Below, piece by piece: positions 1-46,279 of a DNA stretch of 46,279 bases. The stretch lies in assembly GCA_002172675.1 (NCBI GenBank), contig NETF01000173.1, positions 97,447 through 143,725 of the forward strand, in the 5' to 3' direction. The notes below the pieces were generated by a model that was given only the letters and a program-made list of their open reading frames with translations, was not told where the DNA came from and did not search any database. Source of the stretch: an unicellular cyanobacterium SU3 (lineage in GTDB: Bacteria; Cyanobacteriota; Cyanobacteriia; Cyanobacteriales; Microcystaceae). Position numbers and translations under genes: made by a program. The first letter of the stretch is position 1, and each line of letters begins with the position of its first letter.

Positions 1-266
1 AAACTACGACCTAGATAGACTGACTCCCCAGGGTTAGATACCTTTGGTTGGCGACGAATAAATTCTTCTGTTCGATCTCGTAATTTTGGAACACTAATGT
101 TAGCTTTATTAAAAATACTGGTAGCGAGTCCCTCTTGTTCAGTCAGAGACTTCATTAAGTGTTCACTTTCAATTTGTTGCTGACTATTTTGTTTAGCAAT
201 ATCAGGGGTTCGCACAATGGCTTCCCAGGCTTTTTCTGTAAATTGATTAGGATTAGTAGGTTGCAT
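1..266 (-). CDS. clpB: ClpB disaggregase, N-terminal fragment cut by window edge
   Basis: I translated the reverse strand from the ATG at 266-264; it stays open to base 1, giving 88 residues starting MQPTNPNQFTEKAWEAIVRT. This is the Clp N-domain that opens ClpB: an FTEKAWEAI helix, then an E-H-L-M-K-SL-EQ segment as in the double Clp-N repeat. ClpB is a hexameric AAA+ unfoldase that rescues aggregated proteins together with DnaK. The ATPase domains lie outside the window. Cyanobacteria usually carry two ClpB paralogs and I cannot tell which this is. No CIRCE-type heat-shock operator is visible upstream. Confidence 0.85.
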   Translation of the reverse strand, partial: MQPTNPNQFTEKAWEAIVRTPDIAKQNSQQQIESEHLMKSLTEQEGLATSIFNKANISVPKLRDRTEEFIRRQPKVSNPGESVYLGRS

Positions 267-692
267 TGTTAGAATTATCTATAATTAATTACACTGTTAT
301 TGTAATCTGGCTTACTCTTTTAATAACGGCGGTTTACCCTACTTTTCTAGGTTGGGTTTACTCATATCTTGCGCTTTCTATAAAATTGATTAGTGATGAT
401 AGGCAACAGGTTTACACTTAGCTTAGTCGAAGTGCAATAGAACTTTGTTTTGAGTTAAACTGCTTTATAATTGACTGTCTTCTTTTTAGTGACACTGATT
501 CTGAAGTTTAGAAAAATGTTGAAGGATGGGGAAAACTTGACAAATTGTCAGAGAATTGTGTTATCATAATAAATGAGCATCATATATTGAGAGAAAAATA
601 ACTTAGTTAGAATTAACCGTTTTATTGTTTAGTATCGGTAATATTTTCTCCGAAGATCACGCTCGAAACGTCGAAATCAAGATAAATAGTTC
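267..692. other. 426-bp intergenic region between divergent clpB and rbp
   Basis: No credible ORF or RNA gene. The region is AT-rich and carries the putative rbp promoter and palindrome at 537-567, leaving a leader of roughly 120 nt before the rbp start. Long leaders are common for cold-inducible cyanobacterial RRM genes (family knowledge). The first 30 bases next to clpB should hold its ribosome-binding site, but no clear Shine-Dalgarno is visible. Confidence 0.5.
537..567 (+). promoter_or_regulatory. Putative rbp promoter with a palindrome on the -35 box
   Basis: TTGACA at 537-542 matches a -35 box; TATCAT at 562-567 is a plausible -10, although the 19-bp spacer is long. The perfect palindrome TGACA-AAT-TGTCA (538-550) covers most of the -35 element, so a dimeric repressor or activator could bind there. 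Sequence pattern only. Confidence 0.4.
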
Positions 693-938
693 ATGTCAAT
701 TTATGTCGGAAACCTCCCTTACGAGGTAACAGAAGCAGACCTAAACGTTGTTTTTTCGGATTATGGTTCAGTTAAACGAGTCCATGTTCCAACAGATAGA
801 GATACAGGTCGTCCTAGAGGATTTGCGTTTGTAGAATTAGAAGCAAAAGCAGACGAATCCAATGCCATTGATACCCTAGATGGGGCTGAATGGATGGGAC
901 GTACTATGAAGGTAGATGAAGCTCGTCCTCGTAAATAG
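693..938 (+). CDS. rbp: RRM-type RNA-binding protein (cyanobacterial Rbp family)
   Basis: This 81-residue protein is essentially a single RNA recognition motif. RNP2 is IYVGNLPY (residues 3-10) and RNP1 is RGFAFVEL (about 42-49), with the aromatic residues that stack on RNA present. Cyanobacterial Rbp proteins are short cytosolic RNA binders, often cold-induced and implicated in mRNA localisation or stability. This one has only a short basic tail (EARPRK) and lacks the glycine-rich C-terminus of RbpA1-type members. It is monocistronic, with a long leader and a strong terminator right after the stop. Confidence 0.92.
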   Translation: MSIYVGNLPYEVTEADLNVVFSDYGSVKRVHVPTDRDTGRPRGFAFVELEAKADESNAIDTLDGAEWMGRTMKVDEARPRK

Positions 939-960
939 GATTATTAACCATATACTTTCT

Positions 961-996
961 AAGAGATTCACCTAATATCGGATGAATCTCTTTTTT
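961..996 (+). terminator. Intrinsic terminator of rbp
   Basis: AAGAGATTCA (961-970) pairs perfectly with TGAATCTCTT (983-992) around a 12-nt loop and runs into a T-tract (991-996). It lies 22 bp after the rbp stop and just before the convergent DUF1997 stop. Confidence 0.85.
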
Positions 997-1001
997 ATTG
1001 T

Positions 1002-1613
1002 TTAAGATTCGGGACAAGGTTCCCCAAAACGACCAACCTCTTCATTTTTAAGAGATTCAGATTGAGCATCAACCCACTGATGATAATCTTGTGATAATTG
1101 GTTTTGAAGACGGTTTTTAATGCGACTGAGAACCCCTCTTAAAAGACCATTGCCCGTCATTTTTAATAAAGAGTCAGGGGTTAATCTTAATGCAGGAGGT
1201 AAATCAACTTCAACCATTAAGTTGGCTTGTCCTTCTAGATAGGTTTTCCCCTCCTTTTCTTGAGGAGAGAGTTTCCCTTTAAGGGTTAGAGAAAAGCGAT
1301 CATTAATATAATCAATTCCCCGAATCTCACAATCTTGGGATCTTAAAAAAACCGTTCCCTTACTATTAGACCAAACTCCTAAAATAACCGTCGGTTGAAA
1401 ATGATACATCTCCATAAAATTCAAAGGACGCATCTTCAGACGAAACTCACTATCCGATAACTGTTCCATCAACTTCGGATCAGCGATCGCCTTGACTAAT
1501 CGTTGCGGTTGTCTAAGATAATGGTGAATAGGAATAGGAGTCCGTTTAACGGGTAAAGAAAGGGACTCGGACGCTTTAAACTGAATTGGGTGTGAAAATT
1601 TTTGATTAGGCAT
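1002..1613 (-). CDS. DUF1997 family protein
   Basis: A 203-residue soluble protein with the features I associate with DUF1997, a family of cyanobacteria and plastids. After a basic, proline-rich N-terminus (PVKRTPIPIHHYL) comes a lipid-binding-like START/SRPBCC-type region: a string of beta strands at about 55-145 and a C-terminal helix ending in QDYHQWVDAQ. No signal peptide, membrane segment or catalytic motif is visible. The biochemical role of the family is not established. The gene faces rbp and shares its intergenic terminator region; its start lies 203 bp from the divergent apcF. Confidence 0.75.
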   Translation of the reverse strand: MPNQKFSHPIQFKASESLSLPVKRTPIPIHHYLRQPQRLVKAIADPKLMEQLSDSEFRLKMRPLNFMEMYHFQPTVILGVWSNSKGTVFLRSQDCEIRGIDYINDRFSLTLKGKLSPQEKEGKTYLEGQANLMVEVDLPPALRLTPDSLLKMTGNGLLRGVLSRIKNRLQNQLSQDYHQWVDAQSESLKNEEVGRFGEPCPES

Positions 1614-1706
1614 TGAAAATGTTATGAGTTCTATCGTAGTGTGATAAGAAATACACTACACGAAGATTGGTAAAATCTATAATTTTGCTTAAGAACCTAT
1701 TCTAAC

Positions 1707-1733
1707 ACCCCTAGACTTAAGGGATCTAGGGGT
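1707..1733 (+). promoter_or_regulatory. Hairpin in the apcF upstream region
   Basis: ACCCCTAGA (1707-1715) is a perfect inverted repeat of TCTAGGGGT (1725-1733) with a 9-nt loop, about 85 nt before the apcF start. No T-run follows, so it is more likely a leader stem or a protein-binding palindrome than a terminator. Confidence 0.35.
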
Positions 1734-1816
1734 TTATGATGAGATAAATTCCTTCTCATTGGAAAAAGCCGGCTTCTTGGTAAGCCATAAAAAATTGTTG
1801 TTGGGAGAAAACTTTA

Positions 1817-2326
1817 ATGCGAGATGCCGTTACCACGTTAATTAAAAACTATGATCTAACCGGCCGTTATTTAGATCGCGATGCCATGGCCAACCTCAAA
1901 TCTTATTTTGAGTCAGGAAACGATCGCATCACCGTAGCCGCCTTAATTAACGCCAATTCCCCTGCGATCGTTAAAGAAGCAGGACTTCAACTATTTGAGG
2001 AAGTTCCAGAACTGATTCGTCCAGGGGGTAACGCCTACACCACCCGTCGTTATTCGGCTTGTTTACGGGACATGGATTATTATTTGCGTTATGCCAGTTA
2101 CGCTTTAGTAGCAGGAGATCCCGCCGTCCTCGATGAACGGGTTCTGCAAGGGTTACGCGAAACCTATAACTCCTTAGGCGTTCCCATTGCCCCCACTGTT
2201 CGGGGTATCCAAATAATGAAAGAAAAGATCAAAGCCATGGCTGCCGATGCAGGGGTTGAAGACACTTCTTTTGTGGATCAACCCTTTGATCACATGAGTC
2301 GTGAGTTTAGTGAAATCTCTGTTTAA
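1817..2326 (+). CDS. apcF: Allophycocyanin beta-18 subunit ApcF
   Basis: This 169-residue phycobiliprotein is the minor core subunit that replaces one ApcB next to the core-membrane linker ApcE in the terminal-emitter trimer of the phycobilisome. The phycocyanobilin attachment cysteine is C82 in the segment YSACLRDMDYYLRYASYAL. N72 in RPGGNAY is the site usually gamma-N-methylated in beta subunits. Length and the globin-like helix pattern match the family. It stands apart from the main apcABC cluster, as apcF usually does. Confusion with apcB is possible, but the C-terminus (VDQPFDHMSREFSEISV) is longer than in ApcB. Confidence 0.9.
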   Translation: MRDAVTTLIKNYDLTGRYLDRDAMANLKSYFESGNDRITVAALINANSPAIVKEAGLQLFEEVPELIRPGGNAYTTRRYSACLRDMDYYLRYASYALVAGDPAVLDERVLQGLRETYNSLGVPIAPTVRGIQIMKEKIKAMAADAGVEDTSFVDQPFDHMSREFSEISV

Positions 2327-2337
2327 TGACTTTTTTA

Positions 2338-2387
2338 AATAAGAAAAGCGATCGCCTGTCATCAGTCAAGCGATCGCTTTTTCTTAT
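2338..2387 (+). terminator. apcF terminator built from two HIP1 octamers
   Basis: A long near-perfect stem: the left arm runs from about 2338 to GCGATCGC at 2348-2355, and the right arm starts with GCGATCGC at 2370-2377 and continues TTTTTCTTAT to 2387. The loop is about 14 nt. It lies 12 bp after the apcF stop. Each arm ends in a HIP1 palindrome. Confidence 0.8.
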
Positions 2388-2512
2388 AGATAGAAAAGAG
2401 GATAACTTCAGAACATTTACCCATCACCTAGGCTTTTGTGCCAAAAATTGTTAAAATATTACAAAGTCTGTAACAATCAGACTCTTTAGAACTTTTTTAG
2501 TGACTAAGATCC

Positions 2513-2839
2513 ATGCGTAAGAGACTATCCATCGGCATTCAAGGGATGGCCACTTCAACCTCAACTGCCCCAAAAGGATCAACAGTTATTGATCGCAAAA
2601 CCTACCCTAACTATAAGGTAATTGTCCTCAATGACGACTTTAACACCTTCGATCATGTGGCTAATTGTTTAATGAAGTATATTCCGGGGATGAGTAGCGA
2701 TCGCGCTTGGGAACTCACCGAACAAATTCATTTTGAAGGGTTAGCCATTGTCTGGACTGGTCCCCAAGAACAAGCAGAATTGTACCATCAACAACTACGT
2801 CGTGAAGGGTTGACTATGGCCCCTCTGGAGGAAGCATAA
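2513..2839 (+). CDS. clpS: ClpS adaptor protein
   Basis: The 108-residue product carries the ClpS core from about residue 27: YKVIVLNDDFNTFDHV, where the NDD(F) motif binds N-degron amines, then a helix with M34-type spacing and the C-terminal GLTMAPLEEA strand. ClpS delivers N-degron substrates to ClpC/ClpAP-type ATPases for degradation. The N-terminal extension (STAPKGSTVIDRK) is flexible. An in-frame ATG at 2546 (MATSTS) is an equally good start, since neither site has a properly spaced Shine-Dalgarno. It is followed after 3 bp by the DUF2103 gene, so they are probably cotranscribed. Confidence 0.88.
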   Translation: MRKRLSIGIQGMATSTSTAPKGSTVIDRKTYPNYKVIVLNDDFNTFDHVANCLMKYIPGMSSDRAWELTEQIHFEGLAIVWTGPQEQAELYHQQLRREGLTMAPLEEA

Positions 2840-2842
2840 ATT

Positions 2843-3133
2843 ATGACCCAAGGGGACAAAGGAAGGCTAGTCTGGAACCATTCGACTCATCTTGATGGGT
2901 TAATTCCTATCTTAGAAAAGTTAATTAATTATACAGGAATCAGTACCGTTACCCCTGGGGTCATTAGTCGCGCTAAAGGCCATTGTCCCCATTTAAAATT
3001 AAGGGTTTCCGTTCCTATTCGTGGCGGTTATAAGGCGATCGCACGACAAGGAAAAACAGTACAAGAGGTCTTTATTGTTACCGATTTAAGTCAACAAGAA
3101 TTAGAATCAGCCATTCAACAAGTGTTAAGTTAA
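2843..3133 (+). CDS. DUF2103 predicted metal-binding protein
   Basis: A 96-residue protein of the DUF2103 family, described in databases as predicted metal-binding and commonly found after clpS in cyanobacteria. Candidate ligands are visible: H13 and H16 (WNHSTHLDG), and H47, C48 and H50 (KGHCPHLK). No signal peptide. It starts 3 bp after clpS and ends 13 bp before the pentapeptide gene, suggesting a three-gene operon. A role beside ClpS in proteolysis is inferred only from this linkage. Confidence 0.75.
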   Translation: MTQGDKGRLVWNHSTHLDGLIPILEKLINYTGISTVTPGVISRAKGHCPHLKLRVSVPIRGGYKAIARQGKTVQEVFIVTDLSQQELESAIQQVLS

Positions 3134-3146
3134 ATTATTTTTAGGA

Positions 3147-5108
3147 ATGAGAAATAAACGATGGGAAACGGTTATCAAGTTAGCTTGTGTCTTATTCGTC
3201 TTAATATTTCTCTTAATTGCCTATCCTTCTTCTATTGTAGCTGATGTAGAAAGGTCAGCTTTAACCCCTGAATTACTTCAACAAAGAATCAAGTCTCCTC
3301 AACTTCAAGAAGGAATTTTAACCCTTGATTTGACTTATTTAGAGATTGATTTAACTGCAGATAATAATGAATTTAAAGAAGAATTTTATTATCAATTACA
3401 AAATTTTTTAAATCATTCTGATAAAGCTATTGGTTTAGATTTTAGCCATTCTTTAATTAAAGGAGATTTAAGTAGTAGTCGTTTAGGTATTTCAACTATA
3501 CTTTCACCCGAAGCATTACCACAAAATTTTACTCAAACTGAACAAAAAATCATAGAATCTGATCCGCAATTTTCTGCCCAATCTTTAGACTCTATGAGTT
3601 CAGTTATTTTGTTTCGTGGATCGTTAAAATTAAACGAATCTAAACTCACAGGAAAAGTTAACTTTTCTAATACTTTATTTTTACAAAAAATCGAAGCTAA
3701 ACAAGCCAATTTTAACCAAGAAATTAATTTTAATAATGCTGATTTTGGTAGAAAAGTAGATTTCAGTGAGTCAGTTTTTAAAGAAACTGCTAACTTTAAT
3801 GGGACTCAATTTCAAGAAGCAGTTAAATTCTATCAAGTTCAATTTTTAGGAGAAGCCACTTTTAATTATACTCAGTTTAAGCAAGCTGCCGATTTTAGTG
3901 AAGTTGTTTTTAATAAAGTTGTCAATTTTAGTCATACGTCTTGGTCAGATACCAGTAAATTTATTAGTCTTAATTGTCGCGATCGCATTTTATTTTCTAA
4001 TAGTCTTTTTTTAGATTCAATCAACTTATCCAATTCAACTTTTGAGAAAAGTATTGTCTTTCGTAATTCTTATTTTAGAAATACTATCAATCTCAAAGAT
4101 ATTAAATTATTAGGAATTATGGATTTTAGTAATGCTGAATTTTTAAAAGAAAAAGCGATTAATATTGCTGGTTTTGCCTTTGACTCAGATACGGCTAAAG
4201 TTTTAGGAAATACGGGAGAAATTGCTCAATTTATGTATCTTAATAGTATTGAAGGAAATGAAAGCGTTTTAAGAAATTTTATTCAAAATTTTCGAGATTC
4301 AGAACAGATACCTGATGCGAATCAATTAGAATATAAAAAACAGAAACTAACTAAACAGCAATTATCAGAAAATATTATTAGAACCCCCTATAAAGATTAT
4401 TGGCGACTTAGCTTTAGTCAAAAACTGGGACATTGGTTATTATTAAATATTCTATTATTATTAAGTCAATATGGAACTAATTTTAGTTTATTGTTAGGGG
4501 TTGGTTTAATTTCTATTGGTTATTTTGGGGTTTTATTTTGGTTTGTAGATCGGTGGCGCAGACGTTTACCGACTCCAATTGTCCCTAATCTTTATGATAT
4601 CATTTGTATGGTGAGTAGTGGCTCCTCTTTATTAGTCATTGGAACCATAGAAATTTTTAATTCTGCTGAATACCCTTTTATTACTTTACTGTGTTTAAGT
4701 CTAATTTTAATTCCGCTTCCTTTATCTTTAGTAAGCTTAATGTATGAACGCGGAAGATATCATGATCTAATGGAAAGTTCTTATTTTCTGTTAGATGGAG
4801 GATTTCGACAATTACAATTATTAATTGTTCGTTTGCCAGTGATTCCTGAATTTCATTTTTTCCGCGATCGCTTCACTCCTTTAGTATGGGAAAGACGCTG
4901 GAATTGGTTAAATTATTATGATTTTAGTTTAAACAATTTTCTAAAATTAGGGTTCAATGATATTCGACTCAGAGATCAACATCTTCCTGGTTTAATCTCT
5001 ACTTTAGTCTGGTATCAATGGACATTAGGAATACTCTATATTGCTTTATTATTTTGGACCCTTTCTCGTACCATTCCAGGGTTAAATTTATTGATTTATT
5101 TGAAATAA
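3147..5108 (+). CDS. Membrane-anchored pentapeptide-repeat protein
   Basis: This 653-residue protein begins with a hydrophobic signal or anchor (residues about 10-30). A pentapeptide-repeat region follows at about 150-335, with units such as ANFNQ, INFNN, ADFGR, VDFSE and ANFNG, which would fold as a right-handed quadrilateral beta helix. The C-terminal half has several membrane segments: about 430-468 (probably two), 485-505, 510-535 and 620-640. The beta helix is therefore predicted to sit outside the cytoplasm, tethered to the membrane. The function of this architecture is unknown to me. It is the third gene of the clpS-DUF2103 run. Confidence 0.7.
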   Translation: MRNKRWETVIKLACVLFVLIFLLIAYPSSIVADVERSALTPELLQQRIKSPQLQEGILTLDLTYLEIDLTADNNEFKEEFYYQLQNFLNHSDKAIGLDFSHSLIKGDLSSSRLGISTILSPEALPQNFTQTEQKIIESDPQFSAQSLDSMSSVILFRGSLKLNESKLTGKVNFSNTLFLQKIEAKQANFNQEINFNNADFGRKVDFSESVFKETANFNGTQFQEAVKFYQVQFLGEATFNYTQFKQAADFSEVVFNKVVNFSHTSWSDTSKFISLNCRDRILFSNSLFLDSINLSNSTFEKSIVFRNSYFRNTINLKDIKLLGIMDFSNAEFLKEKAINIAGFAFDSDTAKVLGNTGEIAQFMYLNSIEGNESVLRNFIQNFRDSEQIPDANQLEYKKQKLTKQQLSENIIRTPYKDYWRLSFSQKLGHWLLLNILLLLSQYGTNFSLLLGVGLISIGYFGVLFWFVDRWRRRLPTPIVPNLYDIICMVSSGSSLLVIGTIEIFNSAEYPFITLLCLSLILIPLPLSLVSLMYERGRYHDLMESSYFLLDGGFRQLQLLIVRLPVIPEFHFFRDRFTPLVWERRWNWLNYYDFSLNNFLKLGFNDIRLRDQHLPGLISTLVWYQWTLGILYIALLFWTLSRTIPGLNLLIYLK

Positions 5109-5145
5109 ACTATAATTTAAGTAAACTTAATAACGATAGATTAAT

Positions 5146-5461
5146 ATGACTTTAGCATTACTAAGCGACTATTTCCCCTTGGAATTAGAAAAAGGCGATC
5201 GTGAAGAAAAATTTATCACCTCTGGTGTAACTTGGCAAGCTTATGAATCATTGTTGACATCGTTAGGTAATCGTTCTTGTTATCGTATTGCTTATCTATT
5301 AGAAACCTTAGAAATTATATCTCCTAGTCACAGTCAAATCTAACAGTCAAGTCTTACCTAATCTTGACCTTAATTTAATGGCAGAATATGTAACAATCAA
5401 TGATCCTTTAGAAGTTATCACCCAATGGCGTAAACAAGTTAAAAGTAAGACAAGCTTGTAG
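5146..5461 (+). pseudogene. Uma2-family (DUF820) gene with internal deletion
   Basis: Reading from 5146 gives 65 residues matching only the N-terminus of a Uma2-family protein (EEKFITSGVTWQAYESLLTS, then LETLEIISPS), ending at TAA 5341-5343. Shifting frame at 5342 immediately gives a typical Uma2 C-terminus (SQVLPNLDLNLMAEYV ... DPLEVITQWRKQ) ending at TAG 5459-5461. The central endonuclease-like core (about 90-100 residues in relatives) is missing. CAGTCAA occurs on both sides of the junction (5331-5337 and 5344-5350), consistent with slippage or microhomology deletion. Non-functional relic. Confidence 0.75.
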
Positions 5462-5490
5462 ACTTTAACAACGATAAATTAGTCTAAACT

Positions 5491-5556
5491 GTCATTGCGA
5501 GGGATAATATAAACAGCAAGCTTTGATTTTCACTAAAAACCCCGAAGCAATCTCTA
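5491..5556. repeat. Dispersed-repeat-like CATTGCGAG...GAAGCAATC element
   Basis: GTCATTGCGAGGG near 5491 and CGAAGCAATCTC near 5543-5556 form the ends of a short element. It resembles the intergenic repeats seen in many bacterial genomes that begin CATTGCGAG and end GAAGCAATC. Only one copy is visible here. Confidence 0.35.
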
Positions 5557-5599
5557 ATAACACCCCTACAATTTTTAATTCTAAATTCTACATTCTAAA

Positions 5600-5752
5600 T
5601 TATTCCTCATCACTAGGGTTATTCACTTCTTCTTTAAAACCTCGTAATGTTTTACCCAAAGATGATCCTATCTCTGGGATTTTTTTTGGACCAAAAATTA
5701 ATAAAGCAACAACCAGAATAATAGCGACTTCGGGCCATCCTAGTCCAAACAT
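5600..5752 (-). CDS. tatA: Tat translocase pore protein TatA (short form)
   Basis: I read this on the reverse strand from ATG 5752-5750 to TAA at 5602-5600: 50 residues starting MFGLGWPEVAIILVVALLIF, then GPKKIPEIGSSLGKTLRGFKEE and an acidic tail. This is the complete TatA/TatE pattern: one N-terminal membrane helix, the FGPKK(I)P hinge, and an amphipathic helix. GGAG nine bases upstream supports the start. TatA oligomers form the passage for folded proteins with twin-arginine signals; the DUF839 protein at 17546 is a candidate client. The gene is divergent from pcyA. Confidence 0.9.
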   Translation of the reverse strand: MFGLGWPEVAIILVVALLIFGPKKIPEIGSSLGKTLRGFKEEVNNPSDEE

Positions 5753-5853
5753 AGATATCTCCAAAAGTTAAGTTATGTCTGCATTATGACATTAGGGTAC
5801 AGTCTTCAGTATATCCTGAGAATACTGTCTTTTGTTGCATCTATTACTGACAC

Positions 5854-6594
5854 ATGACTACTGTAAAAACCTCACCCACAACCTTATCCCTACATCCGTT
5901 GATTCATCAGTTAGCTGAGGTTATTATCTCTAATTGGCAAGAATATTTAGAGTTAAGTCCCTACGAGTTACCCGATGGTTTAGGCTATGTAGAAGGAAAA
6001 TTAGAAGGGGAGAAACTGGTGATTGAAAATCGTTGTTATCAATCTCCCCAATTTCGGAAAATGCACTTAGAATTAGCTAAAGTAGGGCAAGGATTAGATA
6101 TTCTGCACTGTGTCATGTTTCCTAACCCTGATTATGCTTTACCCATGTTTGGCTGTGATATTGTCGCAGGAAAAGGAGGGGTGAGTGCCGCGATCGCAGA
6201 TTTATCGCCGGCTAATCCTGAGTTAAGTTTATCTAATAACTATCGTCAACCGTTATCTCAACTAGAAACTCCTCACTTTTCTGATCAAAGAGAATTACCA
6301 GAATGGGGTGATATTTTCTCAGAATATTGTTTATTTATTCGTCCCCATACCCCAGAAGAAGAAAAATTATTTCTTAAGCGAGTCAGCGACTTTTTAAGGG
6401 TTCATTGTCAGCAAGCAAACCAGTCTCAACCTGTTTCAACGCAACAACGGGAATTTAATATACAAGGCCAAGAATATTACTGTCGCAAGCAACAACAGAA
6501 CGATAAAACCCGTCGTGTTTTAGAGAAAGCCTTTGGGGAAGCCTGGGCCAATCAATATATGACTAAAGTCCTATTTGATATCCCTAACTATTAA
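5854..6594 (+). CDS. pcyA: Phycocyanobilin:ferredoxin oxidoreductase PcyA
   Basis: A 246-residue ferredoxin-dependent bilin reductase. It performs the four-electron reduction of biliverdin IXalpha to phycocyanobilin, the chromophore for phycobiliproteins and phytochromes. The catalytic residues are where expected, shifted by three from the Synechocystis enzyme: E73 (HLEL), H85 (ILHC) and D102 (CDIVAG). The start is the ATG at 5854, 101 bp from the divergent tatA. It supplies the pigment bound by ApcF and ApcD, encoded either side of it. Confidence 0.95.
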
Positions 6595-6721
6595 CTTATG
6601 ATAGTGAGTAGTTACCAGTTACTGGCTACCAGTTATTCAGTTAAATTTATAATTAATTGTTGGCTGCTGGCTTTTAGCTGCTAACTGTTGATTGTGTATT
6701 GATACGAGGAATTGATTAATA

Positions 6722-7312
6722 ATGAATGAAAAGGCCAAATTACTAGAAACCATTGCAGGGAAAAATAGAGGTTTATTAGCCTCAGAAATGGATCGAGTTA
6801 GGGTATTATCAGCCATTGAACAATTAGAAGATCATAACCCCAATCCCAACCCCATCAAAACCCCTGAATTATTAGAGGGAAATTGGCGATTATTATATAC
6901 AACCAGTAAGGGAATTTTAGGATTAGATAAGTTCCCTGTGCTTCAATTGGGGCAAATTTATCAATGTATTCGAGTCGAAGAAGCTAAACTGTATAATATT
7001 GCAGAGATTGTCGGGGTTCCTTTATTAGAAGGACTTGTTAGTGTTGCAGCGAGATTTGAACCGACATCGGATAAAAGAGTGCAAGTTAAATTTGAAAGGT
7101 ATATTGCAGGATTACAAAAGCTTTTAGGGTATCAATCTCCTAATAAGTTAATTAAGGAAATTGAAAAAGGAAAAAAGTTTTTTCCCTTAGATTTTAGTAT
7201 CGAAAATCGAGAACAACAAGGATGGTTAGAAATTACTTACATCGATGATGATTTACGCATAGGAAGAGGAAACGAAGGCAGTGTTTTTGTCTTATCCAAA
7301 GAAAAAAAATAA
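6722..7312 (+). CDS. PAP/fibrillin family protein
   Basis: A 196-residue protein of the plastid lipid-associated protein (fibrillin) family. It has the signature GNWRLLYTTSKGILG at about 58-72, a lipocalin-like strand-rich body, and a C-terminal segment ending DDDLRIGRGNEGSVFVLSK, the conserved fibrillin motif 2. Cyanobacterial members associate with thylakoids and affect photoprotection and carotenoid or lipid handling; the ligand is not established. No transit or signal peptide, as expected. It lies 127 bp after pcyA, so cotranscription is uncertain. Confidence 0.85.
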   Translation: MNEKAKLLETIAGKNRGLLASEMDRVRVLSAIEQLEDHNPNPNPIKTPELLEGNWRLLYTTSKGILGLDKFPVLQLGQIYQCIRVEEAKLYNIAEIVGVPLLEGLVSVAARFEPTSDKRVQVKFERYIAGLQKLLGYQSPNKLIKEIEKGKKFFPLDFSIENREQQGWLEITYIDDDLRIGRGNEGSVFVLSKEKK

Positions 7313-7543
7313 GATCATTTTTGATCAATTATATAAATAGACACTTGCATCAAACATCAAACGTTTCCCACTCTTCTATGTTACTGAGCTTGCTTTGTCC
7401 TGAGCTTGTCCAAGGGTCGAAGTACACTCACCGAAGTGAAACTATTCAAACACCCAATTGAAAACTACTATAACATTCCTGTGCGTTTGTCCTCGATTTC
7501 AAGATAAACTACAGTATGATATAAGATTGTTGTTGATATCATT

Positions 7544-8029
7544 ATGAGCGTAGTTAGCCAAGTTATTCTAAAAGCAGACGATGAACTCCGATATCCTAGC
7601 AGTGGTGAACTCAAGGGTATCCAAGCGTTTCTGAGTACAGGAGAACAGCGTGTTCGCATCGCTGAGACTCTTGCTGAAAACGAAAAGAAAATCGTTGATC
7701 AGGCTCAGAAAAAATTGTTTCAAAAACGCCCTGATTTTCGCTCCCCTGGGGGTAATGCCTACGGCCAAAAGCAGTATAATCAGTGTTTACGAGATTATGG
7801 CTGGTATTTGCGCTTAGTCACCTACGGGGTGTTAGCAGGAAGCAAAGAACCCATTGAAAAAATTGGTTTGATTGGAGTTAAAGAAATGTATAACTCCCTA
7901 AATGTTCCTGTTCCTGGGATGGTAGAAGCGATTCGCTGCCTCAAAGAAGCAGCTTTAGGACTATTGAATAATGAGGATGCAGAAGAAACTGCTCCCTATT
8001 TCGATTATATGATTCAGACGATGTCCTAA
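7544..8029 (+). CDS. apcD: Allophycocyanin-B alpha subunit ApcD
   Basis: A 161-residue phycobiliprotein. The chromophore cysteine is C81 in [19 protein letters not shown], and the [10 protein letters not shown] loop and helices A-H are intact. ApcD is the red-shifted terminal emitter of the phycobilisome core and passes energy to photosystem I. Its sequence ([22 protein letters not shown] at the N-terminus) distinguishes it from ApcA. It is monocistronic, with a terminator at 8122-8150. Confidence 0.93.
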
Positions 8030-8121
8030 GGTTGCATCTGTAAAACTATAGCACTATGCACTAGACGATGGGCGATCCCTTTTTAGACTGTCCTTATTTT
8101 AATGTATAGTGCCATAGATAG

Positions 8122-8150
8122 AAAAGACACGAGATCATCGTGTCTTTTTT
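8122..8150 (+). terminator. Intrinsic terminator of apcD
   Basis: AAAAGACACGA (8122-8132) pairs perfectly with TCGTGTCTTTT (8138-8148) over a 5-nt loop, ending in a run of six T. It lies about 95 bp after the apcD stop. A second, weaker inverted repeat (around 8047-8060 with 8103-8118) precedes it. Confidence 0.85.
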
Positions 8151-8210
8151 GATTGAAAGAAAAATATAAATTTTTTCTCGTCATCAACTCCCCATCGTTA
8201 AAATGAAACT

Positions 8211-8729
8211 ATGGTAAAGTTGATTCGTGTTCCTTTCTTTTGCATCGTTCTTGTTGTGCTAACCTATGCTTCGTTTGGTTGGTATATTGCCCAATCTGCT
8301 AGTATCTGGACGGTTTGGTTAGCTGAGCAAGGAGAAGTTTGGGGATGGGTAGTAGAAGAGGACACTATCTTTTTACTGCTTCACATTTTTGCAGGGACTC
8401 TAGTTCTCTTAATTACCGCTAGTTTAATAGCACCAGTTGCTCTTATTACAGTTGTTTTTGGTAGTAGTTTTAAATCAGATAGTAAAGCAATTATAGCAGT
8501 TTTATTATGGTCGTTTGTTGTTGTTGTCATGCTTCGTTGGATTGCTTTTTCGGCTCACCTCTTTTTATTATTCGCTGCTGCCATTTTAGCTAAATTAGAA
8601 TTACAAAAACTAGGGTATTCCCAATGGAAAGTTATATCTATTTTGATTGTCATCTGTTTAGGTGGATTTGTTTTAGGTTTGTTGGGTTCATACAATTTTG
8701 ACATTAGAAACCTTATATTCAACTCTTAA
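8211..8729 (+). CDS. Small multi-pass membrane protein, unknown function
   Basis: A 172-residue hydrophobic protein that I do not recognise. There is an N-terminal hydrophobic helix (about 5-28, possible uncleaved signal), then about four more membrane segments near 52-80, 90-108, 112-127 and 140-160. A short soluble loop (AEQGEVWGWVVEEDT) lies between the first two. No catalytic or cofactor motif is visible. The stop lies 6 bp from the convergent stop of the next gene. Confidence 0.6.
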   Translation: MVKLIRVPFFCIVLVVLTYASFGWYIAQSASIWTVWLAEQGEVWGWVVEEDTIFLLLHIFAGTLVLLITASLIAPVALITVVFGSSFKSDSKAIIAVLLWSFVVVVMLRWIAFSAHLFLLFAAAILAKLELQKLGYSQWKVISILIVICLGGFVLGLLGSYNFDIRNLIFNS

Positions 8730-8735
8730 TTTTAA

Positions 8736-10304
8736 TTATTTATAGTGAGTGACTTGTGTTGTTGTTCCTTGGCGAAGGGCGCGAGTTTGTTCTAAAATGT
8801 TTTCAATATTTTCTTGAGAGAGATTTTGAACATAGTTGATTTTAATTTCTTCTAGTAAATCATTTAGCAACAATTCGATCTGATCAATACTATGTTCTGC
8901 TTGTAATTCAGTCCCGAAAGAACGACTAAATTTATCAATTAACTGCTCTAAAAGTCGATCAAATTCTGGGTCTTCAATTAATAATCCCTGGAGTCCAACG
9001 GATAACCCTTGATACAGTTGAGAAACTAATCTTTCTGTTAATTGGTGCTGCATTACTTTGACCCCTGGAACGTTTTCTAAACCACGATAAGCAGGGGTTT
9101 GGGTTAAGGCTTTATCTACGTTATATCGTAAAAATTCTTCGGCTTCGGGACGAATTTCAGGAATAACTTTTGTAATGACTAAATCAGCCATAATTTTGAC
9201 TAACTCTGAGGTTTCATTAACATTATTAATATCAATATATTCCTTAGTATTTTGTCTAACTAAAATATTCCGAACCGTTCCATCTTTAATGGTTCCTTGA
9301 AGTTGATTAACCACTTGAATGATAACGACTTCGGTAACATCTTTAGCAATTCCTGCTACAAACCCTTGACTGGCTTGTTTTTTAATGGCTTTTAGATCGA
9401 TTAGATTTGATTCATCCAAACGAACAATTAAAGGAATAATTCTCAGGAAACGAAGTATGGGAATTAGTAAGAAAATATCGTACCAACGCCATAACATAGC
9501 ATCAAACCAGCTAACCCCTGTGTGACGACGACTAATATACCAACTACGAGCTAAAAACTCGGTTAAAAATAATAGAAAAAATGGAAAATCAATTAAACCA
9601 AAATTATCAACAGGTTCACCATTTTCTCCAACGGGACGAAAGTAATTAGTAGCAATTAAAGGAGCAATTTGTTGATCAAAAAAGTTGAGTTCATTTCGCC
9701 AACCATTACGCCGAAAATTCTCCTCACTCCAAAACTGCTCAAAAGCATCTTTTGCTGAAGTTTCTTCTGTATCAAAAACGTGTTCTCGCATTTTATTTTT
9801 AATGCGTTCTAAGGTTCCAGTCTTATTAGCTACTTGAAAGGGATTATCTGCGATCATTTCCCTACTTCTGTCTCGAAGATCAGCTAATAGTTCATCAATA
9901 GTTGAGCGAGATTCTCTATTTTCTGCTGTGATAGAATCCGTAAACGCTTGTTGACTAATAAGCTCATTAACTGCTTGGTTTAAATTTTCTACCCTTTCTA
10001 AATATAGGGCAGTATCTCGATAGGGTTCGATCCCTTTTATAATGTCATATTGGGTAATTAAATCTGAAACAGAGCTAGGGATAACTCTTAAAGGTGGTTT
10101 AGGAATTTCTTTTTCAAAAGTGCCAATTTTTATATAAACTTGAACTTTACCTTGTAACCAAAAATCTCGTAAAGGAATATAAGTTAAATCAAAAATTACT
10201 AAAACATAATTAACTAAAACGATCAAAGCCATGATCTTTTCAAACCAACGGCGAGGACGAAAAAACTTTTTTTGAGATTTGGAAGACACTTTTGTTATTG
10301 TCAT
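8736..10304 (-). CDS. Conserved membrane protein with voltage-sensor-like helix
   Basis: This 522-residue protein has an N-terminal membrane helix (about 25-45) and a long soluble region with helices at about 85-215. A hydrophobic block at about 235-300 includes FPFFLLFLTEFLA and ILRFLRIIPLIVRL. Arginines at three- and seven-residue spacing in the last helix resemble S4 of voltage-sensor domains, and the preceding acidic helix could be S2- or S3-like. A long amphipathic C-terminal region (about 310-510) follows. No pore-loop selectivity filter is visible. I would call it an ion-channel-related cyanobacterial protein of unknown function. Confidence 0.55.
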   Translation of the reverse strand: MTITKVSSKSQKKFFRPRRWFEKIMALIVLVNYVLVIFDLTYIPLRDFWLQGKVQVYIKIGTFEKEIPKPPLRVIPSSVSDLITQYDIIKGIEPYRDTALYLERVENLNQAVNELISQQAFTDSITAENRESRSTIDELLADLRDRSREMIADNPFQVANKTGTLERIKNKMREHVFDTEETSAKDAFEQFWSEENFRRNGWRNELNFFDQQIAPLIATNYFRPVGENGEPVDNFGLIDFPFFLLFLTEFLARSWYISRRHTGVSWFDAMLWRWYDIFLLIPILRFLRIIPLIVRLDESNLIDLKAIKKQASQGFVAGIAKDVTEVVIIQVVNQLQGTIKDGTVRNILVRQNTKEYIDINNVNETSELVKIMADLVITKVIPEIRPEAEEFLRYNVDKALTQTPAYRGLENVPGVKVMQHQLTERLVSQLYQGLSVGLQGLLIEDPEFDRLLEQLIDKFSRSFGTELQAEHSIDQIELLLNDLLEEIKINYVQNLSQENIENILEQTRALRQGTTTQVTHYK

Positions 10305-10487
10305 ATAAAAATGATACCACCCTCGAAAATTATACTAAAATGCGAGCTAGACTTATTATAAAGGAACTTTCTTGTTTGTATCGCAAGTCTAAAATTTATA
10401 TAGTAGACTAACATTAAAACTACTGAGTTCCAAGTTGGCTATTTTTCTTTTACTATTTTCATACCCTACAATGAATTAGAATTGATA

Positions 10488-13400
10488 ATGACTACAAATC
10501 TTCAAAAATCTTATAGTTATAAAGTTGGTGGAAGTCTAGGGTTTGATCATCCTACTTACGTAGAAAGACAAGCAGATACAACCCTTTTCACAGCATTAAA
10601 AGAGGGGAAATTTTGCTACGTTTTTAACTGTCGTCAGATGGGAAAATCTAGCTTAAGAGTAAGAGCGATGCACCAACTCCAAGAGCAAGGAATGAGTTGT
10701 GCGTCTGTAGATATTACCAGTTTAGGCAGTGATATTACTCAGAAACAATGGTACAGTGGCATCATTACTCAACTATTTTTAGGGTTTAATTTAATTGGAA
10801 AAGTCAACTTAAAAGTTTGGCTCAGAGAACGGGAAGAATTATCAGGAATCGAAAAGTTTCGTGAGTTTTTAGAAGAGGTTTTACTGGTTCATTGTTCTGG
10901 AGAAAAAGTTTATATTTTTATTGATGAAATTGATAAAGTTCTCAGTTTAAATTTTTCTTTAGATGATTTCTTTTCTGTGATCCGTTTCTTTTATAATCAA
11001 AGAGCAGAAAATCCAAAATTTGAACGATTAGTCTTTTCTTTATTCGGAGTAGCGACTCCCACAGATTTAATTCAAGATAAAACTCAAACCCCTTTTAATA
11101 TCGGTTTTCCTATTGAACTAACTGGATTTACTTCAGAAGAAATAGAACCATTAGCCCCTGGTTTAATCCCTATTACCGACCATCCTCAAGCGGTTCTCAA
11201 TAGTATTTTATATTGGACAGGAGGACAACCGTTTTTAACGCAAAAAGTCTGTGATTTACTTTTAACTCAAAGTCAGATTATTCCTTCAGGAAAAGAAAAA
11301 GAATGGATCGATAAAACCGTCAAAGAATTTATTATTGAAAATTGGGAATCTAATGATGAACCCGTGCATTTAAAAACCATTAGAGAAAGAATTTTTAGAA
11401 ATGAAAAAAGAGCCGGACGACTCTTAGGAATGTATCAGCAAATTTTGCAGCAAGGGTTTTTAAAAAGTGATGAAAGTCCTGAACAAACAGAATTAAGATT
11501 ATCCGGTTTAGTGGTCAAAAAGAATGGAAAATTAGTCGTTTATAATAAAATTTATCAATCTGTTTTTAATGAAGAATGGGTTAAAAAAGAACTAGAAAAG
11601 ATTAGACCCTATTCTGAGATGTTAACAGCTTGGGTTAATTCTAGTTATGAAGATAATTCCCGTTTGCTACGAGGACAAGCACTGAAAGATGCTCTTACTT
11701 GGGCAATGGATAAAAGTTTAAGTAACCTCGATTATCGATATTTAACGGAAAGTCAAAACTTAGACAAACGAGAAGCAGAAATAAATTTAGAAACCCAACA
11801 ACAAGCGAATGAAATTTTAACCAAAGCTAACCAAAAAGCTCAACGGATGATCCGCTTAGGAATGGGAATTTTAGCTGTTTCTGTGGTCAGCGCAACCATT
11901 GCCTTTAACCAAGCGTGGATAGCCTTTCAAAGACAAGAAGAGGCACAAATGGGAACCCAATTAGAACAAATAGGAGATAGTGCTTGGCGACAATTTGAAT
12001 TTGAACAGTTGGACGGATTAGTATCAGCGATGGAAGCGAATCAAAAGTTACAAACTTTAGTAAAAGATCGACGACTCTTAGAAGATTATCCCGCCACTAG
12101 CCCCATTTCCGCACTAGAACAAATCTTAAACCGCATCCAAGAAAAAAATAAATTAATCGGTCATCAAGACGCTGTTAATAGTGTTAGCTTTAGTGCCGAT
12201 GGTCAATGGATAGCAACCGCTTCGAGTGACGGAACGGTTCGTTTATGGGACTCCCAAGGACAACAAAAAACCGTTTTAACTGGTCATGAAGGGAATATTT
12301 ATGGAGTAGCTTTTAGTCCCAATAGCCAAACCCTAGCTACTGCAGCCCAGGATGACACTGCTAGAATATGGGACTTACAAGGGAAACAATTAGCCGTTCT
12401 CAAAGGTCATGATGCGTCAGTTTATAGTGTCACCTTTAGTCAAGATGGTCAACGCCTGGCCACGACTTCACGGGACAATACGGCGAGAATTTGGGATAAA
12501 CAAGGTAATCTCTTAGTGGTGTTGCAAGGTCACACAAAATCAGTGGATGACGTGGCTTTTAGTGCAGATGGTCAATATATTGTCACAGCTTCACGGGACG
12601 GAACGGCGAAATTATGGGATAACCAAGGAAATTTAATCAAAAGTTTGCAAGAAAATGCAATTCCTTTCTATAGCATTAATTTTAGTCCCGATGGTCAACG
12701 AATTGCTGCAGGGGCTAGGGACGGAACCGTTAAAATTTGGGATAAGCAAGGAAATTTGACCTTAACCTTGAAAGGCCATCAAGAATTAGTTAATAGTGTC
12801 GTATTTAGTCGAGATGGCAACTGGATAGCCAGTGGTTCGAGTGATGGAACCGCTAGACTCTGGAGTAAAGAGGGGCAAGAAATGACTGTGTTAAGAGGTC
12901 ATCAAGACCCTATTTATGATATTGCTTTGAGTCGTCAAGGAACAGAATTGGCCACCGCTTCGAGTGATGGAACGGTTAAATTATGGGCAGTTAGACAAAC
13001 CCCTAACAATGGGTTTAATACCTTGGATACTTATGTCACCAGTGCCGACTTTTCTCAAGATGGTAAACTATTAGCGATCGCTGATGAAAGTGGTAAAGTA
13101 TATCTTTGGAATTTACAAGGAAAAAAGTTAAAAGAATTTGAAGCACATAACAGTGGAATTAATGCCATTCGTATCAGTTCCAACGGTAAAATGATCGCGA
13201 CGACGGGGACTAATGGGAATGTAAAGTTATGGAATTTACAAGGGCAATTAATAGGAGAATTAAGAGATAATAATGTACGAATTTATAGTCTTAATTTTAG
13301 TTCAGATAGTCGAATTTTAGCAATGGCGAATCGTTCAGGAGAAGTGTGGTTATGGGATTTACAAACAAACCCTTATCAATTACTCGAAAAATTTAAAGCA

Positions 13401-14000
13401 CATGAGGATACTATTACTCATGTCAGTTTTAGTCAAAATAATCAACAAATCGCCACAACATCTATGGACGGAACAGCAAAAATATGGGATTTAAACGGCA
13501 ATTTACAACAATCCTTATCAGGACATTCAGACCCCATCAATTGGTTAAGTTTTAGTCCAAATGGAGACTATTTATTAACCGCTTCTCAAGATAGTACCGT
13601 TAAATTATGGGATCAACAAGGAGAGTTAATTACAACATTAACTAGCGATTTATTTCCTATTTCTCGTGTTACTTTTAGTTTCAATGGACAATATTTTATT
13701 ACCGCGTCTCAGGATGGAACAGTGAGATTATGGGATAGAGAAGGAAAACTACATACGAAGATGAAAGGCCATCAAGAATCTATTGAAAGTTTACAATTTA
13801 GTCCTGATAATCAAACCATATTAACCATTAGTAGAGATGGCAAGGTAAAAATGTGGCCAGTAGAAGCAGAATATACACGTTTAACTTCACTTTTAACCCA
13901 AGGATGTCAGTGGTTAGAAGATTATTTAGTTACTCGTCCCCAAGAACAAGAAAAATTATCGAGTTGTTCTAAAATTAAGCAAACACCGAACACAGATTAA
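10488..14000 (+). CDS. AAA-like NTPase / transmembrane / 14 WD40 repeat protein
   Basis: The protein has about 1170 residues. The N-terminus is an AAA-like (AAA_35, STAND-related) NTPase: Walker A-like NCRQMGKSSL near residue 50 and Walker B YIFIDEID near 145, followed by a winged-helix-like segment. A predicted membrane helix (MIRLGMGILAVSVVSATIAF) lies at about 455-480. The rest is 14 WD40 repeats of about 41 residues, each with [GA]H- and W[DSN]-type ends, enough for two seven-bladed propellers. Such proteins are taken to be nucleotide-switched signalling scaffolds; partners are unknown. A TTG six bases upstream (10482) is also in frame; I chose the ATG. Confidence 0.75.
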   Translation: MTTNLQKSYSYKVGGSLGFDHPTYVERQADTTLFTALKEGKFCYVFNCRQMGKSSLRVRAMHQLQEQGMSCASVDITSLGSDITQKQWYSGIITQLFLGFNLIGKVNLKVWLREREELSGIEKFREFLEEVLLVHCSGEKVYIFIDEIDKVLSLNFSLDDFFSVIRFFYNQRAENPKFERLVFSLFGVATPTDLIQDKTQTPFNIGFPIELTGFTSEEIEPLAPGLIPITDHPQAVLNSILYWTGGQPFLTQKVCDLLLTQSQIIPSGKEKEWIDKTVKEFIIENWESNDEPVHLKTIRERIFRNEKRAGRLLGMYQQILQQGFLKSDESPEQTELRLSGLVVKKNGKLVVYNKIYQSVFNEEWVKKELEKIRPYSEMLTAWVNSSYEDNSRLLRGQALKDALTWAMDKSLSNLDYRYLTESQNLDKREAEINLETQQQANEILTKANQKAQRMIRLGMGILAVSVVSATIAFNQAWIAFQRQEEAQMGTQLEQIGDSAWRQFEFEQLDGLVSAMEANQKLQTLVKDRRLLEDYPATSPISALEQILNRIQEKNKLIGHQDAVNSVSFSADGQWIATASSDGTVRLWDSQGQQKTVLTGHEGNIYGVAFSPNSQTLATAAQDDTARIWDLQGKQLAVLKGHDASVYSVTFSQDGQRLATTSRDNTARIWDKQGNLLVVLQGHTKSVDDVAFSADGQYIVTASRDGTAKLWDNQGNLIKSLQENAIPFYSINFSPDGQRIAAGARDGTVKIWDKQGNLTLTLKGHQELVNSVVFSRDGNWIASGSSDGTARLWSKEGQEMTVLRGHQDPIYDIALSRQGTELATASSDGTVKLWAVRQTPNNGFNTLDTYVTSADFSQDGKLLAIADESGKVYLWNLQGKKLKEFEAHNSGINAIRISSNGKMIATTGTNGNVKLWNLQGQLIGELRDNNVRIYSLNFSSDSRILAMANRSGEVWLWDLQTNPYQLLEKFKAHEDTITHVSFSQNNQQIATTSMDGTAKIWDLNGNLQQSLSGHSDPINWLSFSPNGDYLLTASQDSTVKLWDQQGELITTLTSDLFPISRVTFSFNGQYFITASQDGTVRLWDREGKLHTKMKGHQESIESLQFSPDNQTILTISRDGKVKMWPVEAEYTRLTSLLTQGCQWLEDYLVTRPQEQEKLSSCSKIKQTPNTD

Positions 14001-14086
14001 TTTTTATTTAAAATTTAGGAAATTCTGTCCTAAAACCGATAAAGTATGTTTCAGGGATTATTTAAGGAGAAATATTCTAGGCAATT

Positions 14087-14650
14087 ATGGCATATTATTG
14101 GTTTAAAGCGTTTCATTTAATTGGTATTGTCGTTTGGTTTGCAGGATTATTTTATCTCGTTCGTTTATTCGTTTATCATGCTGAAGCTTCAGAGAAAAAA
14201 GAACCTGATCAAAGTATCCTTAAAACACAGTATGAAATTATGGAGAAACGTCTTTATAATATTATTACAACCCCAGGGATGATTGTAACTGTTGCCATGG
14301 CTATTGGCTTAGTTTCTACGGAACCTGATGTTTTAAAATCAGGATGGTTACATATCAAATTAGCTTTTGTTGCTTTACTGTTAGGTTATCATTTCTACTG
14401 TGGAAGAATAATGAAACAGTTAGAAAAAGGGGAATGTCAGTGGACAGGACAACAGTTTAGGGTATTAAACGAAGCCCCAACAGTTCTATTAGTTATTATT
14501 GTTTTATTAGCTATCTTTAAGAACAATTTACCCCTAGATTTAACCACTTGGTTAATTGCCGCTTTAGTTATTTTAATGGCAGCATCTATACAATTATATG
14601 CCAAAAAAAGACGACTGGCTCAAGAAAAGTTAAGTTCTTCTACTGATTAA
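14087..14650 (+). CDS. hemJ: Protoporphyrinogen IX oxidase HemJ
   Basis: A 187-residue protein with four to five membrane helices, of the HemJ (UPF0093) family. It oxidises protoporphyrinogen IX to protoporphyrin IX at the branch point to heme and chlorophyll. The conserved H10 (FKAFHLIG) and the segments VVWFAGLFYLVRLFVYH and MEKRLYNIITTPGM are diagnostic, and the central SGWLHIKLAFVALLLGYHFYC helix is present. AAGGAG about 15 bases upstream serves the ATG at 14087. It is monocistronic, with a terminator after the stop. Confidence 0.92.
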   Translation: MAYYWFKAFHLIGIVVWFAGLFYLVRLFVYHAEASEKKEPDQSILKTQYEIMEKRLYNIITTPGMIVTVAMAIGLVSTEPDVLKSGWLHIKLAFVALLLGYHFYCGRIMKQLEKGECQWTGQQFRVLNEAPTVLLVIIVLLAIFKNNLPLDLTTWLIAALVILMAASIQLYAKKRRLAQEKLSSSTD

Positions 14651-14668
14651 GTTAAGTAAAGTAAGCTG

Positions 14669-14703
14669 ATAACTTGTCTGTTTAGACAAGTTATTTTATT
14701 TTT
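14669..14703 (+). terminator. Intrinsic terminator of hemJ
   Basis: ATAACTTGTCT (14669-14679) pairs perfectly with AGACAAGTTAT (14684-14694) over a 4-nt loop and is followed by a T-rich stretch to about 14703. Confidence 0.85.
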
Positions 14704-14709
14704 CACTTA

Positions 14710-14752
14710 TCAATGAATAATTATTCATTATTAATTATCAATTATTCATTGA
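14710..14752 (-). terminator. AT-rich inverted repeat at the end of argS
   Basis: TCAATGAATAATT (14710-14722) and AATTATTCATTGA (14740-14752) form a perfect 13-bp inverted repeat just after the argS stop (14757). A further ATTCATTATTAATTA internal repeat lies in the loop. On the minus strand a run of A, not T, follows, so it may be a processing or stability hairpin or a small dispersed repeat. Confidence 0.45.
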
Positions 14753-14756
14753 GAAC

Positions 14757-16514
14757 TTACATTCTTTCTAAGACAGAAATTCCCAATAAAGATAATCCTA
14801 ATTTTAGAGTTCTTGCGGTTAAATCACATAGTAATAAACGGGACGTTTTTACCGGTTCATCTGATTTTAATACAGGACAATTCTCGTAAAAACGATTAAA
14901 TTTTTTACTGAGTTCATACAAATAGTCACAAAGACGATTAGGAAGTAGAGTTTTTTCCACTTCTTTTATTGTTTCACTCAGTTGTAGTAAATACTTTGCT
15001 AATTCAATCTCAGTGTCTTCTTTGAGAAGAATTTGTATATTTTCGCCTAAATTTTCGTAGTCAATATTTCCCTCTCGACTAATACTTTGAATTCTTGCAT
15101 AAGCATATAACATATAAGGGGCTGTATTTCCTTGTAAAGCTAACATCTTATCATAACTAAAAATATAATCACTAATACGATTTTGACTTAAATCTGCATA
15201 TTTGACTGCACTAATTCCTACCGTTTCAGAGACATGATTAATAAATGCTTCTGACTCTTTTCTCTCTTCTAATTGTAAGCGATTTTCTAAGTCTTTTCGA
15301 GCATAATTAACTGCTTCATCTAATAAGTCTTTGAGTTTAACGGTTTCCCCTGAACGGGTTTTTAATTTTTTGCCGTCTTCCCCTTTAACTAACCCAAAAG
15401 GGACATGAGTTACTTCTACATTATCGGGTAAAAAATTGGCTTTTTGGGCAACTTGAAAAACTTGAGCAAAATGATTAGATTGCCCGGCATCGGTTACATA
15501 AATAATCCGTTTAGCTTTATCTTCTTTAATACGGTATCTTAAGGCAGCTAAATCTGTGGTTGCATAGTTATAACCCCCATCAGATTTCTGAACAATTAAA
15601 GGTAAAGGATCACCTGATTTATTAGTAAATCCTTCTAAGAAAACACATTGCGCCCCTTGATCTTTTTCTAAGATATTTTGTTCATCTAAAGCCTTAATAA
15701 CATCATCTAAATAAGGGTTATAAAAAGATTCTCCCCTTTCTGTTACTTGAACATCTAAACGATCATATATTTTTTGAAATTCTCGACGGGATTGATCACA
15801 GAGTAATTGCCAAGCTTTTTTACTTTCTTCGTCGCCTGATTGCAATTTTACTACTGCTTCTCTGGCTGCTTCTTGAAACTTAGGATCTTCATCAAATCGT
15901 TTTTTGGCTTGTTTATAAAAGTTGACAAGATCCCCAATTTCTAGGGCATCTGCTTTAGTTAGGGCATCGGGATAAACTTCTTTTAAATAGGTAATTAGCA
16001 TCCCGAATTGGGTTCCCCAGTCCCCTACATGATTCAGTCTTAAAACCTCATAACCTAAAAATTCTAAAGTACGGGCAATACAATCACCGATAATGGTTGA
16101 TCGTAAGTGTCCGACGTGCATTTCTTTAGCAATATTAGGACTAGAAAAGTCAACAATCACCTTATCAGCATTCTCAACTTTTTGAATTCCTAAACGCTGA
16201 TTTTGATATAAAGATGTTAGTTTAGTTTCTAGATAACTGGACTTAAGTTTTAAATTGATAAAACCCGGACCGCCAATTGTAGGAGATTCACAAATGTTAT
16301 CTAAAGATAAATTATTGATAATAATTTGAGCAATTTCTCTAGGATTTTTTCTGAGTTTCTTGGCTAAAGGAAGGGCAATATTAGCTTGATAATCTCCATG
16401 TCTGAGATCCCTAGCGGTGGTTACTTGGGGATCAATTTCTGTAAATTCTTCACCAAAGGATTTCACTAAAGCGTCTTGAAACCCCTGGGATAATTGCTCA
16501 TTAATAGAAGTCAT
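14757..16514 (-). CDS. argS: Arginyl-tRNA synthetase
   Basis: A 585-residue class I aminoacyl-tRNA synthetase that charges tRNA-Arg. In order: the ArgS-specific N-terminal domain (about 1-110), the HIGH-type motif HVGHLRST at 133-140 after SSPNIAKEM, the catalytic Rossmann fold with [10 protein letters not shown], the degenerate KMSK region [16 protein letters not shown], and the DALR anticodon-binding domain ending [14 protein letters not shown]. The length is normal and no frame disturbance is seen. It is transcribed alone, convergent with hemJ. Confidence 0.96.
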
Positions 16515-16671
16515 AATACTTAAAAATATCTTAGAAATCTTTAACTACATTTTTAGCTTTTTTAGCTTATCATAATTAATAGGGTAATAACTATAAATTC
16601 ATCACAAAGATTTATCTACAAGCTTATCTCTTCACTTCCCTAGATAATGGAAAAAGGAAACAGAAATAATC

Positions 16672-17544
16672 ATGAAAAAATATTTAAAGACAATAACCCA
16701 AATTTTACATACCCTACCTCAATTTCTTATTGTTACTTTGTCTCTTATTTTGGTGGTAATTATCACCTCGATAGATTTTTATATAAAAATTGATTTAGGT
16801 ATTTCAATTTTTTATTTATTTCCTATTGCCTTAGTCACCTGGTATGGTAGTAGAAAAATAGGAATTATTTTTTCTGTGATCTGTTCTTTGTGTTGGTGGT
16901 GGGCAGAAACAAACATTAGCCAAAATTCTCAACTATGGTTAGAACAATGGAACGCGACTGTACGATTATCTTTCTTTATTATTGTAACCTATTTATTATC
17001 AGAACTCAAAACAGCTTACGAAAGAGAGAAAAAATTAGCCCGTATTGACAGTTTAACCGAATCGGTCAATAGACGGTTTTTTCGTGAAGTTTTACAAGAA
17101 GAAATGGATAGATTTTCTCGTTATAATCACCCTTTTACTTTAGCTTATTTTGATGTGGATAATTTTAAAATGGTTAATGATCAATTCGGTCATAATCAAG
17201 GGGATGATTTATTAAAGGCGATCGCAGATATTATTAAAATTAGTATTAGACAGACAGATACATTAGCTAGATTAGGAGGAGATGAGTTTGCTTTAATCTT
17301 ATTAGAACTCGATTATCAAAGAGCTAATGGTGTTTTAAACCGTATTAAAAGCGAACTTTTAGTTATGGCAAAATTAGAACAACTACCCATCAGTTTTAGT
17401 ATTGGTGCTATTACTTATTATACAATTCCTCAATCAGTTGACCAAGCTATTGAACAAGTGGATCATTTAATGTACGATATTAAAAATAATGGCAAAAATG
17501 GCCTCAAACATAAAATTAATTATAAAATAAAAATAATGAAATAA
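16672..17544 (+). CDS. Membrane diguanylate cyclase (GGDEF)
   Basis: In this 290-residue protein four hydrophobic segments (about 18-35, 42-58, 60-80 and 95-110) form a membrane sensor region. A coiled linker and a complete GGDEF domain from about 122 follow. The active-site motif GGDEF is at 202-206 and the inhibitory I-site RQTD at 193-196, exactly five residues before it, so an active, product-inhibited c-di-GMP synthase is expected. The domain opens with DSLTESVNRR rather than the usual LTGLPNRR. The DUF839 gene starts one base after its stop, so the two form an operon. Confidence 0.88.
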   Translation: MKKYLKTITQILHTLPQFLIVTLSLILVVIITSIDFYIKIDLGISIFYLFPIALVTWYGSRKIGIIFSVICSLCWWWAETNISQNSQLWLEQWNATVRLSFFIIVTYLLSELKTAYEREKKLARIDSLTESVNRRFFREVLQEEMDRFSRYNHPFTLAYFDVDNFKMVNDQFGHNQGDDLLKAIADIIKISIRQTDTLARLGGDEFALILLELDYQRANGVLNRIKSELLVMAKLEQLPISFSIGAITYYTIPQSVDQAIEQVDHLMYDIKNNGKNGLKHKINYKIKIMK

Positions 17545-17545
17545 A

Positions 17546-18844
17546 ATGGCTATATCTCGCAGAAATTTTCTAACCATAACAGGGATTAGTTTTACTAGCA
17601 TTATTGCTGCTAATTCACTAAAAAACTACTATCATCTTGTTGCTCATAGTAAACCCACAAGCACCAATAAATTTAGCCCATTAATTCCTGATCCAAATGG
17701 TATTTTGGATCTCCCTAAAGGATGGAAATATAAAGTTATTTCCTACGGAGGAAAATCCATGAATGATGGAAATATTGTTCCGCCTGCTTTTGACGGAATG
17801 GCAGCATTTTCGGGTAATAATGGTCAAATCATTTTAGTGCGTAATCATGAATTAAGTTCCAATTCACCCTATGGTATTAAAGGGTTAATAAAAGATAAAT
17901 ATGACCCTATTTCTCAAGGTGGAACCACCACTTTAATTCTCGATAAAAATCTTACTTTAAAAGAAGAATTTGCTTCCTTAGCAGGAACGAATCGTAATTG
18001 TAGTGGGGGAATAACCCCTTGGAATTCTTGGATTAGTTGTGAAGAAGATACTTCTATTTCTACGATAAAAGATCGAGATAATTCTAATGAGATAATTAAG
18101 AAACATGGATATAACTTTGAAGTTCCTTCTCAGGGAAAAATGGCAAACCCAACGCCCTTAATTGAGATGGGAAGATTTCGACACGAGGCCATTGCAGTTG
18201 ATCCAAAAACAGGTTATGTCTATCAAACAGAAGATCAAAACGATAGTTGTTTTTATCGCTTCCGTCCCCATGAAAGCGAAAATTTACAAAAAGGAGGCAT
18301 TTTAGAAGCCTTAGTTATTGAAGGAATGCCAAGAATAGATACCAGTAAAGATTATCCTATTAATGAACCGAAATCAGTGCAATGGGTAAACATTGAAACC
18401 GTTGATCCCGATGAAGATACATTACGCTACGCAGCACAAAAAAAAGGAGCTGCCATTTTTAAACGAGGGGAAGGTATTTGTTTCGCAGACAGTGAGTTTT
18501 ATTTTACTTGTACCAGTGGAGGAAATGCAGAAAAAGGACAAATTTTTCGCTATGATCCAACAGAAGAAACTATCGCCTTATTTGCAGAATCTCCGGGTGC
18601 AGAAATTTTAGATTATCCTGATAATTTAATTATGTCTCCCTTTGGTGATTTAATCCTTTGTGAAGATGGTTTAGGAGAACAATTTTTGATCGGTGTGACA
18701 CCAGAAGGAAAATATTATAAATTAGCTCGTAATGCTTACAATAATAGTGAGTTTGCTGGTGTTTGTTTTTCTGGCGATCGCAAAACCATGTTTGTTAATA
18801 TTTATTCTCCGGGATTAACATTAGCCATCCGAGGAGACTGGTAA
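17546..18844 (+). CDS. DUF839 / PhoX-like protein with twin-arginine signal
   Basis: This 432-residue protein opens with a Tat signal: SRRNFLTITG at residues 4-13, then a hydrophobic stretch. The body is a DUF839 (PhoX family) propeller, with DPNGILDLPKGWKYKVIS, IILVRNHEL, NCSGGITPWNSWISCEED and RHEAIAVDPKTGYVYQTED. PhoX proteins are calcium/iron alkaline phosphatases, and the NHE and CEED acidic clusters match that metal site. This member is much shorter than classical PhoX (about 600-700 residues), so phosphatase activity is not assured. Translationally linked to the GGDEF gene upstream (1 bp gap). Confidence 0.8.
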   Translation: MAISRRNFLTITGISFTSIIAANSLKNYYHLVAHSKPTSTNKFSPLIPDPNGILDLPKGWKYKVISYGGKSMNDGNIVPPAFDGMAAFSGNNGQIILVRNHELSSNSPYGIKGLIKDKYDPISQGGTTTLILDKNLTLKEEFASLAGTNRNCSGGITPWNSWISCEEDTSISTIKDRDNSNEIIKKHGYNFEVPSQGKMANPTPLIEMGRFRHEAIAVDPKTGYVYQTEDQNDSCFYRFRPHESENLQKGGILEALVIEGMPRIDTSKDYPINEPKSVQWVNIETVDPDEDTLRYAAQKKGAAIFKRGEGICFADSEFYFTCTSGGNAEKGQIFRYDPTEETIALFAESPGAEILDYPDNLIMSPFGDLILCEDGLGEQFLIGVTPEGKYYKLARNAYNNSEFAGVCFSGDRKTMFVNIYSPGLTLAIRGDW

Positions 18845-18953
18845 ACAGGCTAAGTAATTAACTTACCTCAAAAAACTTTTATCATAATTTCCAATTTAAC
18901 GGTAGAGTATGTCAAAATCATAAAGTGGCAAACAAGGGAACACAGAGTTAAGA

Positions 18954-21191
18954 ATGCGAATTTTATTTGTAGGGGCAGAAGTCGCTCCGTTAGCTAAAGC
19001 CGGCGGAATGGGAGATGTTATCGGAGCTTTACCGAAAGTTTTACATCAATTAGGGTATGATGTACGAATTCTCATGCCTTATTACGGATTTCTCGACGAT
19101 AAAATAGAAATTCCCTCAGAACCAATATGGACATCTAACGCCATGTCCCAAGAGTTTTCGGTTCATCAAACCACTCTTCCTGAAAGCGATGTTCCCCTTT
19201 ACTTACTGAGACATCATAGTTTTGCCCCTCGCCGAATTTATGGAGATGATGAATATTGGCGGTTCACTTTCTTTTCTAACGCAGCAGCAGAGTTTGCCTG
19301 GAATTGTTGGAAACCCAATATTATCCATTGTCACGACTGGCATACCGGTATGATTCCGGTGTGGATGCACGAAACCCCTGACATTACCACTGTTTTTACG
19401 ATTCATAATTTAGCCTATCAAGGGCCCGGTCGTGGCTTTATAGAGCATCATACCTGGTGTCCCTGGTATATGGATGGAGATAATGCCATGGCGGCAGGAA
19501 TCAAATTTGCTGGACGCATTACTACTGTTTCCCCAACATACGCGCAACAGATTCAAACACCCGCTTATGGAGAAAGACTCGATGGATTATTATCCTATGT
19601 GAATCAAAACTTGGTGGGTATTCTCAACGGCATTGACATGGATGTCTATAATCCTGCCGAAGACCAGTTAATTTATCAAAGTTTTACCCCCTATACCCTC
19701 GAAAAACGCGTTGCTAATAAAATTGGTCTTCAAGAAGAAACGGGGCTAGAAATCAATAAAGATGCCTTTGTCATGGGGATGGTGACTCGTTTAGTTGAAC
19801 AAAAAGGAATTGATTTAATCCTACAAATTTTAGATCGTTTTATGGCCCATACAAATTCTCAATTGGTTGTTTTGGGTAGTGGGGATCATTATTATGAAAA
19901 TCAGTTATGGCAGTTATCAGCCCGTTATCCTGGCCGCGTATCAGTTCAAATTCTCTACAATGATGTCTTATCTCGACGCATTTTTGCCGGGTCTGATGTC
20001 TTTTTGATGCCTTCTCGTTTTGAACCCTGTGGGATTAGTCAACTGTTTGCTATGCGTTATGGTTGTATTCCTATTGTTCGACGGACTGGAGGATTAGGAG
20101 ATACAGTAACGTTTTATGACCCAATTCATCAAGAGGGGACTGGTTATTGTTTTGACCATTATGAACCCTTAGATTTATTAGTTTGTATGATTCGTGCTTG
20201 GGAAGGATTTCGCTTTAAAGCAGATTGGATGAAACTTCAACAGCGATGTATGAACCAGGATTTTAGTTGGTATAAATCAGCAGCCGAATATATTAAAATT
20301 TATAAAGAATTATCAGGAGAACCTGGAGAGTTAACCCCCGAAGAACAAGATAAAATAAACCGCTTAATCAAAAAAAATCTTTCGTGGAATGGTAATGAAG
20401 AAAATAGTCTCGATGAAAAAGTTATAGAAGATAAGACTAAAAATGATAATGATGTATCTGACCAAGAATCAACCGAAACACAAACAGATATTTTACAAGA
20501 AAGCAAAAATGTCGAAGAGATAAAACCAGAATCTCTCTCATCTGCTCTAACTTCTTCAGAAACTAAAAATACAGAAAAAGAAGCAGAAAAAAACAGCAAG
20601 ATTGAACAGATAGAATCAGAGAAAGACTCATTTGCTCTAACTTCAGAAGTTGAAGATACAGAAAAAGAAGCAGAAAAAAACAGCAAGATTGAACAAATAG
20701 AATCAGAGAAGGACTCATCTGCTCTAACTTCTTCAGAAACTAAAAATACAGAAAAAGAAGCAGAAAAAAACAGCAAGATTGAACAAATAGAATCAGAGAA
20801 GGACTCATCTGCTCTAACTTCTTCAGAAACTAAAAATGTAGAAGAAGAAGGAAAAAAAAACAGTAAGATTGAACAGATAAACTCTCAAAACTTATCACCT
20901 AAAACGAATTCGTCAGAGATGAATTCATCAGAAAGTGGGAAGGAAATGTCTTCCATGCCAACAGAAAATATAAAAGCAAAAATATCGTTGTCTCAAGCCA
21001 ATTCTTCTAGAAATTCTAAGACAAAAGGAATAACTTCTGAGCAAGAAATAATCAAAACTAAAGAGATTTCTATACAGAAGTCTATGTCTTCTCTTTCTCA
21101 ATCTACGAGGGACTTATCTAAAAAAGAATTGATAAATTCAGATCAATATCGATTAGAACCAATTAATAATAAACAAGACATAGGGTATTAA
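18954..21191 (+). CDS. glgA: Glycogen synthase GlgA with a repetitive C-terminal extension
   Basis: The first ~480 residues are a complete GT5 glycogen (starch) synthase that adds glucose from ADP-glucose to alpha-1,4-glucan. Seen are K15 in the KAGGMGDV glucan/ADP-binding motif, GILNGIDMDVYNP, and the C-terminal catalytic FEPCGISQLFAMRYG with the retaining E-x7-E pattern. About 265 extra residues follow that GlgA normally lacks: a low-complexity, charged tail rich in S, E, K, N and T with tandem ~30-residue units (20541-20880). The tail is in frame and uninterrupted, so the stop at 21191 is real. The preceding region lacks a clear Shine-Dalgarno. Confidence 0.9.
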   Translation: MRILFVGAEVAPLAKAGGMGDVIGALPKVLHQLGYDVRILMPYYGFLDDKIEIPSEPIWTSNAMSQEFSVHQTTLPESDVPLYLLRHHSFAPRRIYGDDEYWRFTFFSNAAAEFAWNCWKPNIIHCHDWHTGMIPVWMHETPDITTVFTIHNLAYQGPGRGFIEHHTWCPWYMDGDNAMAAGIKFAGRITTVSPTYAQQIQTPAYGERLDGLLSYVNQNLVGILNGIDMDVYNPAEDQLIYQSFTPYTLEKRVANKIGLQEETGLEINKDAFVMGMVTRLVEQKGIDLILQILDRFMAHTNSQLVVLGSGDHYYENQLWQLSARYPGRVSVQILYNDVLSRRIFAGSDVFLMPSRFEPCGISQLFAMRYGCIPIVRRTGGLGDTVTFYDPIHQEGTGYCFDHYEPLDLLVCMIRAWEGFRFKADWMKLQQRCMNQDFSWYKSAAEYIKIYKELSGEPGELTPEEQDKINRLIKKNLSWNGNEENSLDEKVIEDKTKNDNDVSDQESTETQTDILQESKNVEEIKPESLSSALTSSETKNTEKEAEKNSKIEQIESEKDSFALTSEVEDTEKEAEKNSKIEQIESEKDSSALTSSETKNTEKEAEKNSKIEQIESEKDSSALTSSETKNVEEEGKKNSKIEQINSQNLSPKTNSSEMNSSESGKEMSSMPTENIKAKISLSQANSSRNSKTKGITSEQEIIKTKEISIQKSMSSLSQSTRDLSKKELINSDQYRLEPINNKQDIGY
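20541..20880 (+). repeat. Tandem ~90-bp repeats inside glgA
   Basis: Four units begin TCTGCTCTAA or TTTGCTCTAA at 20541, 20631, 20718 and 20808 (steps 90, 87 and 90 bp), all multiples of three. Each encodes about 30 residues of type SALTSSETKNTEKEAEKN-SKIEQIESEKD. Units two to four are almost identical across their shared parts, indicating recent slippage or unequal recombination. The long antisense ORF over the same stretch is a by-product of the repeat. Confidence 0.85.
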
Positions 21192-21375
21192 AAAAGGTAA
21201 GATGAGTTCAAAGCAAATCATGTCAAATGTTAATATAGATTAAGTTAAGATTGAGTCTAGGCTATGGCTGACCCTAGTTTATGATTGGCTCACTGTCTAA
21301 CTTTTCCTCAACCAACTATCAATTTTTCATTTCTATTATCATTTAATTGTTTAACTAGAATTTTTGATAAACATT

Positions 21376-23046
21376 ATGTTTGTTCTACGTTATTGTGTGT
21401 GTGTGAGTGTTGGTTTGTTGTCCGCATTATCCCCGAATACAGAGTTAATGGCGCAAACCGTATCTTCTAAGGAATCTGAGGCTTCTAAATTACTCTTGCA
21501 ACCTGAGAATTCCTTGAAATCTCAACCCCGTGTTACTGATATCAAACAGATGAAAGAGTCCTCTGTTTCATCCCAAACAAAGAAAAAAAGGGCAACTGTT
21601 GTAGGAGAAAGCCAAAAAACTGCTCCCACAATGCTGTCCCAGTCCACAAACCCTCCTAGTCTCGAAGAATCTGAGGAATATTCAGAAACAGTTTTAGAAC
21701 AATTACCCCCAAATAACCTAAATCCTAGTGGTAATCCTTTACTTTTCCCGACTAAACCCGAGAATGTAGAAACAACTATCAATCGACCTTTAACTTTAAA
21801 AGAAGTAATTGCTTTTGCCCTACAAAATAATCGGGAGTTAGAAGAAGCTCGTATTGCAGTCGAAGAATCTAAAGCTCTCTTAAGAGAAGAAAGAGCAGCC
21901 TTATATCCGACTATAGATGTGGATTCGAGAGTAAACCGTGAATTTATTGAACGACAGATTGGAGACTTTAGTGCGGGTTTTGAACGGGATTCTGTGGCTG
22001 AATCTCGAGAAACCACAGGTATTTTTAACGTAACCCTTGACTATGATATTTATAGCGGTGGGGAACGAGATGGTCGTATTACTAGAGCTAGACGGGAAAT
22101 TCGCTCTCGCCAATTAGAGTTAGAAAGAATTTCTGAACAGGTGCGTTTTGAAGCGACTGATAACTATTATCTTTTACAAAATGCCGATGCTCAGGTAGCG
22201 ATCGCTCAAGCAGACGTAGAAAATGCCTCTCAAACCCTACGGGATGCCCAACTTTTAGAACAAGCAGGGTTAGGGACTCGATTTGATGTATTACGGGCCG
22301 AAGGAGACTTGGCTGCAGCTAACGAGGAATTAACCCGGGCGATCGCTCAACAACGAATCGCCAGACGCAGGTTAGCAGAAACCCTCAGTGTCGGCCAGCA
22401 CGTTCAATTAGTGGCTGCTGATGAAATTACAGAATCAGGAACTTGGCCTCTCTCCCTCGAAGAAACCATCGTTCAAGCTTACAAACATCGTGCGGAGTTA
22501 GAACAACAGTTAGTACAGCGAGAAATTGCTCAACAGGATCGTCGCATTGCGATCGCTGGAATTATTCCACGCTTAGATTTTCTCGCTAATTATGGATTTG
22601 ACGATGACTTTGATGATTCTTTGGGTGCATTGGTTAACTATCGTTTTGAAACTCGTTTAACTTGGCGATTATTTGATGGGGGACGAGCGTTTGCTGGTGC
22701 TAGGGCTGCTGAACGCCGTATGGATCAAGCCAACATTCAATTTGCTGATGCTCGTAATCAAATTCGTTTTGAAGTTGAGGATGCTTACTACCAATTGATT
22801 GCGAATAAGGAAAATATCAGCAGTACCCAGCAAAATGTAGCCACTCGTGAAGAAGCCCTCAGACTGGCAAGATTACGCTTCCAAGCAGGGGTCGGCACTC
22901 AAACGGATGTTATTGATGCTCAACGAGACTTATCCCAAGCACGGGGTAATTTTCTACAAGCTATCATTCAATATAATCAGTCCCTTAATGCCCTGCAACG
23001 GGCGGTAAGTAACTACCCCGATGGCCGTCTTTTTGAGATCAGGTAA
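21376..23046 (+). CDS. TolC-like outer-membrane efflux protein
   Basis: A signal peptide (FVLRYCVCVSVGLLSALSPN, cleavage likely after MAQ near residue 26) is followed by a ~120-residue low-complexity spacer. Two outer-membrane efflux (OEP) domains follow: the first from TLKEVIAFALQNNRELEEA, the second from SLEETIVQAYKHRAELEQQ. Long coiled-coil helices and the conserved AGVGTQTDVIDAQRDL motif near the end are present. It would form the trimeric tunnel used by type I secretion and RND efflux, possibly exporting proteins like the protease at 39512. An upstream in-frame TTG (21364) is less likely than the ATG used here. Confidence 0.88.
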   Translation: MFVLRYCVCVSVGLLSALSPNTELMAQTVSSKESEASKLLLQPENSLKSQPRVTDIKQMKESSVSSQTKKKRATVVGESQKTAPTMLSQSTNPPSLEESEEYSETVLEQLPPNNLNPSGNPLLFPTKPENVETTINRPLTLKEVIAFALQNNRELEEARIAVEESKALLREERAALYPTIDVDSRVNREFIERQIGDFSAGFERDSVAESRETTGIFNVTLDYDIYSGGERDGRITRARREIRSRQLELERISEQVRFEATDNYYLLQNADAQVAIAQADVENASQTLRDAQLLEQAGLGTRFDVLRAEGDLAAANEELTRAIAQQRIARRRLAETLSVGQHVQLVAADEITESGTWPLSLEETIVQAYKHRAELEQQLVQREIAQQDRRIAIAGIIPRLDFLANYGFDDDFDDSLGALVNYRFETRLTWRLFDGGRAFAGARAAERRMDQANIQFADARNQIRFEVEDAYYQLIANKENISSTQQNVATREEALRLARLRFQAGVGTQTDVIDAQRDLSQARGNFLQAIIQYNQSLNALQRAVSNYPDGRLFEIR

Positions 23047-23178
23047 ATCCTACTATGTAAGATTTTTCTCTTGTCTGGTTAGGATCAACTATTGAATACG
23101 TTGGTTAAATTTCTTATAATTTCTTAACATTATAAGTAATGGTTGTTCTATACTATCGGCATAATGCAAGGAGGGCAG

Positions 23179-23475
23179 ATGACTATCAATTTTGTTAAAG
23201 AAAATAAAGAGGTTGTATCAGCGCAAGGAGCGAATCTACGGGAGAAAGCTTTACAAAATAAAGTTGATATTTATACCTTCAAAGGTAAACTGATGAATTG
23301 CGGTGGTTATGGGCAGTGTGGAACCTGCATTGTCGAAATTGCTGAAGGGATGGAAAATCTCTCTCCCCGTACTGATTTTGAAAAACGAGTGCTTAAGAAA
23401 AAGCCTGATAATTACCGTCTCGCTTGTCAAACCATTGTTAATGGACCTATCAAGGTAGTTACCAAGCCCAAATAA
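23179..23475 (+). CDS. 2Fe-2S ferredoxin-like protein
   Basis: The start is fixed by AGGAGG at 23169-23174 before ATG 23179, giving 98 residues; in-frame TTG 23143 and ATG 23164 lie upstream of this ribosome-binding site. Cysteines at 41, 47, 50 and 83 ([10 protein letters not shown] ... LACQ) form the C-x5-C-x2-C-xn-C pattern of adrenodoxin/xylene-monooxygenase-type 2Fe-2S ferredoxins, rather than the C-x4-C plant type. It is a soluble electron carrier with unknown partner. It lies 87 bp before psbM and is probably cotranscribed with it. Confidence 0.85.
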
Positions 23476-23562
23476 TAGATAGAACGCATTGCAGTCATTG
23501 ACCGTTGTAATGATATTCTAAGAGTTGTTGTTTTCATTTGATAACATAGAGGCTTATTACCC

Positions 23563-23670
23563 ATGGAAGTTAACGATCTTGGCTTTATTGCGACTATTCT
23601 TTTTGTTCTCGTTCCTACCGTATTCCTACTTATTTTATACATCCAAACCCGTGAGGAAACGGAATCTTAA
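23563..23670 (+). CDS. psbM: Photosystem II protein PsbM
   Basis: A 35-residue single-helix protein, [20 protein letters not shown] then [15 protein letters not shown], nearly matching canonical PsbM. It is a low-molecular-weight subunit at the photosystem II dimer interface, in the thylakoid membrane. Conserved landmarks are the [17 protein letters not shown] start and the LYIQT end. A Shine-Dalgarno-like AGAGG precedes the ATG, and a strong terminator follows 33 bp after the stop. Confidence 0.96.
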
Positions 23671-23703
23671 GCTATTTTTCATCAATGCTTAATTCAAGAG
23701 AGT

Positions 23704-23740
23704 AGGGGAATTTCAATTATTGAGATTCCCCTCTTTTTTT
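23704..23740 (+). terminator. Intrinsic terminator of psbM
   Basis: AGGGGAATTTCAA (23704-23716) pairs with TTGAGATTCCCCT (23720-23732), with one G-T wobble and a 3-nt loop, and is followed by seven T. It abuts the convergent yebC stop at 23739. Confidence 0.9.
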
Positions 23741-24509
23741 AGTTTTCTACACTTAGCAACATTAATTCATCAGCCATTTCAAAGTTAGTGGTCACATTCT
23801 GTACATCATCTAAGGATTCTAAGGCCTCAATTAATTTAATAATGGCTTTGGCTTGCTCATCATCTTCAATGCAAATAAGATTATTAGGAATCCATCTTAA
23901 TTCAACTTCTGTGACGTTAAAGTTTTTATCGTTCAATGTTTGACTTAATGTATCTAAGTTGGTCATCTCTGTAAATACTTCGGCTGCTGGTTCATCTCCT
24001 TCTTCGTATAATTCATAACTGTCGGCTTCTCCTTCCATAGAAGCTTCTAATAAAGCGTTTTCATTAATGTTACCTTCTATCCTCACCACTCCTTTTTGTT
24101 CAAACATCCAACTCACACAGCCAGTTTCCCCTAAGTTACCCCCATTTTTATTAAAGGCAGAACGTAAGTCGGCTGCAGTGCGATTTCTGTTATCCGTAAA
24201 AGCTTCTATTAAAATAGCAACCCCCCCAACCCCATAACCTTCGTAGCGAATTTCTTCATAGATGGTGTCATCATTTTCATAGGTTCCAGCACCTTTTGCG
24301 ATCGCCCGTTCAATATTATCATTGGGGATGCCGGCTGCTTTGGCTTTTTCGATGGCGGTTCGTAGTTGAAAGTTCCCGTTAGGATCAGGAATACCGTGTT
24401 TAGTTGCCACAATAATTGCACGGGATAACTGAGCAAATGTTTTCCCTTTTTTGGCATCTACTCTTTCTTTTTGGCGTTTAATATTTGCCCATTTACTATG
24501 TCCTGCCAT
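23739..24509 (-). CDS. yebC: YebC/PmpR family DNA-binding or translation factor
   Basis: A 256-residue protein starting MAGHSKWANIKRQKERVDAK, the invariant YebC N-terminus, with the family signatures KAKAAGIPNDNIERAIAKG, YEGYGVGGVAILIEAFTDNRNRT and FNKNGGNLGETGCVSWMF. YebC proteins were described as transcriptional regulators; recent work on some members points to relief of ribosome stalling at proline stretches. It is soluble and cytosolic. The acidic patch SMEGEADSYELYEEGDEPAAEV is typical. Gap of 42 bp after the helicase gene upstream of it is absent, as the helicase stop lies beyond its start on the same strand. Confidence 0.95.
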   Translation of the reverse strand: MAGHSKWANIKRQKERVDAKKGKTFAQLSRAIIVATKHGIPDPNGNFQLRTAIEKAKAAGIPNDNIERAIAKGAGTYENDDTIYEEIRYEGYGVGGVAILIEAFTDNRNRTAADLRSAFNKNGGNLGETGCVSWMFEQKGVVRIEGNINENALLEASMEGEADSYELYEEGDEPAAEVFTEMTNLDTLSQTLNDKNFNVTEVELRWIPNNLICIEDDEQAKAIIKLIEALESLDDVQNVTTNFEMADELMLLSVEN

Positions 24510-24551
24510 AATAATATTTTTAATAACTATCTCTATTTTATTCTACCTTAT

Positions 24552-26021
24552 TTAGAGAGTATATTGTTCTTGAATTAATAAGAATTTTTGCTTGACTTCT
24601 TCTGCATTTTTAGCAATTTCGCCAAATTCTATAAATCGCTTTAACTCTTTTCTTAATAAGTTTCGTTCAACTTCCCAGGTTTCTCTGTCTAAATTAGGAG
24701 GCATCACTATCATATCATAAATAATAGCTTGTTTTTTAGAAGGATAAGGTCGTAATACTCTGCCTCTTCTTTGAATAAATTGGTGAGGGTTTCCACTACT
24801 GGCTAAAATTACAGCTTGTTCAATTTCTGGAATATCGATTCCTTCATCTAAACAGCGAATGGACACGACACCTTGCAAGTCTCCTTTTTGTAATTGTTCC
24901 CGTATTTTTTTTCTTTCCTCTAAGGTATTTTCGGCGGTATAAGTATTAACTCGATAGCCTAATTCTCGTCCTAAAATACGAGTCACGGCTGCAATTTGTT
25001 TTTTATAATTGTTTGGTTCATTTTCTAAATAACCATCCCCACAGTAAAAGAGTGTATATTTCGTTTCTAAACGAGTTTTCATCAATTCTCTGAGGGCAGT
25101 TAGTTTATTTTCTGCAGTTCCAATCAAACGCGATCGCTGTATTAATAATGAGGTCAAGTTTTCATTATTTTTAATATTATCATTTTTTCCTAATGCCCAT
25201 CCAATACGCTGAGTTAATTTAGCATAAGTAAAGGCTTCTGACTCTGTTAAATTAACAAAAATAGGATAGTATAAATAGGGAACTAATGCCTCTTTTTTAA
25301 TGGCATCGGCTAGAGTGAATTCTGGTTTAAGTATGTCTCCAAAATAGGTTAATAAAGCGTCGGTTCCTTCCTCATCAAAATAGCGTTCTGGGGTAGCTGA
25401 TAAGGCTAATCTTAAGCCAATATTTCGGGGTAAACTACTCTCTAAACGGGGGGAACCTAAATGATGTGCTTCATCACCAATAATTAAGGTTTTTTCAGGG
25501 AAAAATTTGACTTGTGATTGAAATCCTTGATTAATTAAAGTCGAATTAGTGGTAATAATAGTTAAAAAAGGTTTTTGTTTACACTGAATATTATATAATT
25601 CTGTTGATAGTTGACTTTGCCAATTATAAACACTTTCAAAGGCTAAAATAGGATTAAGATTAAACTTTTTACATTCTCTTTCCCATTGAATCACTAAATG
25701 ACGATAGGGACAAACCACTAATAAAACTTCTAGTCTAATCTTTTCATATAATTCTGTAGCAATGGCTAAAGCAGTAATCGTTTTTCCACTTCCCGTGGCC
25801 ATTTTTAAGGTGCCTCTTCCCTTATTTTTAAACCAGTTAATAACCGCTTCTTGCTGATAATCTCGTAATTTTATAGATTCTGGAATTTGAGGGGTTCCTT
25901 GAGGAAATAGTTGATAACTTTTTTTCTTTTCTGCAACTTTGTAATTAGAATAGTTTTTTTGATAATCTATAATTAATTGATTCCAATCAATCGTTAAATT
26001 AATTTGATTATAGTCATCCAT
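24552..26021 (-). CDS. DEAD/DEAH-box helicase (XPB/SSL2-like, COG1061)
   Basis: A 489-residue superfamily 2 helicase. The Q-like LRDYQQEAVINWF is at about 52-64, Walker A ATGSGKT at 75-81, Walker B/DEAH GDEAHH at 182-187, motif III SAT at 208-210 and motif VI QFIQRRGRVLRP in the C-terminal half. This is the two-RecA core of COG1061 enzymes related to XPB and to type I/III restriction translocases. No nuclease or extra domain is present, and no restriction or modification gene is adjacent, so it looks like a stand-alone helicase of unknown role. Confidence 0.85.
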   Translation of the reverse strand: MDDYNQINLTIDWNQLIIDYQKNYSNYKVAEKKKSYQLFPQGTPQIPESIKLRDYQQEAVINWFKNKGRGTLKMATGSGKTITALAIATELYEKIRLEVLLVVCPYRHLVIQWERECKKFNLNPILAFESVYNWQSQLSTELYNIQCKQKPFLTIITTNSTLINQGFQSQVKFFPEKTLIIGDEAHHLGSPRLESSLPRNIGLRLALSATPERYFDEEGTDALLTYFGDILKPEFTLADAIKKEALVPYLYYPIFVNLTESEAFTYAKLTQRIGWALGKNDNIKNNENLTSLLIQRSRLIGTAENKLTALRELMKTRLETKYTLFYCGDGYLENEPNNYKKQIAAVTRILGRELGYRVNTYTAENTLEERKKIREQLQKGDLQGVVSIRCLDEGIDIPEIEQAVILASSGNPHQFIQRRGRVLRPYPSKKQAIIYDMIVMPPNLDRETWEVERNLLRKELKRFIEFGEIAKNAEEVKQKFLLIQEQYTL

Positions 26022-26053
26022 TAGCTTTTAATTATTTATATTCTAATATTTAT

Positions 26054-26077
26054 AGAGACGCTATTAATAGCGTCTCT
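26054..26077 (-). terminator. Palindromic hairpin after the holin-like gene
   Basis: AGAGACGCTA (26054-26063) and TAGCGTCTCT (26068-26077) form a perfect 10-bp stem around TTAA. It lies 24 bp after the stop of the minus-strand holin-like gene and before the helicase start. This type of GACGCTA/TAGCGTC palindrome is often dispersed in cyanobacterial intergenic regions. The T-run on the minus strand is poor. Confidence 0.5.
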
Positions 26078-26100
26078 TACTCAAACTTTCTTGAGATTTA

Positions 26101-26439
26101 TTATCCTACAAAATTTGATAAAATACCATTAATAAAACTCAAACAAATTGACCCAAAAAGCGCACTCCAAAAACCATAGCGTAAGCGGAAACCGCTAACT
26201 AAAGCAGCAGCTAAACCAAATACGATGGCATTAACAATTAACAAAAACAAACCTAATGTTAATATAGTTAAAGGAATGCTAAGAAAAATCAGAATGGGTT
26301 TAACTAAGGCATTGAGAATACCAAAAACAATAGCAGCCACTAAAGCTTTCCAAAAACTATCCACTTCTACCCCTATGGGTAGTTGTGCAATAATCAATAA
26401 ACTGATAGCGGTAATTAGCAAAGAAATTAATATTTCCAT
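26101..26439 (-). CDS. Phage-holin-family (superfamily IV) membrane protein
   Basis: A 112-residue protein with four hydrophobic helices (about 1-20, 28-50, 55-80 and 88-110) and the conserved core ILNALVKPILIFLSIPLTILTLGLF, typical of the 'phage holin family / YvlD' group. Despite the name, these are chromosomally encoded bacterial membrane proteins with no proven lytic role; no phage gene lies nearby. Monocistronic, or cotranscribed with the downstream helicase. Confidence 0.8.
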   Translation of the reverse strand: MEILISLLITAISLLIIAQLPIGVEVDSFWKALVAAIVFGILNALVKPILIFLSIPLTILTLGLFLLIVNAIVFGLAAALVSGFRLRYGFWSALFGSICLSFINGILSNFVG

Positions 26440-26506
26440 AATCTTATCTTTTTCAATTTATTAGCATTTTCTCCTATATTATAAGACAAACAATTAAAGA
26501 AGAAAG

Positions 26507-27805
26507 TTATACTTCTTTGTGAGTAAACGCTTTTGCATTCTCACCAGAATAGGTAGCTGCAATGTGACCCTTTCCTGTAACTTTATATTTATAGGTAACT
26601 AACCCTTCTAACCCCACAGGACCTCTAGGAGGCATTTTTTGGGTACTAATGCCAACTTCTGCCCCAAACCCATAACGAAATCCGTCTGCAAACCTGGTTG
26701 AACAGTTATGATAAACACCAGCAGCATCGACTTGATTCATGAATATTTTTGCGCTATTTTTATCTTCTGTAATAATACCATCGGTGTGTTTTGAACCATA
26801 GGTATTAATATGATTGATGGCTGCTTCTAAAGAATCTACAATCTTGATAGATAAGATCAAATCACTGTATTCTGTCTGCCAGTCTTCTTCAGTTGCTGCT
26901 TCAATATTGAGATAATCTTGAGTTAATTTATCCCCTTTTAATCTAACTTGATGATAGGTTAAAGCCTCAGTTATTTTAGGTAAAAATTCAGTAGCAATAG
27001 CTTGATGAATTAATAAAGTTTCGATAGCATTACAAGCAGCAGGATATTGTGTTTTTGAATCAACTGTTATAGAAATGGCTGTTTCTAAGTCAGCTTTTTG
27101 ATCAATATATAAGTGACAAATTCCATCCGCATGACCTAAAACGGGAATATTAGTGTTTTGTTGAATAAATCTCACAAATTCATTGGAACCTCTAGGAATA
27201 ATTAAGTCAATATATTCATCTAAATCTAACAAGTTTCTAATTTCTTCACGGGTGGTTAATAACTGTACAGCATCAGGACTAACTTTAGTTTTACTCAAAG
27301 CTTCTCGAATCACTTTAACTAAAGTTTGACAAGAGTTTAATGCTTCTTTTCCACCTTTTAAAATGACTCCATTGCCTGATTTTATGGCTAAACTGGTAAT
27401 CTGAATTAAAGCTTCGGGACGAGCTTCAAAAATAATGCCTAATACCCCTAAAGGACAACTAACCCGTTTTAAGATTAAACCTTCATCTAATTCTCTGTGA
27501 ATAGAAATATGACCCACAGGATCAGGTAAATTAATAACATCTCTTACTCCTTTTATAGTGGCTTTAAGTTTAGTTTCCCCTAATTTTAAACGATTATATA
27601 AAGGCTTGGAAATGCCTTCTTTTTCTGCTAATTCACAATCAAGTTCATTGGCTTTTATAATATCGTCTGATGCGGTTTCTAAAGCTTGTGCGATCGCTTC
27701 TATAGCTTGGTTGCGATCGCTTGTTGAAAGTCCCCCTAATTTTCGGGCAACATTGCAGGTTTTTTCGGCAATTTCTTTTAATAATAATGACGAATTAACT
27801 ATCAT
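26507..27805 (-). CDS. proA: Gamma-glutamyl phosphate reductase ProA
   Basis: A 432-residue aldehyde-dehydrogenase-fold enzyme that reduces gamma-glutamyl phosphate to glutamate semialdehyde with NADPH in proline synthesis. The catalytic cysteine lies in [14 protein letters not shown]. Other landmarks are [41 protein letters not shown], and the C-terminal [17 protein letters not shown] with [10 protein letters not shown] start at ATG 27805 (MIVNSS); a TTG at 27817 would add four residues. Its partner proB is not in the window. Confidence 0.95.
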
Positions 27806-27924
27806 TGCTAATAACAATCTTGATTTTCTAGAAGATTTTTATTGTATCAAAGTATTCTAAAAAACTTAAATTTTCTATATATTTTTAATATTTTCCCTAT
27901 TTATTCACTACTCTGATGAAGTCC

Positions 27925-28251
27925 TCAGTGGCATTGAGTAATTAATTCAATTTGTTGATCAGGGGTTAAACTATCTAATTCATCAACTTCAATTATTACC
28001 TGTTTAGGCTGTTGCTGTTTACGATCTAAATAGGCATAAAAAGCTTCTTTATCATCTTCGTTTTGTTTAATATATTCTTGTAAAACTTGATTGATTAATT
28101 GATGATAGTCCCCTCCTTCTAATTGATTAACTTTAGCTTTAAACCAGTCTATAATCTCTTTATCAAGGGTAAGATTAACTTTAATTTGATGAGAAGAAGT
28201 CGGAATGACAGCACCTCTTTTACCTTGGGAAAAATCGTAGTTCTCTTTCAT
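27925..28251 (-). CDS. BrnA-like antitoxin
   Basis: A 108-residue protein with a ribbon-helix-helix-like core, IKVNLTLDKEIIDWFKAK ... YHQLINQVLQEYIKQ (residues about 23-68), as in BrnA antitoxins. An extra acidic C-terminal segment (about 70-108) lies beyond the usual end. It follows the BrnT-like toxin gene on the same strand with a 4-bp gap, the standard brnT-brnA order. BrnA neutralises BrnT and represses the operon (family knowledge). The extended C-terminus could be a lineage-specific addition. Confidence 0.75.
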   Translation of the reverse strand: MKENYDFSQGKRGAVIPTSSHQIKVNLTLDKEIIDWFKAKVNQLEGGDYHQLINQVLQEYIKQNEDDKEAFYAYLDRKQQQPKQVIIEVDELDSLTPDQQIELITQCH

Positions 28252-28255
28252 AATC

Positions 28256-28507
28256 TTAATTTACATATTGTTGACGTTCGCGTTTATTTGCTTTTCTGGC
28301 TGAGATTAACCTAATTCTATTCTCTCTTAAAGTATAAACTACTACCAATAATTCACCAAGATCACTCATTCCAATTGTAATATATCTATATTCGAGAGAA
28401 TGTTCATCATAAATCGTAATAGCAGTATCATCTTTTAAAACAGAGGTTGCTTGGGCAAAATTAATACCATGTTTCCTTAGATTGAAGTGGATCCCATTGC
28501 TTTTCAT
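28256..28507 (-). CDS. BrnT-like toxin with altered N-terminus
   Basis: The 83-residue product matches BrnT ribonuclease toxins from NLRKHGINFAQATSVLKDD onward, including the LLVVVYTLRENRIRLISARKANKRER core that carries the basic catalytic residues. Typical BrnT starts with a W-D-P-x-K strand; here the ATG lies inside what reads as the end of another gene, and W-D-P appears in the +1 frame (28461-28511). The first strand is therefore probably lost or frame-shifted, and toxicity may be reduced. Paired with the BrnA-like gene 4 bp downstream. Confidence 0.65.
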   Translation of the reverse strand: MKSNGIHFNLRKHGINFAQATSVLKDDTAITIYDEHSLEYRYITIGMSDLGELLVVVYTLRENRIRLISARKANKRERQQYVN

Positions 28508-28660
28508 ATTCTAACGGACTGACATCAAGAGGGCGTTTTGCTTCCCAAACTTGTAAGAGAGGATGCCATTTAGTTAAAAAAGGACGTAACCCTCGATTTA
28601 AAACGGCGATCGCAATACCTCCCACAGACTCGAAGGATGCACCTACATCCGGGATAATCT
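28461..28660 (-). pseudogene. C-terminal remnant of an unidentified cyanobacterial gene
   Basis: In the minus-strand frame offset by one from brnT, an open stretch reads ...IIPDVGASFESVGGIAIAVL, then NRGLRPFLTKWHPLLQVWEA and DVSPLEYEKQWDP, stopping at 28461. It lacks a start codon and upstream domain. The phrase LRPFLTKWHP reminds me of a recurrent segment in uncharacterised cyanobacterial proteins, but I cannot name the family. It overlaps the 5' end of the BrnT-like ORF, as if a deletion had joined the two. Confidence 0.4.
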
Positions 28661-28781
28661 CATTGTTATTCCTAGAGCAAATCCCGTTAATGCTTATGCA
28701 ATGGCTGGAATTATTAATGATGCTGGATTGAGTATTGAAGAACTCAAGAAGCTTTTTTTTATAGGTTGTAGGTTGGGATAA
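28650..28781 (+). pseudogene. Possible gene remnant on the plus strand
   Basis: A frame without start codon reads RDNLIVIPRANPVNAYAMAG then IINDAGLSIEELKKLFF to a TAA at 28779-28781. It looks protein-like (hydrophobic core followed by an amphipathic helix), but I recognise no family. It overlaps the minus-strand remnant, so at most one of the two is right in the shared ~10 bp. Confidence 0.25.
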
Positions 28782-29043
28782 TTAAAGAAAACTCAACATC
28801 CTATATAAGTTTTGAATGCTTTACCGATGTAAATTAAATTGTTGCAATTTATACGAAAACCTAATAACCTAAGTATCTTTTTATACAAACATTATGTATA
28901 ATTAAATTAATGGATGTTAAAATTTCTCTTTATTTCCCTAATTTTCCACTTTATTAACACAATTTTCTACTCATTAATTTAAAAAATTCTCTTTTTTCTG
29001 GGACTGAAGTATTAATATTAACCCGATAAACTAAGATTGAAGG
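28782..29043. other. AT-rich non-coding stretch
   Basis: About 260 bp with no ORF of note and very low GC. Its right end carries a -10-like TAAGAT at 29032-29037, placed to start the candidate RNA described next. Nothing else is recognised. Confidence 0.4.
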
Positions 29044-29203
29044 CAAAACGCAGTCACAAACAAATATCAACCTACTGCCTTTGTCCGACATCTATAATCT
29101 GTTTTTTCCAAAGCGTTTTAAACAGATAAGTAGGTGTGAGGGGTCATTGTTTTGAGGGAGGAGTCCGGCGTTGGTGATAACCTTATCACCTCTCCTCTTT
29201 TTC
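29044..29203 (+). ncRNA. Candidate structured small RNA with its own terminator
   Basis: About 160 nt. Left-to-right pairings are ACCTACT (about 29071-29077) with AGTAGGT (about 29128-29134), enclosing ATCTGTTT with AAACAGAT (about 29096-29126). The 3' end is a strong terminator (29158-29200). TAAGAT at 29032-29037 is a plausible -10 seven bases before the start. No ORF fits. Size is in the range of 6S-like RNAs, but I see no decisive 6S consensus, so the class is left open. Confidence 0.45.
29158..29203 (+). terminator. Two-tier intrinsic terminator
   Basis: GGTGATAA (29173-29180) pairs perfectly with TTATCACC (29183-29190). Below it, GAGGAG (29158-29163) pairs with CTCCTC (29192-29197) across a one-sided bulge, followed by TTTTTCTT. 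There is no protein gene upstream on the plus strand for it to serve, which argues for a small RNA. Confidence 0.75.
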
Positions 29204-29328
29204 TTCTCAAATATCAGTTAATTATTGACCCAAATTAAAGTAAAAAAATGAGAAAATTACCAGGACTTTGTATTGCCCGTTCTCTTACTTTTTATGAAGT
29301 TACTGTATCTTTAATCTTGGTCGCTTTT

Positions 29329-29712
29329 TTATGAATTGTTGTTATTATTCGAGAGTGAAAGTGATTCTTTTTGATCAGAAGAAGCGATCGTTTGTGTGAG
29401 GAGATAATTAAGAATTGTTCGTACGGCAATAATAAGAATTAATCTGGCCAGATCATCCCATCGACTAGAAATCATCGTCTTTAAAATACTTGCCCCCACC
29501 AAAAAGCTTAATCCCAAAGAAAAAGAATAACCCATTGCCAAACGACTGCGTTGAAACGCTTCGGTTGTTTGGGGTTTAAACAATAAATCTTTGAGGAAAA
29601 TAATCAACGCCCTCATAATGCCAATAAAAATGACAAAGAGGGCTAACAATTGACATAAGCTGGTTAACAGTTCATTGCACATACGAACTGTTAAGGCAAG
29701 GGTTTCACTCAT
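29329..29712 (-). CDS. DUF1622 family membrane protein
   Basis: A 127-residue protein with three hydrophobic segments (about 12-40, 62-82 and 88-108) and the DUF1622 pattern: a first helix with IMRALIIFLKDLL, then RSRLAMGYSFSLGLSFLVGASILKTM and WDDLARLILIIAVRTILNYLL. Family function is unknown. The tail (SSDQKESLSLSNNNNNS) is low complexity. Transcribed in the same direction as carA, with a hairpin between them, so probably separate. Confidence 0.8.
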   Translation of the reverse strand: MSETLALTVRMCNELLTSLCQLLALFVIFIGIMRALIIFLKDLLFKPQTTEAFQRSRLAMGYSFSLGLSFLVGASILKTMISSRWDDLARLILIIAVRTILNYLLTQTIASSDQKESLSLSNNNNNS

Positions 29713-29750
29713 TATTTCAGGGAACAGGAAATTAAACAGTTACAACTATC

Positions 29751-29782
29751 AACCCCCCTTTTTAAGGGGGGTTTGGGGGGAT
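29751..29782 (-). terminator. C/G-run hairpin at the end of carA
   Basis: AACCCCCCTT (29751-29760) and AAGGGGGGTT (29764-29773) form a perfect 10-bp stem with a 3-nt loop, and a second GGGGGG run follows (29775-29780). It lies 5-36 bp after the carA stop (29787) on the minus strand. Similar CCCCCTTAAAAAGGGGG motifs are scattered in cyanobacterial genomes, so it may be a dispersed repeat used as a terminator. Confidence 0.6.
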
Positions 29783-29786
29783 TAGA

Positions 29787-30932
29787 TCATTTTCCCTTAT
29801 TTTCTTTCATCATCTTGACAAACTTCTCAAATAAATAGTCCGCATCATGGGGACCGGGACTGGCTTCGGGATGATATTGTACGGAGAAGAAAGGTAAGGT
29901 TTTATGAGATAACCCGGCCACTGTGCGATCGTTCAAATTGAGATGAGTAATTTCTACCTCTGCATCTAAGGATTTTTCCGTTACTGCAAAACCATGATTC
30001 TGACTGGTAATTTCTACCTTTTGTTGTAGTCCACAGGGTTGATTTAAACCGCGATGACCAAACTTTAACTTAAAAGTTTCGGCCCCTAAAGATAACCCTA
30101 AAATTTGGTGTCCCATACAAATCCCAAAGGTGGGTTTTCCTTGTTCAATTAAGGCTTTAACTGTACTTACTCCTTCAGTAACTGCTGAAGGATCTCCCGG
30201 TCCATTGGATAAGAAAATACCGTCAGGATTATGCTTTAATATTTCTTCAGCCGAGGTATCGGCAGGAACCACAATGATTTTACAGCCATAACTAGCTAAT
30301 CGTCGTAGAATATTCCGTTTTACCCCAAAATCAATGGCGACAACCGTTAAAGCATCGGAAGAACCATCGCCATTTTTAGCTTTAAATTCCCAGTGTCCCT
30401 CTGTAGGAGTTGACCACTCATAAATTTCTTTAGTGGTAACTTCTTTGACTAAATTTAACCCTGCCATCGACGGGGCTGATTGAACTTGACGCAATAACTC
30501 GCTTTTATCCAAAATTTCTGTGGAAATAATGCCATTCATCGCCCCCACAGAACGAATTTTACGGGTTAAAGCCCTGGTGTCAATGCCGTAGATACCTACA
30601 ATTTTATGACGAATCAAATAATCCGGTAAAGATTCAGTTGATCGCCAATTACTAGGGCGATAAGTTATGTTACGGGCGATTACCCCTTTAACTTGGGGTT
30701 TTTCTGATTCTTCATCATCGGGGTTAACCCCTGTATTTCCCAATTCTGGATAAGTAAACGTCACAATCTGACCACAATAACTGGGATCGGTCAAAACTTC
30801 TTGATATCCTGTCATTCCTGTATTAAATACTACCTCTCCCACGGTGGTTCCTTTCGCCCCGAAGGATAACCCTTCAAACGTTGTTCCGTCTGCTAATACT
30901 AATAAAGCGGGTTTCCCCTTTGCCATTGCCAT
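29787..30932 (-). CDS. carA: Carbamoyl-phosphate synthase small subunit
   Basis: A 381-residue glutaminase subunit that releases ammonia from glutamine and channels it to CarB for carbamoyl phosphate, used in arginine and pyrimidine synthesis. The N-terminal CPSase domain (about 8-150) is followed by a class I glutamine amidotransferase domain from about 195. The triad is C272 (GICMGHQ), H354 and E356 (YHPEASPGP). The product starts MAMAKGK; the ATG for residue 3 is an alternative start. carB is absent from the window, as is common in cyanobacteria. Confidence 0.96.
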
Positions 30933-31129
30933 AATCGTTAAGTTTTTGATACTAAGAAGGGATGAAACCTAGCGGTTAACGATACACTAGATCAGGCAAT
31001 CCATTAAATCCTGATATCCTAGCCACCTGTTGAGAATTAGTTTACCCCTAGGTTACTGGGGATAATTCTAGCAGATGCTTCTGAGGTGTTAAGGTAGAGT
31101 CGAACTGCCAAAAAGGTAGGTATAATCCC

Positions 31130-32032
31130 ATGAGTCCCAAGAAACTAACCGACGACGACAAACAAGAAATTCTTAATCTTTATCGTCAAACTCCAGAAAC
31201 CACATCTACCTTAGCTGACCGTTACGGGGTCAGTAGTTCTACTATTAGTCGTTTTTTGAAAAATACTCTATCGGATGTGGAGTATGAAGATTTAATTCAA
31301 CAAAAACGCTTAGCCAGAACCACTAAAACTCAAGCTACTGTCGAAGAAGACTCTACCCCCAAGCAAGCAAAACCGATTCTTAAAGTTAGTGAAGATGCTC
31401 CCCGACAAGAACCTCCTTCAGTTTCAGGGGCGACCACTGATCAACCAACAGAGTCTGAGTCTACTCCTGAAACTCCATCCCCAGAACCTTCGTCCAAACC
31501 TAAGCCAGTGGTCAAAAAAGAAGCCCCTGTCTTAGTGTCTCAAGAGGAAGACGAAGACACAGAAGACTTAGAAGATGTTAACGTGGTTGCCGTCGGAGAA
31601 ATGTTAGGAGAAGATTTAGAAGACAGTGACGACGACTGGGATGACGAAGACGATGAGGATGAAGGAGACGAAGAAGAAGAGTACGAGGAGTCTTTATCGA
31701 CAACTGAAGATATTCAAGTTCTTCCTTTATCGGCGGCCACTTTCCCTAAAACTTGTTATCTGGTCATTGATCGTTCTGCTGAATTAATTGCCAAACCGTT
31801 GAAAGAATTTGCCCATCTCGGTCAAATTCCTATGGATGAGGTACAGCAAAAAACCTTACCCATTTTTGATAATCATCGGGTTGCCCGTCGTTTCTCTAAT
31901 CGTTCTCAACGAGTGATTAAAGTTCCTGATGGCCGTCTTCTTTACAAAACTTGTGATTATCTACAAGCCAAGGGAATTACTCGCATTCTTATGGATGGTC
32001 AAATTTATTCCCTAGTGACTAACTCAGACTAA
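31130..32032 (+). CDS. HTH DNA-binding protein with acidic centre, cyanobacterial
   Basis: This 300-residue protein has an N-terminal helix-turn-helix (residues about 5-45: LTDDDKQEILNLYRQTPETT, then LADRYGVSSSTISRFLK), like those of transposase/Hin-type recombinases. A long P/S/T/E-rich linker follows, then a strongly acidic block at about 140-195, and a conserved globular C-terminal domain at about 205-300 (CYLVIDRSAELIAKPLKEFA ... LPIFDNHRVARRFS). There is no transposase catalytic domain. I suspect a nucleoid or transcription-associated protein, but the function is unknown. TATAAT lies only 4 bp before the ATG, so the transcript may be leaderless or start further upstream. Confidence 0.65.
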   Translation: MSPKKLTDDDKQEILNLYRQTPETTSTLADRYGVSSSTISRFLKNTLSDVEYEDLIQQKRLARTTKTQATVEEDSTPKQAKPILKVSEDAPRQEPPSVSGATTDQPTESESTPETPSPEPSSKPKPVVKKEAPVLVSQEEDEDTEDLEDVNVVAVGEMLGEDLEDSDDDWDDEDDEDEGDEEEEYEESLSTTEDIQVLPLSAATFPKTCYLVIDRSAELIAKPLKEFAHLGQIPMDEVQQKTLPIFDNHRVARRFSNRSQRVIKVPDGRLLYKTCDYLQAKGITRILMDGQIYSLVTNSD

Positions 32033-32442
32033 AATTATTTTTAAGTAAGATTATGATTGAATTATAATAGAGTCTCAGAGAAAATGCGACTTAAACATTA
32101 AAACCAGGTCAAAAACCTCAGTAATATTTCAGTAACAAAATAGACATTATTTAAAAACTTAGAGGTTAATAAGGAGGATAATATAAAATACTTTACAAAA
32201 TAACATGAGTAAAATTAAATAACAAATAAGTTTTTTAACAAATTATAATTGATAGCACAAATCATATTTTCTTCAGAGTAAAATGAAATATATGAACATT
32301 TTTATTCTGTTATACAGGATAACTAATAGCAGTAGATTAGTTAATCTCTTATTGAGATACCATCTAGTTTACATAAACTAGAAGATAATTGACTTTACTG
32401 CAATTTATTTAGCTACCATCTTTGAGTGTGCCTAATCCTACT
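32033..32442. other. 410-bp AT-rich region before the pentapeptide gene
   Basis: No ORF of note. It contains a perfect hairpin, CTAGTTTA (32364-32371) with TAAACTAG (32374-32381) around CA, located 60-80 bp before the next start, and an AGGAGG-like AAGGAGG near 32170 that is not followed by a gene. The long length suggests an extended 5' leader or regulatory region for the pentapeptide gene. Confidence 0.4.
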
Positions 32443-33360
32443 ATGAATATTAGTCACCTACTGCGACAATATGAACAAGGTCATCGAAGTTTCCCAGAAC
32501 TTGATCTCACGGGAGTTGATTTATCAAGAGTTATGTTAATCTCTGTGGATTTAACCAAATCGAATTTAACAGGAATTAACCTCAGTCGTGGATTTTTAAC
32601 TAAATCGAATTTAAGTCAAGCCAGTTTAAATTGGGCTGATTTGTCCTATGCAAAAATGAGTCAATCTCAATTGATTGAAGCAGATTTAACCAAAGCCAAT
32701 TTGACCGGGGCTTTTATGGTCAAATCCATTTTGGTCAAGGCTAAGTTAAGTGGGGCGAATTTAGCTCATACTAATTTACGGGCTGCTGATTTATCATACT
32801 CCAATTGTTGTGGGGCTAATCTTCAGGAAATTAACCTTAGAGAAGCTAATTTAACAGGGGTCAATTTTAATTGGGCTAATCTTTCACAAGCCCGTTTAAG
32901 TGGTTGTAATTTACAAGAAGCTTCCTTTTTTGGGGCTAATTTAAGCCATACATTTATACAAAATGTTGATTTAAGTCATGCTGATTTAGAAGGAATTAAT
33001 TTTGAAAAATGCCGACTCACATATAGTAATCTTCAAGGAGCTAAATTACAAGGGGCTAATTTTCAACGGGCGAAATTACGTCATACCAATTTACGAGGGG
33101 CGAATCTTCAAGGGGCTAACTTAAAAGAGGCTGATTTAGAAGGGGCTAACTTAAAAGAGGCTGATTTAGAAGGGGCTGATTTAACTAATGCTATTATTGA
33201 AGATGCTGATTTTACAAATGCTAAATTTAATGAAACTAAGGTAGTCGGAACTAACTTAAAAACCCAAACTATTAAACCGATTTCACTACAATTACAACTT
33301 CAAGAAACTCCTAATTACGTTGATTCTTTGGAACTATTACAGACAGGTTTTGCTGTTTAA
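32443..33360 (+). CDS. Cytosolic pentapeptide-repeat protein
   Basis: About 305 residues, almost entirely A(D/N)LxX pentapeptides, from a short N-terminal cap (MNISHLLRQYEQGHRSF) through some 45 units such as ANLTG, ADLSY and ANLQG, then a ~45-residue non-repeat tail. It should fold as a rod-like right-handed beta helix. There is no signal peptide or membrane segment. Cyanobacterial relatives include regulatory proteins (HetL- and RfrA-type), but no function can be assigned here. I start at ATG 32443; TTG 32422 and GTG 32428 lie upstream in frame. The block encoding ANLKEADLEG is a recent perfect tandem duplication (33118-33170). Confidence 0.75.
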   Translation: MNISHLLRQYEQGHRSFPELDLTGVDLSRVMLISVDLTKSNLTGINLSRGFLTKSNLSQASLNWADLSYAKMSQSQLIEADLTKANLTGAFMVKSILVKAKLSGANLAHTNLRAADLSYSNCCGANLQEINLREANLTGVNFNWANLSQARLSGCNLQEASFFGANLSHTFIQNVDLSHADLEGINFEKCRLTYSNLQGAKLQGANFQRAKLRHTNLRGANLQGANLKEADLEGANLKEADLEGADLTNAIIEDADFTNAKFNETKVVGTNLKTQTIKPISLQLQLQETPNYVDSLELLQTGFAV

Positions 33361-33443
33361 TACCAATTCTCATATAAGTGATAAAATAAGTTAGTTATCA
33401 ATGAATTGTGATAACCGATCACTGTTCACTGATAACTGTCTTT

Positions 33444-34541
33444 TTATTTACTTTTTTGTGGATTTTTTGCCTGTTCCATGGCTATTTCTTTCATCGCTTC
33501 AAAGGAATTACGATTTGAGGTTCCTTCAATGGCTTTAACGGCTAAATCTTGAACCTGTTTGAGAGACGCTTCTAATTGTTGAGAGAGTTTTTGCTGACGA
33601 ATATCTTGATTATTTATGGTTTCTTCTAAAGCAGCAATTCTTAGTTCATAATTATGCTTTTCTCCTTCGATTTCTTTAGTCCGTAAATCTGATTTAATTT
33701 TAGCTTGATAAATTCCAATTCCTTTTCCTTCTTCTTTAGCCTGTTTAATTTTCTGTTCTAATTCTTGTTCTAATTGTTGGAGTTTAGCTTTCGTTTCTTC
33801 TTGTTCTTTTTCTTGTTTACTAATACTCTCTTCCCTTTCTTGCCATTGTTTTTCTTGGGTTTCTCTTGCTTCTTTTAATTCTTGATATAAAGCTTGTTTT
33901 TCTGCTTGATATTGTTCTTCATCTAATTGTCTTTCTAATTCTAAATTATAAATATATTGTTCTTCATCTCGCTTCTTATTGGTCAAATATTCTTGTTCTC
34001 TTTCTCGAACTTCTCGATTATGATTTTGTTTTTCTTTGTGCCAATTTTTTTGTAATTCCTCTAATTCTTTAGCAAGGGTTTCTTGTTGTTTATTTAGTTC
34101 TTCTTCGTTGATTTTGGCGGTAGTTTGATAGTCTTCAATTAGGTTAGATAAGGTGTCGTCTTCAATGGTTTCAACATTGTGTAATTCTTCTAATTCTGCT
34201 AATTCCTCTGTGGTAATTTTATTAAGTTCTGCTAATAAGGAAGCTTCGCCTATTAATTGTTCTGATAAATGACTAACTGCACTTCCAAAATTGTTTTGTA
34301 CTTTTTCTAAACTTTGAATGGTCAAAGTAATATTATTATTGAACAGGTTGTTTGCTGCTGTCATAACTTTTTTCTTAGGAGAATTGGAAGATTGATTATT
34401 GGGAATAACGGTTTGAGTAACCTGTGATGTTTTGCTTAATTGTTTGACTTGACTTTCTAATGCTGATTTTTCTTGAATTAGTTCTTCATAAGCTTCTAAG
34501 ATTTGAGCTTTAGTGTTTTTAGAATTAATTTTTTGTGCCAT
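33444..34541 (-). CDS. Coiled-coil protein A of the XRE-ImmA locus
   Basis: This 365-residue protein is almost wholly alpha-helical. A short N-terminal region starts MAQKINSKNTKAQILEAYEE. A small conserved segment NNLFNNNITLTIQ ... VQNNFGSAVSHLSEQL follows at about 65-105, then a very long charged coiled coil rich in E, Q and K (about 110-340), and the C-terminal motif QVQDLAVKAIEGTSN. GAGG precedes the ATG. It is a clear paralog of the next gene. There is no transmembrane or enzymatic motif; it might form filaments or a scaffold. The function is unknown. Confidence 0.6.
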   Translation of the reverse strand: MAQKINSKNTKAQILEAYEELIQEKSALESQVKQLSKTSQVTQTVIPNNQSSNSPKKKVMTAANNLFNNNITLTIQSLEKVQNNFGSAVSHLSEQLIGEASLLAELNKITTEELAELEELHNVETIEDDTLSNLIEDYQTTAKINEEELNKQQETLAKELEELQKNWHKEKQNHNREVREREQEYLTNKKRDEEQYIYNLELERQLDEEQYQAEKQALYQELKEARETQEKQWQEREESISKQEKEQEETKAKLQQLEQELEQKIKQAKEEGKGIGIYQAKIKSDLRTKEIEGEKHNYELRIAALEETINNQDIRQQKLSQQLEASLKQVQDLAVKAIEGTSNRNSFEAMKEIAMEQAKNPQKSK

Positions 34542-34576
34542 TTTTTTTACCTCTTTATTTGATAGTTTAGCTTGGT

Positions 34577-35554
34577 TTAATTGTTTCCTTGGAAGGCTCT
34601 TAAAGCTAGATTTTGCGCTTGATTAGTTGTATTTTGTAGTTGAGTATTTAGTTCTGAAATTTGTTCACTGTTTTGAGTGATTTTTGTTTCTAATGCTTGA
34701 ATCTTAAATTCATATCCCTGTTTGTTTAATTCCCATTCTTTTTCTAGTAAATCAATTTTAACTTGTGCTTCTCTATCAGCAGATTTAATAGCATCACCTT
34801 TGGCTTTATTATACTCTTCTTTTATTTTTGCCTCTAGTTCATCTATTTTTTGCTTGTTAGCTTCAAATTCTTTTGCATTTTGAGCTAAGATAGCTTCTCG
34901 TTCTTTCCAGGCTTTTTCTTTAGTGGAATTTAATAATTGTAATTCTCTCTGTTGCTGACGTTTTTTCTCTTCATATTCGTCCTGTTCTATTTTTCGGGAT
35001 TTTTGAATTTCATATTGATAATTAGTTGCTTCTTGTTCTCTTTGTTTATTGATTAACTCTGTTTCTTCTTCTATTCTTGTAGTAAATTCTTCCCCTTCTT
35101 TTTTCCAAGTGTTTCTTGTTTTTTCTTGTTCTTTTTCTAAGCTTTCTTTCTGTTGATTACTCTGTTCTTGTATTTTTCTTGATTTCTCTTCATATTCCTG
35201 TCTTAAAATATAAAGTGCATCAGCGACTAATCTTACTTTACGCAATTTTTGCAGTTGTTCTTGTTTAACTGTAATCGCTTTTTTGAGTTCATCTAATTTA
35301 GTGGATTCTATTGTTAAATTTTGGGATAAATCTTGAATAATTTGTCCGAAGTCTAATTGTAGAGAAGCCATACTGTTAACAATATTATTAACGGTATATT
35401 CCCCTGCTTTCTCTAATAATTGCTTATTTTTTTCCTTTTCTAGTTCTTCCTCTTTGGTGATAACACTCGATTCTTGTTGATGATATTTGTCTAAGAATTG
35501 GGTGAAATTAGACAAAATTTGCTCTTTTGTCCCTGCTAAGGTTTCTTGTGCCAT
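34577..35554 (-). CDS. Coiled-coil protein B of the XRE-ImmA locus
   Basis: A 325-residue coiled-coil protein when started at ATG 35554 (MAQETLAGTKEQILSNF), which aligns with the MAQ...TK-QIL start of its paralog; an upstream ATG (35596) would add 14 residues. The segment VNNIVNSMASLQLDFGQIIQ then DLSQNL matches its partner, then come about 200 residues of E/K/Q-rich heptads and the end QAQNLALRAFQGNN. It precedes protein A by 35 bp, so they form one transcript, driven from the region with the duplicated operator. Function unknown. Confidence 0.6.
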   Translation of the reverse strand: MAQETLAGTKEQILSNFTQFLDKYHQQESSVITKEEELEKEKNKQLLEKAGEYTVNNIVNSMASLQLDFGQIIQDLSQNLTIESTKLDELKKAITVKQEQLQKLRKVRLVADALYILRQEYEEKSRKIQEQSNQQKESLEKEQEKTRNTWKKEGEEFTTRIEEETELINKQREQEATNYQYEIQKSRKIEQDEYEEKKRQQQRELQLLNSTKEKAWKEREAILAQNAKEFEANKQKIDELEAKIKEEYNKAKGDAIKSADREAQVKIDLLEKEWELNKQGYEFKIQALETKITQNSEQISELNTQLQNTTNQAQNLALRAFQGNN

Positions 35555-35641
35555 AATTGTAATTTTCCTGGTATTAAATGCTGAAAAATTAGGCAACCTT
35601 TCTGATAAGGTTTCTTTTGAGTTTCTGGAATTTCCTATTAT

Positions 35642-35695
35642 GTTGATTTTTTAGTCAACACTGCTATGGTAAACTAATATTGATTTTTTAGTCAA
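35642..35695. promoter_or_regulatory. Duplicated operator in the XRE/coiled-coil divergent region
   Basis: The 16-mer TTGATTTTTTAGTCAA occurs perfectly twice, at 35643-35658 and 35680-35695 (37 bp start to start). Each copy has TTGA/TCAA dyad ends, extended to GTTGA/TCAAC in the first. On the minus strand each reads TTGACT, a good -35 box; on the plus strand the first supplies TTGATT, 16 bp before TATGGT. An XRE dimer bound here would block both promoters. Confidence 0.7.
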
Positions 35696-35729
35696 GTGCG
35701 ATTGAGAAAAAAGTTACCCAGGAGAAACC

Positions 35730-36077
35730 GTGAGTCAAACTTTTGGTCAAGTGATACGTCAAAGGCGCAAAAAGAAAGGATATAGTCAAAGGGAGTTAGC
35801 CGAGAAGCTGGAAATAGATTTTACTTACTTATCCAAGTTAGAGAATGATAGGGCTAAATATTCCCCAAAAGAGGATATTATTAGAGATTTAGCAGCTTAT
35901 CTAGACTTAGACGCAGACGAGTTAATTTTTTTAGCAGGTAAACTCCCCGAAGACAACGAGGACTTTTTACGAGAACACTATAAAAGTATGCCCACTTTGT
36001 TTAGAAGAATGAAAGAAAATCCCAAATTTGCAGAAAAAATATTTAATCAAGCGATACAAGAAGATAAGGAGGGGTAA
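35730..36077 (+). CDS. XRE-family transcriptional regulator
   Basis: A 115-residue protein with a Cro/CI-type helix-turn-helix at about 7-62 (FGQVIRQRRKKKGYSQRELA ... FTYLSKLENDR), followed by a helical tail (ENPKFAEKIFNQ) of the ImmR/DdrO type that can mediate dimerisation. The start is GTG at 35730 with AGGAG eight bases upstream. It lies 3 bp before the ImmA/IrrE gene, the usual order of repressor and its protease, and next to the duplicated operator it probably binds. Confidence 0.85.
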   Translation: MSQTFGQVIRQRRKKKGYSQRELAEKLEIDFTYLSKLENDRAKYSPKEDIIRDLAAYLDLDADELIFLAGKLPEDNEDFLREHYKSMPTLFRRMKENPKFAEKIFNQAIQEDKEG

Positions 36078-36080
36078 ACC

Positions 36081-36701
36081 ATGCAGATATTTAAGCCATT
36101 TCGTTTTATTCCCAAAAAAAGCATTGAAAAACAAGCCAGTAGCATTTTGCAGGAGATGGAAAAGACACCTACTTATGACTTAAAATTTCCTATAGATGCC
36201 AGTCGAGTCGCCGAATTTTTAGGATTAGACGTAGTGTGGGATAGTATTCCCAATGATGAAAAAGGAATGATTGCTGCGAGAATTTTACCCTTAGAAAAGT
36301 TAATTGAAATCAATGAATTAATTCCAGAATTAAGGGGAGGTTTTGGAGAATCTACCATTGCTCATGAAATCGGACATTGGGTATTACATATTGATCAAAA
36401 TATCGTTAACAAATGTTTAACAGAAGAGACTAAAATGATTAAAGTTGACCCCTTATTGTGTCGTAATGAAGTAAATTTGAGTGGTATTGAATGGCAAGCA
36501 CAATATTTCGCTAGTTGTTTATTAATGCCTCAGTTTAAATTAAAAGAAGTTTGTCAAAAGCGTAATTTACAACAGTGGAAAGAACTGTATAATATTGCTG
36601 AAGAATTAGGGGTAACAATTTCTAATTTAGGTCATCGCTTAAAAGATTTAGGTTGGATTGATTTAAAAGATAATTCTCGTCAAATTGAATTAAAAAAATA
36701 G
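36081..36701 (+). CDS. ImmA/IrrE family metallopeptidase
   Basis: A 206-residue COG2856 zinc peptidase. The HEIGH motif is at 95-99 (STIAHEIGHWVLH), and the likely third ligand is E137 in EWQAQYFASCLLMP, the conserved downstream motif. In ICEBs1 (ImmA) and Deinococcus (IrrE/PprI) such enzymes cleave a partner XRE repressor on stress or DNA damage. Here the XRE gene is 3 bp upstream and AGGAGG precedes the ATG, so coupling is strong. It probably relieves repression of the divergent coiled-coil genes; this is inference from context. Confidence 0.85.
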   Translation: MQIFKPFRFIPKKSIEKQASSILQEMEKTPTYDLKFPIDASRVAEFLGLDVVWDSIPNDEKGMIAARILPLEKLIEINELIPELRGGFGESTIAHEIGHWVLHIDQNIVNKCLTEETKMIKVDPLLCRNEVNLSGIEWQAQYFASCLLMPQFKLKEVCQKRNLQQWKELYNIAEELGVTISNLGHRLKDLGWIDLKDNSRQIELKK

Positions 36702-36705
36702 TTGA

Positions 36706-37344
36706 TTAAACTTTTGAATTAACTGAAGCTAATTCCCCTTTATGAATACGCCAAGAACGATCAGCAATTGATAATAATTCATCGGGGTCATGGGAGACAA
36801 TTAATAAAGTCCAATGTTGTTTTAATTTAGATAAAAGTTTAGCTAATTGCAGTCGCATTGACCAATCTAAACCGGCAGTTGGTTCATCTAATAATAATAA
36901 ATTAGGTTGACGAATTAATTGAACGGCTAAGGCTAAACGTCTTTGTTGCCCACCGCTCAAGCGATGAGGAGAGGTATTAAGGGGAATGTCTTGTAAACCA
37001 ACTTCTGCTAACGCATTTCTAATATTTTCAGTTGTAATTTCTGGATGACCTAAACGCAATTCTTCTAAGATATTGCTGCCACAAAAATGCCGTTCAGGAA
37101 ACTGAAAAACCAAACCACAGAGTTGTTGTAATTCTAAGAAGGTTAATTCTTGCTCCCGCCAAAAAATACGTCCTTTTGTTTGTTGTGCTAACCCTGCTAA
37201 AATTTCTAATAGCGTTGTTTTTCCCGAACCACTTGGACCGACAACCAGTCCTAATTCTTGTGATCCTAATTCTAAATTAGTTGCTTTCAAAATTGGCTCA
37301 ACAGTGGCAGGAGGATGATACATAATATCTTTAAGATATAGCAT
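36706..37344 (-). CDS. ABC transporter ATP-binding protein, ECF (EcfA/CbiO)-like
   Basis: A 212-residue ATPase: Walker A GPSGSGKTT near 37-45, the ECF-type Q-loop FQFPERHF near 79-86, signature LSGGQQRR near 128-135, Walker B LLLLDEPTAGLD and the H-loop SHDPDE. The QFPE form of the Q-loop is characteristic of energy-coupling-factor ATPases for vitamins and metals. No EcfT or S-component gene is nearby, so its membrane partner is unknown. A single copy of this type is typical in cyanobacteria and plastids. Convergent with the ImmA gene (4 bp apart). Confidence 0.8.
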   Translation of the reverse strand: MLYLKDIMYHPPATVEPILKATNLELGSQELGLVVGPSGSGKTTLLEILAGLAQQTKGRIFWREQELTFLELQQLCGLVFQFPERHFCGSNILEELRLGHPEITTENIRNALAEVGLQDIPLNTSPHRLSGGQQRRLALAVQLIRQPNLLLLDEPTAGLDWSMRLQLAKLLSKLKQHWTLLIVSHDPDELLSIADRSWRIHKGELASVNSKV

Positions 37345-37484
37345 AATTTAATAACTGATTACTAATATTTCTTATGACAAAAGACTTTATTGTTTTAGTA
37401 TTTCAATTTTACATTAAAATTCTTCTCGGCCATGACATGAAAAGTTTAATTCTATTCTTGCTAAACCCATACATCTGTAATTAA

Positions 37485-37901
37485 TTACTCAATAATCATC
37501 TCAAGACGATAATTGGCTTTTTCATTACGTCTAGCAGCACTACGCATCATATAAACTCGGATTTTGTATTCACCAGTCTCCGGTAGAGTTCCTTCATATT
37601 GGTTCTCACTCATAGAACTATTAAACATAGCGATCGCATCTTCATGAGGGGCTAAAATATTGAAGTAAGTAGCCGTATGATCCGTAGCCATACTAACATT
37701 CATAGATTGTCCTTTTCTAGCACCAAGAACATAATCTACTGTCTCATAACCCATAATAGAGTCTTCCACAACAGCACTGGTGGCACCCGAAGCAAAATGA
37801 ACCCCGACAGTTCGGATATCATTCCTTGCCAATAAATGAGGAGGTGTGAGACAAACGAAGGTTGTGGCTAAAATAGAGACTGGTAAGCTGGAAAAGTTCA
37901 T
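37485..37901 (-). CDS. Small secreted protein, lysozyme-inhibitor-like
   Basis: A 138-residue protein with an N-terminal signal peptide (about 1-25, cleaved after HLLA). The mature part reads VHFASGATSAVVEDSIMGYE ... DYVLGARKGQSMNV, and ends GTLPETGEYKIRVYMMRSAARRNEKANYRLEM. This pattern, with the MRSAARRNE-type motif, recalls small periplasmic proteins annotated as g-type lysozyme inhibitors in some genomes; I am not certain. It is exported, beta-rich, and transcribed alone. Confidence 0.5.
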   Translation of the reverse strand: MNFSSLPVSILATTFVCLTPPHLLARNDIRTVGVHFASGATSAVVEDSIMGYETVDYVLGARKGQSMNVSMATDHTATYFNILAPHEDAIAMFNSSMSENQYEGTLPETGEYKIRVYMMRSAARRNEKANYRLEMIIE

Positions 37902-38000
37902 ACTTAATTAGTCAACACGGATTAATTGAATAAGATGTATTGTATATGAGCATGATTCAATGTACTAAAATAATAACGAGAACTGTTACTTTTAAATTCT

Positions 38001-38246
38001 ATGTCTAAAGACGAATTATCTCCTGCTATTTCCCAAGAAGCACGATATGAACCGGCTGCAGTCATTCCTGTTAAGCGAGACTCTTCTATTATCAATTGGT
38101 TAGAAGCGACAAATCGCTTAATTTATCGTGAACAGGAAGAGACCAAACCCCCCCTAGAAGAAGATGCAGAAATCTCTGAATTAATTGATGTCGATGACAA
38201 CTATGACGATGATGATGATGATGTCAGTCTAGACGATGATGATTAA
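38001..38246 (+). CDS. DUF3134 family protein
   Basis: An 81-residue protein, small and acidic, with the conserved core ARYEPAAVIPVKRDSSIINW then LEATNRLI (about 15-45) and a tail of mostly aspartate (DDNYDDDDDDVSLDDDD). This is the DUF3134 pattern, limited to cyanobacteria, of unknown function. It sits 89 bp upstream of mraY on the same strand and may share its transcript. Confidence 0.7.
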   Translation: MSKDELSPAISQEARYEPAAVIPVKRDSSIINWLEATNRLIYREQEETKPPLEEDAEISELIDVDDNYDDDDDDVSLDDDD

Positions 38247-38261
38247 GTCTTGAGAAAGAAG

Positions 38262-38287
38262 AGGGGAACAAATCTGGTCATTCCCCT
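38262..38287 (+). terminator. Weak hairpin between DUF3134 and mraY
   Basis: AGGGGAA (38262-38268) pairs with TTCCCCT (38281-38287) around a 12-nt loop and is followed only by TTC. It may attenuate transcription into mraY; too weak to call a full terminator. Confidence 0.35.
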
Positions 38288-38335
38288 TTCATCCCATATA
38301 GTTGATGTTGAGCTTGTAATGGTATTTTAATTGCT

Positions 38336-39445
38336 GTGGTAGATGCAAACGTTTCTCCTGAAATCTCCTTAAGAAAACCCTCAGGAAACAATTTATTAGT
38401 GTTACTCATCGGGTTATTATTACTTCTAACTTTGGGTTTTGCTGAATTTTTTGGTGAATTGGTCACGTTTAGTCAAATATTATTGCTTCCTTTGGGAATT
38501 TGTGCTGGGGTCAGTGGCTTACTGGGTTATGGAGTGGTGCCTTTTTTAAGAAAGTTAAAAGCCGGTCAAATTATTCAAGAAGACGGGCCACAAACCCATC
38601 TAAGCAAAGCAGGAACCCCAACCATGGGGGGAATTTTTTTTGTACCTGTGGTGGTCATTATTGCTTTAATTGGCTCGCAATTTGCCCCATCAGCGATTGC
38701 TGTTTCTGTTGTCACCCTAGCTTATATGATGATTGGTTGGGTGGATGACTGGCAAATTTTAAGACAAAAATCCAATAAGGGACTCACTCCCCGGATGAAA
38801 TTGATATTGCAAATTGCGATCGCTGTTGCCTTTTGTGTTTGGACGGCTTGGACTCAACCAGCTAACATTACCAATGTAGCTTTACCAGGGAATTTAATTC
38901 TACCGTTAGGGGTTTTATTTTGGGGTCTAGCAGGATTTGTTCTCGTGGCCGAAAGTAACGCCACCAACCTCACCGATGGAGTGGATGGGTTAGCCGGAGG
39001 AACTGCTGCCTTAGCCTTTTTGGGATTAGGAATTTTAGTTGCTACCACCACACCAGCGTTAGGAATTTTTTGCGCTTGTATGAGTGGGGGATGTTTAGGA
39101 TTTGTCCTTCATAATCGTAATCCGGCCACTGTATTTATGGGTGACACTGGTTCTTTAGCCTTGGGTGGAGCTTTAGCTGCCGTTGGTATTTTGAGTGGTA
39201 ATCTGTGGGCATTATTTGTGGTAAGTGGTATTTTCTTCGTTGAATCGCTATCGGTGATTGCTCAAGTCAGTTACTATAAAGCTACCAAAGGCCCTGACGG
39301 CGTTGGCAAAAGACTGTTAAAAATGGCACCGTTACACCATCATTTAGAATTAAGTGGTTGGTACGAAACCCAAATCGTCGGAATTTTTTACTTAATTAAT
39401 GCAGGGTTGGCTATATTAGCTGTTATCTCCTCTTTGCCAAGTTAG
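38336..39445 (+). CDS. mraY: Phospho-N-acetylmuramoyl-pentapeptide transferase MraY
   Basis: A 369-residue integral membrane enzyme of peptidoglycan synthesis that transfers phospho-MurNAc-pentapeptide to undecaprenyl phosphate to make lipid I. Family motifs are seen in order: AGTPTMGG (about 92-99), the DD pair in GWVDDWQ (137-138), NLTDGVDGLAGG, FMGDTGSLALGG and MAPLHHHLELSGW. About ten membrane helices are predicted. The start is the GTG at 38336. It is not next to other mur genes, typical of cyanobacteria, and ends in a terminator. Confidence 0.95.
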   Translation: MVDANVSPEISLRKPSGNNLLVLLIGLLLLLTLGFAEFFGELVTFSQILLLPLGICAGVSGLLGYGVVPFLRKLKAGQIIQEDGPQTHLSKAGTPTMGGIFFVPVVVIIALIGSQFAPSAIAVSVVTLAYMMIGWVDDWQILRQKSNKGLTPRMKLILQIAIAVAFCVWTAWTQPANITNVALPGNLILPLGVLFWGLAGFVLVAESNATNLTDGVDGLAGGTAALAFLGLGILVATTTPALGIFCACMSGGCLGFVLHNRNPATVFMGDTGSLALGGALAAVGILSGNLWALFVVSGIFFVESLSVIAQVSYYKATKGPDGVGKRLLKMAPLHHHLELSGWYETQIVGIFYLINAGLAILAVISSLPS

Positions 39446-39454
39446 ATAGTGGAG

Positions 39455-39494
39455 AGGGGTTAGGGAAAACAGACACCCAGTACCTAACCCCTTC
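39455..39494. terminator. Terminator between mraY and the convergent protease gene
   Basis: AGGGGTTAGG (39455-39464) and CCTAACCCCT (39483-39492) form a perfect 10-bp stem with an 18-nt loop, 9 bp after the mraY stop. The flanks have no long T-run, so efficiency is uncertain. The position suits both genes. Confidence 0.55.
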
Positions 39495-39511
39495 ATAACA
39501 ATAACCACAGA

Positions 39512-42500
39512 TTAAGCAAAGACAAAATTGTTACTATTCAAATCCAAATTATTACTATCTTTGACGATAGCCACTAATTCGTCTTGCATACCAGCAACTT
39601 TAAGGAAGATACCTTGATCATTACTTCCCGAAGGAGACGCACCGATAGCGTAATCATTAGCAGTTCCGTGTAATTGAATAATATCAATTGAAGCATCAAA
39701 CCCAGAGATTTCGAGATAATCTTGTTGTCCGTAGGAATCATAGAAGGATTCGGTTGCATCTCCTACCACAAAGCTATCTTCTCCTGCCGTTCCCACTTGC
39801 TGCTTCATTAGTCCTAGTAAAGCATCAGAATTAGCTGATCCGGTTAGGTTTCCTGTCCCCTCAAAGGCGAAGAAATTAACAGCTTCAGTGGTGTGGTTGG
39901 TTTCATCATCCTTACTGGTGTCTTCTTCGATCATGATGTCCACCTGTCCATTGCTCAGATTTTGATATCTTAAACCTGAAGAATCACCGCCATCGTAACT
40001 AGCAATATTTCCTAAGAATTGAGGATTATTGGTAAAGGTGTTACCAAAGTCAAGAGTATGCCAGTTATGGGTGACTTGATCACCAGTATTTCCTGCAATA
40101 AAGGTATTTCCGTCCCAGTTTCCTTGTCCTGGGGAAATGGCTAACCAAGCAATGGTTTCTGTACCATGACCAGTATTAAGATACGCTTCTTCTTCTTCTA
40201 AAGCAACTTGAAATCCATTGTTAGTTGTATTATTTTGACGGGTTCTTACGAAAGTGCCATCATTATCCGTTTGAACTTGTGTTAAAACAATGGGGGTATC
40301 CGTAAAATCATGACTAAAAGTAATATTGTGCCAATCTGAGCGAGTGGTAGCATCGGTGGTGACAGTACCCACTTCGATAATAGTGCCATCAGACAATTCC
40401 CAAACCCCTTGTTCAAGAACTAAGAAACTAAAAGTTTCTTGGGTATGGTTGCCGCTGTGGGTATTTTGGTCTATTAAAGTGGTTTCTTGAACTTGTACTG
40501 AAAAGCGCGCTCGCTCTGGCGAGATCCCTTCGGGATCGCCTTGAATATCAGTGATTCTGACAATGGAGGGATCAGGCCCATTGTAGGATAAAGGTTGAGC
40601 AAAAATAACAGGGTTAATGAAGTTATGATCGATAATAATCGTTTGACTGTCATGGGTTAAATCGTTAATTTGACCCATGTGAGCGATGATCTGATTGTTG
40701 GTTGCGGGGTCAGGATCGGTATTAGGGTCGCTATTGGGATTGACATTAGTCGATCCAGTTAAAGTTCCTATTTTGTCAATAGCGAAGAAATTAACAGCTT
40801 CAGTGGTGTGGTTGGTTTCATCATCCTTACTGGTGTCTTCTTCGATCATGATGTCCACCTGTCCATTGCTCAGATTTTGATATCTTAAACCTGAAGAATC
40901 ACCGCCATCGTAACTAGCAATATTTCCTAAGAATTGAGGATTATTGGTAAAGGTGTTACCAAAGTCAAGAGTATGCCAGTTATGGGTGACTTGATCACCA
41001 GTATTTCCTGCAATAAAGGTATTTCCGTCCCAGTTTCCTTGTCCTGGGGAAATAGCTAACCAAGCAATAGTTTCTGCTCCACGTCCATTATCAAGATAAG
41101 CTTCTTCTGCTTCTAAAGCAACTTGAAATCCATTGTTAGTTGCATTATTTTGACGGGTTCGCACAAAAGTAGCATCATTATCCGTTTGAACTTGGGTTAG
41201 AATAATGGGGGTATCCGTAAAGTCATAATTAAAAGTGATGTCATGCCAGTTTGAGCGAGTAGTAGCATTGGTGCTGACAGTACCGACTTCGATAATCGTG
41301 CCATCAGACAGTTTCCATGTTCCCTCTTCAAGCACTAAGAAACTAAAAGTTTCTTGGGTATGGTTGCCACTGTGGGTATTTTGATCTATTAAAGTGGTTT
41401 CTTGAACTTGGACTGAGAAGCGATCGCCTTGAATATCAGTGATTCTGACAATGGAAGGATCGCCACCATTGTAAGATAAGGGTTGAGCAAAGATAACGGG
41501 GTTAATGAAATTATAATCGAGAATAATCGTTTGACTATTATGGTCTAAATTTGTAATTCGACCCATTTGAGCGATGATCTGATTGTTAGTTACGGGATCT
41601 GGATCACTATCAGGGTCGGTATTGGGATCAGCAGTTGGTTCTATATCACTGTAAAGAATTTGGATTTGATTACTGGGATCAGCGTAATAGTTTACTAACT
41701 CAACAGAACCATTACTACCTAAATTGATAATCAAGTTTTGACCATTTTGGCTGGTGGTTACTTCATTTAAAGCATAATCTAATTTGAGGGTGTCTTCATT
41801 GCTTCCATAATAGATTTTATCGTTTCCAGTGACGCGATTAATATTGTAACCCCTAATCTCATTAACAACACCATTGAGATAAATCTTGTCATCACTACTA
41901 GAGTTGATCACATTTTCTACCTCAAAATCGTAAGCTATTGCAGTAGAATAATTGGTTACATTGCTAAAGGTCTTACTGAGAAGTCCACCTCCTCTTAAAT
42001 CGAAATGAAAGCCACTACTTTGAGCATTTAAACCCGAAAAATCTAAAGTATCAATACCATCGGAGTCCCAGAGGGTTTGTTTAGTTCGATAAGATGTTTC
42101 TACAAGAGAAACCCCATTAACACTGACTTGATCGATATAATTACCAAAGACATAGGTGGTATCTCCAACATTGTGACTTTTAGCCCCATATAAGTGTTGT
42201 AAGGCTGCAATATCGAGAGGCATAAAAGTGGCTGCGGCAGGCCCCCCAAAGTTATAAGTCATTACTGAGTTATCTGTGTTATCTAACTCCGAAGATAAAG
42301 GGGTTCCACTATGAGTATGAGATAATCCTAGTGCATGGCCTAGTTCATGGACTAAGGTCATGTAACCATGTTTTCCAGGATCGTGTTGGAAACCATTGGT
42401 ATCTCCCAAGCGATCATAATTGGAGTTTAAATGAACATCTCCTGCCACTTTTGAATAGGGACTGGTGGGATAATAAGCATAGGCATAACTGGGATTGTTA

Positions 42501-42961
42501 GAATTTTGAATACGGATGTCACCGTATGTATTCTTGTTAATTTCATCAACTTCAACAAAATCAACATCAATAACATTTTCTAACCAAGTAAAAATTTCTC
42601 TATAACTGTGTTTAACGGCGTTACTAACTTCTTTTACTCCTGATTCTGAGCCGTAATAGGAGTTAGAAAAATCGTCATCTTCATAGAAACTATAGGTAAT
42701 AATTCCACCCGGAATAACGTTCCATTGATAACCTGATAAAACAGCCTTGATAGGTGGAGATGTGGGTTCAGAATTAGAAGAACTTGTTGTACTTCCACTG
42801 GTGGTATTATTAACCGTGTTATTTCCTTCAAATGAACCATTTGTACAACAAGAAGGACACGCACATCTAATATCATTAACCGATAGATTATGTTGATTGG
42901 AACTGTTGTCTTGTTGTTTTAATACTTGTTTGATTAAGTCTAGATCGAATGGGTTATTCAT
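39512..42961 (-). CDS. Serralysin-type metalloprotease with duplicated lectin-like modules
   Basis: This 1149-residue protein opens with a cysteine-containing N-terminal segment and a peptidase M10 (serralysin/metzincin) domain at about 75-270. The zinc site HELGHALGLSH is at 205-215, with the Met-turn in NSVMTYNF. A ~180-residue linker follows, then two ~270-residue copies of a lectin-like (H-type-lectin-like) region, each made of three beta sub-units, and a C-terminal tail typical of cyanobacterial type I secreted proteins (DSFVVGDATESFYD ... DLNSNNFVFA). There is no classic signal peptide, so export through a TolC-type system is likely. The copies may bind glycans on prey or on the cell's own surface. 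Confidence 0.75.
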   Translation of the reverse strand: MNNPFDLDLIKQVLKQQDNSSNQHNLSVNDIRCACPSCCTNGSFEGNNTVNNTTSGSTTSSSNSEPTSPPIKAVLSGYQWNVIPGGIITYSFYEDDDFSNSYYGSESGVKEVSNAVKHSYREIFTWLENVIDVDFVEVDEINKNTYGDIRIQNSNNPSYAYAYYPTSPYSKVAGDVHLNSNYDRLGDTNGFQHDPGKHGYMTLVHELGHALGLSHTHSGTPLSSELDNTDNSVMTYNFGGPAAATFMPLDIAALQHLYGAKSHNVGDTTYVFGNYIDQVSVNGVSLVETSYRTKQTLWDSDGIDTLDFSGLNAQSSGFHFDLRGGGLLSKTFSNVTNYSTAIAYDFEVENVINSSSDDKIYLNGVVNEIRGYNINRVTGNDKIYYGSNEDTLKLDYALNEVTTSQNGQNLIINLGSNGSVELVNYYADPSNQIQILYSDIEPTADPNTDPDSDPDPVTNNQIIAQMGRITNLDHNSQTIILDYNFINPVIFAQPLSYNGGDPSIVRITDIQGDRFSVQVQETTLIDQNTHSGNHTQETFSFLVLEEGTWKLSDGTIIEVGTVSTNATTRSNWHDITFNYDFTDTPIILTQVQTDNDATFVRTRQNNATNNGFQVALEAEEAYLDNGRGAETIAWLAISPGQGNWDGNTFIAGNTGDQVTHNWHTLDFGNTFTNNPQFLGNIASYDGGDSSGLRYQNLSNGQVDIMIEEDTSKDDETNHTTEAVNFFAIDKIGTLTGSTNVNPNSDPNTDPDPATNNQIIAHMGQINDLTHDSQTIIIDHNFINPVIFAQPLSYNGPDPSIVRITDIQGDPEGISPERARFSVQVQETTLIDQNTHSGNHTQETFSFLVLEQGVWELSDGTIIEVGTVTTDATTRSDWHNITFSHDFTDTPIVLTQVQTDNDGTFVRTRQNNTTNNGFQVALEEEEAYLNTGHGTETIAWLAISPGQGNWDGNTFIAGNTGDQVTHNWHTLDFGNTFTNNPQFLGNIASYDGGDSSGLRYQNLSNGQVDIMIEEDTSKDDETNHTTEAVNFFAFEGTGNLTGSANSDALLGLMKQQVGTAGEDSFVVGDATESFYDSYGQQDYLEISGFDASIDIIQLHGTANDYAIGASPSGSNDQGIFLKVAGMQDELVAIVKDSNNLDLNSNNFVFA
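39867..40694 (-). repeat. Lectin-like repeat, copy 2 (C-terminal)
   Basis: About 828 bp matching 40782-41582 at an offset of 915 bp, or 888 bp beyond the 27-bp insertion at 40508-40534. The first ~270 bp are almost identical to the other copy, while the remainder has drifted, which suggests recent gene conversion of one part. Confidence 0.85.
40508..40534. repeat. 27-bp palindromic insertion inside the protease gene
   Basis: Comparing copies, 'aagcg|atcgcc' in copy 1 (41419-41428) is interrupted in copy 2 by 27 bp containing GCTCGCTCTGGCGAG and GATCCCTTCGGGATC palindromes. It adds nine residues (PEGISPERA) in frame. The target is a GCGATCGC-type site. It looks like a small palindromic mobile sequence. 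Confidence 0.8.
40782..41582 (-). repeat. Lectin-like repeat, copy 1 (N-terminal)
   Basis: Partner of 39867-40694. The encoded units share the F-x-QPLSYNG-DPS, THNWHTLDFGNTF and LAISPGQGNWDG phrases with the other copy. The linker between copies is D/N/P-rich (NSDPNTDPDPATNN). Confidence 0.85.
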
Positions 42962-43319
42962 AAGATTTATTATTATTATTTAGGAATTATTAGATATTGA
43001 ATTCTGTCAATGGGTGAGCAGCTAAAAATCTTGTGATTTTTGTCACGTTATTTTACTTACTGATTAATTGTAGGTTGTGTAATTCCCAAATCAGAATCGA
43101 AAAAGTACTGATTTTTTGGCTTTTTTGGAATTAATTTTTAATTATTACTGAACGCAAAATTATGTAAAAAAAAATACCTAAAGGTAATTTATAAAGGATA
43201 AAAATACTGACTAAAGTACAATAAAATAAGCAAAATTAGATTTTTACTATAAAAGTATGTGGATTTTACTTACCTAAAATCTTGGAATAAAAGTTTAAGT
43301 TAATCGTTATGGTTCTACA
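42962..43319. other. AT-rich intergenic region upstream of the protease
   Basis: About 358 bp, very AT-rich, no ORF of note. It should hold the protease promoter on the minus strand. Poly-A stretches such as that near 43167 are visible. No structured RNA recognised. Confidence 0.4.
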
Positions 43320-43414
43320 TACAGCAGTTTGCGAGTCATTGAAGTACAACTAAAACTGATCCTACGGTTTCACACCTTAACTTCTTGTATTGTATAAAGT
43401 CGCAAACTGCTGTA
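43320..43414. mobile_element. MITE-like element with 13-bp inverted ends and TA duplication
   Basis: TACAGCAGTTTGCGA (43320-43334) and TCGCAAACTGCTGTA (43400-43414) are perfect 15-bp inverted repeats. The outer TA on each side fits the target duplication of IS630/Tc1-mariner elements, leaving a 91-bp core (43322-43412) with 13-bp termini. There is no transposase inside, so it would be mobilised in trans. Confidence 0.7.
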
Positions 43415-43497
43415 ATTCTTCAAATAATCCTATTAGAGTAAGAATGTTTTATTACTTAATTAAATTTATCTAGGCAGTATTAGTAAATTTACGCAAG

Positions 43498-44310
43498 TTA
43501 GAGAATTAATTCTGTTAGATTACCCCTAGTTAATTGAGTAATACTATCTAAAGAATAGTATTGGGAACCGCGATCGCAACGCAACCATGCTAAATATTCC
43601 GTATTTCCAGCTGGTCCGATAATAGGAGAAGCAGTTAACCCACAACAGAACCAACCGAGAGAATAAGCAGTTTGTAACACTTGATAAATAGCTTGACTAT
43701 GATCGTTTGGATCACGGACGACCCCTTTTTTACCAACGCGCGATCGCCCTACTTCAAATTGAGGTTTGATTAATAAAATTACTTCTCTGGGTTCTATTAA
43801 TAGATTCCATAAGGGTTCTAAAACTTTGGTTAAAGAGATAAAGGAGACATCCATCACCCCTAGCTCGGCTTTGGGATTATCTTGGTATAATTCTTTTGGC
43901 GTAAGATAGCGGAAGTTTGTTCTTTCTTGTAAGATCACTCGCTGATCTTGGCGTAATGACCAAGCGACTTGGCCATAACCCACATCTACACCGTAAACTT
44001 GTTTTGCCCCTGCTTGTAATAAACAGTCAGTAAACCCCCCTGTAGAAATGCCACCATCGAGACATATTCTATCTTTTACAGCAATCTTGAAGACTTTTAG
44101 GGCTTTTTCGAGTTTCAGCCCTCCCCGAGAGACATAGGGAGGTTTTTGTTTGAGTTCAATGTCTGCCGTAATCTTAACTTCAGTTCCGGGTTTATCAATA
44201 ATTCTTTGATTAACTTTAACTTCTCCGGCCCGAATACACCGTTGTGCTTGTTGACGGGAGGAACACAAGTTACGTTCCACTAAAAGGAGATCCAGACGTA
44301 GTTTAGACAA
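43498..44310 (-). CDS. tlyA: TlyA family rRNA (2'-O-ribose) methyltransferase
   Basis: About 270 residues: an N-terminal S4 RNA-binding domain (KLRLDLLLVERNLCSSRQQA, GEVKVN) followed by an FtsJ/RrmJ-type Rossmann methyltransferase with LDGGISTGGFTDCLLQAGAK as SAM motif I, and GVMDVSFISL and LIKPQFEVGR later. TlyA methylates rRNA ribose and was first described as a hemolysin. There is no ATG near the start. I use TTG 44310 because relatives begin M-x-K-x-RLD; TTG 44325 would add five residues. Upstream gene 44360 is 50 bp away on the same strand. Confidence 0.85.
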   Translation of the reverse strand: MSKLRLDLLLVERNLCSSRQQAQRCIRAGEVKVNQRIIDKPGTEVKITADIELKQKPPYVSRGGLKLEKALKVFKIAVKDRICLDGGISTGGFTDCLLQAGAKQVYGVDVGYGQVAWSLRQDQRVILQERTNFRYLTPKELYQDNPKAELGVMDVSFISLTKVLEPLWNLLIEPREVILLIKPQFEVGRSRVGKKGVVRDPNDHSQAIYQVLQTAYSLGWFCCGLTASPIIGPAGNTEYLAWLRCDRGSQYYSLDSITQLTRGNLTELIL

Positions 44311-44359
44311 GGAACTTACAACCAATAAAACAATTTAATTACAAAGTAAACACAAACCA

Positions 44360-44704
44360 TTAACTGACTTGTTCTAAATACTGTCCTAAATCTTCAATAA
44401 GACGAGTTAATTCTGCTTCTGTGGTTAAGCGTATTTTATCATCTCGAACCGTTAATAAGACTTTAGCAGCAAAAGGACTAGGATAAATATTAGGATTACA
44501 GAAAACTTCTAAAAATACCTCTCCTGTATAGCGATATTCCATCGGTTTTTCAGGTTGTGGCCGTCCCCCACTTCCTGCATTAGCGGACACTGTTTTCAAT
44601 CGTTGCATTAATTGATCAATTTCTGACTTAAGAGACGTTGCAGCTTCAGCAGAAAAATTAAACCTAACCGATCCTTGTACTAAATTAAGGGTAAGTTGAG
44701 TCAT
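44360..44704 (-). CDS. Conserved cyanobacterial protein, unknown function
   Basis: A 114-residue soluble protein starting MTQLTLNLVQGSVRFNFSAE, with a helix (SLKSEIDQLMQRLKTVSAN), a glycine-rich turn (AGSGGRPQPEKPMEYRYTGE) and a second half of strands and a C-terminal helix (LTTEAELTRLIEDLGQYLEQ). I do not recognise the family. The ATG at 44704 is preferred over the in-frame TTG at 44710. It may be cotranscribed with tlyA; divergent from the CDF gene. Confidence 0.6.
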   Translation of the reverse strand: MTQLTLNLVQGSVRFNFSAEAATSLKSEIDQLMQRLKTVSANAGSGGRPQPEKPMEYRYTGEVFLEVFCNPNIYPSPFAAKVLLTVRDDKIRLTTEAELTRLIEDLGQYLEQVS

Positions 44705-44780
44705 TACCAAACACTATAATAAAACTAAGATCCTTATTATCTCAATTATTGGTCAACCCTGTACCGTTTATCTCAATATT

Positions 44781-45725
44781 GTGACAAAAGATAATCGTTC
44801 TCAAGTCCGTCGAGTATTGTTAATAACTCTATTGCTTAATTTGTTGGTGATGGGGTTAAAGGGGGTTGTCGGTATTGTAACAGGTTCTTTAAGTTTACAA
44901 GCCGATGCGCTTCATAGTGTTACTGATAGTGCTAATAATATTTTAGGCTTAGTAGCTAGTCATTTTTCTTCTCCTACTCCCGATCGCCGTCATCCTTATG
45001 GACACCAAAAATATGAAGGGGTAGCAGCGTTAGGGATTGCTGCTTTTTTAGGAATTGCTTGTTTTGAAATTATACAAGGGGCCATTGAAAAAATTTGGCA
45101 CGGTGGTGATCCTATTAATATTTCAGCAGAACAACTATGGATTTTATTAATTGTTTTAGGGATTAATATTTTTGTGGCATTTTATGAGCGAAAAATCGGA
45201 AAAGAGGTGGATAGTCCTATTTTAATTGCTGATGCTTATCACACCATGAGTGATATTTGGGTAACTATTATGGTGTTACTGGGATTAATTGGTATTTGGC
45301 AAGGACAACAATTTAACTTACCTCAATTACAATGGTTAGATGTTATTTTTGCTTTTCCTGTAGCCATTTTAGTATTTTATAGTGGTTGGGAAGTGGTCAA
45401 ATCTAATTTACCGTGGTTAGTAGATGAAATGGCGATTGCCCCTGAGAAAATTTATGAAATTGTCATGAATGTTCCTGGTGTGATTAACTGTCATGACATT
45501 GCTTCAAGGGGAATGGTAGGACAACAAGTTTTTCTGGAAATGCACTTAATTGTTGAGGCACAAGATGTCAAAAGGTCTCATAAAATCACTGAAGAAATTG
45601 AACGTATTTTAAAAGAAAAATTTGCACCGATTCGGATTATTATTCATGTAGAACCCCCTAATTATGAATCATCAAATATCAGTTTTAGTTCAGACAATGG
45701 CAATAAAAACAAAAGTAACTTTTAA
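44781..45725 (+). CDS. Cation diffusion facilitator (CDF) metal transporter
   Basis: A 314-residue protein with six membrane helices. The metal-site residues D42, H45 and D49 occur in ADALHSVTDS, and the second half-site in IADAYHTMSD. The PDRRHPYGHQKYE loop and a C-terminal cytosolic metal-sensing domain (GVINCHDIASRGMVGQQVFLEM) follow. It exports divalent metals such as zinc, iron or manganese by proton antiport; the metal is not decided by these motifs. GTG start at 44781. Followed 16 bp later by the truncated Uma2 gene. Confidence 0.9.
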   Translation: MTKDNRSQVRRVLLITLLLNLLVMGLKGVVGIVTGSLSLQADALHSVTDSANNILGLVASHFSSPTPDRRHPYGHQKYEGVAALGIAAFLGIACFEIIQGAIEKIWHGGDPINISAEQLWILLIVLGINIFVAFYERKIGKEVDSPILIADAYHTMSDIWVTIMVLLGLIGIWQGQQFNLPQLQWLDVIFAFPVAILVFYSGWEVVKSNLPWLVDEMAIAPEKIYEIVMNVPGVINCHDIASRGMVGQQVFLEMHLIVEAQDVKRSHKITEEIERILKEKFAPIRIIIHVEPPNYESSNISFSSDNGNKNKSNF

Positions 45726-45741
45726 TTAAAAGAAAAAGAAA

Positions 45742-46146
45742 ATGGTAGAATCAGTTTCTAGATCCAATCAATCTAATATTACCTATCCAGAAAGAGATGG
45801 CAACCCTATGTCAGATAATACAAAACAGTTTCGCTGGATAGTGGTTATCAAAGAAAATTTAGAATTATTATTTGCTAATAATCCTAACATTTTTGTAGCT
45901 GGTGATTTACTTTGGTATCCCATCGAAGGAGATAATAAGATTCGTCAAGCACCAGATATTATGATAGTGTTTGGAAGACCAAAAGGCGATCGGGGTTCCT
46001 ATAGACAATGGATAGAAGATAATGTTACTCCTCAAGTAGTTTTTGAGATTTTATCCCCAGGAAACCGTTTATTAGAAATGGCCAAAAAGTTCAAATTCTA
46101 TGAACATCATGGTAAGGATTCAGGTCTAAGAATTGGGAATAAGTGA
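45742..46146 (+). pseudogene. Uma2-family (DUF820) gene truncated by a mobile element
   Basis: The first ~124 residues match the Uma2 (PD-(D/E)XK-like) fold: DLLWYPIEGDNKIRQAPDIM, VFGRPKGDRGSYRQW, then PQVVFEILSPGNRLLEMAKK and FYEHHG. Relatives continue with V-E-E-Y-Y; here the frame changes to KDSGLRIGNK and stops at 46146. The break at about 46113-46114 coincides with the start of GC-rich foreign sequence. The predicted nuclease residues (PD in APDIM and E-x-L in FEILS) are kept, but the C-terminal part is lost. Confidence 0.75.
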
Positions 46147-46279
46147 AGGACTGAAAGAATCAGAATGACCAGCTTTTGCCATCAATGACTTCTCGAAAAA
46201 ATCAATAACTGAACGTCCTTGACGACGACACGGCAGTCGCTTCAAGTCGGGGAACCCGCCCAACGCGCTGCCTCAACTT
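46114..46279. mobile_element. End of an insertion element, cut by the window edge
   Basis: From about 46114 the sequence no longer matches Uma2. The last ~70 bp (GACGACGACACGGCAGTCGC ... GAACCCGCCCAACGCGCTGCC) are far richer in GC than the rest of the window and resemble IS200/IS605-type terminal sequences in cyanobacteria, with GGCAGTCGC...GGGAACCCGCC. No complete transposase is in view, so family assignment is tentative. Confidence 0.5.

Follow-up and report, generated by a model that had tools for sequence, protein, structure and literature searches.

The closest described switches to the one considered here are DdrO/IrrE (PprI) of Deinococcus and CapH/CapP. The parts of the published accounts at hand describe CapH/CapP as a regulator of CBASS, BREX and other systems, and both of the proteases, PprI and CapP, as responding to single-stranded DNA (ssDNA), PprI requiring a GAF-like domain for this activation.

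The closest described operon is the arh operon of Arthrospira/Limnospira. In PCC 8005 (ARTHROv5_10466-10471), according to the passages available, an XRE gene is divergent from five genes. Arh RNA rises 8-30 fold after gamma rays, that of the XRE gene itself rises 2.55 and 2.78 fold, and the induction extends in part to the protein level. It is dose-dependent and is not elicited by nitrogen deprivation or a light/dark shift. For cyanobacterial DNA-damage sensing, this strong response is unexplained, occurring as it does in an organism reported in the same sources to have no lexA and not to induce recA. For the filament proteins ZicK and ZacK, the excerpts available describe interdependent heteropolymers that have SepJ as an interaction partner and are linked to the shape of the trichome. 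The locus described here offers a candidate sensor (XRE/M78), a candidate operator and a candidate output together in one strain.

The four genes of the locus

The window analysed is a stretch of 46,279 nucleotides from the unicellular cyanobacterium SU3. Its open reading frames agree with the layout drawn in an earlier sequence-only reading, in which an XRE/M78 gene pair separated by 3 bp is divergent from two coiled-coil genes:

33444 to 34541, minus strand: coiled-coil protein A, 365 aa, second gene of the operon
34577 to 35554, minus strand: coiled-coil protein B, 325 aa from ATG, first gene of the operon
35730 to 36077, plus strand: XRE-family repressor, ArhR-type, 115 aa, GTG start
36081 to 36701, plus strand: M78 (ImmA/IrrE/CapP-like) metallopeptidase, 206 aa

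The protein B reading frame has an alternative, longer start, a TTG at 35596. A Pfam scan of the four locus genes and four neighbours found no integration or conjugation genes.

The coiled-coil proteins

Proteins A and B are true paralogues, as the sequence-only reading had held. They align by BLASTP with 33% identity over 278 aa (101 bits, E 6e-29), and the best of 2000 block-shuffled copies of B, of which 1998 gave any match, reached 27.3 bits. The N-terminal, central and C-terminal motifs picked out in that reading are largely kept in 15 aligned relatives. Its further claim, that the two proteins have no enzyme domain, agrees with Pfam, where no model scores above cut-off for either; below cut-off, A matches LytM_N (E 0.067) and B matches nothing at E up to 1. 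Two weak NCBIfam matches of B are far below cut-off. The predicted structure of B consists of helices at residues 9-25 and 37-322 (mean pLDDT 77, pTM 0.30).

Three other assignments were considered and set aside. As to SMC membership, implied by the published ArhC label, neither A nor B matches any SMC model at E up to 1, and the PADLOC matches of the two proteins to LmuB (E 0.05 and 0.57) were taken to be coiled-coil noise. A phage origin of the family was proposed because phrog_29668 matches 15/15 of the aligned members; it is unsupported by tblastn of B, A and L009 against phage records and by a scan of viral contigs for the family, neither of which gave a match. The family tree groups largely by taxonomic family, and near kin retain the gene order at the locus.

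The repressor and the metallopeptidase

The XRE protein matches Pfam HTH_3 (E 2e-14) and has a conserved LFRRM stretch. In PADLOC, HTH_VI ranks first and CapH second (E 2e-10), and the matching PDB sequences are SinR-like and phage-type repressors, with no DdrO or CapH among them. The M78 protein matches Peptidase_M78 (E 1.1e-9) and carries the HExxH motif as HEIGH at residues 95-99. Its best PADLOC match is CapP (E 5.5e-19). Searched as a single sequence it has no PDB match at E 0.1; its profile finds CapP alone (E 7e-4). The modelled structure matches IrrE (3dti, E 3.9e-5), PprI with ssDNA (8sln, 4.6e-5) and CapP (7t5t, 7.2e-5), all loosely, with a TM score of about 0.5 and an rmsd of 5-9 Å. 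At 206 aa, the chain is too short for a GAF-like domain beyond the protease and helical parts.

Predicted operator sites and promoters

The divergent promoters are covered by two candidate operator sites of the pattern TTGAN8TCAA:

35680 to 35695, no strand assigned: operator site 1, TTGACTAAAAAATCAA on the minus strand, which includes the -35-like hexamer of the coiled-coil promoter
35643 to 35658, no strand assigned: operator site 2, TTGATTTTTTAGTCAA on the plus strand, just beyond the -10-like box of the coiled-coil promoter
35695-35690, minus strand: -35-like hexamer TTGACT of the predicted coiled-coil promoter, 18 bp from TACCAT
35666 to 35671, minus strand: -10-like hexamer TACCAT of the predicted coiled-coil promoter, from a consensus match and a shuffle control

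By eye, site 2 also provides TTGATT, a -35-like hexamer for the XRE gene. The paired site occurs once in the 5.6-Mb host genome, and the reversed pattern does not occur in it. Upstream of coiled-coil operons, TTGAC opens every one of the 26 distinct site pairs and is followed by TANNNT after 17 or 18 bp, compared with a mean of 1.8 and a maximum of 8 in 2000 spacer shuffles, a set in which near kin are included.

Among the 26 genomes that have both this repressor class and the full pair, 24 carry the paired site at the coiled-coil operon; among the 26 that have the full pair but not this class, none does. In two genomes (G008 and G213) the sole match to the paired site is at the coiled-coil promoter, and the XRE and M78 genes are on another contig. 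G116 has a single operator site; in G131 the XRE and M78 genes adjoin the pair, yet no site of the TTGAN8TCAA type is present. At two loci (L055 and L095) XRE/M78 genes of another subfamily accompany a palindrome that is also different, TGCAAACTRYAGTTTGCA. This second subfamily is reached by profiles and not by BLAST searches that start from the window proteins.

Overall, the predicted link between repressor, operator and operon is well supported, and the XRE/M78 pair, as the sequence-only reading had proposed, very probably regulates the two coiled-coil genes through the paired operator, in trans as well. In 8 of the 26 genomes, which keep the repressor and the operator, no M78 protein of this class was found at E 1e-25, and the protease is therefore not obligatory there.

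Distribution of the pair and of the repressor class

Profile matches to the coiled-coil pair were obtained in 56 of 386 genomes searched; four of these, broken or fragmentary (G385, G151, G087 and G231), were set aside, leaving 52 intact pairs. The sequence-only reading had named the occurrence of coiled-coil genes apart from an XRE/ImmA pair as a point that would count against it. On this the picture is divided: no XRE was found for 25 of the 52 pairs, whereas the other 27, spread across 11 families, have one. Among the 25, 21 pairs, all in one family (f5), adjoin sphR-sphS-phoU-type genes in a Nostocales-type synteny, and no operator site is present at any of these 21; the remaining four have different neighbours or lie at a contig end.

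Counts of XRE/M78 genes are profile-based and include G207. The XRE profile (A4) derives from the XRE genes that adjoin the coiled-coil pair. Of 48 XRE matches, 24 are at a coiled-coil operon; the loci of 19 more were retrieved, and five (G095, G097, G235, G237 and G315) were left out. The XRE tree excludes L055 and L095. With the class limit placed at about 170 bits, a value chosen after the table was seen, the coiled-coil pair is present in 26 of the 34 strong-XRE genomes, where 4.9 would be expected, kinship not being corrected for; the other eight have the class and lack the pair.

Counterparts in Anabaena and Arthrospira

Alr4504 and Alr4505 of Anabaena PCC 7120, which we take to be ZicK and ZacK and to form a heteropolymer, can be placed in this family by synteny, since all4503 (sphR), all4502 (sphS) and all4501 (phoU) lie beside them. 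A single profile finds both genes, adjacent to one another, in Crocosphaera-type and in sphR-type genomes, and they fall in one tree. By gene order, protein A would be the positional counterpart of Alr4505 and protein B that of Alr4504. Protein A is likewise the likely counterpart of Arthrospira 10471 (ArhB of 2015, arhE of 2021), and protein B that of 10470 (ArhC of 2015, arhD of 2021). The pair, which the sequence-only reading had treated as an unrecognised cargo, is already known as arh genes and presumably as ZicK/ZacK.

The link to the arh genes rests on layout and protein length. At two loci taken as arh kin (L128 and L129), the gene after XRE encodes an M78 protein, operator sites are present and the layout is that of arh; protein B there has 328 aa, the sole denominator common to the published values of 95.12, 94.82 and 94.21%. 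A PstS-like gene (10472) beyond the pair would have identified L128 as the arh locus. It is unconfirmed: in the 467-aa protein encoded next to the pair in L128, Pfam shows no phosphate-binding domain at E 0.01, and the identification of L128 therefore also rests on layout and protein length.

Discussion

We consider the locus to be, probably, a DNA-damage-type derepression switch of the DdrO/IrrE or CapH/CapP kind, governing an operon that encodes a coiled-coil filament of two subunits. The computed part of this reading comprises the paralogy, the operator architecture, the single paired site, its co-occurrence with the repressor class, in trans included, and the protease fold. The XRE protein would bind both TTGAN8TCAA sites over the divergent promoters, holding down expression of its own gene and of the coiled-coil operon. 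In response to DNA damage, the presumed signal, the M78 protease would cut the repressor, as IrrE/PprI does DdrO and CapP does CapH. Proteins A and B would then be made in large amounts and co-assemble, and their filament may brace cell shape, division or the chromosome during repair. Several findings speak against this reading: the eight genomes with repressor and operator but no M78 match of the class, the missing GAF-like domain, the loose structural matches of M78, the SinR-like and phage-type PDB relatives of the XRE protein, the absent or single site in G131 and G116, and the 25 pairs for which no XRE was found. A stress-triggered structural system had been suggested by the sequence-only reading, and this is consistent with the gamma-ray induction of the arh operon in the passages available; the phage trigger suggested beside it fares less well, its sole pointer being a switch shared with Argonaute operons.

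That sharing is seen at ten other loci: the XRE/M78 cassette there, whose class is the same or a sister one, faces an operon of a long Argonaute and a Cas4-like nuclease; the TTGAN8TCAA pair is present at two of the ten. Among the papers listed from the open literature searched, whether on Argonaute and XRE/IrrE or on CapH/CapP together with Argonaute, cyanobacteria and coiled-coil proteins, none dealt with this link. An extended form of the preferred reading is possible, and we offer it tentatively: cyanobacteria would answer damage independently of RecA/LexA, an M78 protease of the ssDNA type releasing the pair as a heteropolymer that resembles intermediate filaments and braces or confines a damaged chromosome or septum, and in other members of the phylum the cassette would arm Argonaute immunity. 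With the cassette shared in this way, a cytoskeletal filament would rank as an effector alongside immune nucleases.

The ties of ZicK/ZacK to trichome shape and SepJ could instead mean that the pair is a cell-shape cytoskeleton and that XRE/M78 answers general envelope, oxidative or nutrient stress, not DNA damage. The sphR-sphS-phoU-type neighbours in 21 genomes would suit this, as would the increases of Alr4505 with the amino acid BMAA (20-, 6.67- and 3.57-fold) and its control by NtcA, both given in the portions of the reports at hand. In those portions, however, RecA rose along with Alr4505 under BMAA, and the selective response of the arh genes to gamma rays and that of PprI and CapP to ssDNA point to DNA damage; we judge this explanation unlikely.

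More improbable still is an anti-phage system whose switch senses phage DNA processing, with the coiled-coil pair as infection-stopping effector or scaffold. The Argonaute-facing cassettes, the reported CapH/CapP control of immune systems and the PHROG match of every aligned member speak for it; against it are the lack of an enzyme or toxin domain in A and B, the noise-level LmuB matches as their only PADLOC result, the retained gene order and largely family-wise tree, and the empty searches of phage records and viral contigs. XRE/ImmA pairs are common on mobile elements, and 8 of the 34 strong-XRE genomes have the class but lack the pair, but a toxin-antitoxin or mobile-element remnant lying beside the coiled-coil genes by chance is very improbable given the paired site at the coiled-coil promoter, in trans too in two genomes, and the 26 of 34 genomes, uncorrected for kinship, that have the pair.

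Comparison with known systems

On the derepression reading, the parts of the locus are already known and their combination is new. Operators over the target promoter, a trait of both the DdrO/IrrE and CapH/CapP switches, are present here by sequence. As in CapH/CapP, the XRE and M78 genes are adjacent and divergent from one operon, and PADLOC ranks CapP first for the M78 protein, which the PDB profile search also matches to CapP, and CapH second for the XRE protein, behind HTH_VI; unlike CapH/CapP, the cargo has no immune enzyme and the M78 chain is shorter (206 versus 291 aa). With DdrO/IrrE the locus shares an XRE repressor, an M78 protease whose fold matches and, in its likely relative arh, damage induction without LexA as reported in the passages available. 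It differs in having one paired operator site in the host genome, adjacent XRE and M78 genes, an M78 protein without a GAF-like domain and an XRE protein with no sequence match to DdrO in the PDB.

The available passages of the arh papers name no M78 protease, operator or filament-protein link, and in arh c15, c13 and c14, absent from the window, lie between the promoter and the coiled-coil pair. The window nevertheless shares with the arh-type locus its repressor class, operator type and coiled-coil pair, and in arh too the XRE gene is divergent from an operon, whose last two genes are described as conserved in Nostoc. ZicK/ZacK differ in their multicellular host and in the 21 sphR-type loci without XRE/M78 or the paired site; they are alike in forming an adjacent, same-strand pair of paralogous coiled-coil proteins. 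If the derepression reading is true, three literatures are joined at this locus: spirulina radiation resistance, the ZicK/ZacK filaments of Anabaena and protease-controlled immune operons.

Four genes in two divergent pairs

The locus consists of two coiled-coil genes, A and B, facing a repressor gene (XRE) and a metallopeptidase gene (M78), with a repeated motif in the intergenic stretch.

33444-34541, minus strand: coiled-coil gene A, open reading frame
34577-35554, minus strand: coiled-coil gene B, open reading frame
Intergenic, between the divergent genes: TTGACTAAAAAATCAA, present twice with a 21 bp spacer
35730-36077, divergent from A and B: XRE gene with a GTG start, Pfam HTH_3
36081-36701, divergent from A and B: M78 metallopeptidase gene, Pfam Peptidase_M78

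XRE and M78 are separated by 3 bp. No Pfam domain was found over the cut-off in A or B. The two proteins match each other at 101 bits, and 1998 scored block-shuffled copies reach at most 27.3 bits; their relatedness exceeds coiled-coil composition, and they are paralogues. In the AlphaFold model of B (mean pLDDT 77, pTM 0.30), residues 37-322, most of the protein, form a single long helix.

The neighbours in the window are a pentapeptide protein, carA, an ABC ATPase and mraY, all or some of which are common to the closely related Crocosphaera/Cyanothece loci L003-L006. Pentapeptide-repeat proteins lie near the coiled-coil locus in several lineages (window 32422-33360, L003-L006, L043, L087-L090). 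Further along, 39512-42961 encodes a protein of 1149 aa with a HELGHALGLSH motif and, by eye, two long near-identical repeats; it resembles a secreted M10-type metalloprotease.

Distribution of the pair and its regulators

The profile A1, built from A and B, was run on 386 cyanobacterial genomes and matches 56. Four of these (G385, G151, G087 and G231; loci L091-L094), in which the pair is decayed or fragmentary, were set aside, leaving 52 with a full, side-by-side pair; such remnants suggest that the pair is dispensable in some lineages. Within family f6, 50 of 61 genomes match A1 at E 1e-20, a count of profile matches and not of intact pairs.

An XRE gene adjoins the pair or its operon in 23 of the 52 full-pair genomes (G207 included). 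XRE, M78 and c15, the first gene of the operon, lie together at a contig end in two (G039, G203), and XRE and M78 sit on a different contig from the pair in two more (G008, G213). The pair diverges from genes for a response regulator, histidine kinase and PhoU-like protein in 21, and has other neighbours or a contig end in four (G143, G091, G300, G360). The XRE is of the window's class in 26 of the 27 XRE-bearing pair genomes; the other (G197, locus L055) carries a second XRE/M78 subfamily, found too on a Kovacikia plasmid (L095). Among the scored candidates, M78 of the window's class was not seen at E 1e-25 in eight of the 26 (G109, G119, G145, G187, G002, G066, G298, G207), so the repressor can persist without it. 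A strong XRE match (at least 173 bits; next-best match 152) occurs in 34 genomes, 26 of which have the pair, against 4.9 expected under an independent draw that ignores kinship.

In a tree of A and B (quick method, midpoint root), the Nostocales-type (sphR-type) rows need three changes and lie among the XRE rows. This would fit an ancient link with XRE that Nostocales lost or replaced. Single-gene relatives occur in Bacteroidota, in 6 of 296 genomes via phrog_29668 (centre genome counted), three being nearly full length; XRE or M78 of these kinds was not found beside any of the four loci examined. Such relatives lie at L103 8249-9304, L104 7446-8510, L105 7368-8405 and L009 5980-6969. Small genes nearby in L103 and L105 look toxin-antitoxin-like by eye.

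A putative operator

The general pattern TTGAN8TCAA-N19..26-TTGAN8TCAA was searched with the reversed pattern as control. The host genome holds a single occurrence, located precisely in the divergent intergenic stretch (control 0). The paired site is present at the coiled-coil operon in 24 of the 26 genomes with the window's XRE class and a full pair, G039 and G203 being scored on the contig piece bearing c15; G116 has a single site and G131 none there. It was found at the coiled-coil operon in none of the remaining 26 full-pair genomes, two of which (G197, G340) bear an Argonaute-linked XRE instead. The 61 genomes searched contain 36 paired-site places; 29 of them coincide with an XRE or coiled-coil locus, and seven lie elsewhere (one each in G105, G002, G131, G320, G241, G019 and G167); the control gives 13.

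In G008 and G213 the sole match is at the coiled-coil promoter, although XRE and M78 are on a different contig. For G008, the 600 bp upstream of the XRE gene contain no TTGAN8TCAA site; the paired site thus marks the target and not merely the repressor's own promoter. Pleurocapsa (L008) also carries the paired site, with no XRE in the 1.2 kb that its contig extends upstream. Each of the 26 distinct pairs ahead of the coiled-coil operon in the loci collected, many of them near kin, opens with TTGAC, followed by TANNNT at a distance of 17 or 18 bp (shuffled-spacer control: mean 1.8, maximum 8). From this spacing, one site would cover the -35 element, and the other would overlie the transcript start of the coiled-coil operon. 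The two loci of the second subfamily, L055 and L095, lack TTGAN8TCAA sites and have TGCAAACTRYAGTTTGCA in their place. The predicted chain from XRE through the putative operator to the coiled-coil operon, in which the sequence-only reading had proposed two filament-like proteins as the regulated cargo, is well supported.

Probable correspondence with a radiation-induced operon

In f6 genomes the genes c15, c13 and c14 lie between the promoter and B and A, which is also how the arh operon is laid out in Arthrospira/Limnospira PCC 8005. The arh papers (PMC4398503, PMC4550399, PMC8400943) describe an XRE gene, 10466, divergent from genes 10467-10471. They report arh genes raised 8-30 fold by spent-fuel gamma rays, and raised by cobalt gamma rays on the RNA and partly on the protein level. 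For 10471, RNA was not significant and protein 1.75 at 3200 Gy, and RNA was 22-fold and protein not significant at 5000 Gy; 10470 gave 3.1- and 14.6-fold RNA, and protein of 1.40 at 3200 Gy only. The XRE gene itself rose 2.55- and 2.78-fold, as would be expected from autoregulation. In this host lexA is reported absent and recA uninduced.

The arh authors describe 10470 and 10471 as conserved across cyanobacteria and give one set of values, with 47.84% for Nostoc PCC 7120. The published 95.12, 94.82 and 94.21% have 328 as sole common denominator between 300 and 379, and 49.38, 48.46 and 47.84% have 324. In two g149 genomes of 6.4 and 6.8 Mb (L128, L129), protein B is 328 aa long; these two are 95.4% identical, and that of L128 shares 42-53% identity with 21 Nostocales-type B proteins. 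From layout, length and identity values we take B to be 10470 and A to be 10471. A PstS domain was not found in the gene adjoining A in L128, which counts against this assignment. Damage induction of the coiled-coil operon is supported by way of this likely orthologous operon.

The arh-type c15, c13 and c14 (L111 = G262:C48, L043, L050, L128) have no Pfam hits over the cut-off; c14 carries a cysteine cluster, and in L111 the three follow the operator although the coiled-coil pair is missing. In one g149 genome, a TnpB-like element (L129 9477-10609; by eye, with kin ORFs) separates the XRE gene from the operator and operon.

The pair in Nostoc

In Nostoc PCC 7120, phoU, sphS and sphR are all4501, all4502 and all4503 (PMC7564538). 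This order and the Nostocales-type arrangement indicate that the pair corresponds to alr4504/alr4505. We take their products to be ZicK and ZacK. ZicK and ZacK of Anabaena are described as strictly interdependent, heteropolymer-forming coiled-coil proteins that may stabilise the trichome (PMC7766704) and as interaction partners of SepJ (PMC8262864). Proteomics studies give Alr4505 20-fold and Alr4504 4.35-fold up under BMAA in diazotrophic cells (PMC8147232) and, in two other conditions, Alr4505 6.67- and 3.57-fold up with RecA up 3.03 and 3.7 (PMC7354497). A filament role in shape, septum, chromosome cohesion or confinement is possible.

Same or sister cassettes at Argonaute operons

Of 48 XRE matches, 19 lying away from coiled-coil operons were fetched, plus two contig-end pieces at coiled-coil operons. 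In 10 of the 19 (L109 2365-5465, L112, L115, L119-L125), XRE and M78 of the window's class or a sister class diverge from genes for a Cas4-like nuclease of the PD-(D/E)XK type and an Argonaute of the long type. Pfam and PADLOC confirmed three of these loci, and BLAST confirmed all ten. L109 and L112, of the strong XRE class, bear the TTGAN8TCAA pair; in several others, inspection by eye shows two copies of a 17-bp form that reads TTGAC-N7-GTCAA or nearly so. G105, G099 and G203 possess both cassettes. A tree of XRE and M78, made by a quick method with 13 of its 42 inner branches unresolved and eleven rows less than half filled, places the Argonaute rows in two groups next to those of the coiled-coil loci. 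The XRE/M78 cassettes at these loci are candidates for the control of Argonaute immunity in cyanobacteria.

Comparison with known repressor-protease systems

The XRE matches in the PDB are SinR-like and phage-type repressors; DdrO and CapH are not among them. Structural comparison of the M78 model (mean pLDDT 88) gave loose matches, with TM about 0.5 and rmsd 5-9 Å, to a Mycobacterium regulator, IrrE, ssDNA-bound PprI and CapP (E from 4e-5 to 7e-5). Against PDB sequences, the M78 single sequence gave no hit, and the profile gave CapP as its only hit at E 0.01. All 13 aligned M78 proteins carry HExxH and EWQAQYF unchanged, and 12 of them have C127. Judged by family, M78 would be likely to cleave XRE. 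In PprI a GAF-like domain is reported to be required for activation by ssDNA; unlike PprI, the window's M78 is too short to contain one, and may therefore read its signal differently.
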